64,000 nucleotides of DNA from Roseibium aestuarii (lineage in GTDB: Bacteria; Pseudomonadota; Alphaproteobacteria; Rhizobiales; Stappiaceae), in assembly GCF_008477545.1 (NCBI RefSeq), contig NZ_VORA01000002.1:310001-374000 (forward strand), written 5' to 3'. Below the pieces are notes generated by a model. The model had not been told where the DNA came from. It searched no databases and saw only the letters and a program-made list of their open reading frames with translations. Each line of letters opens with the position of its first letter. Position 1 is the stretch's first letter. Shown here piece after piece: positions 1 to 64,000 of this stretch. Both the position numbers and the translations under genes were made by a program.

Positions 1-518
1 CCAATGCAGGTCCGGTCGAACTGGACGGCCGCCGACACGCTGCGCAGGCGCTTGGGCTGGATCAGCGTTGCCGCCAGCACCGTACCCAGCGACCCGAGGA
101 TATGCAGCATGGCCAGGCCGTCACGGCCCGCTTCCACCGTGACACGGCCCCAGCCTTCCAGAAAATCGGCGAGGGAATAGCGCGGACGGTCCGGCTTGAA
201 GGCCGCCGGGTGATGCAGCTCGAGTTCGTGAAACAGGGTCTGCTGGTTCGCATCCATGCCGTCGATGACGACACGGCGCCCATCGAACTCCTGCGACCCG
301 CGATAGCGATGGATCACCCAGGCACCGCTCGTGTCCAGCCCTTCGAGGGAGGAGAGATCCAGATGCAGCGAGCCTTTGCCCGACGAGGCGCCGACAAGGG
401 CTGCTTCGCACTCGGTCAACCGGTTGACGACCCAGTCTCCGGACAGACGCAGGACCGCCTGGCCATCCTCATCGTCAACCCGGACCGCCGGTGCGGTGCT
501 GTTTTCCTTGAAGGCCAT
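1..518 (-). CDS. MlaE-type ABC transporter permease with N-terminal STAS domain (partial)
   Basis: Reading leftward from the ATG at 518 gives a protein starting MAFKENSTAPAVRV. It has a STAS-like domain in about the first 100 residues (LDLSSLEGLDTSGAWVIHR) and then the start of an MlaE permease region (DGLAMLHILGSLGTVLAATL). The gene runs off the left edge, so only about 172 codons are present. Alphaproteobacterial MlaE permeases often carry this STAS extension and act with an MlaF ATPase and an MCE protein in phospholipid traffic between the membranes. Partner genes, if present, lie outside the window. The family call rests on the domain order. Confidence 0.85.
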   Translation of the reverse strand, partial: MAFKENSTAPAVRVDDEDGQAVLRLSGDWVVNRLTECEAALVGASSGKGSLHLDLSSLEGLDTSGAWVIHRYRGSQEFDGRRVVIDGMDANQQTLFHELELHHPAAFKPDRPRYSLADFLEGWGRVTVEAGRDGLAMLHILGSLGTVLAATLIQPKRLRSVSAAVQFDRTCI

Positions 519-639
519 TGGGTGGAGGGTCCCGCCGCATCTCGTGAACGTGAACCTATACCTTGCCAAGGGGTTAATGGTCCAGACGGGAACCCCGATT
601 TCCCCCGATCCCGGGCCGGATGCCACGCCCCCCGGGCCT

Positions 640-1848
640 TCAACCGGCCCGGACGCTCCTTGCGCGCAAGAGCCCGAGAGCTGCAAGACCGACCGACCCC
701 GCCCCGGCGCAGCAGGCCATGATCCAGAAGGGATAGGCGGGAGAGAGTTCATAAAGCGGCCCGCTGATCGCCATGCCCACCGCCATCAGCACGCCCGAGG
801 ACGAGGCAAGCACCCCCTGCCCTGTCGCGGCCCAACGTTCCGGCACCATGGCCGCGATGAAGCGGACCGCCCCCACATGGGTCACGGCAAAGGTCAGCCC
901 ATGCAGGGCCTGCAAGGGCAGCATGAAGGCGAGATTGCCGCCGGACAGCGGAAACAGGGTCCAGCGCAGCACGGCAGCAACGGCTCCGAACTGCACCAGC
1001 GCCAGAGGTGATAGCCGCCCGCTCACGCGTCCGATGACAATAAAGACGCCGATTTCCACCGCCACGCCCACCGACCAGAGGACCCCGACGAACGTGTCCG
1101 GAATGCCGCTGCTGCGGAAGAACAGGCTGCTGTAACCGTAATAGGCCGCATGGGACCCCTCGATCAGCCCGAGGCAGACAAGGGCAACCAGAAAGGCCGG
1201 TTGCAGCAGGATGGAGGGCGCCCGCTCGCCCGTCTCAGCCGTCGGGCGGGTGTCTGCCGTCGCGCCGGCCCTCTCCCCGGCCTTGTCGGCAGCAGGTGCA
1301 GCCTGCGGCAGGGCGATGGCCATGAGTCCCGTCGCAACGAGCCCCGCCAGAACGCCCAGGCCGATGAAGGTGCCGCGCGCCAGCTGGACTATCGGTCCAC
1401 CGATGAGATTGGAAACGATGAAGGCGACGGAGCCCCAGAGGCGCATGCGGCCATAGTCGAGCCCGTGAGAGCGCACCGCGCTCATGGCATAGGCATCGCT
1501 CAAGGGCACGATCGGCGCCTGGAAGATGGTCAGCAGGGCGATCCCTGCGATCATGACTTCCAGCCGCTCTGTTGCGAGGAACAGGAGGACGCCTCCGGCC
1601 GCGATGAGCGAATAGAGGAAGATCGATCTGCGGCGCCGTCCGCTTCGGTCCGACAGGCCGCTCAGAACCGGGCTTGCGATAATGCGAAGGAGTGTCGTGC
1701 CGCCCAGAATGTAGCCGATCATCGCCGGATCGACCCCGCGCGCCTTCAGCACCAGCGGAAAGAAGGGCAGATAGAAGCCGAACCCGATGAAGTGACAGGC
1801 AAAAAGCCCGGAGATGCGGGGCCCCAATCCGAAACTGCCACGCAGCAT
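640..1848 (-). CDS. MFS transporter, MFS_1-like (HcaT/LacY-type fold)
   Basis: A 402-residue integral membrane protein with about 12 hydrophobic segments. The N-terminus (FGLGPRISGLFACHFIGFGFYLPFFPLVL) and a basic loop after TM2 (LSGLSDRSGRRRRSIF) match the MFS_1-like group that includes the phenylpropionate transporter HcaT. A charged, Ala-rich central loop at about residues 190-215 separates the two six-helix halves. The substrate cannot be read from the sequence. The ATG at 1848 is the likely start. The divergent cheZ gene begins 114 bases away. Confidence 0.85.
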   Translation of the reverse strand: MLRGSFGLGPRISGLFACHFIGFGFYLPFFPLVLKARGVDPAMIGYILGGTTLLRIIASPVLSGLSDRSGRRRRSIFLYSLIAAGGVLLFLATERLEVMIAGIALLTIFQAPIVPLSDAYAMSAVRSHGLDYGRMRLWGSVAFIVSNLIGGPIVQLARGTFIGLGVLAGLVATGLMAIALPQAAPAADKAGERAGATADTRPTAETGERAPSILLQPAFLVALVCLGLIEGSHAAYYGYSSLFFRSSGIPDTFVGVLWSVGVAVEIGVFIVIGRVSGRLSPLALVQFGAVAAVLRWTLFPLSGGNLAFMLPLQALHGLTFAVTHVGAVRFIAAMVPERWAATGQGVLASSSGVLMAVGMAISGPLYELSPAYPFWIMACCAGAGSVGLAALGLLRARSVRAG

Positions 1849-1962
1849 GCACCCGTCCTGTGTCCGCCTAAAGAGATGTTAAGAATTTCCGCGCTACGGT
1901 CACGATGACCTGTCGTGGAAGTACGGCAATGACCGCCGGACTGGCAAGCCGAGAAAGCCTCA

Positions 1963-3159
1963 ATGCAGACTGCAGAAGCCATCGACGATTCCCTGCCGCT
2001 CGACGAAGCCGAGTACCATACTCTGGAGCAGACGCTGCTGGAATCCCAGCGCGGACGTCGCTTTCTGAACGACTTTCTGAAGCGCAACAAGACGCCGGAA
2101 ACCCAGGAGATCCTGGCGGCGATCCAGCGCATGGAAAAGTCCATGTCCCGCAAGGCGCGGGTGCCGGATCTCGACCGCATCCGTCTCGACATTGCCGAGA
2201 TGCACGAGGCGATCGAGCGGACGAAGGGCGAGATTGCCAACATCAAGGCCGAGGAATCGGAAAGCAACCGCTTCGTTGATGCCTCCCACGAGCTGGACGC
2301 GATCATCACCCAGACCGAAGGCGCGACCCAGACCATCCTTGAAGCTGCCGAGCAGATTCAGGAACAGGCCTGGATCCTGCGTGAGGCCGGGGCTGATTCC
2401 GCCGTCTGCGACGAGATCGACGCCAAGTCGACCGAGATCTTCATGGCCTGCTCCTTCCAGGATCTGACCGGCCAGCGCACCAACAAGGTGGTGCAGGTGC
2501 TGCGGTATCTGGAGAGCCGCATCAACACGATGATCAACATCTGGGGCATCGAGGACGAGGAGGCCGCCACCGACATGGCGCCTGTCGACCTGCGCCCGGA
2601 TGCCCATCTGCTCAACGGCCCGCAGCGCGACGGACTGGGAACGTCCCAGTCGAACATCGACGATCTGCTGACCGGTGCCTCTCCCATGTCCGCAGAAGCA
2701 GAAGCCAACTTCGAGGCAATGGAAGCAGCTGTGGCGGCGGCTCCCGCTCCGGCGAAGGCCGCCCCCGCAAAGGCCGCAGCGCCGGCCCCGGCTGCCGCAG
2801 AGACCGTTTCCGCCGACTTCGACTTCGACGCCATCGAGGTCGACGACGAGGACATGGTCGCCGGTGCCGTCCTCGATGCAGATGACATCGACAAGCTCTT
2901 CGACACCGCCTCCGGCTCCAGTGCCGACGAGGGCGACGCCGACGACATGGCCTCTGCCGTGTCCGAGGAAGAAGACATTCCGGAATTTGTAGCCGACATG
3001 GACGTCCTCGACGAGGCCGCCATCGACAAGCTCTTCGATCAGGAAAGCGAGGCTGCAGCCGACGCGGACTGGGAAGCCCAGGAAGCCGAGGACATCGACG
3101 AGAACAGCGATCCGCTGAAGCAGCTCAGCGAAGCCGAGCGCCAGGCCCTCTTCAACTGA
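1963..3159 (+). CDS. cheZ: CheZ-family protein phosphatase (chemotaxis)
   Basis: A 398-residue protein. Residues 1-215 form a long helical region. Within it, ACSFQDLTGQRTNKVVQVL at about 162-180 contains the CheZ catalytic signature DLTGQ; D167 and Q171 correspond to E. coli D143 and Q147, which dephosphorylate CheY-P. After residue 215 comes an acidic, Ala/Pro-rich disordered tail carrying short amphipathic motifs: SQSNIDDLLTG (228-238), DDIDKLFD (307-314) and AAIDKLFD (352-359), ending LSEAERQALFN. The first resembles the CheY-binding N-terminus of FliM. The protein is about twice the length of E. coli CheZ. The gene sits convergently beside a chemoreceptor, supporting a chemotaxis role. 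Confidence 0.9.
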   Translation: MQTAEAIDDSLPLDEAEYHTLEQTLLESQRGRRFLNDFLKRNKTPETQEILAAIQRMEKSMSRKARVPDLDRIRLDIAEMHEAIERTKGEIANIKAEESESNRFVDASHELDAIITQTEGATQTILEAAEQIQEQAWILREAGADSAVCDEIDAKSTEIFMACSFQDLTGQRTNKVVQVLRYLESRINTMINIWGIEDEEAATDMAPVDLRPDAHLLNGPQRDGLGTSQSNIDDLLTGASPMSAEAEANFEAMEAAVAAAPAPAKAAPAKAAAPAPAAAETVSADFDFDAIEVDDEDMVAGAVLDADDIDKLFDTASGSSADEGDADDMASAVSEEEDIPEFVADMDVLDEAAIDKLFDQESEAAADADWEAQEAEDIDENSDPLKQLSEAERQALFN

Positions 3160-3194
3160 CGGCCTCGCGCCATACACAGTTCAATATGAAAACG

Positions 3195-3221
3195 GGCCGG
3201 AGATCTCCCTGGCCCTTTTTC
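3195..3221 (+). terminator. Rho-independent terminator after cheZ
   Basis: GGGCC-GGAGA faces TCTCC-CT-GGCCC and is followed by TTTTTC, 36 bases after the cheZ stop. It lies between cheZ and the convergent chemoreceptor gene. Confidence 0.75.
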
Positions 3222-3281
3222 TTGAAGTCCACTCCGGCCTCTCAACGGTGGCGCGACTGCCCGGAGAGGCGTGCCCCGCCG

Positions 3282-4610
3282 CTATCGGGCGAGCACCCGG
3301 TTGAAGAAGGTCTTGGCCTCACGGGTTAGCGTATCGGCCTGCTCCTGGAGATCCTTCGACATCAGGGAGATCTGGCTTGCGGACTGGTCTGCCTCGGCAA
3401 TGGAATTGCGGACGGAGGAGATGCCGGTCGTGAATTCCGAAGAGCTTTGCGCCGCCCTTTGCACGTTGTGAGAAATCTCGGAAGTTGCGGCGGTCTGCTG
3501 CTCGACCGCAGAGGCAATGTTCGTTGCAATCTCGGAGACCTTGTTGATGGTCTCCGTGATCTGTTCGATATCCGCGACCGACTGCTTGGTCGCCTGCTGG
3601 ATGTCGGCCACCTGCTGGGTGATCTCCTCCGTCGCGCGGGTGGTCTGGTTCGCCAGCTCCTTCACTTCGGCTGCCACCACTGCAAAGCCCTTGCCCATTT
3701 CCCCGGCGCGAGCCGCCTCGATGGTGGCGTTGAGCGCCAGCAGGTTGGTCTGTTCCGCGATCTCGGAAATCAGGCCGATGACGGAGCCGACCGTATCCGC
3801 CGCATTGGACAGGTTGCGCATGGAGGTATTCGTCTTCTGCGCACCTTCCACGGCCTTGCGGGCAATGTCGCTGGACATGCTGGCCTGGCGGCCGATCTCG
3901 GCAATGGCGCTGGTCATCTCCTCGGTCGCCGCCGCACTGTTGGACATGTTGCTGGCCGTATCCTGGCTGCCTTCGTCCATGGCCGTGACCCGGTGCTTCA
4001 CCTGGTCCGTCACCTCGCCAAGGCTCGCGGATGTGCCCGCCAGCTCCCGCGAGGCCGTGCCGAGGGAGCCCATCACCCCGTCCATCACCTTGTCGAAATC
4101 GGAGATCGCGGTGCGGATCTCCTGCTCGCGCGCATCCGCCTGACGCATCAGCTCGTCATGATAGGTGGACAGGGCAAGATCCATGTCGAGCATCGCCAGC
4201 TTGGCAACGATCTTCATGTCCCGCGCCATGCGCGGGCCAAAGAGGTTCTTGCGCCCGAGCGCCCCCGCCAGCCGGGTCATCACGAAGGAATAGCCGCCGA
4301 CATACCAGGTCGGGTGCAGGCCGATGCGCACATGCGCCAGACCGATGCGCGCCGAGTTCTCGAAATAGAGCTCGGACAGATCGGAGGTAAAGAGCTCTTC
4401 CCAATGATGGATCTGCGCCTTCACGAGGCTGGGCACCTTGTCGCCGATAAGCGCCGCAAGATAGGGCTTGGCCCTCATGTGGACGTAGAACTCGTCAAGG
4501 ATATCCGGCAGAAGCGGCTTCAAACGGGGCCACAGGGCTTTGGCGCATTGCAGGTCAAACGGTGTGATCTTGTAGAACTGGACCTGTTCGTCTCGCGTCA
4601 TCTTGGACAT
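3282..4610 (-). CDS. Globin-coupled methyl-accepting chemotaxis protein (HemAT-like aerotaxis receptor)
   Basis: A 442-residue soluble receptor without membrane segments. Residues 1-160 are a sensor globin: the stretch [16 protein letters not shown] carries the proximal haem ligand H93 and the WY-GGY signature of globin-coupled sensors. From about 190 to 442 it is a coiled-coil MCP signalling domain with the conserved hairpin tip ([20 protein letters not shown]) that contacts CheA/CheW. It should bind O2 in the cytoplasm and bias swimming. The start ATG at 4610 is preceded by a GGAGGAT Shine-Dalgarno sequence. It lies convergent to cheZ. No cheA, cheW or cheY is nearby. Confidence 0.95.
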
Positions 4611-4707
4611 GGATCCTCCGGCACTGCCGAATCTCTGAATTCAAATCAAGATGACTATTTCCCGAATCCCTCAAGGAAGATTTAAACAAGCACGCATAAG
4701 TACTTAC

Positions 4708-4725
4708 ATTGTAAATACCTACAAT
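4708..4725. promoter_or_regulatory. Inverted repeat ATTGTA-N6-TACAAT upstream of the globin-coupled receptor
   Basis: A perfect 6-6-6 inverted repeat in an AT-rich stretch about 100 bases upstream of the receptor start and just beyond the 3' end of the dehydratase gene. The size and symmetry fit a dimeric regulator site, but the regulator is unknown and no promoter was proven. Confidence 0.4.
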
Positions 4726-4767
4726 AACAAATTATGAGAGGGCAGAATTGATCAAAAGATCAGGCGG

Positions 4768-5757
4768 TCAGAACGTAAGGCCGGTCAGCACCCGCAGGTC
4801 CAGATTGCCCCCGCTCAGCACCACCGCCGCGCACTTGCCACGCACATCCAGCTTGCCCGACAGGAGCGCGGCAAGGCCGATAGCTCCGCCCGGTTCCACC
4901 ACCAGCTTCAGCTCCTGGAAGGCGAAGCCGACGGCTGCCAGCGCTTCCGCGTCGGAGACCACCAGCGGCTCTCCCAGACGCCCGTCCCGCCGCAGACCGT
5001 TGAGAATGCCGAAGCCGATGTCGCCGGGTCGCTCGGTCATCACCGCATCGCAGATCGAACCGCTCAGCTTTTCGTTGGACACGGGCACGCCGGCCTCAAG
5101 CGAGCGCTTGTAGTCATCAAAGCCTTCCGGCTCCACAGTGTGGAAGCGGCTCTCGGGCAGCGCGTGCGACAGGGCCAGCGCGATCCCCGCCGACAGGCCG
5201 CCGCCGCCCGTGCAGGCGAGAACGGAGACGGGCTCAAGACCCAGGGCCTTCGCCTGATCGGCAATTTCCAGCCCCACCGTGCCCTGACCGGAGATGACGT
5301 CGGCATTTTCGAAGGGGTGAATGAAGCTGGCGCCGCTTTCGTCACAGATCGCCCGGGCGATCGCCACCCGGTCTTCGCTCACCCGGTCATAGGTGACGAC
5401 CTTCGCACCATATTCGGCCGTCCGCCGCAGCTTCACCTCCGGCGCATCTGCCGGCATGACGATGGTCGCGGGAACGCCGAAGATCCGCGCCGCAGCTGCG
5501 ACGCCTTGCGCATGGTTGCCCGACGAACAGGCCACGATCCCCCGGGCGCGACGCTCCTCGGGAATGCGGCGCACGGCCGTATAGGCCCCGCGGAACTTGA
5601 AGGAACCGGTGCGCTGGAGACACTCGGGCTTGATCAGGATGGTGCCGCCGGTCACCGCATCAAGGGCAGCCGAGCGCAGAAGCGGCGTTTCCACCCCGTG
5701 ACCCACCAGACCTTCACGAGCCTCGACAATCTCTTCCAGCCGCACAGTGTCGCTCAT
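4768..5757 (-). CDS. Threonine/serine dehydratase family, PLP-dependent
   Basis: A 329-residue fold-type II PLP enzyme. The motif GSFKFRGAY (PLP lysine about residue 53), SSGNHAQG (phosphate/carboxylate-binding loop), the glycine-rich CTGGGGLSAG and C-terminal LSGGN are all present. It probably deaminates threonine, serine or a hydroxy-amino acid analogue. There is no C-terminal ACT regulatory domain, so it resembles catabolic threonine dehydratases or the serine/threonine dehydratases of osmolyte pathways rather than IlvA. The ATG at 5757 was chosen because a GAGGG sits upstream; an in-frame extension to 5862 lacks these features. Exact substrate uncertain. Confidence 0.9.
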   Translation of the reverse strand: MSDTVRLEEIVEAREGLVGHGVETPLLRSAALDAVTGGTILIKPECLQRTGSFKFRGAYTAVRRIPEERRARGIVACSSGNHAQGVAAAARIFGVPATIVMPADAPEVKLRRTAEYGAKVVTYDRVSEDRVAIARAICDESGASFIHPFENADVISGQGTVGLEIADQAKALGLEPVSVLACTGGGGLSAGIALALSHALPESRFHTVEPEGFDDYKRSLEAGVPVSNEKLSGSICDAVMTERPGDIGFGILNGLRRDGRLGEPLVVSDAEALAAVGFAFQELKLVVEPGGAIGLAALLSGKLDVRGKCAAVVLSGGNLDLRVLTGLTF

Positions 5758-5923
5758 GGCGCATCCCTCGTTCGCTTGATGTGGGGGCAGGAAAAGGGGC
5801 AGGCGCGCCCCGCCCCCGAAAGGCAAGGAGCGCAGGATAAGCGAGCGGCGGGACCTTGGCAAAGGTCCGCAATCGATCAGGCAGGCTTATGAACCGGAAC
5901 CATGCAACCGGCAGGGCGCGGAC

Positions 5924-7000
5924 CTACAGATCCGCCCCCGTCGGCGCAGTCACGCCTTGCGCATCCGGCGCGCGGCGGATGCCGGCCTTGATGTCGTGGG
6001 CCCGATTGGCATTGTCGAGAAACTGCCGCGCACTGGCCGCCCAGGTGTAATTGAGGGCTATGGCCCGGCAATGTTCGCGCGGAATGTCGAGGGCGGCAAG
6101 ACAGGCCTCGCGCAGATCATCGGAGAGCACCCCTGCCCCCGTATCGCCGATCACGTCGAGCGGACCCATGACCGGGAAGGCCGCGACCGGCACGCCGCAG
6201 GCCAGCGCCTCGAGCAGCACATTGCCGAACGTGTCCGTCAGCGAAGGGAAGACAAAGACATCCGCCGAGGCATAGTGGCGCGCCAGATCCTCACCCACCT
6301 TGGGGCCTGTGAAGTGCACGTCCGGATAGGCCCGCTTCAGGCTCTCCAGCTGCGGCCCGCCCCCGACAACCACCTTGGTGCCCGGCAGGTCGAGATCGAG
6401 AAAAGCCTCGATGTTCTTTTCAACCGCGACCCGGCCCACATTCATGAAGATCGGACCCTTCAGATCCTTCGGCAGGACGGATCCCTCGTGCGGGCGGAAG
6501 ACCTCCTCATCCACCCCGCGCGACCAGCGCATCAGATGGGTGAACCCGCGGGCGGCAAGATCGCTTTCCAGCGTGCCGGTGGCCACCATGCAGCCCTGAC
6601 CCGAATTGTGGAAGCGGCGCAGCCAGGCATAGGACCAGTCGAGCGGAACGGGCAGCCGTGCCGAGAGATATTCGGGAAAGCGCGTGTGGTAGCTCGTGGT
6701 GAAGGCCTCGCCGCGCGATTTGGCGACACTGGCCGCCAGGAGCCCCAACGGCCCTTCCGTGGCGATATGCAGGTGCTCGCAGGCAAACCGGTCAATGGCC
6801 CGCCGCACCATGCCCCGGTGGGCAAGCGACAGGCGGATCTCCGGATAGGTCGGGCACGGCAGGGTGTAGAAGGCCCCCGGCGTCAGGAACTCGACCCGAA
6901 CCCCCATGCGCACCAGTTCCTGAGCCGTCCGCTCAAGCGAGCGCACCACCCCATTGATCTGCGGGTGCCAGGCATCCGTGACGATGAGGATCGAGCTCAT
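5924..7000 (-). CDS. Glycosyltransferase family 4 (GT-B, MgtA-like)
   Basis: A 358-residue GT-B glycosyltransferase. It starts SSILIVTDAWHPQINGVVRSL, typical of the GDP-mannose-dependent alpha-mannosyltransferase group. The C-terminal donor domain has NVGRVAVEKNIEAFL and the SLTDTFGNVLLEALACGVPVAAF segment with the EX7E arrangement. It shares a 4-base ATGA overlap with the upstream phosphoesterase gene, so the two are translationally coupled. The pairing with an LpxH-like enzyme suggests a role in glycolipid or envelope sugar synthesis. Donor and acceptor cannot be assigned. Confidence 0.9.
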   Translation of the reverse strand: MSSILIVTDAWHPQINGVVRSLERTAQELVRMGVRVEFLTPGAFYTLPCPTYPEIRLSLAHRGMVRRAIDRFACEHLHIATEGPLGLLAASVAKSRGEAFTTSYHTRFPEYLSARLPVPLDWSYAWLRRFHNSGQGCMVATGTLESDLAARGFTHLMRWSRGVDEEVFRPHEGSVLPKDLKGPIFMNVGRVAVEKNIEAFLDLDLPGTKVVVGGGPQLESLKRAYPDVHFTGPKVGEDLARHYASADVFVFPSLTDTFGNVLLEALACGVPVAAFPVMGPLDVIGDTGAGVLSDDLREACLAALDIPREHCRAIALNYTWAASARQFLDNANRAHDIKAGIRRAPDAQGVTAPTGADL

Positions 7001-7797
7001 GCGGCAACCGGCTGGGCTTTGGCCTCGTCCACCTCGATCACCTGAGCTGGGCGCGTCCAGCGGATCACCTCGAAGGTGCCATCGTGATGCTCGGCCACCG
7101 CCGTGCAGCTTTCCACCCAGTCGCCGGTGTTGATGTAGTGAATGCCGTTCATCATCTGATCGGCCGCATGGTGGATGTGACCGCAGATCACCCCGTCCAC
7201 CCCCTGTCGCCGGGCCTCGTCGGAAAGGGTTTCCTCGAACCGCCCGATGAAGCTGACCGCGTTCTTGACCTTGAGCTTCGCCCAGGCGGACAGGGACCAG
7301 TAGGTCAGACCCAGACGGCGGCGCGCCACGTTCATCCAGGTGTTCAGCCCCAGCGCCGTCTCGTAGGCCTTGTCGCCGAAGAAGGCGAGCCACTTGGCGT
7401 GGCGGATGACCACGTCGAACTGGTCACCATGGATGACGAGATAGCGGCGGCCGTCCGCGCTCTCGTGGACGATGCTATCCACCACCTCGACACCCCCGAA
7501 ATGGGTGCCGAGGAAGTCGCGCAGGAATTCGTCGTGATTGCCCGGAATATAGACGACGCGTGCGCCCTTGCGCCCCTTGCGCAGGATCTTCTGCACCACG
7601 TCATTATGGGCCTGCGGCCAGTACCAGGCCCGCTTCAGGCGCCAGCCATCCACGATGTCCCCCACCAGATAGACAGTCTCCGCCTCGTTCTGCTTGAGAA
7701 AGTCGAGCAGAAGGTCAGCCTGGCACCCGCGGGTTCCAAGATGAACGTCGGACAGAAACAGTGCTCGATAGTGATGGACTTTCGCTTCCTGCGCCAT
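6997..7797 (-). CDS. UDP-2,3-diacylglucosamine diphosphatase-like metallophosphoesterase (LpxH family)
   Basis: A 266-residue calcineurin-type phosphoesterase of the COG2908 group. Metal-site motifs are in order: LSDVHLG (about 15-21), GDIVDGW, PGNHDEF, HGDQFD and GHIHHA. LpxH hydrolyses UDP-2,3-diacylglucosamine to lipid X in lipid A synthesis. This alphaproteobacterial branch is often beside a glycosyltransferase, as here, and may act on another nucleotide-lipid or phospholipid. The ATG at 7797 follows a GGAGAAGAT sequence. Its stop overlaps the glycosyltransferase start by 4 bases. Confidence 0.85.
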   Translation of the reverse strand: MAQEAKVHHYRALFLSDVHLGTRGCQADLLLDFLKQNEAETVYLVGDIVDGWRLKRAWYWPQAHNDVVQKILRKGRKGARVVYIPGNHDEFLRDFLGTHFGGVEVVDSIVHESADGRRYLVIHGDQFDVVIRHAKWLAFFGDKAYETALGLNTWMNVARRRLGLTYWSLSAWAKLKVKNAVSFIGRFEETLSDEARRQGVDGVICGHIHHAADQMMNGIHYINTGDWVESCTAVAEHHDGTFEVIRWTRPAQVIEVDEAKAQPVAA

Positions 7798-8007
7798 GGA
7801 TCTTCTCCAAGTCGATCTGTTGCATGGCTATAGACGCGATTCAGGTTGCACTATTATGACAGCGTAGGATCCCGAGGCGGCAAATGGCGGAAATCCGCCA
7901 CCATCCGCGCCATCTCCCGGCAGATTTGCCCTCGCCCTGCCGTTCGGTCTATCACCAAGCCAGCTGCCCGGCCGGGCAGAGCTCACCCATCGGGAGATCA
8001 CGGGAAC

Positions 8008-8787
8008 ATGGATCTTGGACTGAAGGGCCGGAAGGCCATTGTCTGCGCCTCCAGCCGCGGCCTCGGCAAGGGCTGCGCCATGGCGCTGGCCGAAGCCGGT
8101 TGCGATCTGGTCATCAACGGTCGCGACGGCGAGACCCTTGCGGCGACGGCCCGCGAGATCGAGCAACGCTTCAGCGTCTCTATCACGGCCGTTGCCGCCG
8201 ACGTCTCCACCGCAGAGGGCCAGAAGGCCCTTCTGGCCGCCTGCCCGGCACCGGACATTCTGGTGAACAACAACGGCGGCCCGGCGCGGCGCGACTACAC
8301 AGAACTGACCCGCGAGGCCATGCTTGACGGGGTGGTGCAGAACATGGTCACGCCCGTCGAGCTGATCCAGGCCGTTCTGCCTGCCATGATGGAGCGCGGT
8401 TTCGGGCGTATCGTCAACATCACATCGCTCTCGGTGAAGATGCCGATCGAGGGGCTGGATCTCTCCTCCGGCGCCCGCGCCGGCCTGACGGCCTTCCTCG
8501 CCGGTGTCGCCCGCCAGATCGCCGGTTCCGGCGTCACCATCAACAACCTGCTGCCGGGCAAGATGGACACGGACCGGCTGAAGGGCGGCTTCGAGCGCGC
8601 CGCCAGCCTGAGCGGCCGCAGCGTGGACGACGTCAAGGCCGCGCAGGCCCGCGAGATCCCCGCCGGACGCTTTGGCACGGCCGAGGAATTCGGCCAGACC
8701 TGCGCCTTCCTCTGCTCCACCCATGCGGGCTACATGACCGGCCAGAACATCCTGCTCGACGGCGGCCTCTATCCGGCAGCCTTCTGA
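8008..8787 (+). CDS. SDR-fold protein, 3-oxoacyl-ACP reductase-like, with altered catalytic site
   Basis: A 259-residue short-chain dehydrogenase/reductase fold. The cofactor loop ASSRGLGKG (about 14-22) and the ILVNNNGGP motif are clear, and the serine region reads NITSLSVKMP. Where classical SDRs have YxxxK, this protein reads LDLSSGARAGLTAF, so both catalytic Tyr and Lys are absent. The C-terminal DGG follows the usual pattern. It belongs to the FabG-like subgroup in which the active site is not conserved. It may bind NAD(P)H without classical reductase chemistry. The ATG at 8008 starts just before the Rossmann strand. Confidence 0.85.
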   Translation: MDLGLKGRKAIVCASSRGLGKGCAMALAEAGCDLVINGRDGETLAATAREIEQRFSVSITAVAADVSTAEGQKALLAACPAPDILVNNNGGPARRDYTELTREAMLDGVVQNMVTPVELIQAVLPAMMERGFGRIVNITSLSVKMPIEGLDLSSGARAGLTAFLAGVARQIAGSGVTINNLLPGKMDTDRLKGGFERAASLSGRSVDDVKAAQAREIPAGRFGTAEEFGQTCAFLCSTHAGYMTGQNILLDGGLYPAAF

Positions 8788-8822
8788 GAGGAAGCACGCA
8801 AGGCTTGAGCCCCCAAATACAA

Positions 8823-8851
8823 AAGACCCCGCGTCGATGACGCGGGGTCTT
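8823..8851. terminator. Bidirectional terminator between the SDR gene and the fadL-like gene
   Basis: A 13-base-pair perfect stem, AAGACCCCGCGTC and its complement, around a GAT loop. It lies between two convergent genes and has A/T flanks on both sides. Confidence 0.8.
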
Positions 8852-8879
8852 GTCGTTTCAGACCGTCAGGCCGATGCGC

Positions 8880-10211
8880 TTACCAGGTGTAGCGCATGGA
8901 GGCGGACAGGATGTCCACGGATGCTTCCACATCTCCAACGAGCGTTCCCTTGGTCGAGGAGTAATCCTGATGACCCGGGACAATGTTCAGCTCGGTATCG
9001 GTGCCGAAGATGTGGGTGTAACCCACGTCGAAAGACAGGCTGTCGTTGAAGTTGTAGGAGCCACCGGCGCTGACCCAGATACGGTCATTGTCCGGCAGAC
9101 GGGCAGAGCGCACATTCGTGTCGATCGGCGACCATTCATAGGCTGCACCGGCGCGCAGGGTCAGCTTGTCGTTGAAGTCATATTCCGCGCCCAAGGACAG
9201 GAAGTAACCATCGCTGTAGTTGAACGGCAGCGAGGTCAGCTGGGCATTGCCGAGATCGGTCAGGAGAACCTTCGGCTGTTCCAGACGGCTCCAGTTGGAC
9301 CACTCGAACGTGCCGAGGACCCGCAGCTTGTCGTTCACATCCTGCTTGGCAGACAAGGTGACGATTTCCGGCGTGATCAGCTTGGTGCTGATGTTGTACG
9401 CGCCAGCAGGCAGACCACCGGTAGCGACCGGGAGGACGACGGAGCCAGAGAGATCATGCGCGACCGCAGAACGAAAACCAAGACCAAGTTCGGTACCCTG
9501 CATCGGGGTGAACGTGACACCTGCGGTCCAGCCGACAGACGTGCTGTCACCAGCCAGCGACGTCGTACCAACACCAGACAGCGGGCTCGCGCCTGCGTTG
9601 GTGAGGCGAATGTCGATGTACTGGATCTGCGCACCAAGGGCGACGGAGAACATCTCGTTGATCTTGAAACCGGCGATCGGGTTCGCGTTGATCGAGAAGA
9701 CCTTGGAGGAGCGGTTGTAACCAGCACCCGCCCAGTTCGGGTCATCCGGCTTGGTGGAGAGACCAAAAGGAGCCGTCAAGGCAAAGCCGAGGTAGGCTTG
9801 GTCGCTGAGCTTGTAACCGAAGTAGTTGGATCCGATCCAGGCATCGGAAGCAATATCGCCGGAGTCGACGGCGGTGGTCACCGCAACAGGAGGAGTGCCG
9901 GCGCCAAAAGCGTTCGCGGGAACGGTGTTCGAACCCTTGATCTCACCCTTCGGGATGATGAAGCTGTTGTGCGCTTCACTGGTCAGGCCGTCCTTGGCGC
10001 CAGTGATCGTCGCCGGGTTCCAGAAGATGGACGAGATGGACGGACCAGTGGTGCCGTTACCGGCGAAGGACATGCCCTGATAGTAGGAGCTCTGCTCGCG
10101 CAGGGCGAAACCGCCAGCATGGGCGCTGGTGGCAGCTGCGATGACCGCGAGCGCGCTGGCGCTCATCAGGACGGACTTGGAAAAGGCCCACGACATTTTC
10201 GAAACTCCCAT
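8880..10211 (-). CDS. OmpP1/FadL/TodX-family outer membrane transporter
   Basis: A 443-residue outer-membrane beta-barrel. The signal peptide ends near AHA|GG. The mature N-terminus GGFALREQSSYYQGMSFAG is the FadL plug signature that precedes the barrel. Alternating amphipathic strands run to a C-terminal aromatic residue (ASMRYTW), as needed for barrel assembly. Such proteins pass long-chain fatty acids or other hydrophobic compounds. The ATG at 10211 has a strong GGAGGAGGGG upstream; a second ATG at 10196 has none. The acyl-CoA ligase at 25856-27523 could use its cargo, but is not linked. Confidence 0.92.
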   Translation of the reverse strand: MGVSKMSWAFSKSVLMSASALAVIAAATSAHAGGFALREQSSYYQGMSFAGNGTTGPSISSIFWNPATITGAKDGLTSEAHNSFIIPKGEIKGSNTVPANAFGAGTPPVAVTTAVDSGDIASDAWIGSNYFGYKLSDQAYLGFALTAPFGLSTKPDDPNWAGAGYNRSSKVFSINANPIAGFKINEMFSVALGAQIQYIDIRLTNAGASPLSGVGTTSLAGDSTSVGWTAGVTFTPMQGTELGLGFRSAVAHDLSGSVVLPVATGGLPAGAYNISTKLITPEIVTLSAKQDVNDKLRVLGTFEWSNWSRLEQPKVLLTDLGNAQLTSLPFNYSDGYFLSLGAEYDFNDKLTLRAGAAYEWSPIDTNVRSARLPDNDRIWVSAGGSYNFNDSLSFDVGYTHIFGTDTELNIVPGHQDYSSTKGTLVGDVEASVDILSASMRYTW

Positions 10212-10859
10212 GTTCCCCTCCTCCCGGGAAGGACTTGATCTCAATCCTTTCTGAAGCGGGAGAAACACAGGTTCAACACCCGAAGTGCGGCGAAGCATTT
10301 GCCGACGAAGCTCGCCGCAGCGCAAAATGACGCGGCCGCAACGCAAAAACCGGTGACGACCTGCCGTGCAACCTAACGTTTTCGTCACGTTTTGCCGCGA
10401 GTTCACCGCATTTCTTACAGGAATTCGTAACAATGATTAAAATTTAGGCAAATCTCGCATCCTGACCCTAGCGTCAAGATTCCTGAAGGACGTTGCGAAA
10501 ATAGCACACAAAAACGACAGGGATGCCCTAGCGTCACCGGGAAAACCGGCAGGAAACGAGGCGCAACCAGCCGTTTTCGAGCCGATAGGGATACAAGCCG
10601 AAAGGGTGACGCAAGGGGATAACGAGATGATTCGTCGCAACCCGATCTGTTCACGGAGCGACACGACCCAACCGGCGAAAGTAAGGCAGGCGCCGCCCAC
10701 AGACGCGGGTCAAAGCAACGCGTTCTTACCCACCTCTCGGAAGGCTACACGTAAAACGTGCAGTCCCATGCAGCAAAGCCCTCGGGTCCCGACGAGGGCC
10801 CCGAGGGCTGCGAGGCATCAGACCACCGGGGCCAAACCCCTGCGGAGGTGAAGGGCTGG
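10212..10859. other. Gene-free stretch, upstream of the fadL-like gene
   Basis: About 650 bases without a convincing gene. The AT-rich part (about 10370-10520) probably holds the fadL-like promoter on the minus strand. The 11-base sequence CCCTAGCGTCA occurs twice in the same orientation at 10466-10476 and 10526-10536, exactly 60 bases apart. Short open frames here lack ribosome sites and recognisable content. Confidence 0.5.
10777..10809 (-). terminator. Hairpin downstream of the thiM-thiD-TRAP operon
   Basis: AGCCCTCGGG pairs with CCCGAGGGCT around a 13-base loop, 50 bases after the TRAP receptor stop. Only a short T tract (TTT) follows on the minus strand, so termination strength is uncertain. 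Confidence 0.5.
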
Positions 10860-11984
10860 TCAGAGGTCCTGATCGCGCGCGGCGAGGAAGGCGGAGAGCG
10901 CCACCCGGTTCCAGGGCGCAAGCCTTTCCTGTGCTGCGCGGGCACTGTCCCGGATGACCCGGCTCATCTCGTCACGGGACGCCAGGTCGTCCAGAACCAC
11001 CCGCGTTTCCCGCCGCAGGGCCGCAAGCACGTCGGCCGGATAGAGCCGCACGCTCACCCCGTCCTGCTGCTGAAGCACGGCCAGCGCGCCGGCATTCTCC
11101 CAGTCGCTTTCCGCCAGCGCCCGGCCATTCTCCGCCTTGCAGGCTTCCAGCAGGATTGCCCGAAGATCTTCCGGCAGACGGTTCAGCGCCTCGAGGTTGA
11201 ACAGCGCCTCCCCCGTGCCGTTGGGTTCGTGGAATCCGGGCGCGTAGTAATGGGACGCGACCTGCTGGAACCCCATGGCGCGGTCGCTCCAGGGCCCAAG
11301 GAACTCGGCGGCATCCAGCAAGCCGGATGACAGCGCTTGATAGATCTCGCCCGGCGCCGTCGTGGTCGGCACCGCCCCGAGCCGGGCCATGGCCGCCCCG
11401 CCCAGCCCCGGCATGCGGATGCGAAGGCCCTTCAGGTCCTCCACACTGGCAATCTCCTTGCGGAACCAGCCGCCCATCTGCACGCCGGTATTACCCGCCA
11501 TCACCGGCTTGACGCCGAAGGGCTCATAAAGCCGGTCCCAGAGCTCCTGCCCGCCCCCCTGCTCGATCCACGAAACATGCTCGCCCGGCAGCAGGCCAAA
11601 GGGGAACGCGGTGAAGAAGACGCTGGCCGGCATTTTGCCCTGCCAGAAGAAGGAGGCGCTGTGGCCCATTTCCGCCGTGCCGGAGGAGACCGCATCCAGC
11701 ACGCCGAGCGCCGGCACCAGTTCGCCTGCCCCATAGAGCGTGATGTCGAGGCGGCCACCAGACATCAGCCGGACCCGGTCGCAGATCCGCTGGGCGGTCA
11801 CGCCGGGACCGGCGAGATTGCGCGGCCAGGACGTGACCAGCCGCCAGCGGATGGGCTCGTCTGTTCCGGTTGCTACGGCCGGAGCGGCCAGTGCGGCAGC
11901 CGCGGCCATGCCCAGCCCGGTCGAGACCCCGCCTTTCAGGAAAGCGCGGCGGCTGCGCGCAGGGTGTTTGGTCTGATCGGCCAT
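10860..11984 (-). CDS. TRAP-type solute-binding protein (DctP family), Tat-exported
   Basis: A 374-residue periplasmic receptor. The N-terminus has a twin-arginine signal (SRRAFLKGG) followed by an Ala-rich h-region ending near AVATG. The mature part reads IRWRLVTSWPRNLAGPGVTAQ and matches the TakP-like branch of DctP receptors. There are no DctQ or DctM permease genes nearby. Its start is 1 base after the thiD stop, so it appears to be the last gene of the riboswitch-controlled thiM-thiD operon. A thiamine-precursor ligand is therefore inferred; known TakP-like proteins bind 2-oxo acids and other carboxylates. Confidence 0.88.
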   Translation of the reverse strand: MADQTKHPARSRRAFLKGGVSTGLGMAAAAALAAPAVATGTDEPIRWRLVTSWPRNLAGPGVTAQRICDRVRLMSGGRLDITLYGAGELVPALGVLDAVSSGTAEMGHSASFFWQGKMPASVFFTAFPFGLLPGEHVSWIEQGGGQELWDRLYEPFGVKPVMAGNTGVQMGGWFRKEIASVEDLKGLRIRMPGLGGAAMARLGAVPTTTAPGEIYQALSSGLLDAAEFLGPWSDRAMGFQQVASHYYAPGFHEPNGTGEALFNLEALNRLPEDLRAILLEACKAENGRALAESDWENAGALAVLQQQDGVSVRLYPADVLAALRRETRVVLDDLASRDEMSRVIRDSARAAQERLAPWNRVALSAFLAARDQDL

Positions 11985-11985
11985 G

Positions 11986-12807
11986 TCAGGCCTCCTGAAA
12001 CTTGAAGAAGTGATGGACCGGGCCATGGCCCTGCCCGATGGAAAGCGTATCGGCTGCGGCAATCGCCCCGGTGATATAGACCTTGGCGGCCTCGACCGCC
12101 TGCGCCAGCGGCATTCCCTTCGCCAGACCCGCCGCAATCGCCGAGGACAGGGTGCAGCCGGTGCCGTGGGTGTTGCGGGTCACGTGGCGGGGCGCCTCCA
12201 GCCAGAAGCTCGCCTCCCCGTCGAGGAAGAGATCCGCGCTGGTTGCCCCCGCGCCATGTCCGCCCTTGAGCAGAACCGCCCTCGCACCCAGACGATGCAG
12301 CGCACGGGCCTGCTCCTCCATGGCCGCACGGCCCTCTGCCGGATCCGTACCCAGGATCCTTGCCGCTTCCGGCAGGTTCGGGGTGATGAGCGTCGCCAGC
12401 GGGAAGAGGTGATGCACGAGGCTGTCGACCGCATTGTCCGCCAGCAGCGGATCCCCCGAGGCCGCCACCATCACCGGATCCAGAACGATGGGTCCACAGC
12501 GATCCCCGTCCAGTCTCTGCAGCCGATGCAGCTCGGACGCCACCGTCTCGATGATGTTCGGCCGGGACAGCATGCCGATCTTCGTCGCGCCAACCGAAAG
12601 GTCCTCGTAGACGGCCCGCATCTGCGCCTGCACGAAGGCCGAGGGTAGCTCGTGGATGGCGCTGACGCCCAGCGTGTTCTGCGCGGTGAGCGCGGTCAGC
12701 ACGCTGGCACCATAGACGCCATTGGCGGCAAAGCTCTTCAGGTCGGCCTGGATGCCGGCGCCACCGCCGGAATCCGAGCCTGCAATCGTCACGGCGATGG
12801 CCGTCAT
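11986..12807 (-). CDS. thiD: Hydroxymethylpyrimidine/phosphomethylpyrimidine kinase ThiD
   Basis: A 273-residue ribokinase-fold enzyme that phosphorylates HMP and HMP-P in thiamine synthesis and salvage. It shows the ThiD N-terminus [18 protein letters not shown], the QNTLGV segment and the C-terminal catalytic motif [15 protein letters not shown] with its general-base region. The length is normal. The gene overlaps the thiM stop by 4 bases (ATGA), indicating coupling, and abuts the TRAP receptor gene. Confidence 0.96.
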
Positions 12808-13622
12808 GAGGGTTCTCCCGAGTTGGTCGTCGCGGATGGTTGCGGAACGAGACGTAGATGCGTGGAAATGTCGTCGGCACTCAGCCCATGGAGGCGGTCC
12901 AGAAGCGCCGGCATCAGGCTGCCGGGTCCCTGGGCAACCGTGGCAGCCTGTTCGGCAGCTATGTTGAAAACGGAAAGGGCCGTGCCTGCCGCGATCAGCG
13001 GATCGTCGAGGACCGCGGCAAAGGCCCCCATCACGGCTCCCACTGCACAGCCGGTCGCCGTCACCCGCGACAGCAGGGCCGTGCCATTGGCAAGACCAAG
13101 CTGGCGTTCTCCGCTCATCACGAGGTCCGGGTCGCCGGTGACCGCAAGCGCATAGTCCCCCGCCCGGACATGGGCGTGAAGATCCCCGAGGGCCGCCAGC
13201 TCCGCCCCGTTGACCTTGACCAGATCCGGGCGCAGGTGATCCCAGCCGAGGAGGTCACGGGCGTAGGCAAGACGCACCGGTGACCGGTCGACGAAGACGG
13301 GATCGAGGATGACGGGACGCCCGGCCCCCTTCGCCCCGGCAAGCGCCAGGGGAATGGACTGACGGCGCACGTCATCCAGCGTTCCGAGATTGATCAGCAG
13401 CGCATCGGCGGACCGGGCGAAGCTCTCCACTTCCTCCGGGGCGATGGTCATCGAGGGAATGGCGCCAAGGGCCAGCAGCACATTGGCGGTCAGTTCCTGC
13501 GCCACCGCATTGGTGATGCAGTGGACCCGCGGCCGATGGGCGCGCAGACGCTCCAGCGCGCGGAAGATGTCGCGCGGCTTGAGAAACGCAAGATCGTGGG
13601 AAACATGTTCGGATGGTGTCAT
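12804..13622 (-). CDS. thiM: Hydroxyethylthiazole kinase ThiM
   Basis: A 272-residue ribokinase-like kinase that phosphorylates the thiazole moiety of thiamine for salvage. Motifs are [26 protein letters not shown] near the N-terminus and [12 protein letters not shown] near the C-terminus with the catalytic cysteine. The ATG at 13622 has GAGGGCGGG upstream; an earlier in-frame start at 13667 lacks family similarity. It is the first gene of the operon, about 80 bases behind the TPP riboswitch. No thiE, thiC or thiG is nearby, so this locus serves salvage. Confidence 0.95.
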
Positions 13623-13704
13623 GACCCGCCCTCCCCAAGCGGGAGGACGGAGACAGGCCCGTCGCAACAGATGCTTTTCGGACGCGCACTGCGCCCCTGG
13701 CAGG

Positions 13705-13800
13705 ATGCCATCTCAATCCCTCCGCCGGTACGAACCGGATCAGGTTCCAGGAGTTGGCATCATGCCTCTCAGCCCGGCCGTTCACCGGCGGGCACCCCCT
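13705..13800 (-). promoter_or_regulatory. TPP riboswitch (THI element)
   Basis: Read on the minus strand, the conserved pieces are in order: GGGGGTGCC, GGGCTGAGAGG, GGAACCTGATCCGGTT and ACCGGCGGAGGGA. These are the pyrimidine-sensor CUGAGA and pyrophosphate-sensor ACCUGA...GGNUNANNCCNGCGNAGGGA signatures of the THI box. It lies just upstream of thiM. A small TGGCA/TGCCA hairpin follows. Binding of TPP should switch the operon off; whether by termination or by hiding the ribosome site cannot be decided. Confidence 0.95.
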
Positions 13801-13927
13801 TGAGACTTCATTTCGACCCGACAGCTAGCAAGCCACGTCCGGCTTTGCAAGAGGCGCGCGCATTGACGCAGCCGCCCGAATAGGCCATTCCCAAGGGCAT
13901 CAGGACAATGCCCAGCGGGAGCCGGTG

Positions 13928-14164
13928 ATGACCCCCTTCTTCGTGATGATCAAGTGCAGGCTCGGTGAGACCTATCAGGTGGCCGATGCCATCGCGATGG
14001 CGGAATTCGCCAGCGAAATCTATTCCACCAGCGGTGACATGGATCTTCTGGTGAAGATCTACATCGAGGAGGGCGAGGATATCGGCCGCTTCATCAACGA
14101 GAAACTCCATCCGATCCCCGGCATCCAGGACACGCGCACGATCATCACCTTCAAGGCCTTCTGA
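13928..14164 (+). CDS. Stand-alone Lrp/AsnC ligand-binding (RAM) domain protein
   Basis: A 78-residue protein that consists only of the alpha/beta RAM domain found at the C-terminus of Lrp/AsnC regulators (FVMIKCRLGETYQVADAIA ... GDMDLLVKIYIEEGEDIGRFI). There is no helix-turn-helix, so it does not bind DNA alone; such proteins form rings and may bind amino acids. The ATG at 13928 is favoured over the adjacent GTG at 13925 because GGGAG is 6 bases upstream of the former. It reads away from the thiamine operon. Confidence 0.88.
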   Translation: MTPFFVMIKCRLGETYQVADAIAMAEFASEIYSTSGDMDLLVKIYIEEGEDIGRFINEKLHPIPGIQDTRTIITFKAF

Positions 14165-14194
14165 TCGCGCCAGACCCCTTTGCGTGAAACGACA

Positions 14195-14226
14195 AGAGCC
14201 GCCGGCGGCTCCCTGCCGGCGGCTCT
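14195..14226. terminator. Bidirectional terminator between the RAM-domain gene and the DMT gene
   Basis: A 12-base-pair perfect stem (AGAGCCGCCGGC and its complement) with an 8-base loop, between two convergent genes. Confidence 0.75.
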
Positions 14227-14261
14227 CTTCGTTTGAACGCTCGCCTGGTGCCTGAGGCAGG

Positions 14262-15305
14262 TCAGGCCTTGGACGGGGTCGAGGCGCGGCGATTGCGGGT
14301 GCGGTCAAGGCCAAGACGGTGTTCGCGGTAAATCACGAAGATCCCGGCTGCGATCACGACAAGCGCCCCGATCACCACTTCGGCCACCGGCACCTCGGCA
14401 AAAAGGAACCAGCCGAAGAGGATAGCCCAGAGCATGTTGAGATAGTCGAAGGGCGCGATCGTCGAGGCATCCGCATAGCGATAGCTCTGGGTCAGCAGGA
14501 TCTGCCCCACGCCGCCCGAGAGCCCGACGAGGACGAGAAGCAGACCCGTGGTCCCGTCCGGAAGGATCCACGCCTGCGACGGCCAGATCCATCCGGCGGG
14601 AATGGTGAGAAGGGCGAGCACGGTCGCGGATCCGGAGAACCAGGTGACGATGGTCGAGGTGCGCTCGCTCTCGCAGAGTTTGCGCACGAAGATCATGGCC
14701 ATGGCGGCAAAGAGCGCAGACATGGCTGCGCAGACGGCGCCCAGCGCCTCCGCTCCCGTGAAGTCGCCCCGACCCAGATGGGGCGAGAGAATAATCACGA
14801 TGCCGAGGAACCCGACGATGACGGCGCTCCAGCGATAGACGCGAACCACTTCTCCCAGCACCGCCCAGGCCAACACCACCACCAGAAGCGGGGTGGCAAA
14901 GCCGATGGCCGTCGCATCGGGCAAGGGCAGCAGGGCAAAGGCAGTGAAGGAAAACACCATCGCCGTCACCCCCACCAGGGACCGCCCCAGATGACCCATG
15001 ACATTGCGCGTGCGGAAGGCCTGCATCAGCTCGCCCCGCAGGGCCACCATGATCAGCACAGGCCACATGCCGAAGAAGTTGCGGGCAAAGACGATCTCGC
15101 CGACCGGCACCGTCTCGGCCGTCACCTTGAGCGCCACCACCATCACCGAGAAGACGAGGGTCGAGGCGAGCTTCAGGCTGATGCCCAGCAGCGGTGCATG
15201 GCGGGTGAGACCGGCGACTGCGACGACATCCCTTTTGCTGGCCTCCCCGGCTCCGGGGGCGGATGGAGGGGGAGCGTGCGGGTCGGGAGCGCCAGCGGGC
15301 TGCAT
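14262..15305 (-). CDS. DMT-superfamily permease (EamA domains)
   Basis: About 347 residues with ten hydrophobic segments in two EamA repeats. The first begins GISLKLASTLVFSVMVVALK and the second covers the AAMSALFAAMAMIFVRKL region. The family exports metabolites such as amino acids, but the substrate is unknown. The ATG at 15305 precedes a Pro/Ala-rich cytoplasmic stretch; no good ribosome site is visible, so the start could lie elsewhere. About 330 bases between it and the next gene (15306-15638) hold nothing recognisable. A distant paralogue lies at 23806-24801. Confidence 0.85.
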   Translation of the reverse strand: MQPAGAPDPHAPPPSAPGAGEASKRDVVAVAGLTRHAPLLGISLKLASTLVFSVMVVALKVTAETVPVGEIVFARNFFGMWPVLIMVALRGELMQAFRTRNVMGHLGRSLVGVTAMVFSFTAFALLPLPDATAIGFATPLLVVVLAWAVLGEVVRVYRWSAVIVGFLGIVIILSPHLGRGDFTGAEALGAVCAAMSALFAAMAMIFVRKLCESERTSTIVTWFSGSATVLALLTIPAGWIWPSQAWILPDGTTGLLLVLVGLSGGVGQILLTQSYRYADASTIAPFDYLNMLWAILFGWFLFAEVPVAEVVIGALVVIAAGIFVIYREHRLGLDRTRNRRASTPSKA

Positions 15306-15638
15306 GGAGGAAATCCGGAAGGGACGACGCTTCAAGAACCGAGGGTGCGGGGCGTCGACCCTGTGGACCCGCACGGTCAGACCAAGGATGTCAGGGCACC
15401 CGGCATCGGCACGGATCACCCCGGAGGCAGGAACGAAACAGCGCAAGCGCAGGCCCAGAGAAGCGGGCCGGCACGGCACGAAAAGGAGGCGGCAAGCACC
15501 ACCGGAGCCCTCGCCTCACGGTCGATCCGGCGGAAAACCGGACGAATCGTGAGGATAAGGCAAGGAAACAATAAGCTCGCCTGATGAATCAAGGGTTAGG
15601 CCGAGCCGATTCTTCCGTCAAGCCATTCCTGCCCGAAA

Positions 15639-17744
15639 TCAAGCGCGCATGGGGATGACAAGGGCACCGGCACCGACCGCCAGGGCCCCGCTCTCGTCCT
15701 CGGACAGGTCGTCGCTTTCCAGCGCCGCCTCGATCATCTTGGCGGCACGGCGCTCGGGCAAGGGCTCCCCGAAGAGATAGCCCTGCACCGACTTGCAGCC
15801 TTCCAGCTGCAGGAAGCCAAGTTGCTCCTCGGTTTCCACCCCTTCCGCAAGCACCGGAATGCCGAGACTGGCCCCCAGCAGGATGGTTGAGCGCACGATG
15901 GCCGCGGACTGGGGGCTCACCGTCAGGCTCTTCACGAACTCCCGGTCAATCTTGATCTTGTCGAAGGGGAAGCTCTGAAGCGTGGACAGAGATGAATAGC
16001 CCGTGCCGAAATCGTCCATGGCCACGGAGACGCCAAGCTCCTTCAGGGCGAGGACAATCTTCAGGGCATGTTCCTGATCGGTGATCACGCCGCTTTCGGT
16101 AATCTCGATTTCCAGACGCTCCGGCTTCAGGCCGGACTTGGAGAGCGCCGTGGCCACCTGCAGTGGCAGGGTATCCTGCGCCAGCTGGAAGGCCGACACG
16201 TTGACCGCCACCTTGAACCGCTCCGGCCAGCCCGCAGCGGTGGTGCAGGCCGTTTCCAGCACCCAGCGGCCGATCTCCAGGATCTGGCCGGTCTCCTCGG
16301 CCACAGGAATGAAGTCGACAGGGGAAATCAGCCCGTGCTGCGGGTGCCGCCAGCGCACGAGCGCCTCGAAGCCGCACAGCGACCGGGTGCGCGCATCGTT
16401 CTGGGGCTGGAAGAAGAGCTCCAGCTCGCCGTTCTGCACCGCACCGCGCAGGTCGATGGCGATCGCCGCCCGCTGCCGGGAGGCTTCCTCCATGTCGGAG
16501 GTGAAGATCGTGATGGTGCGCCGGGCGTTCTTGCGGGCGGCATCAACGGCGAGGTTGGCGCGCACGAGAAGCTCTTCCACGTCCCGGCCGTGATCCGGAG
16601 CCAGAGCCGCCCCAAGACTGCACCCCAGCGTCAGGCGTGTGTGGTCCCAGGCGATGGGCCGGGAGATTTCCATCTTCAGCCGTGCGGCAAAGTCCTTGAG
16701 ATCGGCGGTGCTGCGAATGCCGGTCTTCAGCGCGACGAACTCGTCGCCGCCCACGCGCGCGATGGATTCCCCTGCGCCGAGAGTACCTGCGAGGCGCTTG
16801 GCAATTTCCCGCAGCACCATGTCGCCGGAGGCATGCCCGTGCAGATCGTTGATGTCCTTGAAGCGGTTGAGATTGATCGCCACCACGGCAACCGTTCCCG
16901 ACGCGGTGTCGAGGCTTCGCAGCGCATTCGCCAGCCTCTCGCGCAGCTGCAGCCGGTTCGCAATCCCCGTCAGCGGGTCGTGGAGCGCCATGTGCTTGTA
17001 GGTGGCACTGGCCTCCTCCATGCCCTGGCTGTCGATCAGGAAGGCTGCCCCCACCGAGGCCAGGATCACCGCCGTGACACCCACGACGAAGAACAGCATC
17101 ACCGCGTCAGAGACAGTCTGCTCCGGAACCGCAAGGCCGCGGAACGGGATGATGGTCAAACCGGCCATTCCGGTGAAATGCAGGCTGACGATGCCCGCAA
17201 CCATCAGAAGGCAGCTCGCAGCAATCGCCTTGCGTCCGCGCAGCCGCGCTCCGGCCAGGGTCGCCAGAGCCCCGAAGCCGCCGCCCAGCGCCAGCGACGC
17301 CATGACGAAACCCTGGTCCCAGGACAGGAGCGCCGGCATCTGGAACGCCGCCATGCCGATGTAATGCATCAGTCCGGCGCCGAAGCCGAAGACCAGACCG
17401 CCGAAGCCGATGAAGCTGCGGCTGCTGTTGAAACCCGCAAGTCCGAACCCGAACAAGGTCGTGCCGATCACGGTGGCAAGCGAGATGAGGGTCAGAGTGG
17501 GCTCGAAGGTGCGCGCGAAGGGCACCACATAGCCGAGCATCGCGGCAAAATGCGTCGTCCACACGGTCGCCCCGCCAACGAGCGCAACCAGGAACAGCCA
17601 GAGGAAACGGCGCGTGCCGACACTCGCGCGCAGGCGCGAAAAGAGGTTCGCGGTCAGCAAGGCCCCACTGGCGCAGACCAGCGCCGCCATGAGTACGAAG
17701 GTCAGGTCATGGTCAGTCAGAACGCAGGAAAGTACTGAAATCAT
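15639..17744 (-). CDS. MHYT-sensor diguanylate cyclase/phosphodiesterase (MHYT-GGDEF-EAL)
   Basis: A 701-residue membrane signalling protein. Residues 1-240 form a seven-helix MHYT sensor with three copper/gas-sensing-type motifs (THFAAM, MHYIGM, LHFTGM). A GGDEF domain follows (RVGGDEF, about residue 335), then an EAL domain starting FFQPQNDARTRSLCGFEALVRW. EAL catalytic residues are all visible: EAL, NVSA, EITES, DDFGTGYSSL and KIDR. Both activities look intact, so it can make or break cyclic-di-GMP; the net direction cannot be told. It is transcribed alone. Other c-di-GMP genes in the window are at 36230-36760 and 56014-57264. Confidence 0.95.
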   Translation of the reverse strand: MISVLSCVLTDHDLTFVLMAALVCASGALLTANLFSRLRASVGTRRFLWLFLVALVGGATVWTTHFAAMLGYVVPFARTFEPTLTLISLATVIGTTLFGFGLAGFNSSRSFIGFGGLVFGFGAGLMHYIGMAAFQMPALLSWDQGFVMASLALGGGFGALATLAGARLRGRKAIAASCLLMVAGIVSLHFTGMAGLTIIPFRGLAVPEQTVSDAVMLFFVVGVTAVILASVGAAFLIDSQGMEEASATYKHMALHDPLTGIANRLQLRERLANALRSLDTASGTVAVVAINLNRFKDINDLHGHASGDMVLREIAKRLAGTLGAGESIARVGGDEFVALKTGIRSTADLKDFAARLKMEISRPIAWDHTRLTLGCSLGAALAPDHGRDVEELLVRANLAVDAARKNARRTITIFTSDMEEASRQRAAIAIDLRGAVQNGELELFFQPQNDARTRSLCGFEALVRWRHPQHGLISPVDFIPVAEETGQILEIGRWVLETACTTAAGWPERFKVAVNVSAFQLAQDTLPLQVATALSKSGLKPERLEIEITESGVITDQEHALKIVLALKELGVSVAMDDFGTGYSSLSTLQSFPFDKIKIDREFVKSLTVSPQSAAIVRSTILLGASLGIPVLAEGVETEEQLGFLQLEGCKSVQGYLFGEPLPERRAAKMIEAALESDDLSEDESGALAVGAGALVIPMRA

Positions 17745-18009
17745 GCAAGGAATCCGTCCGTCGGACCGGAATGCACTCTGCCCCTTGTCCTGACACTCAT
17801 AGCTTTACGCAAGACTGTAAGGGATAGACTTCAAGAAACCTTCGCAAACATACGTAAAATTACACAAAATCGCGTTCTTGGTGAAGGAAGCGTAAACCCT
17901 CGGCACCGGCATTTTACGGGCTTTTCGCCCCACATGTCCGGGAGCCGTGGCCGGGAGAGGACGACGCCTCTCCCCGGTCCATTCTGGCGTCACGCAAGTG
18001 CCGCGCCGG

Positions 18010-20319
18010 TCACTGACCGGCGCGCGCCTGCTGGATGGCCTGCCAGACCCGGAAGGGTGTCGCCGGCATGTCGATCTGCTCGACGCCTGCCCCGTCCTTC
18101 AGGGCCATGCGCACCGCATTCATGATCGAGGCGCAGCCGCCGATGGTCCCGGCCTCGCCTGCGCCCTTGATCCCGAGCGCGTTGGTGGTGGACGGCACAT
18201 TGCGGGTCTGGAAGGAGAAGGCGGGAAGATCGGCTGCCCGTGCCAGCTGATAGTCGAGCAGGGAGGCGGTCAGAAGCTGACCTTCCTCGTCATAGACCGT
18301 CCGCTCGAACAGGGCCTGGGAGATCGCCTGGGCCGTTCCGCCCTCCACCTGCCCGCGCAGCAGCAGCGGGTTCACCGTGACGCCGAAATCATCCACGATC
18401 ACATAGGCTTCGATGCTGACCTCACCGGTTTCCGGGTCGATCTCCACCTCGGCCACATGGGTGCCGTTCGGATAGGTGGCCTCCGCCTGCTTCACCTCCT
18501 CGCGCGCCATCAGGCGCTCGGGCGCCCGTGCGGCCACGTCCGCAAGCGAAATCTGCCGGTCCGTGCCGACGATGCGGACCTGACCGTCAACCAGCTCCAG
18601 ATCCTCCGGGCCCGTCTCAAGTTCCTCGGCCGCCATTTCCTTGATCTTGCGCACGAGCGACTGGCTGGCCTGATCCACCGAGGGAAGCCCGAGCGGAATG
18701 GAGCGCGAGCCGCCCGTGCCGCCGCCCTTGCGCACCCGGTCCGTGTCGCCCTGGATCACCTCGACCTGCTCCAGATCGAGGCCGAGCTGTTCGGCAACCA
18801 CCTGGGAATAGGCCGTGGCATGGCCCTGACCGTTCGTCTGGGTGCCGATCAGCAGGGTGACGCTGCCATTCTCGTTGAGCTCGACGGTGGCTTCCTCACC
18901 GCCCGGGAAGGCGCAGCACTCGATATAGCTGGAAATGCCGATACCCCGGAAGCGCCCCTTGGAGGCGCTGTTCGCCTGACGCACCGCAAAGCCGGCGTAG
19001 TCGATCTCTTCCAGCGCCTTGTCCAGATGGCCCGTGTAGTCGCCGGTGTCATACATCCGGCCCGTCGGTGTGGTGTAGGGCAACTGGTCCTGAAGGATGA
19101 AGTTCCGCTTGCGGATTTCCACCGGACCGAGACCGGTCTCCTCGCCCGCCTTGTCCACCAGCCGCTCGATCAGATAGGCGGCCTCCGGGCGCCCGGCCCC
19201 GCGATAGGCGTCGGTCGGCACCTTGTTCTCATAGACCCCGGTGATCGTCGCCGAAAGCGCAGGAATATCGTAGAGCCCGGTCGACATGGAAGTGCCGACG
19301 AAGGGAATGAACGGCGCGAACTGGTGCAGGTAGGCACCCATGGAGGCCTTCAGATCCACCTTCAGCGCCAGGAACTTGCCCTGCCCATCCAGCGCCAGCT
19401 CCGCATGGGTGAGGTTGTCGCGGCCATGGGCATCGGTGACGAAATGCTCCATGCGCTCGCCGATCCATTTCACCGGCCGCCCCAGACGCTCCGCCGCGAT
19501 CAGCGACAGCGGATACTCACGATAGGTGAACATCTTGGTGCCGAAGCCGCCGCCCACTTCGGGCGTGACGATGCGCAGGCGCTCTTCCGGAATGCCGAGA
19601 ATATGCTCGCAGATCACGGTGCGCATGCCGTGCCCGCCCTGGGTGCCGGCGGTCAGGGTCAGGCGCCCCGTTGCAGCGTCGAACTCCGCCACGCAGCCTC
19701 GCGGCTCCATGTAGTTCGCCACAAGCCGGTTGTTTTCCACGTCGATGGCAACGACCCGCTCTGCCTTGGCAAACGCAGCCTCGCAACCCGCATCATCCCC
19801 CTGACCGAGCACGAAGGCCACGTTGGAGCCGAACGCCGGCCAGATCAGCGGCGCACCTTCGGCCAGGGCCGCCTCCATGCCGATCACGACCGGCAGCGGA
19901 TCATAGTCGACCTCGATCAGGTCGGCGGCTTCCTGCGCCTGCTCCAGGGTATCGGCCACGATGAAGGCGATGGCGTCCCCGACGAAACGGACCGTGTCCG
20001 AGCACAGCACCTCGTGCCGGGGCACCGCATGCTTCTCGCCGTTCTTCTGCGGCAGCACGGCGCGGGTCGGCATGGGCTTGAGGTCGGCGATCTCGGCCGC
20101 CGTCAGGACGAGATGCACGCCCGCAGCCGACCGCGCCGCATCGACACCCGACAGGGCAATCCGCGCATGGGCCATGGCCGAGCGCAGCACGAAGGCGCGC
20201 AGGCATCCTTCCGGCACATGATCGTCGGTGTAGATCCCCTCCCCCCGGATCAGCTTGGCGTCTTCCTTCCGGCGCAAGGGAGCACCGATCCCGAATTTCT
20301 TGGGAGCCATCTGGTTCAT
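18010..20319 (-). CDS. Xanthine dehydrogenase-family molybdopterin-binding subunit (form II CoxL-like)
   Basis: A 769-residue large subunit of the xanthine oxidase/CO dehydrogenase family. The sequence AYRGAGRPEA matches the form II CoxL motif; the active-site loop of true CO dehydrogenase (AYXCSFR) is absent. GGGFGTKM, TQTNGQGHATAYSQVVAEQLG and the C-terminal GIKGAGEAGTIG are cofactor-binding segments, the last with the catalytic Glu. It probably oxidises an aldehyde or N-heterocycle. No iron-sulphur (CoxS) or FAD (CoxM) subunit gene is adjacent, which is unusual. The ATG at 20319 has AAGGA 9 bases upstream; a GTG at 20352 is possible. It follows a cytochrome c gene and may share its operon. 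Confidence 0.9.
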   Translation of the reverse strand: MNQMAPKKFGIGAPLRRKEDAKLIRGEGIYTDDHVPEGCLRAFVLRSAMAHARIALSGVDAARSAAGVHLVLTAAEIADLKPMPTRAVLPQKNGEKHAVPRHEVLCSDTVRFVGDAIAFIVADTLEQAQEAADLIEVDYDPLPVVIGMEAALAEGAPLIWPAFGSNVAFVLGQGDDAGCEAAFAKAERVVAIDVENNRLVANYMEPRGCVAEFDAATGRLTLTAGTQGGHGMRTVICEHILGIPEERLRIVTPEVGGGFGTKMFTYREYPLSLIAAERLGRPVKWIGERMEHFVTDAHGRDNLTHAELALDGQGKFLALKVDLKASMGAYLHQFAPFIPFVGTSMSTGLYDIPALSATITGVYENKVPTDAYRGAGRPEAAYLIERLVDKAGEETGLGPVEIRKRNFILQDQLPYTTPTGRMYDTGDYTGHLDKALEEIDYAGFAVRQANSASKGRFRGIGISSYIECCAFPGGEEATVELNENGSVTLLIGTQTNGQGHATAYSQVVAEQLGLDLEQVEVIQGDTDRVRKGGGTGGSRSIPLGLPSVDQASQSLVRKIKEMAAEELETGPEDLELVDGQVRIVGTDRQISLADVAARAPERLMAREEVKQAEATYPNGTHVAEVEIDPETGEVSIEAYVIVDDFGVTVNPLLLRGQVEGGTAQAISQALFERTVYDEEGQLLTASLLDYQLARAADLPAFSFQTRNVPSTTNALGIKGAGEAGTIGGCASIMNAVRMALKDGAGVEQIDMPATPFRVWQAIQQARAGQ

Positions 20320-20526
20320 GAGTGGAGATCCTTGGGTGGGCAAGCCTGACACATGGAGGGGGCGGACGGCCGCGCGGACCGATCCTTGACTCGGATCTTA
20401 GACGCAAGATCCCCCTCGCCGCTAGACTGCCGGACGGAGAAGTTGTTTCGCACCCGCTGAAACGGCCGCAACCCCGGCCCGCCAGGCGGCGCCTCGATGC
20501 CCGGGCATTCCGAACGGCACCCGCCC

Positions 20527-20769
20527 TCAGAAGGCGAAATACAGCACCAGGAAGGGCACCACGTTGAAGACGATCACCAGCACCTTGAAGAAGGCGAGCG
20601 ACTGAACGTAAATCACCGTCAGATCCCGATCGCCCAGGTCAAAGAACAGGCGGTGCAGGCGGCGGACCGGCCCGCCGAAGGCGACCAATATCACGGTCGA
20701 GACCAGCAGCAGCCCGTAATTCACGAGACTGCACCAGCCGAGAAAGGCCGTCAGATCGCTCACGGTCAT
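20527..20769 (-). CDS. Small membrane protein, DUF6868-like
   Basis: An 80-residue protein with two hydrophobic helices (FLGWCSLVNYGLLLVSTVILVAF and FFKVLVIVFNVVPFLVLYFAF) separated by a charged loop (GPVRRLHRLFFDLGDRDL). The pattern FLGWCSLVN...RLH..LF.L...VFNVVP matches my memory of the DUF6868 family, whose function is unknown. It starts 43 bases after the cytochrome c stop and is likely co-transcribed. Confidence 0.7.
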   Translation of the reverse strand: MTVSDLTAFLGWCSLVNYGLLLVSTVILVAFGGPVRRLHRLFFDLGDRDLTVIYVQSLAFFKVLVIVFNVVPFLVLYFAF

Positions 20770-20812
20770 GGGCAGCTTCTCCTCTTGCCTGCGGCGCGGC
20801 GCCCCCTTGGCG

Positions 20813-21457
20813 TCACCGCACCGGCGGGATGGTCAGCTTCACGTTGGCATACCATTCGGCCAGCGTGCGGATCTCCTCGTCCTTCAGGTCGGCCGCGATC
20901 TCCGTCATGATCTCGTGGGTACGCTTGCCCGACCGGAAGGCCTTGAGCTGGGTGTCGATGTACATCACCGTTTCCCCCGCCAGATTGGGCGCATCCGGGA
21001 GCTGGGACAAGCCCTCCGCTCCGTGACAGGCGACACAGAGTTCGGGCGCATCATCCTCGCTCTTGCCGGCCGGCAGGGCCACCTGCGTCGACTGGGACGC
21101 ATACCACGCCGCCACGTCGGCAATCTGCTTGTCGCTCAAGCCCGCCGCCACCACGCTCATCATCTCATGGGTGCGCGTGCCTGCGCGAAACGCGTCGAGC
21201 TGATGTTCGATATAGGCCGCCGGTTCCCCGCCGATATGGGGCGCGATCGGGATCTTGGCATAGCCTTCAAGCCCGTGACACGTGCGGCAGGTGCCGGCCA
21301 CCTTGCGCCCTTCCGCCGGATCGCCTGCAGGCTCATCGGCCTGCGCAAGGCCCGAGCCTGCCGCGCCCAGCGCCACCAGGGCAAGAAGCCAGGTGCCCAG
21401 AAGACGCCGGGCAGGCGCGAACCTGCCCGGCGCGAGATCTCTCGATCCTGTCATCAA
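20813..21457 (-). CDS. Di-haem cytochrome c (cytochrome c4-like)
   Basis: A 214-residue exported protein with an N-terminal hydrophobic signal ending near GLAQA. Two haem-binding motifs, CRTCH (57-61) and CVACH (141-145), are 84 residues apart, and each half ends with a similar helix (ADVAAWYA, RTLAEWYA), so the protein is an internal duplication. It is probably a periplasmic electron carrier. Its start overlaps the stop of the PQQ-type dehydrogenase gene by 4 bases (ATGA), so it is the likely electron acceptor of that enzyme. Confidence 0.93.
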   Translation of the reverse strand: MMTGSRDLAPGRFAPARRLLGTWLLALVALGAAGSGLAQADEPAGDPAEGRKVAGTCRTCHGLEGYAKIPIAPHIGGEPAAYIEHQLDAFRAGTRTHEMMSVVAAGLSDKQIADVAAWYASQSTQVALPAGKSEDDAPELCVACHGAEGLSQLPDAPNLAGETVMYIDTQLKAFRSGKRTHEIMTEIAADLKDEEIRTLAEWYANVKLTIPPVR

Positions 21458-22719
21458 TTGCCCTCATACCAGATGCGATAGATCGCACCGGCCAGATCGT
21501 CGGACACGAGAATGGAGCCGTCACGCAGCTCGGCAATGTCGACCGGACGGCCGAGATACTCGCCGTTCTCGTCGATCCAGCCTTCCGCGAAGGGTTCGCT
21601 CGTGGCCGTGCCATCTTCCGCCACATAGGTCACCATCACCCGCGCGCCCACGGGCGTGGTGCGGTTCCAGGACCCATGCTGGGCGGAGAAGATCGCATTG
21701 TGATACTTGGCCGGGAAGGAGCTGCCCCGATAGAAGGACATGCCCAGATCCGCCGCATGGGCCGTCATTTCCACGGCCGGCATGACCACATCCACCGGGA
21801 CTTCCTGGTCCTTGTATTCGTTGGTGCGGATGTCTCCGCCGCCATACCACGGATGACCGAAATGCTGGCCGGCCGCCGTCTGGTGGTTCAGCTCGCCCGG
21901 GGGAATGTCGTCGCCCATGCCGTCGACCTGATTGTCGGTGAACCAGAGATCGCCGGTCTTCGGGTCGAAGTCATGACCGACCGAGTTGCGGATGCCGTAG
22001 GTATAGACCTCGCGGCCGGTGCCATCGGTGTTGACGCGGATGATCCCGCCGATGCCTTCCTTCTTGTAGAGTTCCAGCTTGTCGGCCGGCGCTACGTTGA
22101 AGGGCTGCCCGAGCGAAATGTAGAGCTTTCCATCCGGTCCGATCCGGCAGACGCGGGCAGTGTGGTTGTAGCTCTCTTCCGATGCGGGGATCAGGTCCCC
22201 CTGCTTCAGCACGTTGAAGGCGGCCACATCCGGGCTTTCGTAGAAGAACTCGGCAGCCGGGTAGACCAGCACCCGGTTCTGCTCGGCGATATAGAGGAAG
22301 CCGTCCTTGGAGAAGCAGGGACCATTGGGGATCGAGAACTTCAACGAGGGCGCGAAGTCCTTCACCTCGTCGGCGACGCGGTCCTTGTTGCGGTCGGTCA
22401 CGGACCAGACCTTGTCCTTTCGCGTGCCCACGAAGGTCACGATGCCCTGCGGGCCGACGGCCATGTGCCGCGCATCCGGAACAAGCGCATAGAGGCCGAT
22501 CTTGAAGCCGGCGGGAAGCTTGATGCGCTCGAGGTTCTTCTTCACCCCATCCGCATAGTCACCCGTTTGCTCGATGAAGGTGAATTCATTCGTGCCCGTG
22601 GACTGGAAGTTCGACAGCTTTTCCAGATTGTCCGGCACCGGGGCCTGGGCCCGGGCCTGATCGAGGGGCGCGCCCATGGCAACAAGGGCGCTGATGCCTG
22701 CAAGCAGAAGATATTTCAT
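21454..22719 (-). CDS. PQQ-dependent sugar dehydrogenase, sorbosone dehydrogenase family
   Basis: A 421-residue periplasmic beta-propeller enzyme. The signal peptide ends near ARAQA. Family segments include PAGFKIGLYA, RHMAVGPQGIVTFVGTR, GIRNSVGHDFDPKTGDLWFTDN, HQTAAGQHFGHPWYGGGD and SAQHGSWNRT, as in L-sorbosone and soluble aldose dehydrogenases that use PQQ. Substrate unknown. It heads a run with the di-haem cytochrome and the DUF6868-like protein. No PQQ biosynthesis gene is in the window. The first ATG follows GGGAGGACATC. The long leader (about 310 bases) contains an inverted repeat shared with another gene. Confidence 0.9.
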   Translation of the reverse strand: MKYLLLAGISALVAMGAPLDQARAQAPVPDNLEKLSNFQSTGTNEFTFIEQTGDYADGVKKNLERIKLPAGFKIGLYALVPDARHMAVGPQGIVTFVGTRKDKVWSVTDRNKDRVADEVKDFAPSLKFSIPNGPCFSKDGFLYIAEQNRVLVYPAAEFFYESPDVAAFNVLKQGDLIPASEESYNHTARVCRIGPDGKLYISLGQPFNVAPADKLELYKKEGIGGIIRVNTDGTGREVYTYGIRNSVGHDFDPKTGDLWFTDNQVDGMGDDIPPGELNHQTAAGQHFGHPWYGGGDIRTNEYKDQEVPVDVVMPAVEMTAHAADLGMSFYRGSSFPAKYHNAIFSAQHGSWNRTTPVGARVMVTYVAEDGTATSEPFAEGWIDENGEYLGRPVDIAELRDGSILVSDDLAGAIYRIWYEGN

Positions 22720-23031
22720 GATGTCCTCCCATGTGGATCCCTCCGGCGCCGGAAGGATCTTGCGCGGACCGAATGAAGCCCCGGCCGGTCCGCCAACCGC
22801 TGCGAGCCACGACCGGCCATGGCCGCTCTCGCCCGGGCACCGGGCCCCCTATTCCCACCCGCTCGCGGCAGAAGCGCCCGGCACCCGCATTCCGGCAGGA
22901 CAGACCCTGCCAGAAAGACATGTGCCGATGCGCCCAGGGCACGATCGGATGGGAAGACCTCCCGGTCGGACCGGCGCATCCTCCTCATGCACCGGACCTT
23001 GCAGGATGGTCGCACCTGTCGAAACCACCGT

Positions 23032-23054
23032 GGTAGTATCTTTCTACTACAGGC
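23032..23054 (-). promoter_or_regulatory. Inverted repeat GTAGTA-N6-TACTAC upstream of the PQQ dehydrogenase operon
   Basis: A perfect 6-6-6 inverted repeat followed, on the plus strand, by AGGC. A closely related copy is at 61269-61291 upstream of the DJ-1/PfpI gene: 17 of 23 positions agree, including a run of ten. This one is about 310 bases before its gene. The remaining 22720-23111 region holds nothing else recognisable. Confidence 0.45.
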
Positions 23055-23111
23055 CTTTTCCCCGACACCCTGCGCCCCGAAGACGAGGCGACGACCATCC
23101 CGAGGCGACCA

Positions 23112-23465
23112 TCAGGACGAAGGTGCGCGGCCCTGGAGCGACCGCAGCCCCAGCCCCTTGTCGAGCGCCCTGTGCTGCACTGCGGGCCCGTGCAGATCGT
23201 CGTCGGCCTCCAGCTGCATGCCGATCAGACAGGCACAGCGCAGCAGGCTGGTGAAGTTGCGCGCCTCTCCGCGCCCCTCCAGCACCTCCGCATGCAGACG
23301 GGACACGAAGGCCGGGGTGCTGAGCCCCTGAACGGCGGCAATCCGGTCGAGAATCCGCCAGAAGGACCGCTCCAGCCGGATGGAGGTACTCAGTCCGTTG
23401 AGACGCAGGCGACGGGTTTCAGGTTCGTAATCGGCGGGATCCTGCCCCGCAAAGATCTGACACAT
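23112..23465 (-). CDS. Ribbon-helix-helix protein (RHH_4 family), copy 1
   Basis: A 117-residue small regulator. RRLRLNGLSTSIRLERSFWRILDRIAAVQGLSTPAFVSRLHAEV is the ribbon-helix-helix DNA-binding core of the RHH_4 group, with the strand TSIRLE and the two helices. It shares the MC(Q/K)(I/L)F start and about half its core residues with the protein at 60171-60521. The target is unknown. It stands alone on the minus strand. Confidence 0.85.
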   Translation of the reverse strand: MCQIFAGQDPADYEPETRRLRLNGLSTSIRLERSFWRILDRIAAVQGLSTPAFVSRLHAEVLEGRGEARNFTSLLRCACLIGMQLEADDDLHGPAVQHRALDKGLGLRSLQGRAPSS

Positions 23466-23805
23466 GCAACAATCCTCCCCGTGAGGCCTTCAATCTTTGG
23501 TGCCCCTGGGGAAAATGCAAGTTCAGCGAAAAATACCGCATCGCAATAACACTTCAGGGAGAAACACTTGCGGGATCTTGATCTCGAGAATTGCACGATT
23601 TTATCCACCCGACATACACAGATATTCCCCAAGGGAAACAAAGATTGCGCACAAGCTGCCCACAGGGCACGCACCACCGCCTGCGCCGCCCCGCCCGTCC
23701 CCTCGACGCGATTTGGCGCGAGACGCCGAACGGTGTAAGGATCGAGACCCCTCCTCTTGCGTCGGCCGTTTCGGTTGCACGGCGCGCCAGTCCCGGACCC
23801 CCGCC

Positions 23806-24801
23806 ATGCCCAGTCCCGACGCGCCCAATCCCGACGCACCCCATCCCGGCAAGCCTGGCCCGATCCGCTCCCTGCCCCACCGGGCAAGACGGATACTCAC
23901 CGCGCTGCCGGCCAACACCCGTGGCGCCTTGTGGATCCTGCAGGCGGCCTTCTTCTTCATGATCATGTCGACGCTGATCAAGCTGCTCGGCAGCGATCTC
24001 AGCGTCTTCCAGATCCTGCTGGTGCGCCAGTGCATCATGGCGCTGATCGTGGCGCCCAAGATCCTGCGCGGCCTGCCCGGGTCCCTCGTCACGCGTCACC
24101 CGGCCCTTCAGGCCGCGCGCGTCGCCTGTGCCACCATCGCCATGCTCTGCGGCTTCACGGCCGTCATCCACCTGCCGCTGGCCGACGCCACGGCCCTGGG
24201 CTTCTCCAAGACCTTCTTCGTGACAATCTTTGCCATCTTCTTCCTGGGAGAGACCGTGGGCGCGCACCGTTGGGGCGCAACGATCCTCGGCTTCCTTGGC
24301 GTGCTGCTGATGCTGAAGCCGGGTGGAGCCTTCCTGGTCGATCCCTATGCCCTGCTCGCGATCATCGGGGCAGCGGCGGCCGGCATGGTGATGATCATCA
24401 TCCGCATCCTCACCCGCACCGACAGCCCGACCACGATCCTCACCTATCAGGCGGTGGGCGTCGGTCTGATCATGATTGGCCCGGCGCTTTACACCTGGGT
24501 GCCACCCACCCTTGAGGAATGGGGCCTGCTGCTGGCCGTCGGCTTCGCGTCCTGGGCCGGGCAGATGAGCAACATCCGCGCCTTCCGGGCCGGTGAGGCC
24601 ACGGCAATCGCATCCCTCGACTATTCCCGGCTAATCTATGCGACGGCCTTCGGCTTCCTGATCTTCGGGCAATGGCCGAGCGTGACCACGCTGATCGGTG
24701 CCGGCGTCATCATTCTCGCCGCCCTCTACACCGTGCGGCGCGAGGCGATCCGCGGCCGTCAGCTGGCACGCGCCGCCGAAGGGCGCGGCTACAACACCTG
24801 A
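23806..24801 (+). CDS. DMT-superfamily permease (EamA domains)
   Basis: About 331 residues with ten membrane helices in two EamA repeats: GALWILQAAFFFMIMSTLIKLLG, then LPLADATALGFSKTFFVTIFAIFFLGETVGAHRWGATILGFLGVLL, the conserved end of the first repeat. Substrate unknown. The ATG at 23806 begins a Pro-rich cytoplasmic leader; the frame stays open upstream, so the start is not certain. It is convergent with the HTH/PBP regulator gene, whose end is 5 bases away. Confidence 0.85.
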   Translation: MPSPDAPNPDAPHPGKPGPIRSLPHRARRILTALPANTRGALWILQAAFFFMIMSTLIKLLGSDLSVFQILLVRQCIMALIVAPKILRGLPGSLVTRHPALQAARVACATIAMLCGFTAVIHLPLADATALGFSKTFFVTIFAIFFLGETVGAHRWGATILGFLGVLLMLKPGGAFLVDPYALLAIIGAAAAGMVMIIIRILTRTDSPTTILTYQAVGVGLIMIGPALYTWVPPTLEEWGLLLAVGFASWAGQMSNIRAFRAGEATAIASLDYSRLIYATAFGFLIFGQWPSVTTLIGAGVIILAALYTVRREAIRGRQLARAAEGRGYNT

Positions 24802-24806
24802 GGGTC

Positions 24807-25691
24807 TCAGGCGCCGTTGAAATGCACCGTGCCGAGGCCGGTCACGTCATAGCCTCCGAGCGCCTGCGCCTTGTCGTGGAAGGCGGGCGTGCGGGTGAAG
24901 GCAAGCAGGGTCTGGAAGGCCGGTTCGAAGAAATCCCGCCGCGAGATGACGATGTCGAACCGCTCCCGGCAGACGGGCACGAAATCGAGACGGCTCTGGC
25001 GCGCCGCCATCTCCAGCCCGAAGGCCGCATCCGCCTCGCCGGTGAAGACCGCCTGGGCCGCCTCCCGCTCGTCGCGCATCATCGGCCCGTCCATGATCAC
25101 GTCGTGGGGCTCCAGCCCCGCATCGCGCAAGGCGGCGAGGAAGAGAATATGACTGCCGGCGCTGTCCTGGCGCCGCACCACCCGCAAGCCGCGCAGGCCC
25201 GCCACATCGCGGACCCCGGCCGGATTGCCGCTGGCGAGCACCAGCCCGCGCGACCGCTGGGCCCACTGCATCAATACGACAGGCCGATAGCCGAAAGCCG
25301 AGGACACCCGGTCCGTGTTCCAGCCCGAACCATCCTCATTAGGCACATGCAGACCGGCCGCGACCCCCTCGTGGCGGGCAAAGCGCGACAGGCCGTCAAG
25401 GGATCCGTCGAAGAGGCAGGCCAGCCCGCACCGGCTCTCGCGAATGGCCCATTCAAGCAGGGGATCGTGAGAGCCGAGCATCACCGCAGGTGCTTCGCCG
25501 TCGAGCAGCTGCGCATCGCTGCTGCGCTCGATCCAGGCCAGGACCGCGTCACGGGGGAAGAGCAGCTTGCCGGTGGCCCGGCTGTGGGGCACGTCGCCCG
25601 AGGCAACGAGGTCATAGACCTTGCGCTCCTTGACGCGGATCAGATCGGCAAATTCTCGCGTCGTCAGGTAGCGCGGCAGGTCGTCGTCCAT
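24807..25691 (-). CDS. HTH transcriptional regulator with PBP-like ligand domain
   Basis: A 294-residue fusion. Residues 1-60 are an excisionase/MerR-type winged helix (YLTTREFADLIRVKERKVYDLVASGDVPHSRATGKLLFPRDAVLAWI). From about 65 to 294 is a periplasmic-binding-protein-like domain of the PBP_like type (MLGSHDPLLEWAI, RRQDSAGSHILF, GEADAAFGLEMAAR). Related proteins sense molybdate, tungstate or small organics, but the ligand here is not known. The ATG at 25691 follows GAGGGGCCC. Confidence 0.85.
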   Translation of the reverse strand: MDDDLPRYLTTREFADLIRVKERKVYDLVASGDVPHSRATGKLLFPRDAVLAWIERSSDAQLLDGEAPAVMLGSHDPLLEWAIRESRCGLACLFDGSLDGLSRFARHEGVAAGLHVPNEDGSGWNTDRVSSAFGYRPVVLMQWAQRSRGLVLASGNPAGVRDVAGLRGLRVVRRQDSAGSHILFLAALRDAGLEPHDVIMDGPMMRDEREAAQAVFTGEADAAFGLEMAARQSRLDFVPVCRERFDIVISRRDFFEPAFQTLLAFTRTPAFHDKAQALGGYDVTGLGTVHFNGA

Positions 25692-25805
25692 CAGGGGCCC
25701 CTCTTGTCCTCAGACCGTCGGTAGATCCAAACCACGTCAAAATCAAGCATCTGCCCCCGCGTATCCAGCGCCTCAACGCGTCGGCTCGGGCCTTTCAAAC
25801 GCGAA

Positions 25806-25830
25806 CGGGCCCGGTTCTTCACCGGGCCCG
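25806..25830 (-). terminator. Terminator hairpin after the acyl-CoA ligase gene
   Basis: CGGGCCCGGT pairs with ACCGGGCCCG around a 5-base loop, 26 bases beyond the ligase stop; a T-containing tract (TTCGCGTTTG) follows on the minus strand. Confidence 0.7.
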
Positions 25831-25855
25831 CTCAGTCTCATGCAGGAGAGGAGGA

Positions 25856-27523
25856 TCAGGCTGCGGTGCCCGCGGCCTCGCGCTTGCGCGCTTCTTCTTC
25901 CACCAGCTCCTTCTTGGAGAGCTTGCCGACCATGGTCTTGGGCAGGCTGTCGCGGAACTCGTATTCCCGCGGCATCTCGATGGCGCTCAGGTGATCCTTG
26001 AGGAAGGTCTTGAGCTCGTCACCGGTCAGGCTCATGTCCGCCTTCAGCTTGACGAAGGCCTTGGGCGACTGACCGCGATAGGTATCGGGCACGGCGATCA
26101 CGATGGCTTCCTCGACCGCCGGATGCTGGTAGATCGCCTCTTCGATCATGCGCGGGTAGACGTTGTAACCCGAGCAGATGATGAGGTCCTTGATCCGGTC
26201 CACCAGATAGATGAACCCGGCCTCGTCGATGTAGCCCACGTCGCCCGTGTGCAGGAACCCGTCCGCATCGATGGTGCCGGCCGTGTCGTCCGGACGCTTC
26301 CAGTAGCCCATCATGACCTGCGGGCCCTTGAGGCACAGCTCGCCCTTCTCGCCGGCAGTGACCTGGCTGTCGCGATCTTCAAGCGCCCGGAACTGGGCCT
26401 GGGTGCCCGGCACGAGACGGCCGATGGAGCCTGCGACGGTGGTGCCGTCCAGCGGATTGACCGAGCAGACCGGAGAGGCTTCGGTCAGGCCGTAGCCCTC
26501 CACGAGAATGCAGCCGGTCAGCTTCTCGAAGGCAGCTTTCACCTCGACCGGCAGCGGCGCACCGCCGGACAGGCAGACGGCGATGCTGCTCAGGTCATAC
26601 TTCGCCGTCAGCGGCGAATTGTTGATGGCGGTGAAGAGGGTCGGCACGCCCGGGAACAGGGTGACGCGCTTGCGCTTCACGTCCTTCAGCAGGGTCTCGA
26701 TCTCGAACCGGGGCTGCAGCACCATTTCCGCGCCCAGCGCCACGGCCAGGTTCTGGCTCACGGTCATGGCGAAGACATGGAAGAAGGGCAGCACGCACAT
26801 CATCTTCTCCTTGCCCGGGTGGCTGTCGGAGAAGATCTCGACCATCTGCTCGATGTTGGCCGAGAGATTGGCGTGGGACAGCATGGCGCCCTTCGGCACC
26901 CCGGTGGTCCCGCCGGTATACTGGAGCACGGCGACGGTCTTGGCCGGATCGAACTCGACCGGCTTCGGCGCGGAACCGGCGCTCAGCAGATCGCCATAAC
27001 GCAGATGGGCGCCATCCTGCGGCACCTTGGCCACGTCCTTGCCCTTGAAGAGCTTGAACAGCAGGTTCTTGGGGAAAGGCAGGATCTCGGCCATCGGGCA
27101 GACGATGATCTTGTCGAGCACCTTCTCCTGGCGCACCGCCTCGACCTTGTCGTAGATGATCTTGAGATCCATGGTCACCATGATGCGCACATCCGCATCA
27201 CGCGCCTGGAAGGCAATCTCGCGCTCCACATAGAGCGGGTTGAAGTTCACGACCGTGCCGCCGATCTTGAGGATCGCGAAATAGAAGATCGTGTAATAGG
27301 GCGTATTGGGCAGGCAGAGGCCCACATTGACGCCCGGCTTGACACCCAGCCCCTGCAGGCCCGCGGCAACCCGGTTTACGGCATCACCATAGTCCTTGTA
27401 GGACCAGACCCGGCCCATGAAATCGGCAGCCGGCCGATCGCCGAACGTCTTGACGGTGTCTTCAAGGTATTCGTGAACACGGCGCGCCTTAAAGGCGGCG
27501 CACCACTCCTGCGCACCAGTCAT
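25856..27523 (-). CDS. Long-chain-fatty-acid--CoA ligase (FadD-like)
   Basis: A 555-residue AMP-forming acyl-CoA synthetase that activates fatty acids for beta-oxidation or lipid synthesis. Motifs in order: the P-loop QYTGGTTGVPKGAMLSH (about 215), VEGYGLTEASPV, the GFLHTGDVGYIDEAGFIYLVDRIKDLII hinge and the C-terminal catalytic lysine in PKTMVGKLSKKEL. The length is normal for FadD. The ATG at 27523 follows GGAGGACCAG; the frame extends to 27667 but without support. It stands alone, near the adenine deaminase gene. Confidence 0.92.
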   Translation of the reverse strand: MTGAQEWCAAFKARRVHEYLEDTVKTFGDRPAADFMGRVWSYKDYGDAVNRVAAGLQGLGVKPGVNVGLCLPNTPYYTIFYFAILKIGGTVVNFNPLYVEREIAFQARDADVRIMVTMDLKIIYDKVEAVRQEKVLDKIIVCPMAEILPFPKNLLFKLFKGKDVAKVPQDGAHLRYGDLLSAGSAPKPVEFDPAKTVAVLQYTGGTTGVPKGAMLSHANLSANIEQMVEIFSDSHPGKEKMMCVLPFFHVFAMTVSQNLAVALGAEMVLQPRFEIETLLKDVKRKRVTLFPGVPTLFTAINNSPLTAKYDLSSIAVCLSGGAPLPVEVKAAFEKLTGCILVEGYGLTEASPVCSVNPLDGTTVAGSIGRLVPGTQAQFRALEDRDSQVTAGEKGELCLKGPQVMMGYWKRPDDTAGTIDADGFLHTGDVGYIDEAGFIYLVDRIKDLIICSGYNVYPRMIEEAIYQHPAVEEAIVIAVPDTYRGQSPKAFVKLKADMSLTGDELKTFLKDHLSAIEMPREYEFRDSLPKTMVGKLSKKELVEEEARKREAAGTAA

Positions 27524-27801
27524 CTGGTCCTCCAGCGTAGCGTCTCCTCCCCTGCTCCGTCCGACGCCCGCCTCCCCGCACAATGGATGAATCCACCGCG
27601 CAATCGGCGCCAGAGAGCAGGTCGGCCTCTCCTGAAAAGCGAGGCCTTGTCCTCCCGAAATGGCCACACGGTTCCCTAAACGTCAACCTGCAACGTAAGG
27701 GAAACCTGCCGTTTTTTTATGGTGCAGCGCAGCGATGACGCGACGTCCTGTGGACGAGATGAGCGGTCCGCGAGACTTCCGCATGGGCGTTTTGGCACCC
27801 C

Positions 27802-29544
27802 TCAGGTTCCCACCAACTGGAATTGGTTCACGTCAAACAGTCCGAAATCCGTGATCTTCAGATGGGGAATGACCGGAAGCGGCAGGAACGCCACCTGAAG
27901 GAAGGGCTCCGGAAGAACGCAACCCAGAGACACGGCCGCCGCACGCAGATCCTCCAGACGATGACGCACTTCCTCGAAGGGCTGAAGGCTCATCAGCCCC
28001 GCCAGCGGCAGGGCCAGCTCGGAGAGAACCTTTTCGCCCCGTGTCACCACGAAGCCACCCTTGAGGGCAATCACCCGATTGACGGCAGCCGCCATGGCCA
28101 CCTCGTCGGCCCCCACAACGCAGATATTGTGGCTGTCATGCCCGACGGAGGACGCAATGGCCCCCTCCTTCAGGCCGAAGCCGGAGACAAAGCCCTTGCC
28201 CACATGACCGGTCCGCTTGTGCCGCTCCACCACGGCCACCTTCAGGAAGTCGCGCTCCACGTCGATCCCGGCAAGACCCTCGCGCACCGGCAGGGTCGCC
28301 GACAGATCCTCGGTGATGATGCGCCCGGGCACCACGCCGATCACCCGCGCCGGAGCATTGGTTGCCGGAACATCGAAGGACGATGGCGTCACCGGATCCG
28401 CATGGACACTGTTCAGCCCGACCGGGGCGAGCGGCTCGCGCGCCGCAAAGAGGTCATCGCTCACCACACGGCCACCGCTGATCACCTCGGCCACCCGGCA
28501 ATCCATGAAATCATCGAGCAGCACGATATCGGCCCGGCGACCAGGCGCGATCAGCCCGCGATCCTTGAGGCCGAAGGCATTGGCCGCCGACCAGCTCGCC
28601 GCGCGATAGACATCGAGCGGGCGAATGCCCTTGGCGATCAGCCGCCGGATCATGCTGTCCAGATGGCCTTCCTCCGCGATGTCGAGCGGATTGCGGTCAT
28701 CGGTGCAAAGGGCGACGAAGGCGGACACGTCCGGAGTGAGCAGCGGCGCCAGCGCCTCCAGATCCTTGGAGACAGACCCCTCCCGGATCAGGATGTGCAT
28801 GCCGCGCGACAGCTTTTCGCGCGCTTCCTCGACCGTCGTCGCCTCGTGATCGGTGCGAATACCCGCCGCCAGATAGCCATTCAGTCCGCGCCCGCCCAGC
28901 AGCGGCGCATGACCATCGATATGCCCGTCCTGGAAGGCGGCGAGCTTGTCGAGAACCTTGGGATCACACCCCAGCACCCCGGGGAAGTTCATGAACTCCG
29001 CCAGGCCGATGACCTTGGGATGATCGCGCAAGGGCAGAAGATCGTCGATCTCCAGACAGGCGCCCGCCGTCTCGAAGGCGGTGGCCGGAACGCAGGAGGA
29101 GAGATTGATGCGCAGGTCCATCAAGGTGCGCAGTGAGGCATCGAGGAAATACCGCAAGCCCTCGACGCCGAGCACATTGGCGATCTCGTGCGGATCGCAG
29201 ATCGCCGTGGTCACCCCGTGGGGCAGGACGCAGCGGTCGAACTCGAAGGGCGTGACCAGAGATGATTCGACATGAAGATGGGTGTCGATGAAGCCTGGAA
29301 CGGCGACCCGACCTGCTCCGTCCAGCTCCTCGGCTCCCGCATATCCCTCGCCGACCCCGACAATTCGGTCGCCCAGAATGGCCACGTCCGCCGCTTCAAG
29401 GCTTCCATCGAAAACGTTGAACACCCTCAGGTTCTTCAGCACCAGATCGGCAGGCTCACGCCCCTGTCCCGCCAGAATGGCGCGCTGCAGGAAAGCCTGC
29501 GTCTCGCCCTGCGGCGCTGTTGGGGTCTCGTTTCGCTCGGTCAT
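27802..29544 (-). CDS. ade: Adenine deaminase (amidohydrolase type)
   Basis: A 580-residue enzyme that converts adenine to hypoxanthine and ammonia in purine salvage. It has the binuclear metal motif [12 protein letters not shown], then [47 protein letters not shown] and the C-terminal [13 protein letters not shown] typical of this family. The ATG at 29544 gives the usual family length. It is monocistronic and divergent from the ROK gene. Confidence 0.94.
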
Positions 29545-30372
29545 GGCCGGATCCTGTCTGTCTGGGTGTCGCGCCAAGGGAAACACGGTCAGGTTACCGA
29601 AATCCAGACCGCGTGCCGGTCATTCGACCTCCGACCACCGATTTCCCCTGATCAGGTTGCATCAAGCGGATTTCAGGTTGCAAAACAACAACCTGCGAAA
29701 CCTTCTTCAAATAACTTAACGTAATTTCAAAATTATTTGAGAAATAATCCCTCACTTACCCATGGGAAAAAATGCGAAAATTCGCCATTATGACTATATG
29801 ATTTGATCCGCATTCGCATAATTTACGCTAAGTCATTTTCAAGTGAACCCATGGAGGTTACCAACCACCCCAATGAGCCGGAAATCGCCGGACGAGGCGA
29901 TGCGATACACCGCACATTCGGGTGGACATCCAGCGCAAGCCTTTGAACTCCCGCAGGAATGAGAGACCTGCCCCGGACGGAGGATCCGGAGCCGGTGGTC
30001 TGGTGCGCACTCGGCAGCCGCACAACGAGGCTTTTCCTCGTCAGCGCAAGGCGGCCAGCTCAAGCGCAACCGACGCGGGAAACATGCCGCAAGGAACTGA
30101 CCATCCGACGGGATCTGGCGAGACAGGCCAGGAGAGGTCAGGAGAGCTGGTCGAGGGATCTTCTGAACCAGGAGACCTTTCGGCAGGGCGGGCTAAAAGG
30201 CCTGACAGGACCAGGGGTCGGGCAACAAAAATGGCCTGACAAGAACAACAAGCCCGATCAATCGGGAAGGACACGGCCCAGGCGGAAAACCGTCGGGTCA
30301 TCACGCGGGAACAAGGACAGACAGAGCGCCGGTCAGAACGAGGCCGGCTCATGACAATCGGGGGCAAGACCG
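29545..30372. other. Long gene-free stretch between ade and the ROK gene
   Basis: About 830 bases with no convincing gene. The segment 29690-29840 is markedly AT-rich and holds a perfect palindrome ATTATTT-GAG-AAATAAT at 29732-29748, a possible regulator site for either divergent gene. Open frames on the plus strand at 29922-30354 have low-complexity Arg/Gly/Ser composition and no family resemblance. Confidence 0.5.
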
Positions 30373-31545
30373 GTGACGGAAGACAGTCATACCAGGGGTT
30401 CCAACTCCGCCCATGTCCGGCGCTTCAACGAATGCGCCGTCCTGCATCTGCTGCGAGAACGCGGCAAGGCGTCCAAGGCCGACCTGGCCCGCGCCACGCA
30501 TCTGACCAATGCCGCCATTGGCGGCATCATTCGCGCCCTTGCCGACGATGGCCTGATCGATGAGGTCGGGCGCGTGCGGGACGGCAGCCGCGGCCAGCCG
30601 GCCACCCTTCTGACCCTTGCCCCCGACGGGGCCTATGGCATCGGCATCCACCTCGACCTGGAAGGCGCCGATATCGGCCTCATCGATTTCTCCGGCCAGC
30701 TGGTCGAACAGCGGCGCTGCGACGTGGGGATTGCCTCCGCCCGGGACACGGCTCACCGGCTGCACCGGGAGATCCGGGCGCTGCTTGCCCCCCACCCGGC
30801 AGCCACGACAGCCCGTCTGGCCGGGATCGGCCTCACCTGCCGCTCCCGCGAGGCCCAGGGCAGCGACAGCACGGCAGCCTTCTTCGAACAGGTGCGCGAG
30901 ACGCTGGAACAGGAGAGCGGTCATCCGGTGCAGCTCGGTCGCGACCACGAGGCAGCCGCCCTGGCGGAGGGCTTCTATGCCCGCGCCCCGCGCAACTTCG
31001 CCCACCTTCACGTGAGCAGCAGTATCTCATGCACCTTCGTGCTGGAGGGACAGCTGCTGCGCGATGCGAGCGGAATGGCAGCGGATCTGGCCGACCTTCC
31101 CGGCTTCACCGCGGGGCTGGAGGCGGTTGCCGAACAGGTGGCCCGCCCCGATGCCCGCGCCATGGCGCCGGGAACGGCGGCCTCCTCACGCGCCTCTGTC
31201 GCACCGGATCCTGTCGCAACGCCGGGTCATGCCGCCGTGCCCACCCTGGGGGACTGGCCGGAGGTCCTCGCCCGCGAGGTCGCCCAGCCGCTGGATGCCC
31301 TGCTTGCCATGTTCAAGCTCGACGTGGTGATCGTCAGCGGCACCGTGCCCCGTCCGGAGCTTGACCGCTTCATCCGGGTGATGTCCTCGGTCCTGGGCGG
31401 ACAGAGTGATTTCGTCACCCCGCGCAAGGATGTGCGCCACAGCCGCCTCGGCGAGGCCGCCCCCCTGATTGCCGCCGCCACGCTGCCGCTTCGGGTGCGC
31501 TATGCCCCAAGGCCCGAGCTCCTCACGGATCTCAAGTTCGCCTGA
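30373..31545 (+). CDS. ROK-family transcriptional regulator, degenerate sugar-kinase domain
   Basis: A 390-residue protein. Residues 15-75 form a winged helix (NECAVLHLLRERGKASKADLARATHLTNAAIGGIIRALADDGLIDEVG) as in NagC/XylR-type ROK repressors. The following ROK-like domain (GIGIHLDLEGADIGLIDFSGQLV) lacks the ATP-binding DxGxT motif and the zinc motif CxCGxxGCxE, and contains an Ala/Pro-rich insertion at about 260-290. It should repress DNA without kinase activity. The start is a GTG at 30373. It lies upstream of zwf in the same orientation and is a candidate regulator of the Entner-Doudoroff genes. Confidence 0.82.
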   Translation: MTEDSHTRGSNSAHVRRFNECAVLHLLRERGKASKADLARATHLTNAAIGGIIRALADDGLIDEVGRVRDGSRGQPATLLTLAPDGAYGIGIHLDLEGADIGLIDFSGQLVEQRRCDVGIASARDTAHRLHREIRALLAPHPAATTARLAGIGLTCRSREAQGSDSTAAFFEQVRETLEQESGHPVQLGRDHEAAALAEGFYARAPRNFAHLHVSSSISCTFVLEGQLLRDASGMAADLADLPGFTAGLEAVAEQVARPDARAMAPGTAASSRASVAPDPVATPGHAAVPTLGDWPEVLAREVAQPLDALLAMFKLDVVIVSGTVPRPELDRFIRVMSSVLGGQSDFVTPRKDVRHSRLGEAAPLIAAATLPLRVRYAPRPELLTDLKFA

Positions 31546-31671
31546 GGGACAGGCAATCGGTCAGACGCGCTGCATCCCGGCGTCCTCAGTCAGCAGGACC
31601 AGCCGCCTCCGATTTGCCTGCCGGGGGTCAGCGCGCCCACAAAAGGGCCGAACACGCGGTCGAGAATGCGC

Positions 31672-31719
31672 GGGCCAGAGTGCGGGCCAGAGTGCGGGCC
31701 AGAGTGCGGGCCAGAGTGC
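31672..31719 (+). repeat. Four tandem copies of a 12-bp repeat
   Basis: GGGCCAGAGTGC is repeated four times without mismatch between the ROK gene and zwf. The unit length is a multiple of three but no gene was seen across it; function unknown. Confidence 0.9.
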
Positions 31720-31934
31720 GCCCCTGAAGAGGAAACCGGGCAAGAGGCGCGCAAGCGGCAGTCCGGCACGCCCCCATGCCTTGACGTCTCGGGCAAGACC
31801 GGCTTTCTGTCGTCCTGACACCATCCGCAAGACCCATTCTCGAGGCAATCGACAGCTGGCGACCGCAGGCACATGAAATCACCGGGCTTCCTCCTTTCCC
31901 CCCGGCAAAATCGCATTGATGTGCTGACAGCCGA

Positions 31935-31950
31935 ATTAAACCGATTTAAA
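31935..31950. promoter_or_regulatory. Operator-like palindrome upstream of zwf
   Basis: The site TTAAACCGATTTAA (31936-31949) centres on CG and is a near-palindrome. It lies 38 bases before the zwf start. A similar site precedes edd (33554-33569); both differ at two positions from the 16-bp palindrome TTTAAATCGATTTAAA. A central CG with flanking A/T runs is typical of LacI/GalR-type operators; the ROK protein encoded upstream is another candidate. Confidence 0.6.
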
Positions 31951-31987
31951 AGCCCTCGAGACAACTCCAACTGGGGACCGCACACAC

Positions 31988-33454
31988 ATGCCGGTACGCG
32001 TCATCGAAGTGGACGAATTTGACCTGGTGGTCTTCGGGGCCTCCGGAGACCTGGCTCACCGCAAGCTTCTGCCTGCCCTGTATCACCGCTGCGCAGACGG
32101 CCAGCTGCCCGAGCATGCCCGCATCATCTGCACCTCCCGTCGCGCCTACTCCACCGAGGAATACCGCGACTGGGCCCGCGAGGCGCTGCAGGAACACGTG
32201 GCTGACGTGGAAGGCGACAAGCTGTCCCGCTTCCTCAAGCGTCTGGTCTACGTCACCATCGACATTGGCACCGGCGACGGCTGGGACGGACTGAAGGCTC
32301 TTCTGGACGAGCGTCCGGAGGTCATCCGTGCCTTCTATCTCTCTGTCGGTCCGGATCTCTTCGGCACCATCTGCGAAGGCATCGGCAAGGCCGGTCTGGT
32401 GACGGACAAGACCCGCGTTGTCATCGAGAAGCCCATCGGCAAGGACGGGGAATCCGCCAAGGCGCTCAACGAGACCATCGGCGCGGTGTTCCAGGAGCAC
32501 CAGATCTTCCGTATCGACCATTATCTCGGTAAGGAAACCGTGCAGAACCTCATGGCGCTGCGCTTCGCCAATGCCCTGTTCGAGCCCCTGTGGAATGCCG
32601 CCCACATCGACCACGTGCAGATCACAGTGGCAGAAGCCCTCGGCGTCGGGGGCCGCGTCGGCTATTACGACACCGCCGGGGCCCTGCGCGACATGGTGCA
32701 GAACCACATCCTCCAGCTTCTTTGCCTGGTCGCCATGGAGCCGCCGGAGAGCATGAACGCGGACAGCGTCCGTGACGAGAAGCTCAAGGTCCTGAAGGCG
32801 CTCGCGCCCATCACCGAGGACAATGCGGACCGGCTCACCGTGCGCGGCCAGTATCGCGCCGGCGCCTCTGCCGGCGGCGCGGTTCCCGGATATCTGGAAG
32901 AACTCGGCGCCGAGAGCCAGACCGAAACCTTCGTGGCCCTGAAGGCCCAGATCGCCAACTGGCGGTGGGCGGGCGTGCCCTTCTATCTGCGCACTGGCAA
33001 GCGGCTGGCCCAGCGGGTCTCCGAGATCGTCGTGCAGTTCCGCCCCATCCCCCATTCCATCTTCGATGCGGAAGCCGGCAACATTTCCGCCAACCGCCTC
33101 ATCATCCGCCTGCAGCCCGATGAAGGCGTGCAGATGAAGGTCATGATTAAGGATCCGGGCCCCGGCGGCATGCGCCTGCGCCAGGTGCCCCTCGACATGA
33201 GCTTTGCCGACGCCTTCAAGGTCCGCAACCCGGATGCCTATGAGCGCCTGATCATGGACGTGATCCGCGGCAACCAGACCCTGTTCATGCGCCGCGACGA
33301 GGTGGATGCGGCCTGGGCCTGGGTGGATCCGATCCTGGAAGCCTGGTCGGGTTCCAAGGAAGATCCCAAGTCCTACACCGCCGGAACCTGGGGCCCCTCC
33401 GCCTCCATCGCCCTGGTGGAACGGGATGGCCGGACCTGGGCCGAGGAAGGCTGA
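31988..33454 (+). CDS. zwf: Glucose-6-phosphate 1-dehydrogenase
   Basis: A 488-residue enzyme oxidising glucose 6-phosphate to 6-phosphogluconolactone with NADP+, the first step of the Entner-Doudoroff and pentose phosphate routes. Visible: the N-terminal nucleotide motif VFGASGDLAHRKLLPALY, the substrate motif RIDHYLGKE with the active-site His, and EKPIG. Length is normal. No pgl (6-phosphogluconolactonase) gene follows, unlike many relatives; an SMP-30 protein downstream of pgi might serve. It is followed by a strong terminator, so edd is transcribed separately. Confidence 0.97.
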   Translation: MPVRVIEVDEFDLVVFGASGDLAHRKLLPALYHRCADGQLPEHARIICTSRRAYSTEEYRDWAREALQEHVADVEGDKLSRFLKRLVYVTIDIGTGDGWDGLKALLDERPEVIRAFYLSVGPDLFGTICEGIGKAGLVTDKTRVVIEKPIGKDGESAKALNETIGAVFQEHQIFRIDHYLGKETVQNLMALRFANALFEPLWNAAHIDHVQITVAEALGVGGRVGYYDTAGALRDMVQNHILQLLCLVAMEPPESMNADSVRDEKLKVLKALAPITEDNADRLTVRGQYRAGASAGGAVPGYLEELGAESQTETFVALKAQIANWRWAGVPFYLRTGKRLAQRVSEIVVQFRPIPHSIFDAEAGNISANRLIIRLQPDEGVQMKVMIKDPGPGGMRLRQVPLDMSFADAFKVRNPDAYERLIMDVIRGNQTLFMRRDEVDAAWAWVDPILEAWSGSKEDPKSYTAGTWGPSASIALVERDGRTWAEEG

Positions 33455-33474
33455 TCCGATCCGCACACAACGAG

Positions 33475-33503
33475 ATCCGGGGCTCGCGCCCCGGATTTTT
33501 TTC
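33475..33503 (+). terminator. Rho-independent terminator after zwf
   Basis: ATCCGGGGC pairs with GCCCCGGAT around TCGC and is followed by seven T residues, a strong intrinsic terminator 21 bases past the zwf stop. Confidence 0.92.
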
Positions 33504-33553
33504 TGAGCCCGAAATAAAGTCCGAAACCGCGGAAGACGTCCTTGAAGAGCGGA

Positions 33554-33569
33554 TTTAAATCGATTAAAT
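33554..33569. promoter_or_regulatory. Operator-like palindrome upstream of edd
   Basis: The site TTAAATCGATTAAA (33555-33568) is CG-centred and closely matches the site upstream of zwf. It lies about 125 bases before the edd start and just downstream of the zwf terminator, where an edd-eda promoter is expected. Confidence 0.6.
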
Positions 33570-33692
33570 CCACCTCATGTCCGCATCGGTGACGCGAACT
33601 CCCGAACCCTTCGCGGACGTCGCTTGAGGCCTTGACGTCAAGCCTTCCCCTTCGTCAGGCTGTTTCAGGAACAGGAGAGGACCTGGAAACCC

Positions 33693-35513
<1,821 letters not shown>

Positions 35514-35548
35514 CCCCTCAGCCCGTCCGAGAGCCTTCAGGAACAGAC

Positions 35549-36187
35549 ATGCCGCAGAACATCGAAAAGACCGAAGCCGTCATGACCGCCGCCCCGGTGA
35601 TCCCGGTGCTGATCGTCGAAGACCCCGCCAAGGCAGTGCCCATGGCTGAAGCCCTGGTGCGCGGCGGCCTGCCGGCCATCGAGATCACCCTGCGCACCCC
35701 CCGTGCGCTGGAGGCGATCCGGCTCGTGGCAGAGAATGTCGAAGGCGCGATCCCCGGCGCTGGCACAGTGCTCAACGAAGAGCAGTATGAGGCAGCGCTT
35801 GCCGCCGGCAGCCAGTTCATCGTGTCCCCCGGCGCGACGCCCGCTCTGCTGGACGTGGCCGACAAGCACGACGTGCCGCTGCTGCCCGGTGCCGCAACCG
35901 CATCCGAAGTGATGTATCTGCTGGAACGGGGTTATTCGCGCCTGAAGTTCTTTCCGGCCGAACAGGCGGGCGGGGCGTCCTATCTCAAGTCCCTGTCGTC
36001 GCCGCTGGCCGGTGCGAAGTTCTGCCCGACCGGCGGCGTCACCCTCGACAAGGCCCCGGATTACCTGAAGCTGCAGAATGTCCTGTGCGTGGGCGGGTCG
36101 TGGATTGCCGATGCCAAGGCCATCGCTTCCGACGACTGGGCCGGCATCGAGGAACGGGCCCGCGCGGCGGCGACCCTGCGCGGCTAA
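35549..36187 (+). CDS. eda: 2-keto-3-deoxy-6-phosphogluconate aldolase
   Basis: A 212-residue class I aldolase cleaving KDPG into pyruvate and glyceraldehyde 3-phosphate. The catalytic Glu lies in AIEITLRTPRAL, and the Schiff-base Lys in SRLKFFPAEQAGG. FCPTGGVTLDKAPDYL is the phosphate-binding loop. It follows edd closely. With zwf and pgi it completes the sugar route from fructose 6-phosphate to pyruvate, apart from a dedicated lactonase. Confidence 0.97.
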   Translation: MPQNIEKTEAVMTAAPVIPVLIVEDPAKAVPMAEALVRGGLPAIEITLRTPRALEAIRLVAENVEGAIPGAGTVLNEEQYEAALAAGSQFIVSPGATPALLDVADKHDVPLLPGAATASEVMYLLERGYSRLKFFPAEQAGGASYLKSLSSPLAGAKFCPTGGVTLDKAPDYLKLQNVLCVGGSWIADAKAIASDDWAGIEERARAAATLRG

Positions 36188-36210
36188 AGCCTGCCGGGCA
36201 ACATGTCTCA

Positions 36211-36235
36211 GGCTGACGGGGCGCTCCCGTCAGCC
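36211..36235 (+). terminator. Hairpin after eda
   Basis: GGCTGACGGG pairs with CCCGTCAGCC around a 5-base loop. It overlaps the last codons of the convergent PilZ gene and has no T tract. Confidence 0.5.
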
Positions 36236-36760
36236 GATCATGCCGCCTTCTTCCCAGACAAGTCTCAGGCCTGCCGCGGTGTCGCTGCGCCAGGCGAATT
36301 CTCCGTGAACCGGCTTGTCGAACTGCTTGAGCGTGAGCATCACTTCCTCGGGCAGACTGGTCAGATCCTTGGCGAGAATCTTGCAGCCGTTCGGCCCCGC
36401 ATCGATGATCGTGCCCTTGATCTCCGTCACCCCGCCGCGATCGGAAATGACCACCGGGATCTTCACCGTGTTCCGCCGCTCGCGACGCTTGTCGGAGACC
36501 TTGGCCTCGACCTTGGGCAGCACGACGGAAGCCGAGCCCTTCTTCACGGCGGTCACCTGGGCCTTCATGAGCCGGATCTGACCGGGCAGACGGATGCCGA
36601 TGTTCTTGCGCAACTCCGTGACCTGATCGCCATTGAGGCGGCAGCCCCATTCGCTCACATTGCTCACCGTCGCTTCCACGCAGCTCAGGTTGTCGAAATC
36701 CACGACCAGAACGGGTTCACCCCGTTCCTCCAGTTCCCTGAGCGCCTCCGTCATCGGCAT
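36230..36760 (-). CDS. PilZ-domain protein (cyclic-di-GMP receptor candidate)
   Basis: About 176 residues. The C-terminal PilZ domain shows the RxxxR switch (RRERRNTVKIPVVISD) and the second motif as DAGPNGCKI, where the usual serine of DxSxxG is glycine. The N-terminal half (VLVVDFDNLSCVEATVSNVSEWGCRL) resembles a second, degenerate PilZ fold. It probably binds c-di-GMP. The ATG at 36760 has GGAAGAGG 7 bases upstream; a start at 36814 adds 18 residues and has a weaker site. It is convergent with eda. Confidence 0.85.
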   Translation of the reverse strand: MPMTEALRELEERGEPVLVVDFDNLSCVEATVSNVSEWGCRLNGDQVTELRKNIGIRLPGQIRLMKAQVTAVKKGSASVVLPKVEAKVSDKRRERRNTVKIPVVISDRGGVTEIKGTIIDAGPNGCKILAKDLTSLPEEVMLTLKQFDKPVHGEFAWRSDTAAGLRLVWEEGGMIG

Positions 36761-36975
36761 TTCGGCACCTCTTCCTTCACAAGCCTCAATGGTAGAAACG
36801 ACCCGTTTCAACATTCTTAAGCCCCGTTAAGCCCTGCCTTCATCCCTGTCGCAGACTGTCTCGCCCCTCCGCAGGTTTGACAGAAAGCCAGAGGGCACAA
36901 CCTGAGCTATTCTTCCGCTGCGTAACGCCTCCCTGCGCCCGTTTCTCGCGGCGCCCGTTTCAGAAGGATCTCAGC

Positions 36976-37794
36976 ATGCGGTTCCTGCCCTCGGTGCTTC
37001 TTGGTCTCACCACCCTTGTCGGCATGTCGCCTGCAGCCCTCGCCCTCGGGCTGTGCGAAGGCTTCGGCCCCCAGGCCCCTCGCGACATCTCGATGACCGC
37101 TGGCACCAATCCCCTGTCCTTCACCCCCGCCCCGGCTGCCTCCACCCTGAACCTCTGCAACATCCACACCCACACCAATGCCGAGCACAAGGGCCCCGGC
37201 TTCTCCATTTCCGCCGGTGACGGAGAGCATGGCGGCTACCGCTGCAACGAGAGCGCGGAGATGCGTCCGGCCGCAGCCGCGGAGCCGGGAGCCGCTCACG
37301 CAGAAGGGGCTGCGGCCGAGCATTCCGGCTTTCAGGGCGTGAAGCCCGGCGACACGATCGAGGTGCACTGGGTCTACACCTCTTGCGCCGCCGCACCCGG
37401 CAAGGGGCTGGGCGCCTGCGTCACCAAGGCCTGCGCCAACCCGCAGATCCGGGTGGAATCCCAGGTCTTCCTGGTGGTGGATGATCCGAGCGCGCTGAAA
37501 TTCTCCAGCTTCGACTACAGCGGGAGCAAGACGAACGGCCTGCACCAGCCGCGCTCCCTGCCCGTGGGCACCGGCGACCCGGTGGTCTTTGCCGGCTCGA
37601 CCACCGGCCCGAGCTTCTCGCAGGAGATCTGTTCGCCGTTCCAGGTCACCTGGTCCGTGCGCCCGCGCTGTGCCCGCCTCGACATCAACTCCCTCCATGC
37701 CTGGGCTGACGGCGGCAATATCTTCAAGGAAAACCACTCCCACGGGGTGCGCCAGCTGGTCACCGCGCCCGAGCTCCTGTCGCCAATCAACTGA
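36976..37794 (+). CDS. Delta-class carbonic anhydrase-like secreted protein
   Basis: A 272-residue protein with a signal peptide (RFLPSVLLGLTTLVGMSPAALA). The segment CNIHTHTNAEHKG (61-73) carries histidines H64, H66 and H71, arranged as in the delta carbonic anhydrases first known from diatoms. GDTIEVHWVYTSC and the Cys residues C27, C61 and C90 also fit a secreted, disulphide-bonded enzyme. It should hydrate CO2 in the periplasm. The ATG at 36976 has AAGGA upstream; no known partner is adjacent. The family call is from memory of the metal motif, not an alignment. Confidence 0.75.
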   Translation: MRFLPSVLLGLTTLVGMSPAALALGLCEGFGPQAPRDISMTAGTNPLSFTPAPAASTLNLCNIHTHTNAEHKGPGFSISAGDGEHGGYRCNESAEMRPAAAAEPGAAHAEGAAAEHSGFQGVKPGDTIEVHWVYTSCAAAPGKGLGACVTKACANPQIRVESQVFLVVDDPSALKFSSFDYSGSKTNGLHQPRSLPVGTGDPVVFAGSTTGPSFSQEICSPFQVTWSVRPRCARLDINSLHAWADGGNIFKENHSHGVRQLVTAPELLSPIN

Positions 37795-38031
37795 AATCCG
37801 ATCCATGACCCGACCGGCGGACCGCAAGCCATCCGGCCCGCCGGCCACCCCGCCCCGCCTGCCGTTCGCACAAAGCTGGCGAGAGGCGGGAAAACCGGCT
37901 ATCCCACTGGAAAATTCGGGCTTTTCTCATCCCCTGCCCCTAGGGATATTTGTCGGGTTGTGCTAAGGAGAAAGCCATCTTCAAAGGCCTCCGCCCGGAG
38001 GTTTTCGTCCATCCTGTCAGGAGAAAAGCAG

Positions 38032-39660
38032 ATGGCCCGCCTCGCAACCTTCGGCGCTCTCAAGACCCATGCCCAAGCCCTCGGGAGCACCACGCTGCGC
38101 GCGCTTTTTGCCGCCGACGACAGCCGCTTCGACCGCTTCAGCGCCCGGGCCGATGATCTGCTGCTGGACTATTCCAAGACCCTTCTCGATGACACCGCCC
38201 TCGATCTGCTGCTGAAGCTGGCCGAAGAGGCCGGTGTGACCGCCCGCCGCGACGCCATGTTCGCCGGCGAGAAGATCAACAGCACCGAGGACCGCGCGGT
38301 GCTGCACACTGCCTTGCGCAACCGCTCCGGCGAACCGGTGATGGTTGATGGCGAAGACGTCATGCCCGACGTGCTCTCCGTCCTCGACGCCATGGCGGAT
38401 TTCGCGGACGGCATCCGCTCAGGCGACATTGCCGCCCATGACGGCCAGCCTTTCACCGATGTGGTGAACATCGGCATCGGCGGTTCCGATCTCGGACCTG
38501 CAATGGTGACCCTGGCCCTCAGCCCCTGGCACGACGGTCCGGCCCTGCACTATGTCTCCAACGTGGACGGCGCTCATATCGCCGATACCCTGGACGCGCT
38601 CGATCCGGCAACCACCCTGGTGATCGTGGCCTCCAAGACCTTCACCACCATCGAGACGATGACCAACGCCCTGACGGCCCGCAAGTGGATCGCGGACACC
38701 CTTGGCGAAGAGGCGGTCGGCGCGCATTTCGCGGCCGTTTCCACCGCCCTCGACAAGGTCGCGGCCTTCGGCATCGAGGAAGACCGGGTCTTCGGCTTCT
38801 GGGACTGGGTGGGTGGCCGCTATTCGGTCTGGTCCGCCATCGGCCTGCCGGTGATGATCGCCGTGGGGCCCGACGCCTTCGCCGAATTCCTCGAAGGTGC
38901 CCATGCCATGGACCGCCACTTCGCGGACACCCCGCTGAAGGACAATCTGCCCGTGCTCATGGCACTGGTTGGCGTCTGGAACCGCGACTGCATGGGCCAT
39001 TCCGCCCGCGCCGTCCTGCCCTATGACCAGCGCCTGTCCCGTCTGCCGGCCTATCTCCAGCAGCTCGACATGGAATCGAACGGCAAGCGGGTGCAGCTCG
39101 ACGGCACCCCCGTCGATGAAGACACCGGTCCTCTCGTCTGGGGGGAACCGGGCACCAACGGCCAGCACGCCTTCTACCAGCTGCTGCATCAGGGCACGAC
39201 GGTGATCCCTTGCGAGTTCATCGTCGCCGTCCGCGGACAGGAAGACGACCTCGCTCATCATCACGAGCTGCTGGTCTCCAACTGCCTCGCCCAGTCCGAA
39301 GCGCTCATGATGGGCCGGACGCTTGAAGAAGCCACCGCCCAGCTGGCCGCCCGCGGCCTGAGCGCCGACGAGGTTGCACGCCTGGCCCCCCACAAGGTCT
39401 TCCCCGGCAACCGTCCCTCGATCACCCTTGTGCATGACCAGCTGACGCCCTTCGCCCTCGGCCGCCTGATTGCCCTTTACGAGCACCGGGTCTTCGTCGA
39501 AGGCGTGATCTGGGGCATCAACTCCTTCGACCAGTGGGGCGTGGAACTGGGCAAGGAACTGGCGCTGGCGCTTCAGCCCATGATCCAGGGCAAGGTCTCG
39601 GCGGAATCCAAGGATTCCTCCACCCGCGGCCTGCTGAAGGCCCTGCGGCCGCAAGGCTGA
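38032..39660 (+). CDS. pgi: Glucose-6-phosphate isomerase
   Basis: A 542-residue enzyme interconverting glucose and fructose 6-phosphates. It has the family signatures [14 protein letters not shown], the [12 protein letters not shown] phosphate loop, [14 protein letters not shown], the catalytic MESNGKRV and the C-terminal [14 protein letters not shown]. The ATG at 38032 has CAGGAGAAAAGCAG before it. Length is normal. Fructose 6-phosphate from other sources can be routed by it to the zwf-edd-eda pathway encoded upstream. Confidence 0.97.
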
Positions 39661-39695
39661 CGCAAGCGCACCAACGCCGTCAGTCGACATGCGAG

Positions 39696-39724
39696 GGGGC
39701 TGCAGATGCGGCCCCTTTTCTTTT
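39696..39724 (+). terminator. Rho-independent terminator after pgi
   Basis: GGGGC-TGC pairs with GCG-GCCCC and is followed by TTTTCTTTT, 36 bases after the pgi stop. Confidence 0.8.
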
Positions 39725-39892
39725 CGAGGCAACCCTTTCCGGTCTGAAACGTTACCCCGACGAAGCATCGACCCCTCAGGGCCGCGAGGCGATCAATCCC
39801 CCGGATTTCGACCCGGAGGAGCACACGGTCACCGTTCCGCCTGATTTGTCGGTCTGTCTCAGATCCGTAAGAGAGGAAGGGAGTTTCCCACC

Positions 39893-40162
39893 ATGAAGAA
39901 GACCCTGTTCGTCGGCGCTGCCGCCATGATGCTCGCTGCCTGCCAGTCCGGCAGCCAGGGAGACCGTGCCCTTGTCGGTGCCGGCCTGGGCGGTGCAACC
40001 GGTGCAGTCGTCGGTGCGGCGGCTACCGGAACGGCGGGCGGCGCTCTTGTCGGCGGCGCGATCGGCGCAGCCGGTGGTGCGATCGTCGGTTCCGCAACGA
40101 CCCCGCAGAACTGTGTCGCCTATGACAGCGCAGGCAACCCGTATCGCGTGGCCTGCCCGTAA
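39893..40162 (+). CDS. Glycine-zipper lipoprotein, copy 1 of 3
   Basis: An 89-residue protein. The N-terminus MKKTLFVGAAAMMLAACQSG has a lipobox (LAAC), so the mature Cys is lipid-anchored. Residues 25-70 are a glycine zipper (VGAGLGGATGAVVGAA...GAAGGAIVGSA) likely to form a membrane-inserting helical hairpin. The C-terminus NCVAYDSAGNPYRVACP is shared by all three copies. It is the first of three tandem paralogues (next at 40234 and 40576). An outer-membrane envelope role is inferred; function unknown. Confidence 0.88.
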   Translation: MKKTLFVGAAAMMLAACQSGSQGDRALVGAGLGGATGAVVGAAATGTAGGALVGGAIGAAGGAIVGSATTPQNCVAYDSAGNPYRVACP

Positions 40163-40233
40163 GCGATTGCAAATGTGCCGATTGCGACCCATTATGGATG
40201 GAAATTCCCCAAGGGTATCGGAGTGATCCTGAA

Positions 40234-40503
40234 ATGAAGAAACTACTCGTGATCGGCGCCACGGCCATGCTGCTGGCAGGGTGCCAGTCTGACAGCCAGG
40301 GCGACCGCGCTCTGGTCGGTGCAGGCCTGGGTGCCGCAACCGGTGCCGTGGTCGGCGCCGCAGCCGGCAACGGCGCAGGTCCGGCCCTTGCGGGTGCGGC
40401 CATCGGCGCGGCAGGCGGAGCCATCATCGGGTCCGCAACCGCACCGAAGAACTGCGTCGCCTATGACCAGTACGGCCGCCCCTACCGGGTCGTCTGCCCC
40501 TAA
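40234..40503 (+). CDS. Glycine-zipper lipoprotein, copy 2 of 3
   Basis: An 89-residue near-duplicate of the gene at 39893. The lipobox is LAGC at residue 17; SDSQGDRALVGAGLGAATGAVVG and the ending NCVAYDQYGRPYRVVCP are nearly identical to copy 1. The start was set at the ATG 40234, which gives a normal signal peptide; the frame is open about 36 bases upstream. Gene duplication is the simplest source. Confidence 0.88.
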   Translation: MKKLLVIGATAMLLAGCQSDSQGDRALVGAGLGAATGAVVGAAAGNGAGPALAGAAIGAAGGAIIGSATAPKNCVAYDQYGRPYRVVCP

Positions 40504-40575
40504 TATTCACAATCCCGACAAGGGGCGTGAACGGTTGTAGACTCAGGTGATTCGTTCTTTGCTGAAGGCAAGACC

Positions 40576-40863
40576 ATGAAGACCCTGATCACCGCGACCA
40601 TTCTCGCCCCTTGTCTCGTTTTCGGCCTCACCGGCTGCGTGTCCAACACGGACAGCCAGCGTGACCGCATGCTGATCGGCGCCGGAATGGGCGCCGCCAC
40701 GGGTGCGGTCATCGGCGGCGTGGCGGGCTCGACCGCCGGCGCAGCCGTCGCAGGCGCAGCCCTTGGCGCGCTCGGCGGCGGGATCATCGGCGTCGTCACG
40801 ACCCCGCGCAACTGCATTGCCCGCGATCAGGATGGCACGCCCTACAAGGTCCGCTGCCCGTAA
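40576..40863 (+). CDS. Glycine-zipper lipoprotein, copy 3 of 3 (diverged)
   Basis: A 95-residue diverged third copy. The signal is longer (MKTLITATILAPCLVFGLTGC, lipobox LTGC). The zipper region reads GAGMGAATGAVIGGVAGSTAG, and the tail NCIARDQDGTPYKVRCP keeps the same spacing. It is more basic at the end than its neighbours. It may share transcription with the two upstream copies; the gaps are about 70 bases. Confidence 0.85.
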   Translation: MKTLITATILAPCLVFGLTGCVSNTDSQRDRMLIGAGMGAATGAVIGGVAGSTAGAAVAGAALGALGGGIIGVVTTPRNCIARDQDGTPYKVRCP

Positions 40864-40972
40864 TCCGCAGGACGGCAGGCCCAGCCCCGCGCAGGTCTTC
40901 GCGAAACCCGGTCGACGTTCCCCGGGTCAGAGGCTATAGTCCGCACGTTTTGAGCCACCACCGGAGCACCAG

Positions 40973-41845
40973 GTGACCTTTCAGATTTCGCGTCTCCTCG
41001 AGACGTCCTACAGGCTCGGCGAATGTCCCACCTGGGACGAGCGCACCAACCGCCTGCTGTGGACCGACATCCAGGGCCGCACCATCCAGTCCATGGACTG
41101 GACCACCCGCCAGATCGATACCTACAGTTTCGACAATGAGGTCGGCTCCTTCGGCCTGACTGACGACGGCCGTCTGGTCGTGGCCGTCTGGGACCGGATC
41201 ATTCTCTTCGATCCGGCCACCGGCTCCCAGTCCGTGCTCGCCGAGATCGAGACCGATCTGCCCCAGACCCGCCTGAACGACGGCAAGGTTGGCCCCGACG
41301 GCGCCTTCTGGGTCGGCACCATGGACACCTCCAGCCCGCGCGAACCGATTGCCAGCCTCTACCGGGTCGATGGCCGCGGCGACGTGGCCCATATCCGTGA
41401 GGATCTGCGGGTCTCCAACGGCCTTGCCTGGTCGCCGGACGGCACCTGGATGTATCACGCCGATTCCGGCCCGGGCTGGGTGGAGGCCTATTCCTTCGAC
41501 CCCGCGACCGGCGGCCTCGGCTCCAAGATGCTCTATGTCCAGCAAACCGACGAGACCGGCCGCCCGGACGGCGCCACTGTCGACAGCGACGGCAACTACT
41601 GGAGCGCTGGCGTCTCTGCCGGCGTGCTGAACTGCTTCGGCCCCGATGGCGAGCTTCTCCATGCGATCCGCCTGCCGGTTCCCAAGCCCACCATGCCCTG
41701 CTTCTGCGGCCCCGAGCTGGATCAGCTCGTGGTGACCAGTCTGAAGCCCGGCGGCGAGGAACCGGGCAGCCTCTCCGGCTCGCTCTTCCTGGTGGAAGGC
41801 CACGGCCGCAAAGGCCTGCCGACCCACCGCTTCAAGGTGGCCTGA
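40973..41845 (+). CDS. SMP-30/gluconolactonase/LRE-family protein
   Basis: A 290-residue six-bladed beta-propeller. Family residues are visible: ECPTWDERTNRLLWTDIQGRTI with the metal Glu in the first blade, RLNDGKVGPDGAFWVGTM, SNGLAWSPDG and DSGPG, with RPDGATVDSDGNYWSAG in the last blades. Such enzymes hydrolyse sugar lactones with a divalent metal. With no pgl seen, it could supply lactonase activity near zwf/pgi, but this is inference. The start is a GTG at 40973 with GGAG 9 bases upstream. Confidence 0.87.
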   Translation: MTFQISRLLETSYRLGECPTWDERTNRLLWTDIQGRTIQSMDWTTRQIDTYSFDNEVGSFGLTDDGRLVVAVWDRIILFDPATGSQSVLAEIETDLPQTRLNDGKVGPDGAFWVGTMDTSSPREPIASLYRVDGRGDVAHIREDLRVSNGLAWSPDGTWMYHADSGPGWVEAYSFDPATGGLGSKMLYVQQTDETGRPDGATVDSDGNYWSAGVSAGVLNCFGPDGELLHAIRLPVPKPTMPCFCGPELDQLVVTSLKPGGEEPGSLSGSLFLVEGHGRKGLPTHRFKVA

Positions 41846-41865
41846 TCCCCTGTCCAGTCACGAAA

Positions 41866-41895
41866 AAGGCGCCGGAAACCCCGGCGCCTTTTTTC
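41866..41895 (+). terminator. Rho-independent terminator after the SMP-30 gene
   Basis: AAGGCGCCGG and CCGGCGCCTT around a 5-base loop, followed by TTTTT, 20 bases past the stop. Confidence 0.92.
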
Positions 41896-41964
41896 ATATC
41901 CCTTGCATTGCCCTCAGCCGCCCCGAGTATTTTCGGGCACGCCGTCAGCGAGAGCCTTGAGAGC

Positions 41965-42744
41965 TCAGTCGTAATCCGTGTCCGTGTTCAGCACGTGGCG
42001 CGCCTCTTCCGGGACCCATTCCCCCCAGCGCGGCTGCAGCTGGTGATCGACGGAGACCCGGTCGTCGAAGACGAAGCATTCGCCCTTCCACAGGCTCTCG
42101 TCTTCCGGCACCTTTTCCAGATAGTTCAGGATGCCGCCTTCCAGGTGGTAGACCTCCTCGAACCCTTCCTTGAGCATGAGGCCCGTGGCCTTCTCGCAGC
42201 GGATGCCACCGGTGCAGAACATGGCGACCTTCGGCTTCTTCTGCAGCGCCTCCGCCTTGCGCACCCATTCGGGGAACTCGCGGAAGGCCTGGGTTTCCGG
42301 GTTCAACGCCCGCTCGAAGGTGCCGAAGGCGAATTCATAGTCGTTGCGGGTGTCGATCACCACCACGTTCGGATCGGAAATGAGCGCATTCCAGTCCTCC
42401 GGCTTCACATAGGTGCCAACGATCTCGTTCGGGTCGATCCCGTCCACCGCCAGACGCACGATCTCCTGCTTGAGACGCACCTTCATGCGCTTGAAGACCG
42501 GCCGGTCCGCCCAGGCTTCCTTGTGCTCGAGGCCTGCCAGCCGCGGGTCGGCTTCCAGATGCGCAAGCACTTCCCGCAGCCCCTCTTCCGGACCGCAGAT
42601 CGTGCCGTTGATGCCCTCGCGCGCCAGCAGCAGGCTGCCGCGCACGTCCCGCGCCTCGCAGAAGGCCTTCAGCGGATCCCGCATGGCTTCGAAATCTTCG
42701 AGGGTGGCGAACTTGTAGAGAGCGGCAATCAGGGTCTTTGTCAT
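41965..42744 (-). CDS. trhO: tRNA uridine(34) hydroxylase, rhodanese-like (TrhO family)
   Basis: A 259-residue protein. The N-terminal acylphosphatase-like domain contains [16 protein letters not shown]; the rhodanese domain has the active-site loop [11 protein letters not shown] with the catalytic Cys. TrhO oxidises wobble uridine to 5-hydroxyuridine in a subset of tRNAs. The ATG at 42744 gives the normal family length; upstream in-frame codons to 42906 are not supported. Neighbours are unrelated; the R-body locus begins about 210 bases upstream of its start. Confidence 0.9.
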
Positions 42745-42920
42745 GGGTCCGGTCAGGGATCTGTTCAGGCGTCGCGGGCAGCACCCGGCGCGCAGGAAAA
42801 CGGGAAGATGGCGGGCGCACGCGGCCGTGCACCCCCTTTGCGCCCGCTTATACTGCCCGAGACCCGCCCACGGAAGCCCGCAAATCTTCGCAAGGCCTTT
42901 CCGCAAGCCCGTCGGTCGCG

Positions 42921-42940
42921 CGAGGGGGCACGCCCCCTCG
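42921..42940. terminator. GC-rich hairpin after the last Reb-like gene
   Basis: CGAGGGGG pairs with CCCCCTCG around CACG, 15 bases past the stop of the Reb-like gene at 42955. No T tract, so it may be a processing or stability hairpin. Confidence 0.5.
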
Positions 42941-42954
42941 TCCCGGAACGGACC

Positions 42955-43317
42955 CTACCCCAGCGAGTTCAGGAGCTTCACCAGATCGGCAAGATCCGCC
43001 CTGGCCGTCTCGATGGTCCCCGAGCCGCCGACCTTTCCCGCGCCATAAAGCCGCATGATGCCGCCCAGCACCGCCAGATCCGCGCTGGCATTGGCGATCC
43101 TCGCCCGCTGGGTCGCGTTGGCCATGTTGATCGCCTGGGACTGGGCCGCCGCCGCATAGAGCCCGGCCAGTGCCATGGCAGGTGATAACCCGAGCACATT
43201 CAGATCCAGCGCGTCGGTGCTGGTCGTTGCCGCCGCCGGAGTTGGGGTCGACGATTGACCGGACGGCGCCCCGCCGGCCGGAGCGGCAGCCCCCGCAAGG
43301 GTGGAAGACATGGGCAT
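42955..43317 (-). CDS. RebB-like R-body protein (diverged)
   Basis: A 120-residue protein. Residues 1-38 are a low-complexity Ala/Pro/Thr/Ser leader. The rest reads LNVLGLSPAMALAGLYAAAAQSQAINMANATQRARIANASADLAVLGGIMRLYG, which keeps the Reb-family pattern V.G.SPAMA...LY.A.A....I...NAT. It therefore looks like a paralogue of the RebB at 43737-44063. It lacks the N-terminal VTDAVTQ block. AGGAGGGTCTC precedes the ATG. It may be a minor or regulatory R-body subunit; only the sequence pattern supports this. Confidence 0.7.
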   Translation of the reverse strand: MPMSSTLAGAAAPAGGAPSGQSSTPTPAAATTSTDALDLNVLGLSPAMALAGLYAAAAQSQAINMANATQRARIANASADLAVLGGIMRLYGAGKVGGSGTIETARADLADLVKLLNSLG

Positions 43318-43672
43318 GAGACCCTCCTTTTTCCGCCGTCCCGCGCTGCGGGCACGGCAAGACCTGGGAAAGCCTGCCTGTCAAAGGGATGGAAACGCTG
43401 ACTGCGCTTCTCGTGCTTGTCTGGGATCAGGATCGACCCTCGAGGCTTAACGAAACCTTGCCCGGGGAAGCGAAAAGCAGCGGAGGGAGGACCGGAACGC
43501 GAAGCCATAGGGATCTCTTCCCTGAAAGGGCGGGAAGGAGGTGGCTCAGCCATCATGAGGGAGGAAAATGAGAGAACCGGGGGAAAATAATCCGCCGGGA
43601 TCTGCGCCCGGCGCATGGCAACTCCGCCAGTCCGGCATCGAACGGGCGGAGGCCGGAGGCTCTGGGTGTCCG

Positions 43673-43734
43673 GGGCGCTCCCGGGGATCTGGGAGCGCCC
43701 GGCACGCCGGGTATCTCGCGCCGGGGGCGCGAGA
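43673..43734. repeat. Two strong hairpins downstream of rebB
   Basis: The region holds a 10-bp stem (43673-43682 with 43691-43700) and a 9-bp stem TCTCGCGCC/GGCGCGAGA (43714-43734) that begins 3 bases past the rebB stop. Neither has a T tract. They may act as terminators or protect the rebB message. The rest of the gene-free stretch 43318-43672 holds no gene. Confidence 0.6.
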
Positions 43735-43736
43735 GG

Positions 43737-44063
43737 TCAGCGACCGCCCTGGAAGGCGTTGAGCACCGTGAGCAGGCCGGTCAGGTTGTCGGCCACGCCG
43801 GTCTGCGCCACCTTTTCGCTCGCACCGGCAACCGCGGTGGTGTCGAGGCTGTAGATCTGCATCACGCCCATGTTGGTCGCAGCCTGAGCCAGGGTGTTCT
43901 GCTGCTGGGCAGCGGAGACAGCATTCTCGAACAGGATGCCCGTGGAATGAGCCATGGCCTGATAGAGGGTGCTGATGGCCATGGCCGGGGCTTCGCCCAC
44001 GACCTTGACGTTGGACTGGGTGACGGCGTCGGTGACCATCGGATTCACAAGGGTTTCAGCCAT
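43737..44063 (-). CDS. rebB: R-body protein RebB
   Basis: A 108-residue protein that is the clearest Reb homologue in the window. The sequence VTDAVTQSNVKVVGEAPAM and the following AISTLYQAMAHSTGILFENAVSAAQQQ match the conserved RebB core. R-body proteins assemble into coiled ribbons that extend at low pH or on another trigger. The ATG at 44063 has GGAGAG 7 bases upstream; a longer frame to 44120 lacks family content. A terminator at 44211 separates it from the genes upstream, so it probably has its own promoter in the 150 bases before it. Confidence 0.93.
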   Translation of the reverse strand: MAETLVNPMVTDAVTQSNVKVVGEAPAMAISTLYQAMAHSTGILFENAVSAAQQQNTLAQAATNMGVMQIYSLDTTAVAGASEKVAQTGVADNLTGLLTVLNAFQGGR

Positions 44064-44210
44064 AGTAACGCTCTCCTGGAAAGATTGGCCGGGACACTGC
44101 ACCGGCAGGGAACATCTCAAGGACGCAACCGCCCTGCCCGCTGTGACGGAAAATCCGACGCCTCCTCCCGAAATCTTTGTCGCAAGCGCCTGCGGGAGCA
44201 GCGACGCAGA

Positions 44211-44242
44211 AAAACCGGCCGCGCAACGCGCAGACCGGTTTT
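44211..44242. terminator. Terminator separating the R-body operon from rebB
   Basis: AAAACCGG pairs with CCGGTTTT, with GCGC/GCGC inside the loop. On the minus strand it ends in a T tract (GGTTTTT), 74 bases past the stop of the gene at 44316. Confidence 0.8.
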
Positions 44243-44315
44243 CCTGAGGCGCTCACGGGCCTCGGCCGGGCGTCCCGGCGCAGAAAACGCACCAAGGCAG
44301 GAACGCAGGAAGGCC

Positions 44316-45194
44316 TCACCCCTTGCGGCTGGCCGATCCTCCGCCGCGCGACGGGCCGCCACCCGGCGACTGCCCCTTCTGCAGCTGTTCGATCACCTGG
44401 CGCATGTCCTTCGTCTTCTCCTCGACCGCCGCACTCACCATCGCCTGCAGCCGTTGCGTCAGCTCGCCCACCTGGTGCTGGGCCTTCTGCTCCGCCGCCT
44501 TCAGCAGCCCGAGCGCCCCGGTCATGGTCTGGTCCTGCCCGAGGGGCGATGTTGGAGCTGCTGCCCCCACCGGCCCCAGTCGGGACAAGACGCCGACCAG
44601 ATCTGCCTTGCCCTGACGCAGCATGTCCGCCAGATCCTGCGGATTGTCGAGCAACGCCTGAACGGCCCCCTGCTGGGCCTCCATGGCCTGCGCCATCTGC
44701 TCGGTCGTGTCGCGAAAGCTCTCCAGAAGCGAGGTGATCTTGGCCGCGGCTTGCGTGGCCGCGTCATCCGCCTGATCCTTGTGCTTCTGGATTTCGCCTC
44801 CGACCTCCAGCAGCAGGGGAAGCCTCCCCGCAACGGCCTGATAGTCCTCCCGAAGGCGACTTGTCAGGGTGACGGCCGAGACCAGATCCTGCACCCGGCT
44901 GCGCGCATTGCCCGCCGCTGGCTTTCCAGACTTGCCCGGCCCCTGAGGCGCCACCACGGGAGCGTCCTGTGCCGGCGCCGCTGCACCACCGGCCCAAACG
45001 GCCTGCGACGGCACCTGACCGGAGGCGCCCCAGCCACCGACGCGCGGGTCAGCGCTCACCGCGCCCCTCCCGGCATCCGCAACGCCCGCTGCGACAGGTG
45101 CAGCGTTCGCCGCGCCCGCCGCCCCGTTCCCCGCCACCCCGTTCGCCGCGTCCGGATTCGCCGGCCTCTCGCCCATTCTCGCAACCCACGTCAT
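44316..45194 (-). CDS. R-body locus protein, coiled-coil, function unknown
   Basis: A 292-residue protein that matches no family I recognise. Residues 1-100 are Ala/Gly/Pro-rich and low-complexity. Residues 100-260 are helical and heptad-like, with repeated EQMAQAMEAQQGAVQALLDNPQDLADMLRQGK and KAAEQKAQHQVGELTQRLQAMV stretches, suggesting coiled coils. The tail is Gly/Ser/Arg-rich. There is no signal peptide. The ATG at 45194 has AGGGAG 8 bases upstream. The first 146 bases overlap, out of frame, the end of the upstream gene. Position suggests an R-body assembly, scaffold or regulatory factor; it resembles phasins only in composition. Confidence 0.75.
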   Translation of the reverse strand: MTWVARMGERPANPDAANGVAGNGAAGAANAAPVAAGVADAGRGAVSADPRVGGWGASGQVPSQAVWAGGAAAPAQDAPVVAPQGPGKSGKPAAGNARSRVQDLVSAVTLTSRLREDYQAVAGRLPLLLEVGGEIQKHKDQADDAATQAAAKITSLLESFRDTTEQMAQAMEAQQGAVQALLDNPQDLADMLRQGKADLVGVLSRLGPVGAAAPTSPLGQDQTMTGALGLLKAAEQKAQHQVGELTQRLQAMVSAAVEEKTKDMRQVIEQLQKGQSPGGGPSRGGGSASRKG

Positions 45195-45915
45195 CGGACA
45201 TCTCCCTAATTTCAACGTTGATCGCCTCGACGAAGACCTCCGGTCCCCCCTTTCGGTCCCCCGGATCACGACGCTCCGGTATCGGCGCCTGATACGCGGG
45301 GCGAACGGGTGCCTGCTCGCGCGGATCCGCCCGGCTTGACCGGGGGGACGGCGCTTCCGGGGTTGCCGTCCAGCGGGGAGCCTCGGGCGAGGACATTGGG
45401 GCCGGCGCCACCGGAGGCGGCGTCATCGGGGGTGGGGCCATTCCCGGTCCCGCCGCAGGCGGCCAGGGTATGCCGACGCCCGGCACCTGGGGTCCGCCCC
45501 CATGGGATCCGCCCCCGTGGGATCCGCCGCAGCAGGGACAGCAGTCACCAAAGCCGTGGAAGCCCCCACCGCAGCCGCAGGGCGACGACGCCGGCGGCAT
45601 GGGAGGCGGCGCGGAAAGCTCTGCCATCCCCGCCCCGCGCCCGCTGTCGCGCGGTCCACCACGCGCCCCCGGGGCGGATCCGGCCGACGCCCTCAGCGCC
45701 GCCCCGTGATCGAGCCGCTGCTTCAGGGTCGCCGCCGTCCGCTCCGCCTGGGACAGGGTGCCCCAGGTCCAGGCCAGATAGGAGAGGACCTTCGGATAAA
45801 GGCAAAAGAGGCTCACGTCGTCGGTCCGATGCGGCCGATCCGTAAGAGCCTCCTGCCAGTCCCCCAGATAGCCGAGGAGGGTCTCCTCCAGCTCCTTGTT
45901 CACCTGTTCCATCAT
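45049..45915 (-). CDS. R-body locus protein, Cys/Gly/Pro-rich, function unknown
   Basis: A 288-residue protein with an unusual composition. Residues 1-80 are helical (EQVNKELEETLLGYLGDWQEAL). A Cys-rich patch follows: CGCGGG (113-118) and CCPCC (125-129), next to GGSHGGGSHGGG. Then comes a Pro-rich span (about 140-190) and a basic Gly/Arg tail ending RCTCRSGRCGCREG. Cys and His clusters suggest metal binding or disulphide cross-linking. The gene starts with two adjacent ATGs at 45915 and 45912; the first overlaps the stop of the small gene at 46109 (ATGA). The 3' end overlaps the next gene by 146 bases. Confidence 0.72.
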   Translation of the reverse strand: MMEQVNKELEETLLGYLGDWQEALTDRPHRTDDVSLFCLYPKVLSYLAWTWGTLSQAERTAATLKQRLDHGAALRASAGSAPGARGGPRDSGRGAGMAELSAPPPMPPASSPCGCGGGFHGFGDCCPCCGGSHGGGSHGGGPQVPGVGIPWPPAAGPGMAPPPMTPPPVAPAPMSSPEAPRWTATPEAPSPRSSRADPREQAPVRPAYQAPIPERRDPGDRKGGPEVFVEAINVEIREMSDDVGCENGREAGESGRGERGGGERGGGRGERCTCRSGRCGCREGRGER

Positions 45916-46109
45916 GCGCTCCTGTCCGGCGGGGACTGGTCCTCGTCATCCCCGGATATGGTGCCTGTGCGCGCCGGCCGGGTCTCTCCCAGAACCCGGC
46001 GCAGCATGCGGAAGATCCGCAATCTCTGTGTGACGGTGAGGGCCTCGACGGCCTCCGCGAGGGGAACGTCACGGTCCGCCGGAACGCCCGGAGATCTGTC
46101 CCTGGTCAT
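45912..46109 (-). CDS. Small R-body locus protein, 65 residues, unknown
   Basis: A 65-residue protein MTRDRSPGVPADRDVPLAEA that ends DQSPPDRSA. The middle is helical and Arg/Leu-rich (EALTVTQRLRIFRMLRRVLG). It lies 11 bases after the stop of the Reb-like gene, has a G-rich ribosome site, and its stop overlaps the next start (ATGA), so it is very likely translated as part of the operon. Function unknown. Confidence 0.7.
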   Translation of the reverse strand: MTRDRSPGVPADRDVPLAEAVEALTVTQRLRIFRMLRRVLGETRPARTGTISGDDEDQSPPDRSA

Positions 46110-46120
46110 GGCCCTGCCCC

Positions 46121-46819
46121 CTAGCTGCCCAGATCCCCGATGACGGTGCTGTTGGCCGTGCCGGCCGCCGCCGCCACGTTGCCGTAGACCGTCACGGATT
46201 CGGTCACCATCTTCTGGATGTTCTGCATCAGCTCGGTGATCGTGGGCTCGTTCTTCGGCCCCTCCGCCGCCAGCTTGATCGCCACCGCCTGCCCGGCCAC
46301 CGCAATCTGCATGATCGCGTTCATGTATTGCGCCGCATCCTGCACAGCGAGACCGGTGGTGGTCTCCACCATCATTTCCGGGCCAAGACGCACCATCTGC
46401 GGCACGGCCGTGCTGTTCTGGGCGTTGGAGAATTGCACCGCCTGGGTGATCTGGCTGTTGAGCGCGGAGGTGTCCACCGGCTGAGCGGGCGCGGCGGCAG
46501 TCTTTCGCGCAGGGGCCGGAGCGGGAGCCGAAGCAGGCGCCGCAGCCCCCGCGAAGACCTCAGGGCTCTCAGGCTCGGCTGCGGCCAGACGCGGATCTGC
46601 CCACCGATCGGCACGCGGGCGCGGCGGAACGCTGGCGGCCTGGGTTCGGTAGCCTGAGGCGGCAGGACGGCCGCTCGGGCGCTGGGACGCACCGGCTTCT
46701 GCTCCTTGAACCGGCGCGTCTCCGGCCTGTCTGCCGGCCTGTCTGCCAGGCTGTCCGGAACTCCGCACCGGTCCTTCCGGACGGGGCTCCTGCCGCCACA
46801 ACCATCCCATCAGTCCCAT
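46121..46819 (-). CDS. RebB-like protein with long N-terminal extension
   Basis: A 232-residue protein. The first 115 residues are a basic Ala/Pro/Gly/Arg-rich extension (PAPAPARKTAAAPAQPVDTS). The C-terminal half resembles Reb proteins: LNSQITQAVQFSNAQN, then TTGLAVQDAAQYMNAIMQIAVAGQAVAIKLAAEGP. The usual PAMA.LYQ motif has drifted to RLGPEMMVETT. It may cap or join the ribbon. It is 38 bases after the small RebB gene. Confidence 0.7.
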   Translation of the reverse strand: MGLMGWLWRQEPRPEGPVRSSGQPGRQAGRQAGDAPVQGAEAGASQRPSGRPAASGYRTQAASVPPRPRADRWADPRLAAAEPESPEVFAGAAAPASAPAPAPARKTAAAPAQPVDTSALNSQITQAVQFSNAQNSTAVPQMVRLGPEMMVETTTGLAVQDAAQYMNAIMQIAVAGQAVAIKLAAEGPKNEPTITELMQNIQKMVTESVTVYGNVAAAAGTANSTVIGDLGS

Positions 46820-46857
46820 GGTTCACGCTCCCGCACAGGGGGTTCAGCCCCGATCCG

Positions 46858-47088
46858 TCACTGGCTCTCGCCGATATTCATGATCAGTTGCACTGCCTTG
46901 GAGACCACCGCCGTGGTGATCTGGTTCATCGCCTGCTGCGAATGCACCGCGTTCTGGATCGACAGACCCGAGGCATGGCTGGCCACCTGATAGAGGCTGG
47001 CCATGGCCTGGGCCGGCGCTTCTGCGACCACCTTGACGTTGGTCTGGGTGACCGCATCGGTGATCTGGGCATTGACTTGATCGACCAT
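46858..47088 (-). CDS. R-body protein RebB family, short copy
   Basis: A 76-residue protein. QITDAVTQTNVKVVAEAPAQAM and ASLYQVASHASGLSIQNAVHSQQAMNQ match the Reb core almost as well as the copy at 43737. It ends soon after the second helix (VQLIMNIGESQ), so it lacks the C-terminal region. The ATG at 47088 has GGAAAG upstream. It follows the sigma factor gene by 132 bases. Confidence 0.88.
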   Translation of the reverse strand: MVDQVNAQITDAVTQTNVKVVAEAPAQAMASLYQVASHASGLSIQNAVHSQQAMNQITTAVVSKAVQLIMNIGESQ

Positions 47089-47220
47089 CTGACTTTCCGC
47101 CTGGGTTATGCGCCGGGACGGGCCCGATCGGGTTGGAAAGGCTCCGGAGGAACCGGCCTTGCGGCGGCTGCCGAAGCGCCCTCCGGTCCGAGACCCGGAG
47201 CGCCTGTTGATAGGGACGCC

Positions 47221-47829
47221 TCAGCCGAGGGACTGTGAGGAGACCGGACCGGGTTCAGAGCCGAAATCCAGATCCTCGCCCAGGGCCGCACGCAATTTTT
47301 CCCGCAGATGCTGGATGCGCTTGCGCGCCAGCGTTTCGGTAATCTCCAGCTGGCGCGCTATGTCGCGATAGCTGCATTCATCGAGGAACCGGAGCGAGAA
47401 GACCGCCCTCAGCTCCTCCGGCAGGGCATCGACCACGGAAAGAACCCGGCGCAGCGCGTCCTGGTGGCGCAGGCAGTTCTCCTGATCCGGCGCCGCCTCC
47501 GCCAGCCCGTAATACTCGTCCTGATGCACATCCCCCTGCATGTCCCGCAAGGAGCGCTCCGGCACCTGCCGCCGGATGCGGCTGATATGTTCGTTGCGCA
47601 TGGCGAACAGCAGGAAGGCCCGCGGCTCGAGCACATCGGTGCCATGGCGCTCCACATGGGTCACGGCCTTGATCAGGGTCGAAGACAGGAGGTCATCCGC
47701 CTCGTCCCGGTTGCCTCTGGTGAGGCGCAGGGCACGCCGTCGCAAGACGATCGCGTCCTTCATCCAGCTTTTCCAGAGACCATGCGCAGCAGTGAAGTGA
47801 ATATCTCTTGCCAAAACTTCGTTGTTCAT
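47221..47829 (-). CDS. Sigma-70-family RNA polymerase sigma factor (R-body locus)
   Basis: A 202-residue factor with sigma region 2 (RGNRDEADDLLSSTLIKAVTHV, then EPRAFLLFAMRNEHISRIRR) and region 4 (LPEELRAVFSLRFLDECSYRDIARQLEITETLARKRIQHLREKL), the layout of extracytoplasmic-function type factors. No anti-sigma factor is adjacent. It heads the reb genes and reads in the same direction, so it probably drives them, as sigma factors accompany reb genes in other bacteria. The ATG at 47829 is the likely start. Confidence 0.88.
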   Translation of the reverse strand: MNNEVLARDIHFTAAHGLWKSWMKDAIVLRRRALRLTRGNRDEADDLLSSTLIKAVTHVERHGTDVLEPRAFLLFAMRNEHISRIRRQVPERSLRDMQGDVHQDEYYGLAEAAPDQENCLRHQDALRRVLSVVDALPEELRAVFSLRFLDECSYRDIARQLEITETLARKRIQHLREKLRAALGEDLDFGSEPGPVSSQSLG

Positions 47830-48416
47830 GACCCCACATGTCCCCTGTGGTGAGTTTTGATAAATACAACGACGCTAGGAGTTAATTCTTGTGAATAAAT
47901 TCCAGAGAAAAACTTTTAAGACTATTTTGAGCGAAACGCATGAGCCTTCACCCCGCGAGCACCCAAGACGTCCGGATGATCACACACCCGCAAACGCAAT
48001 CTATGCGAGCGCAACCCATATTGCAACCATAGCGAGCTTAAAATGACGCCGCCAACCTCCGCCCCTCTCCCAGAGGAGCCTCATGAAATGCAGCCAGGGA
48101 TAATGCGAGAGGCGAGCCTGGCCCGGCGCCGGAGACGAGCTCAACTGGCAGCGGATCATTTCCGGACGCAGGTCGCAGGGAATCGTGACCGGAAGCGGCG
48201 CGACCATGACCGCGCGCAACGTCCCAAGAACACTGTGTCCGCGGAAATCCTGGCGCGCGAAACGACGAGCCGCGAGAGAGCCTGAGAGACGGAGGAGAAT
48301 GGAAAAATCGAGAGAAGCTCAGATCAGCAGAGAATGCAGGCGGAAGCGCCTCGCTCAGGACGACACTCGCCTTCGGCGTGTCGTCTTCATTCCGTGACTG
48401 AGAGAAGAAGAAGAAG
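47830..48416. other. Gene-free stretch between the sigma factor and tRNA-Lys
   Basis: About 590 bases with no convincing gene. The AT-rich part near 47860-47930 probably contains the sigma-factor promoter on the minus strand. A GACGACAC/GTGTCGTC hairpin (48359-48385) lies 30 bases past the tRNA 3' end and may process or terminate its transcript; it has no T tract. Confidence 0.5.
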
Positions 48417-48492
48417 TGGTGGGTGCACGGGGATTCGAACCCAGGACCGGCTGATTAAGAGTCAGCTGCTCTACCAACTGAGCTATACACCC
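48417..48492 (-). tRNA. tRNA-Lys, anticodon CTT
   Basis: On the minus strand the gene reads GGGTGTA...TGCACCC as acceptor stem, a normal D arm GCTCAGTTGGTAGAGC, an anticodon stem GCTGA/TCAGC with loop CTCTTAA (anticodon CTT), and the T arm GGGTTCGAATCCC. The discriminator is A and CCA is encoded (48417-48419). It is a complete 76-base tRNA. Confidence 0.97.
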
Positions 48493-48758
48493 ACAGATCT
48501 GACATTTTCCAGATCTCAACCACCCGGCTGGGTGGCGATCGATCGCGCCGCAGCCCGTCGATGAGCGGTGTATATAAGCACCCTTTCCGGGGCGCAATCC
48601 CTTCCTCGATTTTTTTCCGAAGAACCCCGCCAACCCCTGTGGGAAACCATTCGGAAAATCATGCAAGCACCTGAAATTATTGACTTATAATTCATTCAGC
48701 AAATTTCGCCGGAACATATCCACAAGCCTGGACGCTCAAGGGCGCCCAGGGGCTGCGG

Positions 48759-48840
48759 GTAATTTTCAGAAACCCAATGACCGAAATGCGTAATTTTCAA
48801 AAAAATCCCCCTTGACCCGTTTCGCCCCCCTGACTACGGT
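48759..48840 (+). promoter_or_regulatory. Promoter for the ilv leader with upstream direct repeats
   Basis: TTGACC (48812-48817) and TACGGT (48835-48840) are separated by 17 bases, a good sigma-70 promoter about 210 bases before the leader peptide. Just upstream, GTAATTTTCA occurs twice in direct orientation (48759-48768 and 48790-48799), 31 bases apart, a candidate activator site. The rest of 48493-49052 holds no gene. Confidence 0.6.
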
Positions 48841-49052
48841 GCCCCCACTTCGCTCCCAGCCGGTTGCGCTCCATCAAGCGCAGGGGCGGGAGCGATCAAC
48901 CCTTGACGGGGAGGCAGTTTCGGCCGCAAGGTCGGAACGCTGTTTCACGCAGGTCCGGATCACCATCCGCGCCCTGCTGGCCAGCCCCGGATGGATTATC
49001 CCTGCAAGGGCGGATTGTCCCTGCAAGGGGCAGCAAGACCGAGAAGACCGAC

Positions 49053-49106
49053 ATGATGACGAGCATCATTCTAGTAGTAGGAAAGCGCGCCGCCGGAACG
49101 GAGTGA
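49053..49106 (+). CDS. Leader peptide of the ilvBN operon
   Basis: The short frame reads MMTSIILVVGKRAAGTE and stops. Its run of Ile-Ile-Leu-Val-Val codons is the signature of a branched-chain amino acid attenuation leader: ribosomes stall there when these amino acids are scarce. It is followed by an alternative hairpin and then a terminator, before ilvB. Confidence 0.85.
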   Translation: MMTSIILVVGKRAAGTE

Positions 49107-49157
49107 TCCGTTCGGAACAGGCTGGCGCGCACGCAAGGTCCCGACGGGGCCTTTTTT
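49085..49157 (+). promoter_or_regulatory. ilvB attenuator: antiterminator/pause stems and terminator
   Basis: A stem GCGCGCC (49085-49091) with GGCGCGC (49124-49130) encloses AACGGA/TCCGTT. It is followed by the terminator AAGGTCCC-GAC-GGGGCCTT (49135-49153) and six T residues. The first stem overlaps the end of the leader peptide gene, so ribosome position can decide which hairpin forms, as in enteric ilv attenuators. Confidence 0.8.
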
Positions 49158-49281
49158 ATTGCGCGCCCGCCCCTCCGGAGGCACCGGCCCCGCCGGGCAG
49201 ACCGACCAACTCGAACCATAACGTGACGGCAAGCCCGACAGGGCGGACAAGCCAACGAGCCAAGATTTAAGGAACGCGACA

Positions 49282-51057
49282 ATGACACGGGAGATGACCG
49301 GCGCCGAAATGGTGATCCAGGCGCTGAAGGACCAGGGTGTTGAAACGATCTTCGGCTATCCGGGCGGCGCTGTGCTCCCGATCTATGACGAGATCATTCA
49401 GCAGGAAGGTCTCGAGCACATTCTCGTGCGCCATGAACAGGGCGCCGGCCATGCGGCCGAAGGCTATGCCCGCGCCACCGGCAAGCCGGGCGTCGTGCTC
49501 GTCACCTCCGGCCCCGGCGCGACCAACATGGTCACGGCGCTGACCGACGCCCTGCTGGACAGCATCCCGCTCGTCTGCATCACCGGTCAGGTTCCGACCC
49601 ATCTGATCGGCTCGGACGCCTTCCAGGAATGCGACACGGTCGGCATCACCCGTCCCTGCACCAAGCACAACTGGCTGGTCCGCGACGTGGACGACCTGCC
49701 GCGCATCCTGCATGAGGCCTTCTATGTCGCCACCTCCGGCCGTCCGGGCCCGGTCGTCGTCGACATTCCGAAGGACGTGCAGTTTGCCAAGGGCACCTAT
49801 CAGGGTCCGACCAGCAACCCGTCGGTCAGCCACAAGAGCTACCGCCCCCAGCTGAAGGGCGACGCCCAGGCGATCCGCATCGCGGCCGAGCTGATGGCCA
49901 AGGCGAAGAAGCCGATCCTCTACACCGGTGGCGGCGTCATCAACTCCGGCCCCCAGGCCTCCCAGCTGCTGCGCGAGCTCGTCTCCCTCACCAATTTCCC
50001 CATCACCTCCACCCTGATGGGTCTGGGCGCCTATCCCGCGTCGGGCGCCAACTGGCTCGGCATGCTCGGCATGCACGGCACCTACGAAGCCAACATGGCG
50101 ATGCATGATTGCGACGTGATGGTCTGCGTCGGCGCCCGCTTCGACGACCGCATCACCGGCCGCATCGATGCCTTCGCGCCCAACGCCACGAAGATCCACA
50201 TCGACATCGATCCGTCCTCGATCAACAAGAACGTCAAGGTCGACCTGCCGATCATCGGCGACGTGGGCCATGTGCTGGAAGATCTGGTCCGCATCTGGCG
50301 CACCTCCTCCCTCAAGGCCGATGCCACGGCCATGAAGGCCTGGTGGGAGCAGATCAACGCCTGGCGGGCCCGCAACTGCCTGGCCTATGCGCCCAATGCC
50401 GATATCATCATGCCGCAATATGCCCTGCAGCGGCTCTATGAGAAGACCAAGGACCGCAAGACCTACATTTCCACGGAAGTCGGCCAGCACCAGATGTGGG
50501 CCGCCCAGTTCTATGGCTTCGAGGAACCCAACCGCTGGCTCACCTCCGGTGGCCTTGGCACCATGGGCTATGGCCTGCCGGCCATCATTGGCGCCCAGGT
50601 CGCCCACCGCGATGCGCTGTGCATCGACATTGCCGGCGATGCCTCGATCCTGATGAACATCCAGGAAATGTCGACCGCCGTGCAGTTCGGCCTGCCGGTC
50701 AAGGTCTTCATCCTCAACAACCAGTACATGGGCATGGTGCGCCAGTGGCAGCAGCTGCTCCACGGCAACCGCCTGTCCCATTCCTACACCGAGAGCCTGC
50801 CCGACTTCGTCAAGCTGGCCGAGGCCTATGGCGGCGTCGGCTTCCGCGTCGACAAGCCCCAGGACCTGGACGGCGCCATCGACGAGATGATCGCCATCGA
50901 CCGGCCGGTCATCTTCGACTGCCGCGTTGCCAATCTCGCCAACTGCTTCCCAATGATCCCCTCGGGCAAGGCTCACAACGAGATGCTGCTGCCGGACGAA
51001 GCCAATGACGAGGCGGTCGCCAACGCCATCGGCGCTGCCGGCAAGGCTCTGGTCTGA
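49282..51057 (+). CDS. ilvB: Acetolactate synthase large subunit
   Basis: A 591-residue TPP enzyme that makes acetolactate and acetohydroxybutyrate, the first common step of valine, leucine and isoleucine synthesis. It shows FGYPGGAVLPIYDEI, the catalytic Glu in VRHEQGAGHAAEGYARATG, and the TPP site GDASILMNIQEMSTAV...NNQYMGMVRQWQ. The length is normal. It is followed after 15 bases by ilvN and is under attenuation control. Confidence 0.96.
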   Translation: MTREMTGAEMVIQALKDQGVETIFGYPGGAVLPIYDEIIQQEGLEHILVRHEQGAGHAAEGYARATGKPGVVLVTSGPGATNMVTALTDALLDSIPLVCITGQVPTHLIGSDAFQECDTVGITRPCTKHNWLVRDVDDLPRILHEAFYVATSGRPGPVVVDIPKDVQFAKGTYQGPTSNPSVSHKSYRPQLKGDAQAIRIAAELMAKAKKPILYTGGGVINSGPQASQLLRELVSLTNFPITSTLMGLGAYPASGANWLGMLGMHGTYEANMAMHDCDVMVCVGARFDDRITGRIDAFAPNATKIHIDIDPSSINKNVKVDLPIIGDVGHVLEDLVRIWRTSSLKADATAMKAWWEQINAWRARNCLAYAPNADIIMPQYALQRLYEKTKDRKTYISTEVGQHQMWAAQFYGFEEPNRWLTSGGLGTMGYGLPAIIGAQVAHRDALCIDIAGDASILMNIQEMSTAVQFGLPVKVFILNNQYMGMVRQWQQLLHGNRLSHSYTESLPDFVKLAEAYGGVGFRVDKPQDLDGAIDEMIAIDRPVIFDCRVANLANCFPMIPSGKAHNEMLLPDEANDEAVANAIGAAGKALV

Positions 51058-51072
51058 GGGGAAGGAACGATC

Positions 51073-51648
51073 ATGAACGCACAGAACAACACCAGCGCTC
51101 TTTCCGCCTATTTCCTGGCCGAGGTGAGCGACAAGACCGAGACCCACACCCTGTCGGTGCTGGTCGACAACGAACCCGGCGTGCTGGCCCGGGTGATCGG
51201 CCTCTTCTCGGGCCGCGGCTACAACATCGACAGCCTGACCGTGTCGGAGACCGAACACGAGAAGCACCTGTCGCGCATCACCATCGTCACCACGGGCACG
51301 CCCATGGTGATCGAGCAGATCCGCCATCAGCTTGACCGTCTGGTCCCCGTGCACAAGGTCACCGATCTGACCGTGGAATCCCAGCGCAACAACCAGGACA
51401 AGCCGCTGGAGCGGGAACTCGCCCTGGTCAAGGTGGTCGGCTCCGGCGACAAGCGCCTGGAGGCCCTGCGCCTCTCCGACGCCTTCCGCGCCACGGTCAT
51501 CGACGCGACGACAGAGCATTTCGTCTTCGAGATCACCGGCCGGTCCTCCAAGATCGAGCAGTTCATCTCGATCATGAAGCCGCTCGGTCTCGTGGAAGTC
51601 TCCCGCACCGGCGTCGCCGCCGTCCAGCGTGGCCCGGAAGGCCTGTAA
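51073..51648 (+). CDS. ilvN: Acetolactate synthase small subunit
   Basis: A 191-residue regulatory subunit. An ACT domain begins THTLSVLVDNEPGVLARVIGLFSGRGYNIDSLTV, which binds valine for feedback inhibition. The C-terminal half (IEQFISIMKPLGLVEVSRTGVAAVQRG) is the small-subunit extension. It is co-transcribed with ilvB. Length is slightly longer than the enteric IlvH, with a 20-residue N-terminal lead. Confidence 0.96.
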   Translation: MNAQNNTSALSAYFLAEVSDKTETHTLSVLVDNEPGVLARVIGLFSGRGYNIDSLTVSETEHEKHLSRITIVTTGTPMVIEQIRHQLDRLVPVHKVTDLTVESQRNNQDKPLERELALVKVVGSGDKRLEALRLSDAFRATVIDATTEHFVFEITGRSSKIEQFISIMKPLGLVEVSRTGVAAVQRGPEGL

Positions 51649-51717
51649 GGGCCCCGCCCTCCCGGACCTGATCCGCTCCGGGCCTTGCCCCAGGGCAAGG
51701 CTCGTGAGGCAAAAACC

Positions 51718-51749
51718 AAGCCCCGCCGTGAACGCTCACGGCGGGGCTT
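51718..51749. terminator. Bidirectional terminator between ilvN and the secreted protein gene
   Basis: A 14-bp perfect stem AAGCCCCGCCGTGA with its complement around ACGC, flanked by A-rich and T-rich bases on the two sides. Confidence 0.88.
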
Positions 51750-51794
51750 GTTCTGCAGGCCAAGCGTGGTTTGCAGCCCGGTCGGCCGGGAGAG

Positions 51795-53585
51795 CTAACG
51801 CGGGCAATCCGGCTGGCCCGTCACGCAGCGACCCGGCAGCCCCGGACGCCCGAGATCCTTCGGAGCGATCGGAGGCGTGATCTTGCCCGCCCGCGCCGGC
51901 AGTCCCCCTCCCAACCCTGGCTGCAACCTTGTATCGACCGGAACCGGATCGATCGTTCCGGGATCCCGGATCAGAAGCGACTTGTCGAGTTTCGGCAGTT
52001 TGCAGGACGAACGCGGACTGTCCGGGAAAACGAGCTCGATCATCTTGCGCCTCTGGCAAGCCACCGCGGCGAGTTCCTCCGGCGAGCGATTGTTCCGGCA
52101 GATGAGCCCGTCACCATCCGGCGTGGGATCGGTGAATTGCGGGTCGGCACAGCCATTCACCAGCAGGAGAATCGCCTGACAGGTCGGCGGCTGCCAGTTC
52201 TGACTTTCACAGAAGGCGGTCATCAGGCTGACCCAGCGTGCGCGGCCTTCGCAGGTTCCCATATCCGGGTTATCCGGCAGGGGCGTTGTGGCCTGTCCCG
52301 CTTCCACATGTTGCGGCGCGCCCTTCGGATTGCCGTTCTCGTCATACTCCTGGATGTCCTGCGACCCGTCCCGATAGGTCGTGATGGTTCGAACGACCTT
52401 CTTGTCCTTCTCCTCGAAGTTCCGGTCGTAAACGGTGGTGACCCGCGCCACATCCTTCATGTCCGCATCCCCAAGCGGCATGTCCGGGTCATGCCCGATG
52501 ATCTTGGTCACCGTGCTGGAGCCCCCGCCCGACGAGACCACCACCTGATCGCCATTGGGCCAGGTCTGGATCATCGACATCCTGCCGCCGGGGCTCTTGC
52601 TTGCCTCTATGGTACTTCCCTCCACCGCATTGGTGTTCACCGCAACCTTTGTCCCGTCGGGAACATTGTTGATGTTGGCCGGCCCGTAGATATCCAGGTA
52701 GCTGTGCTGAGGGTCGGTCTTGGACGGGTAGCGCACCACGTCCAGCCCGATCAGCGTGCCGTCCTTCGCATAGTCGGCGCCCAGGAAGTGCTGCTCGAAC
52801 AGGTTTTCGACGACCTCCGCGCCGAGAGGTTCGGCCACTGCGCCAAGCAAGGTGTTTGCCAGTTCTGCTGCGCCGCCCGCGCCTGCGGCCGCACCTGCGC
52901 CGGCGGCCCCGCCACCACTGGCACCCGCCGCGGCACCCGGACTGGACACCAGACCGCTGTTGCCGGTGTCGCGGCACTGCGCAAGGCCAGCCAGAGCATC
53001 GCGGGCCCGCTCCACCAGCCTCTCCTGCTGGGCGGTGCTCAGCCGGCGATTACCACTCAGGATATCGCCCAGACCGCCACCTGCGACATTGTCGGCGCCC
53101 TCCCCCGCACCGTCGCCACCTGCGGCGCCGCCGCCTCCGCCAGCACCCGAGCATCCGGCATCGATCTCGCGCGCCACCGCGCCACGCAACTCGAACATCC
53201 CGTTTCCGAGACCGACAACATCGCCCCGGCCAAGACCAAGCTGACCGCCTGTGCCTCTTGCGGTGTCGATCCCGGCAAGCAGCGCCGGATCGACCCGGGC
53301 ATCGGCAACGCCCCGCCCGCCGCTGCACCGGGCCATCGGCGTGCCCTCCGGAAGATCCATGAGCTTGCCGAGACGATCCAGCGATCCGCGCAGGCCGCGC
53401 AGGTCACTCCGATCGAAAACCTTGAGGATGTGCTTGTTAGCCACCTGCGTCAGCTTGCAGATGAACCTGGGCCCACCGGCCCCTCTGGCGACCTCGATGC
53501 AGTGATAGTCCGCAGCGGAGGCAGGAGCCACCGACGACGCAATTGCCAGAGCAGAAAGCAGAAAAACAACGCGTGAAAAGCGCAT
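51795..53585 (-). CDS. Large secreted protein of unknown function, Gly- and Cys-rich
   Basis: A 596-residue protein with a clear signal peptide (RFSRVVFLLSALAIASSVAPASA). The mature part starts DYHCIEVARGAGGPRFICKL; it has several Cys (SGGRG, DAGCSG, LAQCRD and a C-terminal pair set), a long Gly/Ala-rich linker at about 145-245, and an acidic C-terminal half with RTITTYRDGSQDIQEYDENGNP. It ends GRCVTGQPDCPR. I do not recognise a family. The Cys pattern fits disulphide bonds in the periplasm or outside the cell. The ATG at 53585 is chosen because it starts the signal peptide. Confidence 0.7.
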   Translation of the reverse strand: MRFSRVVFLLSALAIASSVAPASAADYHCIEVARGAGGPRFICKLTQVANKHILKVFDRSDLRGLRGSLDRLGKLMDLPEGTPMARCSGGRGVADARVDPALLAGIDTARGTGGQLGLGRGDVVGLGNGMFELRGAVAREIDAGCSGAGGGGGAAGGDGAGEGADNVAGGGLGDILSGNRRLSTAQQERLVERARDALAGLAQCRDTGNSGLVSSPGAAAGASGGGAAGAGAAAGAGGAAELANTLLGAVAEPLGAEVVENLFEQHFLGADYAKDGTLIGLDVVRYPSKTDPQHSYLDIYGPANINNVPDGTKVAVNTNAVEGSTIEASKSPGGRMSMIQTWPNGDQVVVSSGGGSSTVTKIIGHDPDMPLGDADMKDVARVTTVYDRNFEEKDKKVVRTITTYRDGSQDIQEYDENGNPKGAPQHVEAGQATTPLPDNPDMGTCEGRARWVSLMTAFCESQNWQPPTCQAILLLVNGCADPQFTDPTPDGDGLICRNNRSPEELAAVACQRRKMIELVFPDSPRSSCKLPKLDKSLLIRDPGTIDPVPVDTRLQPGLGGGLPARAGKITPPIAPKDLGRPGLPGRCVTGQPDCPR

Positions 53586-54011
53586 GAAATTCACCCGCAA
53601 CGCCAAATTAAAATCAAAATGACTCAACGTAATTATCTCGCAGAACGCAAGAATTATAGAGAATGTGGAATGATAAAAATTGTTCGTTTTGATAAATTGG
53701 AATTATTTAATCCCGAGAAAGCTCCGAGCACTTGCGCACTCTGGTTGCCCGCCCCACGCCCTCCACGGTGTCCTGCCCCACGATGGGGCGCGAGAAAGCC
53801 TCCTTCGCGGGATCGTGATCGGACAACACGGCTCAGCAATACCGCAGCGCACGCAACTCCCCCGAAACTGCCCATCCGCGCCCTTGTCGCCCCTGTCCAT
53901 TCGGCGTATAGGGGTCCGGCTTGATGAGCCGGGTTTTCGCCTGCGCGCCATGACCCGGCGCCACCCTTTCGCAACGGAACACTTCTGCGAACTGAGAAAA
54001 GGCATAAGCCC
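53586..54011. other. Gene-free stretch upstream of serA
   Basis: About 425 bases with no convincing gene. The AT-rich part at 53600-53710 may hold the minus-strand promoter of the secreted-protein gene. The serA promoter is expected nearer 53900-54000; I see no clear regulatory motif. Confidence 0.5.
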
Positions 54012-55256
54012 ATGAACCACGGTCTGTCCCGACCGAAGAACCAGATCCGCTGGCTGCTGCTGGAGGGGATCTCCCCCACCGCCACCGCTATTCTGGAAAA
54101 GAACGGCTACACCAACTACGAAGTGCTGCCCGGCGCGCTCGACAAGGATGCCCTGATCGAGAAGCTGCAGGGCGTGCATATCGTCGGCATCCGCTCTCGC
54201 ACCCAGATCACGGCGGAAGTGCTGGAAGCCGCCAAGACCCTGGTCGCCGTCGGCTGCTTCTCCGTGGGCACCAACCAGGTGGATCTCGAAGCGGCCGTGA
54301 AGCGGGGTATTCCCGTCTTCAACGCCCCCTTCTCCAACACCCGTTCCGTCGCCGAACTGACGATCGCCGAGATCGTCATGCTGATGCGCGGTGTCTTCAC
54401 CAAGTCGACCGCGGCCCATGAGGGCCGCTGGCTGAAGACGGCCACCGGCTCCCATGAGGTGCGCGGCAAGACCCTCGGCATCATCGGCTACGGCAACATC
54501 GGCACCCAGCTCGCCAATCTGGGCGAGGCGATGGGCATGCGGGTGATCTATTTCGACATGGTCGACAAGCTGCAGCACGGCAACGTGATGCCGACCGACA
54601 CCATGGACGATCTGCTGGCCCAGTCCGACGTGGTCTCGCTGCATGTGCCGGACACGGCCGAGACCCGCAACATGATCACCGCCGCCGAGATCGCGAAGAT
54701 GAAGAAGGGCGCCTTCCTCATCAACAACGCGCGCGGCAAGGTGGTGGACATCGACGCGCTCGCCGCGGCCCTCAAGTCCGGCCATCTGGCGGGCGCTGCC
54801 GTTGACGTGTTCCCGGTCGAGCCGAAGTCCAACAAGGACGAGTTCATCAGCCCGCTGCGCGGCCTCGACAACGTGATCCTGACCCCCCATGTGGGCGGCT
54901 CCACGGAAGAGGCACAGGACCGCATCGGCGAGGAAGTCTCCAAGCGTCTGGTGGAATATTCCGATGTCGGCTCCACCATCGGCTCGGTCAACTTTGCCGA
55001 AGTGCAGCTGCCCAAGGGTACGGATGCCACCCGCTTCATCCAGGTGCACCACAATGCGCCGGGCGCCCTGCGCACCCTGAACGACCTCTTCGCCCGGCAC
55101 GACCTCAACATCTCCGGCCAGTATCTGAAGGTCTACAAGGACATCGGCTACGTGGTGGTGGATGTGGACAGCAAGGTGGACAACACGGAAGCTGTGCTGG
55201 AGGAAATCCGCGCCCTGCCGAACACCATCCGCGCACGCCTGCTCAACCGGGTCTGA
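54012..55256 (+). CDS. serA: D-3-phosphoglycerate dehydrogenase
   Basis: A 414-residue enzyme for the first step of serine synthesis. It shows VGIRSRTQIT, the Rossmann motif GIIGYGNIGTQLANLGEAMGM, the catalytic ARGKVVDIDAL and HVGGSTEEAQ segments, and a C-terminal ACT domain (about 340-414, ...VHHNAPGALRTLNDLFARHDLNISGQYLK) for serine feedback. The size matches the E. coli-type enzyme rather than the longer form common in other bacteria. The ATG at 54012 follows AGAAAAGG. Confidence 0.96.
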   Translation: MNHGLSRPKNQIRWLLLEGISPTATAILEKNGYTNYEVLPGALDKDALIEKLQGVHIVGIRSRTQITAEVLEAAKTLVAVGCFSVGTNQVDLEAAVKRGIPVFNAPFSNTRSVAELTIAEIVMLMRGVFTKSTAAHEGRWLKTATGSHEVRGKTLGIIGYGNIGTQLANLGEAMGMRVIYFDMVDKLQHGNVMPTDTMDDLLAQSDVVSLHVPDTAETRNMITAAEIAKMKKGAFLINNARGKVVDIDALAAALKSGHLAGAAVDVFPVEPKSNKDEFISPLRGLDNVILTPHVGGSTEEAQDRIGEEVSKRLVEYSDVGSTIGSVNFAEVQLPKGTDATRFIQVHHNAPGALRTLNDLFARHDLNISGQYLKVYKDIGYVVVDVDSKVDNTEAVLEEIRALPNTIRARLLNRV

Positions 55257-55290
55257 ACCCGGGCTGCAAGGCACGCCGTGAAAAAAAGGA

Positions 55291-55315
55291 AAAGCCCCGC
55301 CTCGTGCGGGGCTTT
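55291..55315 (+). terminator. Rho-independent terminator after serA
   Basis: AAAGCCCCGC pairs with GCGGGGCTTT around CTCGT. A 22-base identical copy is at 55959-55980. Confidence 0.88.
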
Positions 55316-55980
55316 GACGTGCAAGCCCCCTCATACTCTCCCTTCGTCATCCACTCTGTCTTTGGGCCTTCACCCGGAGACGCCGTCCTCAGAGACAACA
55401 CCCCATACGCCGCGTTGCAACACAGTTGCCAATGCCCCCATCGGCGCGGCGAGACCTGGGGGAATGGGGTGAGGCGGGCGCGTGATCAGGCACCTGAGGC
55501 TCTGCAAGCGAGTAGATCCCCGGTCGAGCCGGGGATGACGGGCGCGGGAGCGCGGTTGTACCGGCTCTCCCGCTGGCGAGAGGCGAAGAGCCAAGCGGCC
55601 CCAGCGATGCCTCGTTGCTCCGTCATCCCGGGCGAGGCGGACGCCGAAGATCCGGGACCGGTGAGCCCTCAGCGTCTCTGTGGCTCACCGGTCCCGGCTC
55701 AAGGCCGGGATGACGACGGAGAGCGTGCTCTCGAAGCAGCACCCCTTGCTCCGCGCCGTCCCGGCCCTGAGCCGGGACCAACCCTTCTCCCGAAAATCCA
55801 TAAGGGCGTCGGTTGCGAGGTCCCGGATCTCCGCTTGCGCTGCGTCCGGGACGGCGGAGAGGTCGGTGCGGTACAGCTCTTTGGCTCTCCGATCCCGGGT
55901 CGCGCTCTCGCTTGCCCGGGATGACGCATCTCGGGAGTACCCGTTGCAGGCAGACCGTGCCCCGCCTCGTGCGGGGCTTT
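55316..55980. repeat. Island of palindromic intergenic repeats
   Basis: About 665 bases without a gene. It is packed with inverted units carrying TCATCCCGG/CCGGGATGA-type cores: an 8-bp stem at 55516-55536, a 16-bp perfect stem (55652-55667 with 55682-55697), and further units near 55757-55784, 55818-55853 and 55889-55930. These resemble the dispersed GC-rich palindromic repeats common in alphaproteobacterial genomes. The last 22 bases duplicate the serA terminator exactly. Confidence 0.8.
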
Positions 55981-56013
55981 CTGCATTCAGATCCTGTCCG
56001 CGCTCAAGGCGGG

Positions 56014-57264
56014 TCAGGCAGCGGTTTCCGGTCCGCGCACCTGGTTGCGCCCGGCGGTCTTGGCCGCGTAGAGCCTCTGGTCGGCCCGGGCAAAGAGGTC
56101 GGAGAGCTCACGCCCGTCCTGCGGCATGGCAGAGACGCCGATGCTGACGCTGACGGGCTCGGCCAGACCGGGCACCTGCGCCTGCTCGATGGTCCGGCGC
56201 AGCCGCTCTGCAAGCGAAACGGCGCCCTCGACCGTCAGCCTTTCGCACAGCAGGACGAATTCCTCGCCCCCCACCCGGTAGAGATGATCGTCCGTGCGCA
56301 GATTGCGGGTCAGGATGCCGGCGATCTCCTTCAGCACCTGGTCGCCGGTCTGGTGGCCGAACCGGTCGTTCACCTGCTTGAAGTGATCGATATCGATGAC
56401 GAGAAGGGCCACGGGCCGGCCGGCCTTGCGGTTTTCCGCCAGATAGGCCGGGGCCTCCTCCTCGTAGGACCGCCGGTGCAGCACGCCGGTGAGGTGGTCC
56501 TTGGCGCTGATCTCCAGCAGGGCGTGATATTTTTCCCGGAAGGTCAGGGCCTGGAAGACATCACGCCGCGCGGCATCCTTCATCCAGTGGGATTCCACGC
56601 TGAAATAGCGCAGATAGAGCATGAAGAAGCAGGTGTAGAGCCCGGCCGCGAACATCTTGGCCACCCACCCGCCCCAGAACACATGCCAAGGCGCGCCGGA
56701 CACGAAATGCAGCGCCATGAAGAACCCTGCCTGATCGAAAGTCAGGACGAGCCCGCCGCACAGCAGGATCCGCAGGCCCAGATGCCGGCCGAGCCAGCTG
56801 CCCAGCCTCTCGTAAAGCACGATGATGGCGATGGCATCCACATAGAGCAGCACGGTGCCCCAGACCATGAGCCAGCCCATCTCGTCGACGAAGGCAATGT
56901 CCGGCAGGCCGCCTTCCGTCACCGAGACGGTGGTGTGGTTGCGCAGCACCATGACCAGCCCGACGATCAGGAAATTGCCGATCAGAAGCCCGTAGATCGG
57001 CTGGCGCGCCACCAGCGCATCCTCGCGCATGTAGAGCAGCAGGATCATGAAGAGCTTGCCGGAGAAGAGCACGGTCGATCCCGGCGAGATGATCCCGAAG
57101 GGCAGCGCGATGTAGAACACGCTCGCCAGATAGGTTTCCAGGAAATGCATCACGCCGATGGCGCACATGAAGACACCGACGCCAATGACCCTCCGGGCCC
57201 GCAGCAGCGACATCATCACGGTGAAATAGAGGGCCGCCTGAACGACCAGAAGGGAGGCATTCAT
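56014..57264 (-). CDS. Membrane-anchored diguanylate cyclase (GGDEF)
   Basis: About 416 residues. Six or seven hydrophobic helices fill residues 1-215. A GGDEF domain follows, starting KYHALLEISAKDHLTGVLHRRSYEEE, with the active-site motif RVGGEEF and VIDIDHFKQVNDRFGHQTGDQVL. GGEEF is a functional variant of GGDEF, so cyclic-di-GMP synthesis is likely. The sensor ligand is unknown. Two nearby ATGs at 57264 and 57273 compete; ribosome-site spacing is poor for both. Confidence 0.9.
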   Translation of the reverse strand: MNASLLVVQAALYFTVMMSLLRARRVIGVGVFMCAIGVMHFLETYLASVFYIALPFGIISPGSTVLFSGKLFMILLLYMREDALVARQPIYGLLIGNFLIVGLVMVLRNHTTVSVTEGGLPDIAFVDEMGWLMVWGTVLLYVDAIAIIVLYERLGSWLGRHLGLRILLCGGLVLTFDQAGFFMALHFVSGAPWHVFWGGWVAKMFAAGLYTCFFMLYLRYFSVESHWMKDAARRDVFQALTFREKYHALLEISAKDHLTGVLHRRSYEEEAPAYLAENRKAGRPVALLVIDIDHFKQVNDRFGHQTGDQVLKEIAGILTRNLRTDDHLYRVGGEEFVLLCERLTVEGAVSLAERLRRTIEQAQVPGLAEPVSVSIGVSAMPQDGRELSDLFARADQRLYAAKTAGRNQVRGPETAA

Positions 57265-57362
57265 CGAAAGCATGCCCTCCTTTATCACCCTCCGGCAATT
57301 TGACAAGAATACACTTGGCGCTCAAAGCCTGCTCTGCGGCTCTGGTCCTACCGGAAACTGTC

Positions 57363-58538
57363 TCACCCGGGCAACTGCGGCCCCAGCAGGCAGGCATCAA
57401 GACGTTGCCGAAGCTGCGGCCAGTCGATGCCGGCTCCGATGAACACCAGTTCCTGCCGTCGGTCGCCATAGGGCTCAGCCCACATCCGTTCGACATAGTC
57501 CTGAGCACGCGAATCTTGCGGCCAATTTTCCTTCGGCACGGCAGCCCACCAGGTTCCCAACCGACTGACGCTGGACAATGCACCCGCCAGGGAGAACTCC
57601 ATCACATCAGCCGGGTTGCTCTCGATCCAGAAGTGCCCTTTCGCGCGAATGACACCCGGCAAGTCCCCCTCAAGAAGGCCTTTGATCTTCTTCGGATCGA
57701 AAGGACGGCGCGCCCGATAGACAAAAGACGCAACCCCATATTCCTCGGTTTCCGGCACATGTTCGGCAAAGCCATAAAGCTCCTTGGCCCATTGCGGATG
57801 CTGATGCGCCTTCTCGAACTCGAAGAGACCCGTGTTCAGAATGTCGGCAGGAGAGACGACGCTCTGGTCGGTCTCAAGAATTCGTGCGTCCGCATTCAGG
57901 CTGCGAATGATCTTGCGCGCTGCGTCGACGCGCGCAGGACCTGCAGACGACACCTTGTTCAGCACCACAACATCCGCAAACTCGATCTGATCAGTCAGAA
58001 GATGGATGAGTGACCGGTCATCATCGTCACCAACAGTTTCGCCCCGATCGGCCAGAAAGTCATGGCTGGAAAAGTCGGCAAGAAGGTTCACAGCGTCCAC
58101 CACGGTAACCATCGTGTCGAGCCGCGCCACGTCAGCAAGGCTCTGTCCCTCTTCGTCGCGAAAGTCGAAGGTTGCCGCCACAGGCAACGGCTCGGAAATC
58201 CCGGTACTCTCGATCAACAGGTAGTCGAAGCGGCCCTCAAGTGACAGACGGCGAACTTCCAGAAGCAGATCATCGCGCAGGGTGCAGCAGATGCAGCCGT
58301 TCGACATCTCAACCAGCCTCTCTTCGGTATGGCTGAGCCCTGCGCCACCTTCCCGCACCAGATCCGCATCGATGTTGACCTCGGACATATCGTTGACGAT
58401 GACCGCGACCTTCAACCCGTCTCTGTTGTTCAGCACCTGATTGAGAAGTGTTGTTTTACCTGCTCCCAGAAAGCCGGAAAGCACGGTCACGGGCAAGCGG
58501 CGGTCGGCCGTCATGGGAGGGGTCAGGGAAGGTGTCAT
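57363..58538 (-). CDS. COG0523-family GTPase, probable zinc metallochaperone (CobW-like)
   Basis: A 391-residue G3E GTPase. The P-loop is [11 protein letters not shown] (22-32), the metal-binding CxCC motif is GCICC (81-85), ESTGISEP is the Walker B/switch region, and NKVS is the base motif. The CobW C-terminal domain holds [31 protein letters not shown]0523 proteins deliver zinc or cobalt to enzymes. The start ATG at 58538 has GAGG upstream, and a Zur-like palindrome is 17 bases before it, suggesting induction under zinc shortage. Confidence 0.9.
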
Positions 58539-58554
58539 CCGAAGCCTCGGGAAT

Positions 58555-58572
58555 GTTATGTTATTACGTAAC
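58555..58572. promoter_or_regulatory. Zur-box-like palindrome upstream of the COG0523 gene
   Basis: GTTATGTTATTACGTAAC is an 18-bp near-palindrome (14 of 18 positions symmetric). Its GTTATGTTAT...TAAC look and its place just before the start resemble Zur operators of Alphaproteobacteria. It sits inside the expected promoter. Confidence 0.65.
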
Positions 58573-58780
58573 AAGGTTACTAACCGATATCCAGTCGAAG
58601 CGCAAGCGGCCCCCGGGACAGTTTGTCATCAGACACAATTATCCATTTGACTTGAGGCCCGATCAGGCCAATTTTTGCCTTCGACGGCCTCCCCCGTTGC
58701 CTCTCCGTCTCAAGGCGCTCCCGATCCGGTTGAAGCGCCCGAGCCTCTGGTTCCAACCTCTTCAGAAGTCCGAGTTTTCC

Positions 58781-59527
58781 ATGACCGCCTCCCGTCTCTC
58801 CGTGAACGTCAATGCCATCGCCATGTTGCGCAACCGCCGCGACCTGCCCTGGCCCAGTGTCACCGGGCTGGCGGCCATTGCCATGGAAGCCGGGGCCAAG
58901 GGCATCACCGTCCACCCGCGCCCGGACGAACGCCACATCCGCAAGACCGATGTCTTCGACCTCGCCGAGATGATCGAGGAGCGCTACCCCAACAAGGAGC
59001 TCTGCCTGGAGGGCTATCCGAGCGAGGACTTCATCCGTCTGGTGGAAGAGGCGCGGCCCGATCAGGTGCTCTTCGTGCCCGATGATCCGGCCCAGACCAC
59101 GTCCGACCACGGCTGGCAGTTCGACCGGGATCTCACCGCCCTGAAGGAGGGCATTGCCCGCTCCCGCGACGCGGCCGTCACCGTGTCGCTCTTCGTGGAT
59201 CCGGACCCGCTGGCCCCGGCCCGCGCCGCAGCGCTGGGTGCCGAGCGGATCGAGATCTACACCGGCCCCTATGGCGCCTGCCATGACGATCCAGATCGGG
59301 CCGAGAAGGAACTCGACAAGGTGGTTGCAACCGCCGAAGCGGCCCGGGCGGCAGGCCTTGGGGTGAATGCCGGGCATGATCTGACGGTGGAGAACATCCC
59401 CGCCCTTCTCGCCCGCGCCCCCTTCATCCGCGAAATGTCGATCGGCCACGGCTTCACCGCCGACGCCCTGATCCATGGCTTTGCCGGCAGCGTCCGCCGG
59501 TTCCGCCAGGCCATGGGCGAGATCTGA
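58781..59527 (+). CDS. pdxJ: Pyridoxine 5'-phosphate synthase
   Basis: A 248-residue TIM-barrel enzyme condensing deoxyxylulose phosphate with 3-amino-1-hydroxyacetone phosphate. It starts LSVNVNAIAMLRNRR, has GAKGITVHPRPDERHIRKTDV (active-site His and phosphate-contact Arg), and ends GVNAGHDLTVENIPALL...EMSIGHGFTADAL. The Glu and His catalytic positions are visible. The ATG at 58781 is the natural family start. The LysE gene begins 4 bases after its stop. Confidence 0.96.
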   Translation: MTASRLSVNVNAIAMLRNRRDLPWPSVTGLAAIAMEAGAKGITVHPRPDERHIRKTDVFDLAEMIEERYPNKELCLEGYPSEDFIRLVEEARPDQVLFVPDDPAQTTSDHGWQFDRDLTALKEGIARSRDAAVTVSLFVDPDPLAPARAAALGAERIEIYTGPYGACHDDPDRAEKELDKVVATAEAARAAGLGVNAGHDLTVENIPALLARAPFIREMSIGHGFTADALIHGFAGSVRRFRQAMGEI

Positions 59528-59531
59528 CGCC

Positions 59532-60155
59532 ATGTCCCTTGAGACCTGGCTCCTCTTCGTGGCGGTCTCCCTGGTGCCGGCCGTGTCGCCGGGGCCCGGG
59601 GTCATGCTGGCGATCCACAACACGCTGAAATACGGCCGCAACGCCACCCTGGCCTCGGCCACGGGCAACGCGCTTGGTCTCGTCATCATCGGATTTGCCG
59701 TGGCCTTCGGCTTCGGCGCCCTGATGGCGGCTTCTGCTGCCGCCTTCACGGTGCTAAAGCTCGTCGGCGCGGCCTATCTGATCTACCTGGGTCTCAAGGT
59801 CTGGCGCGACCGGTCCAGCTTTGCCGCCGTGGAACAGGGCGGACCGAAGCGCAAGAGCTACAAGGCCCTCTTCACCCAGGCGCTCTTCGTCTCCGTGACC
59901 AACCCCAAGGCGATCCTGGTGATCACCGCGCTCTTCCCCCAGTTCATGAGCCATCACGGCTTCCGGCTGGACCAGACGGTGATCCTGTCGCTGACCTATG
60001 CAGCCCTCTGCTGGGCCAACCACGCCGCCATTGCCTTTGCCGGCAATTCGGTGCGCCGCTTCCTCAACTCCGACCGCCGGCTGACGATCACCCGGCGCAT
60101 CACCGGCACCCTCTTCATGGGGTTCGGCGCCGCTCTGGCCACCGCAAGCCGGTAA
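59532..60155 (+). CDS. LysE/RhtB-family amino-acid exporter
   Basis: A 207-residue membrane protein with six helices. The N-terminal SPGPGVMLAIHNTLKYGRNATLASATGNALG is the LysE/RhtB signature; the TNPKAILVITALFPQFM segment is also typical. It likely exports an amino acid or a related metabolite, substrate unknown. It begins 4 bases after pdxJ, so the two probably share one transcript. Confidence 0.9.
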   Translation: MSLETWLLFVAVSLVPAVSPGPGVMLAIHNTLKYGRNATLASATGNALGLVIIGFAVAFGFGALMAASAAAFTVLKLVGAAYLIYLGLKVWRDRSSFAAVEQGGPKRKSYKALFTQALFVSVTNPKAILVITALFPQFMSHHGFRLDQTVILSLTYAALCWANHAAIAFAGNSVRRFLNSDRRLTITRRITGTLFMGFGAALATASR

Positions 60156-60170
60156 TCTGCGGCAGCGCGC

Positions 60171-60521
60171 TCAGTGCATCTGGGCGCGCTCAGCCTCCAG
60201 AATGCCATCCGCATCCAGTCCGGAAATCGGCAGCCGCGTGTCGCTCGGCACATCCCCGGACAGCTGCAGCGCCAGATAACGGCCGCAGCACACCCGCAGG
60301 AAGCTGGTGAAGTTGCCCAGATCATGGCCGGCGTCGATGCTCTCGTGATGCAGCCGCGTGATGAGCTGCACCACGTTCATGCCGTCCCGCCGGGCGATGT
60401 CCTCAAGCGTCGTCCAGAAGAAGGTCTCCAGCCGCACGCTCGTCACCATTCCGTCGATCCGCAGGGATCGCGTGGTGCTCTCCCACAGGCGGGTGTCCGC
60501 CTGAATGAACAGTTTGCACAT
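60171..60521 (-). CDS. Ribbon-helix-helix protein (RHH_4 family), copy 2
   Basis: A 116-residue regulator whose first 85 residues closely follow the protein at 23112-23465 (TRSLRIDGMVTSVRLETFFWTTLEDIARRDGMNVVQLITRLHHES; NFTSFLRVCCGRYLALQL). The DNA-contacting strand is TSVRLE. The ATG at 60521 begins the MC-x-F motif shared with copy 1. Target unknown. Confidence 0.87.
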   Translation of the reverse strand: MCKLFIQADTRLWESTTRSLRIDGMVTSVRLETFFWTTLEDIARRDGMNVVQLITRLHHESIDAGHDLGNFTSFLRVCCGRYLALQLSGDVPSDTRLPISGLDADGILEAERAQMH

Positions 60522-60614
60522 CCTGGTCCTCCCCTTCGCATGCAAGGCGCAGGATAGCGCGGACATGGATCCCTCCCAAGGACCATTCCGCGCCACCCCG
60601 AGAAGTGGTGTCGC

Positions 60615-61208
60615 TCAGGCCGCCAGCGCGCCCGAGGCCTCTCCCGCCATCACCTTCATGAACTGGGAAAGCCAGGCCGGATGGGCGGGCCAGGCCGGCG
60701 CGGTCACCAGATTGCCGTCGGTCACCGCGCCGTCAATGGCGATCTCCGCATAGGTGCCCCCGGCAAGTTCCACTTCCGGACGGCAGGCGGGATAAGCCGA
60801 GACGGTGCGACCCTCGATCACCCGGGCAGCCGCCAGCAGCTGGGCTCCATGACAGATGGCGGCAACCGGCTTGCCCGTATCGAAGAAATGCTTCACCGAC
60901 GCGATCACATCCTTGTCGAGGCGCAGATATTCCGGCGCACGGCCACCCGGAATGACGAGGGCGTCATAGTCGGCCGGGTCGATCTCGGCGAAGCTGGCGT
61001 TGAGCGCGAAATTGTGACCGCGCTTCTCGGTATAGGTTTGGTCGCCCTCGAAGTCATGGATCGAGGTGGCGACGGTCTCCCCCGCCTTCTTGCCCGGACA
61101 CACCGCATCGACCTTGTGCCCCACCGCCAGCAGCGTCTGGAACGGCACCATGGTCTCGTAGTCTTCGGTGAAATCCCCGGTGATCATCAGGATCTTCTTC
61201 GCGCTCAT
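60615..61208 (-). CDS. DJ-1/PfpI-family protein
   Basis: A 197-residue protein of the DJ-1/PfpI superfamily. The nucleophile elbow is [10 protein letters not shown] with the reactive Cys; [15 protein letters not shown] carries the supporting acidic region, and [15 protein letters not shown] the partner segment. Such proteins act as proteases, glyoxalases or deglycases; which cannot be told. The ATG at 61208 has GGAGG upstream. An inverted repeat at 61269 may control it. Confidence 0.9.
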
Positions 61209-61268
61209 CGGATGTCCTCCCTTGGTCAGTGATGGCAAGGGAACCCTAGCGCGCCGCTCGGGAAAGCG

Positions 61269-61291
61269 GGTATTAGCGCGGTACTACAGGC
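61269..61291 (-). promoter_or_regulatory. Inverted repeat GTATTA-N6-TACTAC upstream of the PfpI gene
   Basis: It is the second copy of the motif found upstream of the PQQ dehydrogenase operon (23032-23054). The downstream half-site TACTAC and the next AGGC are identical. It lies 62 bases before the start, where an operator is plausible. Confidence 0.45.
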
Positions 61292-61353
61292 AAGATTTTC
61301 AGGCGGCTTGGGACTGCCCTCCGAGATCACCGATCCACTGCCCGGCAACGGGA

Positions 61354-61737
61354 TCAGCGCGGCAGGGCCGGGTCCTTTTCGCAGCGGGCGAGCGGGATCA
61401 GGTCGAAGGAGTGAATGGCCGTGATGTAGGGCTCGCCGTCGAAGACGGTCGTATCCACATGGGCGCAGGCACAGGCATAGCCATAGGAGCCGTTGCTCGC
61501 CACATACTCCCCGGCGGAAATATCGCCGATCCTGTCCATCCCCAGCGGCTCGTAGTCGCGCCCCTGGGTGCGCAGGATCCACGTTGCCTGCCTGTCAGTC
61601 AGCCACCAGTTGCCCGGCGTGGGATTAGCGATCCAGCCGCAGCGGGTCTCGGCCGCAAGCGCCGGCGCGACAGCCCAGAAGACCCCCGCGAGCACCGTGA
61701 CCGCGAGGGTCCATGCCGTCGATCCTGTCAATTTCAT
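61354..61737 (-). CDS. DUF4087-domain secreted protein
   Basis: A 127-residue protein with a signal peptide (LTGSTAWTLAVTVLAGVFWAVAPALA) and the DUF4087 core ETRCGWIANPTPGNWWLTDRQATWIL. Further cysteines (CACAHVD, ARCEK) suggest disulphides. The family has no known function; it is usually periplasmic. It follows the lysozyme-inhibitor gene by 6 bases and is probably co-transcribed. Confidence 0.85.
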   Translation of the reverse strand: MKLTGSTAWTLAVTVLAGVFWAVAPALAAETRCGWIANPTPGNWWLTDRQATWILRTQGRDYEPLGMDRIGDISAGEYVASNGSYGYACACAHVDTTVFDGEPYITAIHSFDLIPLARCEKDPALPR

Positions 61738-61743
61738 GATCCC

Positions 61744-62394
61744 CTACGCTCCCTTGACCCGACACTGGGAGACGACGCCCTCCGGCCACTCCAGACGCGC
61801 CTCATCCCCCTTCAACCAGATGGAAATTCCACTCTCCGCCTCATACAGCGCCCCGGAGCCGGACCGCACCTGCACGCCCGCAACCACCCGGTCGCCCCGT
61901 TCCAGCCGCACGGACCCGTTCGCCTCGGCACTCGGCGCGGCAAAGAACTCGGCCGCAATCTCGTCGGCCGGCTGGCCGTTGCACATATAGAATACGGCCC
62001 CGCCGGAAGGTCTCAGACGATAAAGGGCAATCAGCGTGCCGATCCGGCCCTGATAGGCGCTCTCGACGCAGGACCGCAGATCCTCGCTCTTCCAGCAGTC
62101 GTCCCTGCCCTTCACCCAGCCCCGCTGAACTGCCTTGAGAGACCGCAGATCCTCGCCCCCGTCAGGAAGGCTTCGCGACAGCGCAAGCGCCTCGCCATAG
62201 ATGGCGGAAAGCGTACGGTCGAGGCGCGCCAGCACGGGATCCTGACAGACGAGTGTCTCCGCCGCGCCCTGCGCCCGCGCGCATGAAAAGCTCGGTCCTT
62301 CGCCATCCGCCGCAACGGCCCGACCGCCGGACATCAGCGCGGCGGCAAGACAGACGAAAAGCGGGATCCTCGCAAGGACGGGAATGAAGGCCAT
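61744..62394 (-). CDS. Lysozyme-inhibitor-like protein, LprI-MliC fusion
   Basis: A 216-residue exported protein. After the signal (ARIPLFVCLAAALMSGGRAVA) comes an LprI-like domain (FSCARAQGAAETLVCQDPVLARLDRTLSAIYGEAL ... QRGWVKGRDDCW), then a MliC-like beta domain from about 130 (VFYMCNGQPADEIAAEFF...GISIWLKGDEARLEWPEG). Both families bind or block lysozyme. A role protecting peptidoglycan from host or predator lysozyme is likely. Confidence 0.82.
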   Translation of the reverse strand: MAFIPVLARIPLFVCLAAALMSGGRAVAADGEGPSFSCARAQGAAETLVCQDPVLARLDRTLSAIYGEALALSRSLPDGGEDLRSLKAVQRGWVKGRDDCWKSEDLRSCVESAYQGRIGTLIALYRLRPSGGAVFYMCNGQPADEIAAEFFAAPSAEANGSVRLERGDRVVAGVQVRSGSGALYEAESGISIWLKGDEARLEWPEGVVSQCRVKGA

Positions 62395-62482
62395 GGATCA
62401 CCTCCGCAAGACCGAAGGATCTCACGATAGGACCGAAAGCTGGCGCAAGAAAGGACGCGTTCTAAAAGAGCGTCGCGCCGCG

Positions 62483-63457
62483 TCAGTCCGTGCGGCCGAT
62501 CCGCGTGCGCGCCGCCCCATAGAGCGCCACGGCCCCCGCCACATCGCCGGCCTGCAGGCCGACAGAGGCCTCCGTATACTTGAAATGCATGAGCGCGCCG
62601 CGTCTGGCCGGATGATCCAGCCCGATGGCGTGGCCGATCTCGTGGGTAAACGTATGCACCAGATCATAGGCCGCCAGATCTCCGTCATAGCCGAGCTTCC
62701 AGCGATGGGCCGGGTTGAGACAGACCGCCGAGCGGGCGATGAGACTGACGCTGACGCCGGGTTGGGCGGCGCTTGCCGCTACGCCGCGCTCTGCACCCAC
62801 GTCCGTCCGGGCATCGGAGCGGGAGCGCAGGGCCAGCTCCTTGGTGTCCTGCGCGACCGGGCGCACATTGGCAAAGGCGTAGCCGCGCGGCAGGGTCTGG
62901 GCGCCAAGCAGGATGTCGGCCCGGGCGGGGTCGGCAATCTCCTCGAAGGTCACGTCGGCAACCGCCTCCCACCGGCTGAAGGCCTGGCGCGCCGCGCCCT
63001 GCACCGTTTCCGCCGTCAGCCCGCTGCGGGCGGCAAGGCCCGACAGACCGGTCATGGAGCGGCAATTGCGGGCCTGCCCGTCCTGCACCGGCGTTTCGAG
63101 AAAGGCATAGGTGATGCGGGCGCCGCTGCCGATGGACGCAGCCCCCCATTTGACCAGGGAGCCATCGAGTTTCAGGAGCTTGTAGTCGGGCGAGGGCACG
63201 GATCCGGCGCGCGCCGGCTGGGGATAGGCGGCAGGTTGAACGAAGGCCCCGGCCTGCGGCGACGTGGTCCGCGAGGCCTGTTCGACATTGGATGGGGTCG
63301 AGCCTGACAGGGGCGCGATCGGCCGTCCGGCCGCTCCCGCGCCGCCCGCCAGGGCGGGTCCCGCAAAGGTCGCAAGCGCCGCGACAAGCGCAGCGCCAGC
63401 ACGTGACCTCCGGAACCGGGTGCGCCCCTCAGCGGCGCCCGGTGTCTGTGTGGTCAT
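62483..63457 (-). CDS. Matrixin-family secreted zinc metalloprotease
   Basis: A 324-residue protein with an N-terminal hydrophobic signal (AGAALVAALATFAGPALA) and a Pro/Ser-rich spacer. The zinc motif HTFTHEIGHAIGLDHP carries HExxHxxGxxH, with the Met-turn ALMHFKY after it. The catalytic Glu is present. It likely acts outside the cell or in the periplasm. There is no obvious C-terminal targeting domain. The ATG at 63457 is the natural start. Confidence 0.9.
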   Translation of the reverse strand: MTTQTPGAAEGRTRFRRSRAGAALVAALATFAGPALAGGAGAAGRPIAPLSGSTPSNVEQASRTTSPQAGAFVQPAAYPQPARAGSVPSPDYKLLKLDGSLVKWGAASIGSGARITYAFLETPVQDGQARNCRSMTGLSGLAARSGLTAETVQGAARQAFSRWEAVADVTFEEIADPARADILLGAQTLPRGYAFANVRPVAQDTKELALRSRSDARTDVGAERGVAASAAQPGVSVSLIARSAVCLNPAHRWKLGYDGDLAAYDLVHTFTHEIGHAIGLDHPARRGALMHFKYTEASVGLQAGDVAGAVALYGAARTRIGRTD

Positions 63458-63814
63458 GAGCCCCTCGTGCCTTCGGCCGCTTCCCTCCCGTCTCCCCTCG
63501 AGACGGATGACTCGGCGGCCTTGTTTGCCGGCATTGATGCTGAATCATCTCAAGAGCGCGCGCCATCCGCAAGAACCCTCAGGCATTTTCTGCAAGCCGC
63601 GAAACAGCACGACCGCTCGAAATCACCGCAGATGCGGGCGCCTGGTCCGCCGATCCGCAGGTCTGACGCCATGGTGAGGCCCGCGAAACCACGCGCGCGA
63701 CCGCCCCATGCGGGCGATGGCGGAAGCCCCTGGCAGACCTCGTCCCCCATCCATCCGGGGCCGCGTCGTTTTCCCGCTTGACCGGCTCCGGCGATCTCGC
63801 TAGATACGTGTACC

Positions 63815-63828
63815 GTACCGTACGGTAC
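63815..63828. promoter_or_regulatory. Perfect palindrome GTACCGTACGGTAC
   Basis: A 14-bp perfect palindrome about 90 bases before the partial gene at 63917. The TACCGTACGGTA core is typical of operators that TetR-family repressors bind near their own promoters. A further GTACC is 5 bases to the left. The remaining 63458-63916 region holds no gene. Confidence 0.6.
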
Positions 63829-63916
63829 AAGATTTCAAGCCCCGGTTCGGGCGCCCTTCGGGGCATCGGATCCGGACGTGTCAGCCTACCGCTCCGCCAA
63901 ACCCAGACCGCACGCC

Positions 63917-64000
63917 ATGTCTCTTTCCGCCGCCCTCAACGATCAGGACTTCGACGACGTCGAATTCACGCCCCGCCAGGAAGCGGTGCTGGAATGCGCA
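63917..64000 (+). CDS. Start of a probable TetR-family regulator (partial)
   Basis: Only 28 codons are visible before the window ends (MSLSAALNDQDFDDVEFTPR...). The start is an ATG, and the residues TPRQEAVLECA match the helix 1 entry of TetR regulators. A palindromic operator lies just upstream. The gene cannot be identified further here. Confidence 0.5.
   Translation, partial: MSLSAALNDQDFDDVEFTPRQEAVLECA

Follow-up and report, generated by a model that had tools for sequence, protein, structure and literature searches.

R-bodies are coiled, SDS-insoluble protein ribbons able to spring open. Interest in them centres on their use as protein springs and as anti-grazer weapons, and how they are switched on is poorly understood. 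A 64,000-nucleotide stretch of the Roseibium aestuarii genome (contig NZ_VORA01000002.1, positions 310,001 to 374,000; referred to as the window) carries a group of genes that a first-pass annotation had read as an R-body (reb) locus equipped with a sigma factor of its own, which raises the question of the type of reb cluster it represents and of what would turn it on. Very probably, the window holds a sigma-associated (Group 2, PA14-like) reb cluster of a Roseibium-group alphaproteobacterium, with the promoter and ribbon working proposed below.

Gene content and distribution of the reb locus

All listed open reading frames were found open on the minus strand at the coordinates of Table 1. Three of the encoded proteins, at least three reb genes being the usual content of a reb locus, exceeded the curated cut-off of 24 bits for PF11747 (RebB), and these were the only three matches in the whole genome, all at this locus. 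RebB matches were obtained in 17 of 45 genus genomes vs 0 of 14 control genomes, so a match is not due to chance; strong orthologues of the sigma factor were found in exactly the same 17/45 genomes, in line with the initial reading of a reb locus with its own sigma factor.

Table 1. Features of the reb locus, with positions counted from the first nucleotide of the window
Feature	Coordinates	Strand	Remarks
Predicted promoter of the sigma gene, sigma-dependent	47871..47894	-	TCAC-N16-CGTC; 20/26 alpha loci
ECF sigma factor, 202 aa	47221..47829	-	FecI2/HP2.3 counterpart of reb clusters; TIGR02937 67.3 bits
Predicted promoter of rebD and following genes	47215..47238	-	TCAC-N16-CGTC; overlaps 3' end of sigma gene; 26/26 alpha loci
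RebD-type Reb protein, 76 aa	46858..47088	-	PF11747 93.9 bits
RapA-like protein, 232 aa	46121..46819	-	N-terminus of low confidence; C-terminal domain helical; NSQITQAVQ as distant Reb-like motif
Small hypothetical protein, 65 aa	45912..46109	-	Positional relatives in Roseibium
Hypothetical protein, 288 aa	45049..45915	-	First ~75 residues conserved, then variable Pro/Gly/Cys-rich tail; no family
Hypothetical coiled-coil protein, 292 aa	44316..45194	-	Predicted helix 97-183; overlaps preceding gene
Predicted promoter of rebP	44122..44146	-	TCAC-N17-CGTC, one base above usual; near relative L030 also N17
RebP-type structural Reb protein, 108 aa	43737..44063	-	PF11747 96.8 bits
Strong stem-loop directly after rebP	43665..43706	-	z -3.81; without T-run
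Third, diverged Reb protein (reb3), 120 aa	42955..43317	-	PF11747 33.6 bits

Four Reb proteins had been proposed initially; the profile search upheld the two core members, RebD and RebP, and also the diverged reb3 product, and the 232-aa protein dropped out. The primary Reb motifs are QITD, KxxxD/E, a tyrosine, NAV and QQQ (PMC13430693), and as read from the translations they are present in two of the three Reb proteins: RebD has QITD, KVVAE, LYQ, NAV and QQ, and RebP has MVTD in place of QITD, KVVGE, LYQ, NAV and QQQ, while the reb3 product is without QITD and KxxxE. In the search across the genus, the profile scores of these two proteins (97.2 and 92.9 bits) were like those of other members (about 92-103), and relatives of RebD in the 80 named loci (best 80 of 248 relatives) were 75-93% identical. 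The 108-aa RebP sequence gave no PDB match at E ≤ 1.

The sigma gene that the annotation placed at the head of the set is of the ECF type: its product passed the TIGR02937 cut-off (42.9 bits), contains Sigma70_r2 and r4_2 domains, and was the best match in its own genome to the reb sigma of Pseudomonas protegens (64.9 bits; next 20.4). A reb-type ECF sigma gene thus adjoins the reb genes, as in the group 2/PA14 type.

The 232-aa protein was considered as a RebB member and rejected, having no PF11747 match; its C-terminal domain resembles Reb weakly (hhalign E 0.017, probability 2.7%). It had a tblastn match in 79/80 named loci (again the best 80 of 248 relatives), and in an alignment of 26 it displayed an N-terminal extension enriched in proline and charged residues, a degenerate Reb-like domain and a position adjoining rebD, by which it was likened to the published description of RapA, a member of group S4 (Dorr et al. 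2026, PMC13430693). Its structural model (mean pLDDT 64.9) returned 102 PDB matches at E ≤ 10 and none at E ≤ 0.001.

The three proteins between the RapA-like gene and rebP, described as unrecognised at first pass, indeed gave no family match at cut-off; all have same-position relatives in neighbouring species. For the coiled-coil protein the start codon is uncertain (the ORF list also offers 45269), the model (mean pLDDT 65.6) had no PDB match at E ≤ 10, and its family matched same-place ORFs in beta- and gammaproteobacterial loci weakly (best E 1.3e-11; most profile matches weak). An Rfam scan yielded a flanking tRNA as its sole match.

A recurrent motif before sigma and reb genes

A motif of the form TCAC-N16-CGT(C/T) was counted in loci chosen by a search with the 76-aa protein (best 80 of 248 relatives; L001-L023 not used), which are related to each other, so that the counts are not independent. 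It was present upstream of rebD in 78/81 loci (26/26 alpha, 52/55 beta/gamma; n=16) and upstream of the first rebP in 62/67 loci, first-rebP genes being required to score above 80 bits in tblastn (24/26 alpha, 43/55 others): all 43 beta/gamma genes, 17/24 alpha genes with N16 and two more with N17, one of them that of the window. Five of the 24 alpha genes had no motif even at N15-17. Upstream of the sigma gene it was found (n=16) in 20/26 alpha and 3/54 beta/gamma loci. Other spacings occurred 0-3 times in this count, and the mean over 50 dinucleotide shuffles was 0.02-0.46. In a scan from the longest ORF start, 29/59 genes of the RebP class had no motif, most of them being second or later copies, and neither did 2/2 reb3 genes; no copy was found upstream of reb3 in the window. 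A scan for sigma-70 promoters found none.

A relaxed pattern (TCACA/RCGTC, which misses TCACG sites) matched 20 times in the own genome, with three matches preceding the sigma, rebD and rebP genes. Each of the 17 matches lying elsewhere overlaps, on one of the strands, an ORF of at least 100 aa, which proves little since the rebP site of the window overlaps spurious ORFs as well. Three of them have a same-strand ORF start less than 200 bases downstream (L104 at 17, L118 at 73 and L122 at 154 bases), the L104 match ending 17 bases before a 184-aa ORF, and the matches beyond the locus may include promoters. Separately, the spacing scan peaked at N18 and N21 (N21: 104 beta/gamma, 17 alpha), peaks that were absent upstream of genes and are tentatively taken for conserved Reb codons.

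The motif before the sigma gene and an RcgA-like gene (Crp-type, RcgA/HP2.4) were distributed differently. The latter, frequent but not universal in this cluster type, was found in 0/26 alphaproteobacterial stretches vs 42/55 others, and the best candidate in the own genome is a distant Crp-type protein on another contig (27% identity). Among 80 loci (L054, with its sigma gene on the other strand, left out), 23 had the motif before the sigma gene and no RcgA-like gene within the stretch, 41 had RcgA and no sigma motif, and 16 had neither; L051 combines RcgA with an N15 variant before the sigma gene.

Downstream of RebP-query-class reb genes in alpha loci, hairpins had a median z of -2.38 (34/53 below -2), vs -0.05 after rapA. 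The rebP hairpin rests on these folding z-scores, since a terminator scan (3 found vs 3.2 in shuffles) was no better than shuffles.

Proposed circuit and alternative explanations

Sequence conservation suggests that a self-activating sigma switch, from which two reb transcripts are driven, is probably present in the window. Acting at TCAC-N16/17-CGTC promoters, the ECF sigma would transcribe both the gene that encodes it and two reb units, the first unit comprising rebD, rapA and the three accessory genes, and the second rebP followed by the hairpin. By analogy with what has been published for PA14, Caedibacter and L. alexandrii, RebP, associated with RapA, would polymerise into a coiled ribbon, RebD and the accessory proteins would aid assembly or loading, and once the cell has been taken up by a eukaryotic grazer or host the ribbon would uncoil and burst it. 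That the Reb assembly has no part in eukaryote interactions in this strain is unlikely: family profile searches of the cluster proteins recognised no toxin family, which would suit it, but R-body damage is described for three divergent bacteria in excerpts of PMC8322103, and damaging effects of R-bodies for A. caulinodans in excerpts of PMC5527310.

It is distinctly improbable that TCAC-N16-CGT(C/T) serves some other sigma or regulator and that the reb sigma does something else. Another sigma could use the motif, as TCACA/CGTC resembles the promoter of ECF41 sigmas (TGTCACA and CGTC, spacer 16 ± 1, according to the source in excerpt); however, region 4 of the reb sigma ends at residue 179 of 202, so the large C-terminal extension of ECF41 is missing, the motif precedes sigma and reb genes and tracks reb clusters across alpha-, beta- and gammaproteobacteria, and FecI2 is needed for rebP1 expression in PA14 (PMC8322103, excerpts). 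A decayed or silent remnant that no longer makes ribbons is hardly credible, for although reb-negative relatives with a bare site (10/28 reb-negative genus genomes examined) mark the locus as dispensable and reb3 is diverged, every gene is open, RebD and RebP retain the KxxxE, NAV and QQ/QQQ signatures (PMC13430693) and genus-like scores, and the predicted promoters and accessory genes are retained.

Beyond the self-activating switch proposed for the window, reb clusters may use two interchangeable circuits on one shared promoter, one fed by RcgA and one self-fed, the latter acting as a positive-feedback on/off switch; we consider the case for this evenly balanced. On the same footing, the self-fed circuit would occur in Roseibium, Pannonibacter, some Pseudovibrio and a few Xanthomonadaceae, where the sigma gene would itself carry the shared promoter and have no RcgA nearby. 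If true, a self-fed switch would account for R-bodies in only a small fraction of cells, and the split would make the rare, all-or-none expression of PA14 (0.26% of cells in the excerpted source) testable in harmless marine strains. With a short promoter marking reb units across three bacterial classes, any genome could be searched for the reb regulon. The motif before rebD and the first rebP, the split between sigma motif and RcgA, the 17/45 co-occurrence of sigma and reb genes and the rebP hairpin were not found in print.

Comparison with known reb clusters

The view that the gene set was undescribed has to be given up. In excerpts of PMC3764935, Labrenzia (Roseibium) alexandrii DFL-11 (ladfl_0000084-91) has the same arrangement, with an ECF sigma gene, reb, four hypothetical genes, reb and reb, and its R-bodies were seen by TEM; the window belongs to another species. 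The Reb proteins of DFL-11 are given there as 122, 109 and 76 aa, vs 76, 108 and 120 aa in the window; the gene beside the sigma gene encodes 122 aa in the printed order vs 76 aa in genome G007, which is taken as DFL-11 and whose locus (L170) is identical to that of the window in gene order and content. The accessory proteins have diverged, RapA of the window being 59% identical to that of G007 over residues 99-230.

The arrangement also matches the P. aeruginosa PA14 cluster, ordered by locus tags as rebD, rapA, 27675, 27660, 27650, rebP1 and rebP2 with the sigma gene fecI2 in the cluster (PMC8322103, excerpts); the same excerpts describe the trio separating rapA from rebP1 as lacking conservation elsewhere and state that the transcription factor RcgA is also required, whereas no RcgA-like gene was found in the 26 alpha stretches. 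The R-body operon of Azorhizobium caulinodans, likewise alphaproteobacterial, combines four reb genes with accessory genes that are unrelated; it differs in being controlled by PraR and RebR, the term 'sigma factor' being absent from the main text of its description (PMC5527310, excerpts). Sigma-associated reb synteny was defined as 'Group 2' by Raymann 2013 (PMC3583457), and this group, like groups 2, 3 and S4 of Dorr et al. 2026 (PMC13430693), resembles the window in the association with a sigma factor; the two partner proteins of such loci, HP2.1 and HP2.2, may have counterparts in the window. The cluster type has therefore already been described, and the predicted promoter switch is the addition made here.

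Gene content and published counterparts

The locus comprises eight minus-strand genes, running from 47829 down to 42955 in the window. The gene at its head encodes an ECF sigma factor; the first-pass annotation had proposed a sigma factor there. Four Reb-type proteins had been claimed; in a Pfam search with the RebB profile PF11747 (cut-off 24 bits), the 76-, 108- and 120-aa products matched, which upholds the assignment of the 46858 and 43737 products to RebB, but the 232-aa product gave no PF11747 match. Three RebB matches were obtained in the whole genome, every one within this locus.

Features of the reb locus and its flanks (window positions; promoter motifs are predictions)
Feature	Position	Strand	Description	Profile match
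Gene 1	47221-47829	-	ECF sigma factor, 202 aa	TIGR02937, above its cut-off
Gene 2	46858-47088	-	Reb (RebD), 76 aa	PF11747, 93.9 bits
Gene 3	46121-46819	-	RapA-type protein, 232 aa	PF11747, none
Gene 4		-	65-aa protein	
Gene 5		-	288-aa protein	
Gene 6		-	292-aa protein	
Gene 7	43737-44063	-	Reb (RebP), 108 aa	PF11747, 96.8 bits
Gene 8	42955-43317	-	Reb, 120 aa	PF11747, 33.6 bits
trhO (UPF0176/rhodanese)	41965-42741	-	flanks reb locus	
tRNA-Lys	48417-48492	-	flanks reb locus	
Sigma-gene promoter motif	47871-47894		predicted	
rebD promoter motif	47215-47238		predicted	
rebP promoter motif	44122-44146		predicted, n = 17	

The view that this gene set is undescribed had to be given up: in the available excerpts of PMC3764935, a comparable set is reported for L. 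alexandrii DFL-11, with three RebB homologues, four hypothetical genes separating the first of these from the other two, an ECF sigma factor upstream of the reb genes, and R-bodies visible by electron microscopy. The same genes in identical order, with three copies of the motif treated below, are found at 98 kb in genome G007. Gene order in PA14 was inferred from locus tags in excerpts of PMC8322103, where RebD, RapA, RebP1, RebP2, FecI2 and RcgA are named and three further cluster genes are stated as not conserved elsewhere; the tag used for fecI2 is a presumed one. According to further excerpts, sigma-associated Group 2 reb loci were described by Raymann et al. (PMC3583457), and RapA was assigned to group S4 by Dorr et al. 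2026, whose survey omitted the sigma and other non-Reb genes (PMC13430693). The window locus is a real R-body locus of an already published type, ordinary as a find, and it is probably functional; its regulatory pattern merits testing.

Relatives, accessory genes and genomic site

With the 76-aa protein as query, 248 relatives were obtained and the best 80 were kept. Among these best 80, the nearest came from Roseibium/Labrenzia, Pannonibacter and Pseudovibrio, followed by Luteimonas, Xanthomonas, Lysobacter, Burkholderiales, Chromobacterium and Pseudomonas; a sigma match (tblastn E ≤ 1e-3) was present in 80/80 and a RapA-type match in 79/80. The alphaproteobacterial set comprises 26 loci (25 and the window), 24 of them with a same-strand RebP gene downstream; the remaining two, from Roseibium litorale and R. 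suaedae (L092, L097), have theirs beyond the bounds of the stretch. The cluster has been rearranged in G021:C6 and G029:C11 (genome and contig), where rebD and rebP are on opposite strands and 6-9 kb apart. A weak RebB match under the cut-off was seen at G057:C1:693068-693148, in a genome from another family of the same order.

The 65-, 288- and 292-aa proteins are fast-evolving, with a conserved head in the 288-aa family and a conserved coiled-coil core in the 292-aa family. The genes of the latter two share 146 bases (45049-45194), read in different frames; with longest-ORF starts, an overlap is also present in 19 of the 22 listed loci, and in some of these it is longer. A search with the 292-aa family profile gave a match in Xanthomonas sp. 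GPE 39 (E 1.3e-11), to an ORF that stands between those for RapA and RebP, and weaker matches at other loci.

The window locus lies between trhO and tRNA-Lys/ilvB; trhO and tRNA-Lys also flank many related reb loci, and the alpha stretches contain ilvB in 19/26 and trhO in 25/26 cases. Ten of the 28 reb-negative genus genomes were inspected for a bare site: in three, trhO, tRNA-Lys and ilvB stand together with reb absent (trhO-tRNA gaps of about 0.2, 1.1 and 2.1 kb), and in seven ilvB was not found next to trhO. Sigma and trhO distances are correlated across 25 loci (Mantel r 0.757; 0/2000 permutations as high). These data fit a long residence of the reb locus at one site, with losses. At 39893-40863 (+), the window also holds a tandem row of three short ORFs (89, 101 and 95 aa), related to one another and lipoprotein-like, with glycine-zipper matches, the first alone above the Pfam cut-off.

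Predicted promoter and regulon

Upstream regions of the sigma genes align at TTCACA...GCGTC. The motif TCAC-Nn-CGT(C/T) was counted within the 200 bases upstream (230 for the sigma gene), the beta/gamma group taking in Burkholderiales and Neisseriales. At n = 16 it precedes rebD in 26/26 alpha and 52/55 beta/gamma loci, the first rebP in 17/24 (2 more at n = 17) and 43/43, and the sigma gene in 20/26 and 3/54, counts that are not independent trials because the loci are related and were selected by RebD. Other spacings from 10 to 22 gave counts of 0 to 4 (the 4 at beta/gamma sigma genes). On the opposite strand the counts were 0 to 2, and over 50 dinucleotide shuffles they averaged 0.02 to 0.46. 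Sites end in CGTC in alpha loci and mainly in CGTT in beta/gamma loci.

Of the 45 genus genomes, 17 carry a strong sigma orthologue (E ≤ 1.1e-65), and they are the very 17 that have RebB. Queried with a Pseudomonas protegens reb sigma, the window's own genome returned the window sigma as best match (64.9 bits vs 20.4 for the next). A relaxed motif occurs 20 times in this genome (reversed control: 5), three of the copies being those upstream of sigma, rebD and rebP. All 17 others overlap an ORF of ≥ 100 aa on one strand or the other, although in GC-rich DNA such an overlap says little. Three of them have a same-strand ORF start ≤ 200 bases downstream. Given the sigma/RebB co-occurrence and this motif distribution, a regulon confined to the window locus is likely.

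One of the three copies with a nearby ORF start, far from the reb locus (L104 1501-1525; G000:C11:477454-477478), ends 17 bases before a 184-aa same-strand ORF. In genome G031, which also has reb genes, a second sigma is encoded at a contig end (G031:C16:100-618) and shares 41% identity with the reb sigma (E 1.2e-38).

Regulatory arrangements and known promoters

A Crp-type gene (cNMP_binding and HTH_Crp_2) adjoining the sigma gene in Pseudomonas indica was taken as RcgA; its like was found in 42/55 beta/gamma and 0/26 alpha stretches. Across 80 tabulated loci, the N16 motif precedes the sigma gene in 23, all of them lacking an RcgA-like gene; 41 show the reverse (one, L051, with N15), none has both, and in 16 both are absent (six Pseudovibrio, six Pseudomonas, four others). 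A simple either-or rule is weakened by these 16, whose activator may lie outside the stretches (reach ≤ 12 kb). Outside the alpha group the self motif is present in three loci (Luteimonas L037 and L039, Xanthomonas L043), and it is these whose sigmas are nearest to the window sigma (43-49%).

Many of the Reb genes matching the 108-aa query best are followed by a strong stem-loop. Median z was -2.38 in alpha (34/53 below -2) and -1.73 in beta/gamma loci (32/82). Alpha controls gave -0.25 for rebD (1/26), -0.05 for rapA (0/26) and 0.23 for sigma (1/26), beta/gamma controls 0.65 (1/55), -0.27 (6/53) and -0.67 (7/53), and trhO -1.04 (6/24). In several loci a T-run follows the hairpin, as in intrinsic terminators; none was found after the window rebP hairpin. 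A predicted promoter and a hairpin of its own make rebP look like an independent transcription unit, an arrangement that could allow the ribbon protein to be made in excess of its helpers.

The new part of this analysis is the predicted promoter shared across reb loci. No statement of such a promoter was found in the available listings and excerpts on R-body/reb regulation, FecI2, reb-ECF, RebB and reb operons (10 of 385 records) and Roseibium R-bodies, and the PA14 paper (PMC8322103) does not use the word 'motif' in its main text. The PA14 form may be known, since a FecI2 logo was derived in a figure of PMC4362757 (available in part). A similar promoter, TGTCACA/CGTC, is given for ECF41 sigmas in excerpts of PMC3426412; these sigmas carry a C-terminal extension, whereas the reb sigma, for all the likeness of its predicted promoter, is without one.
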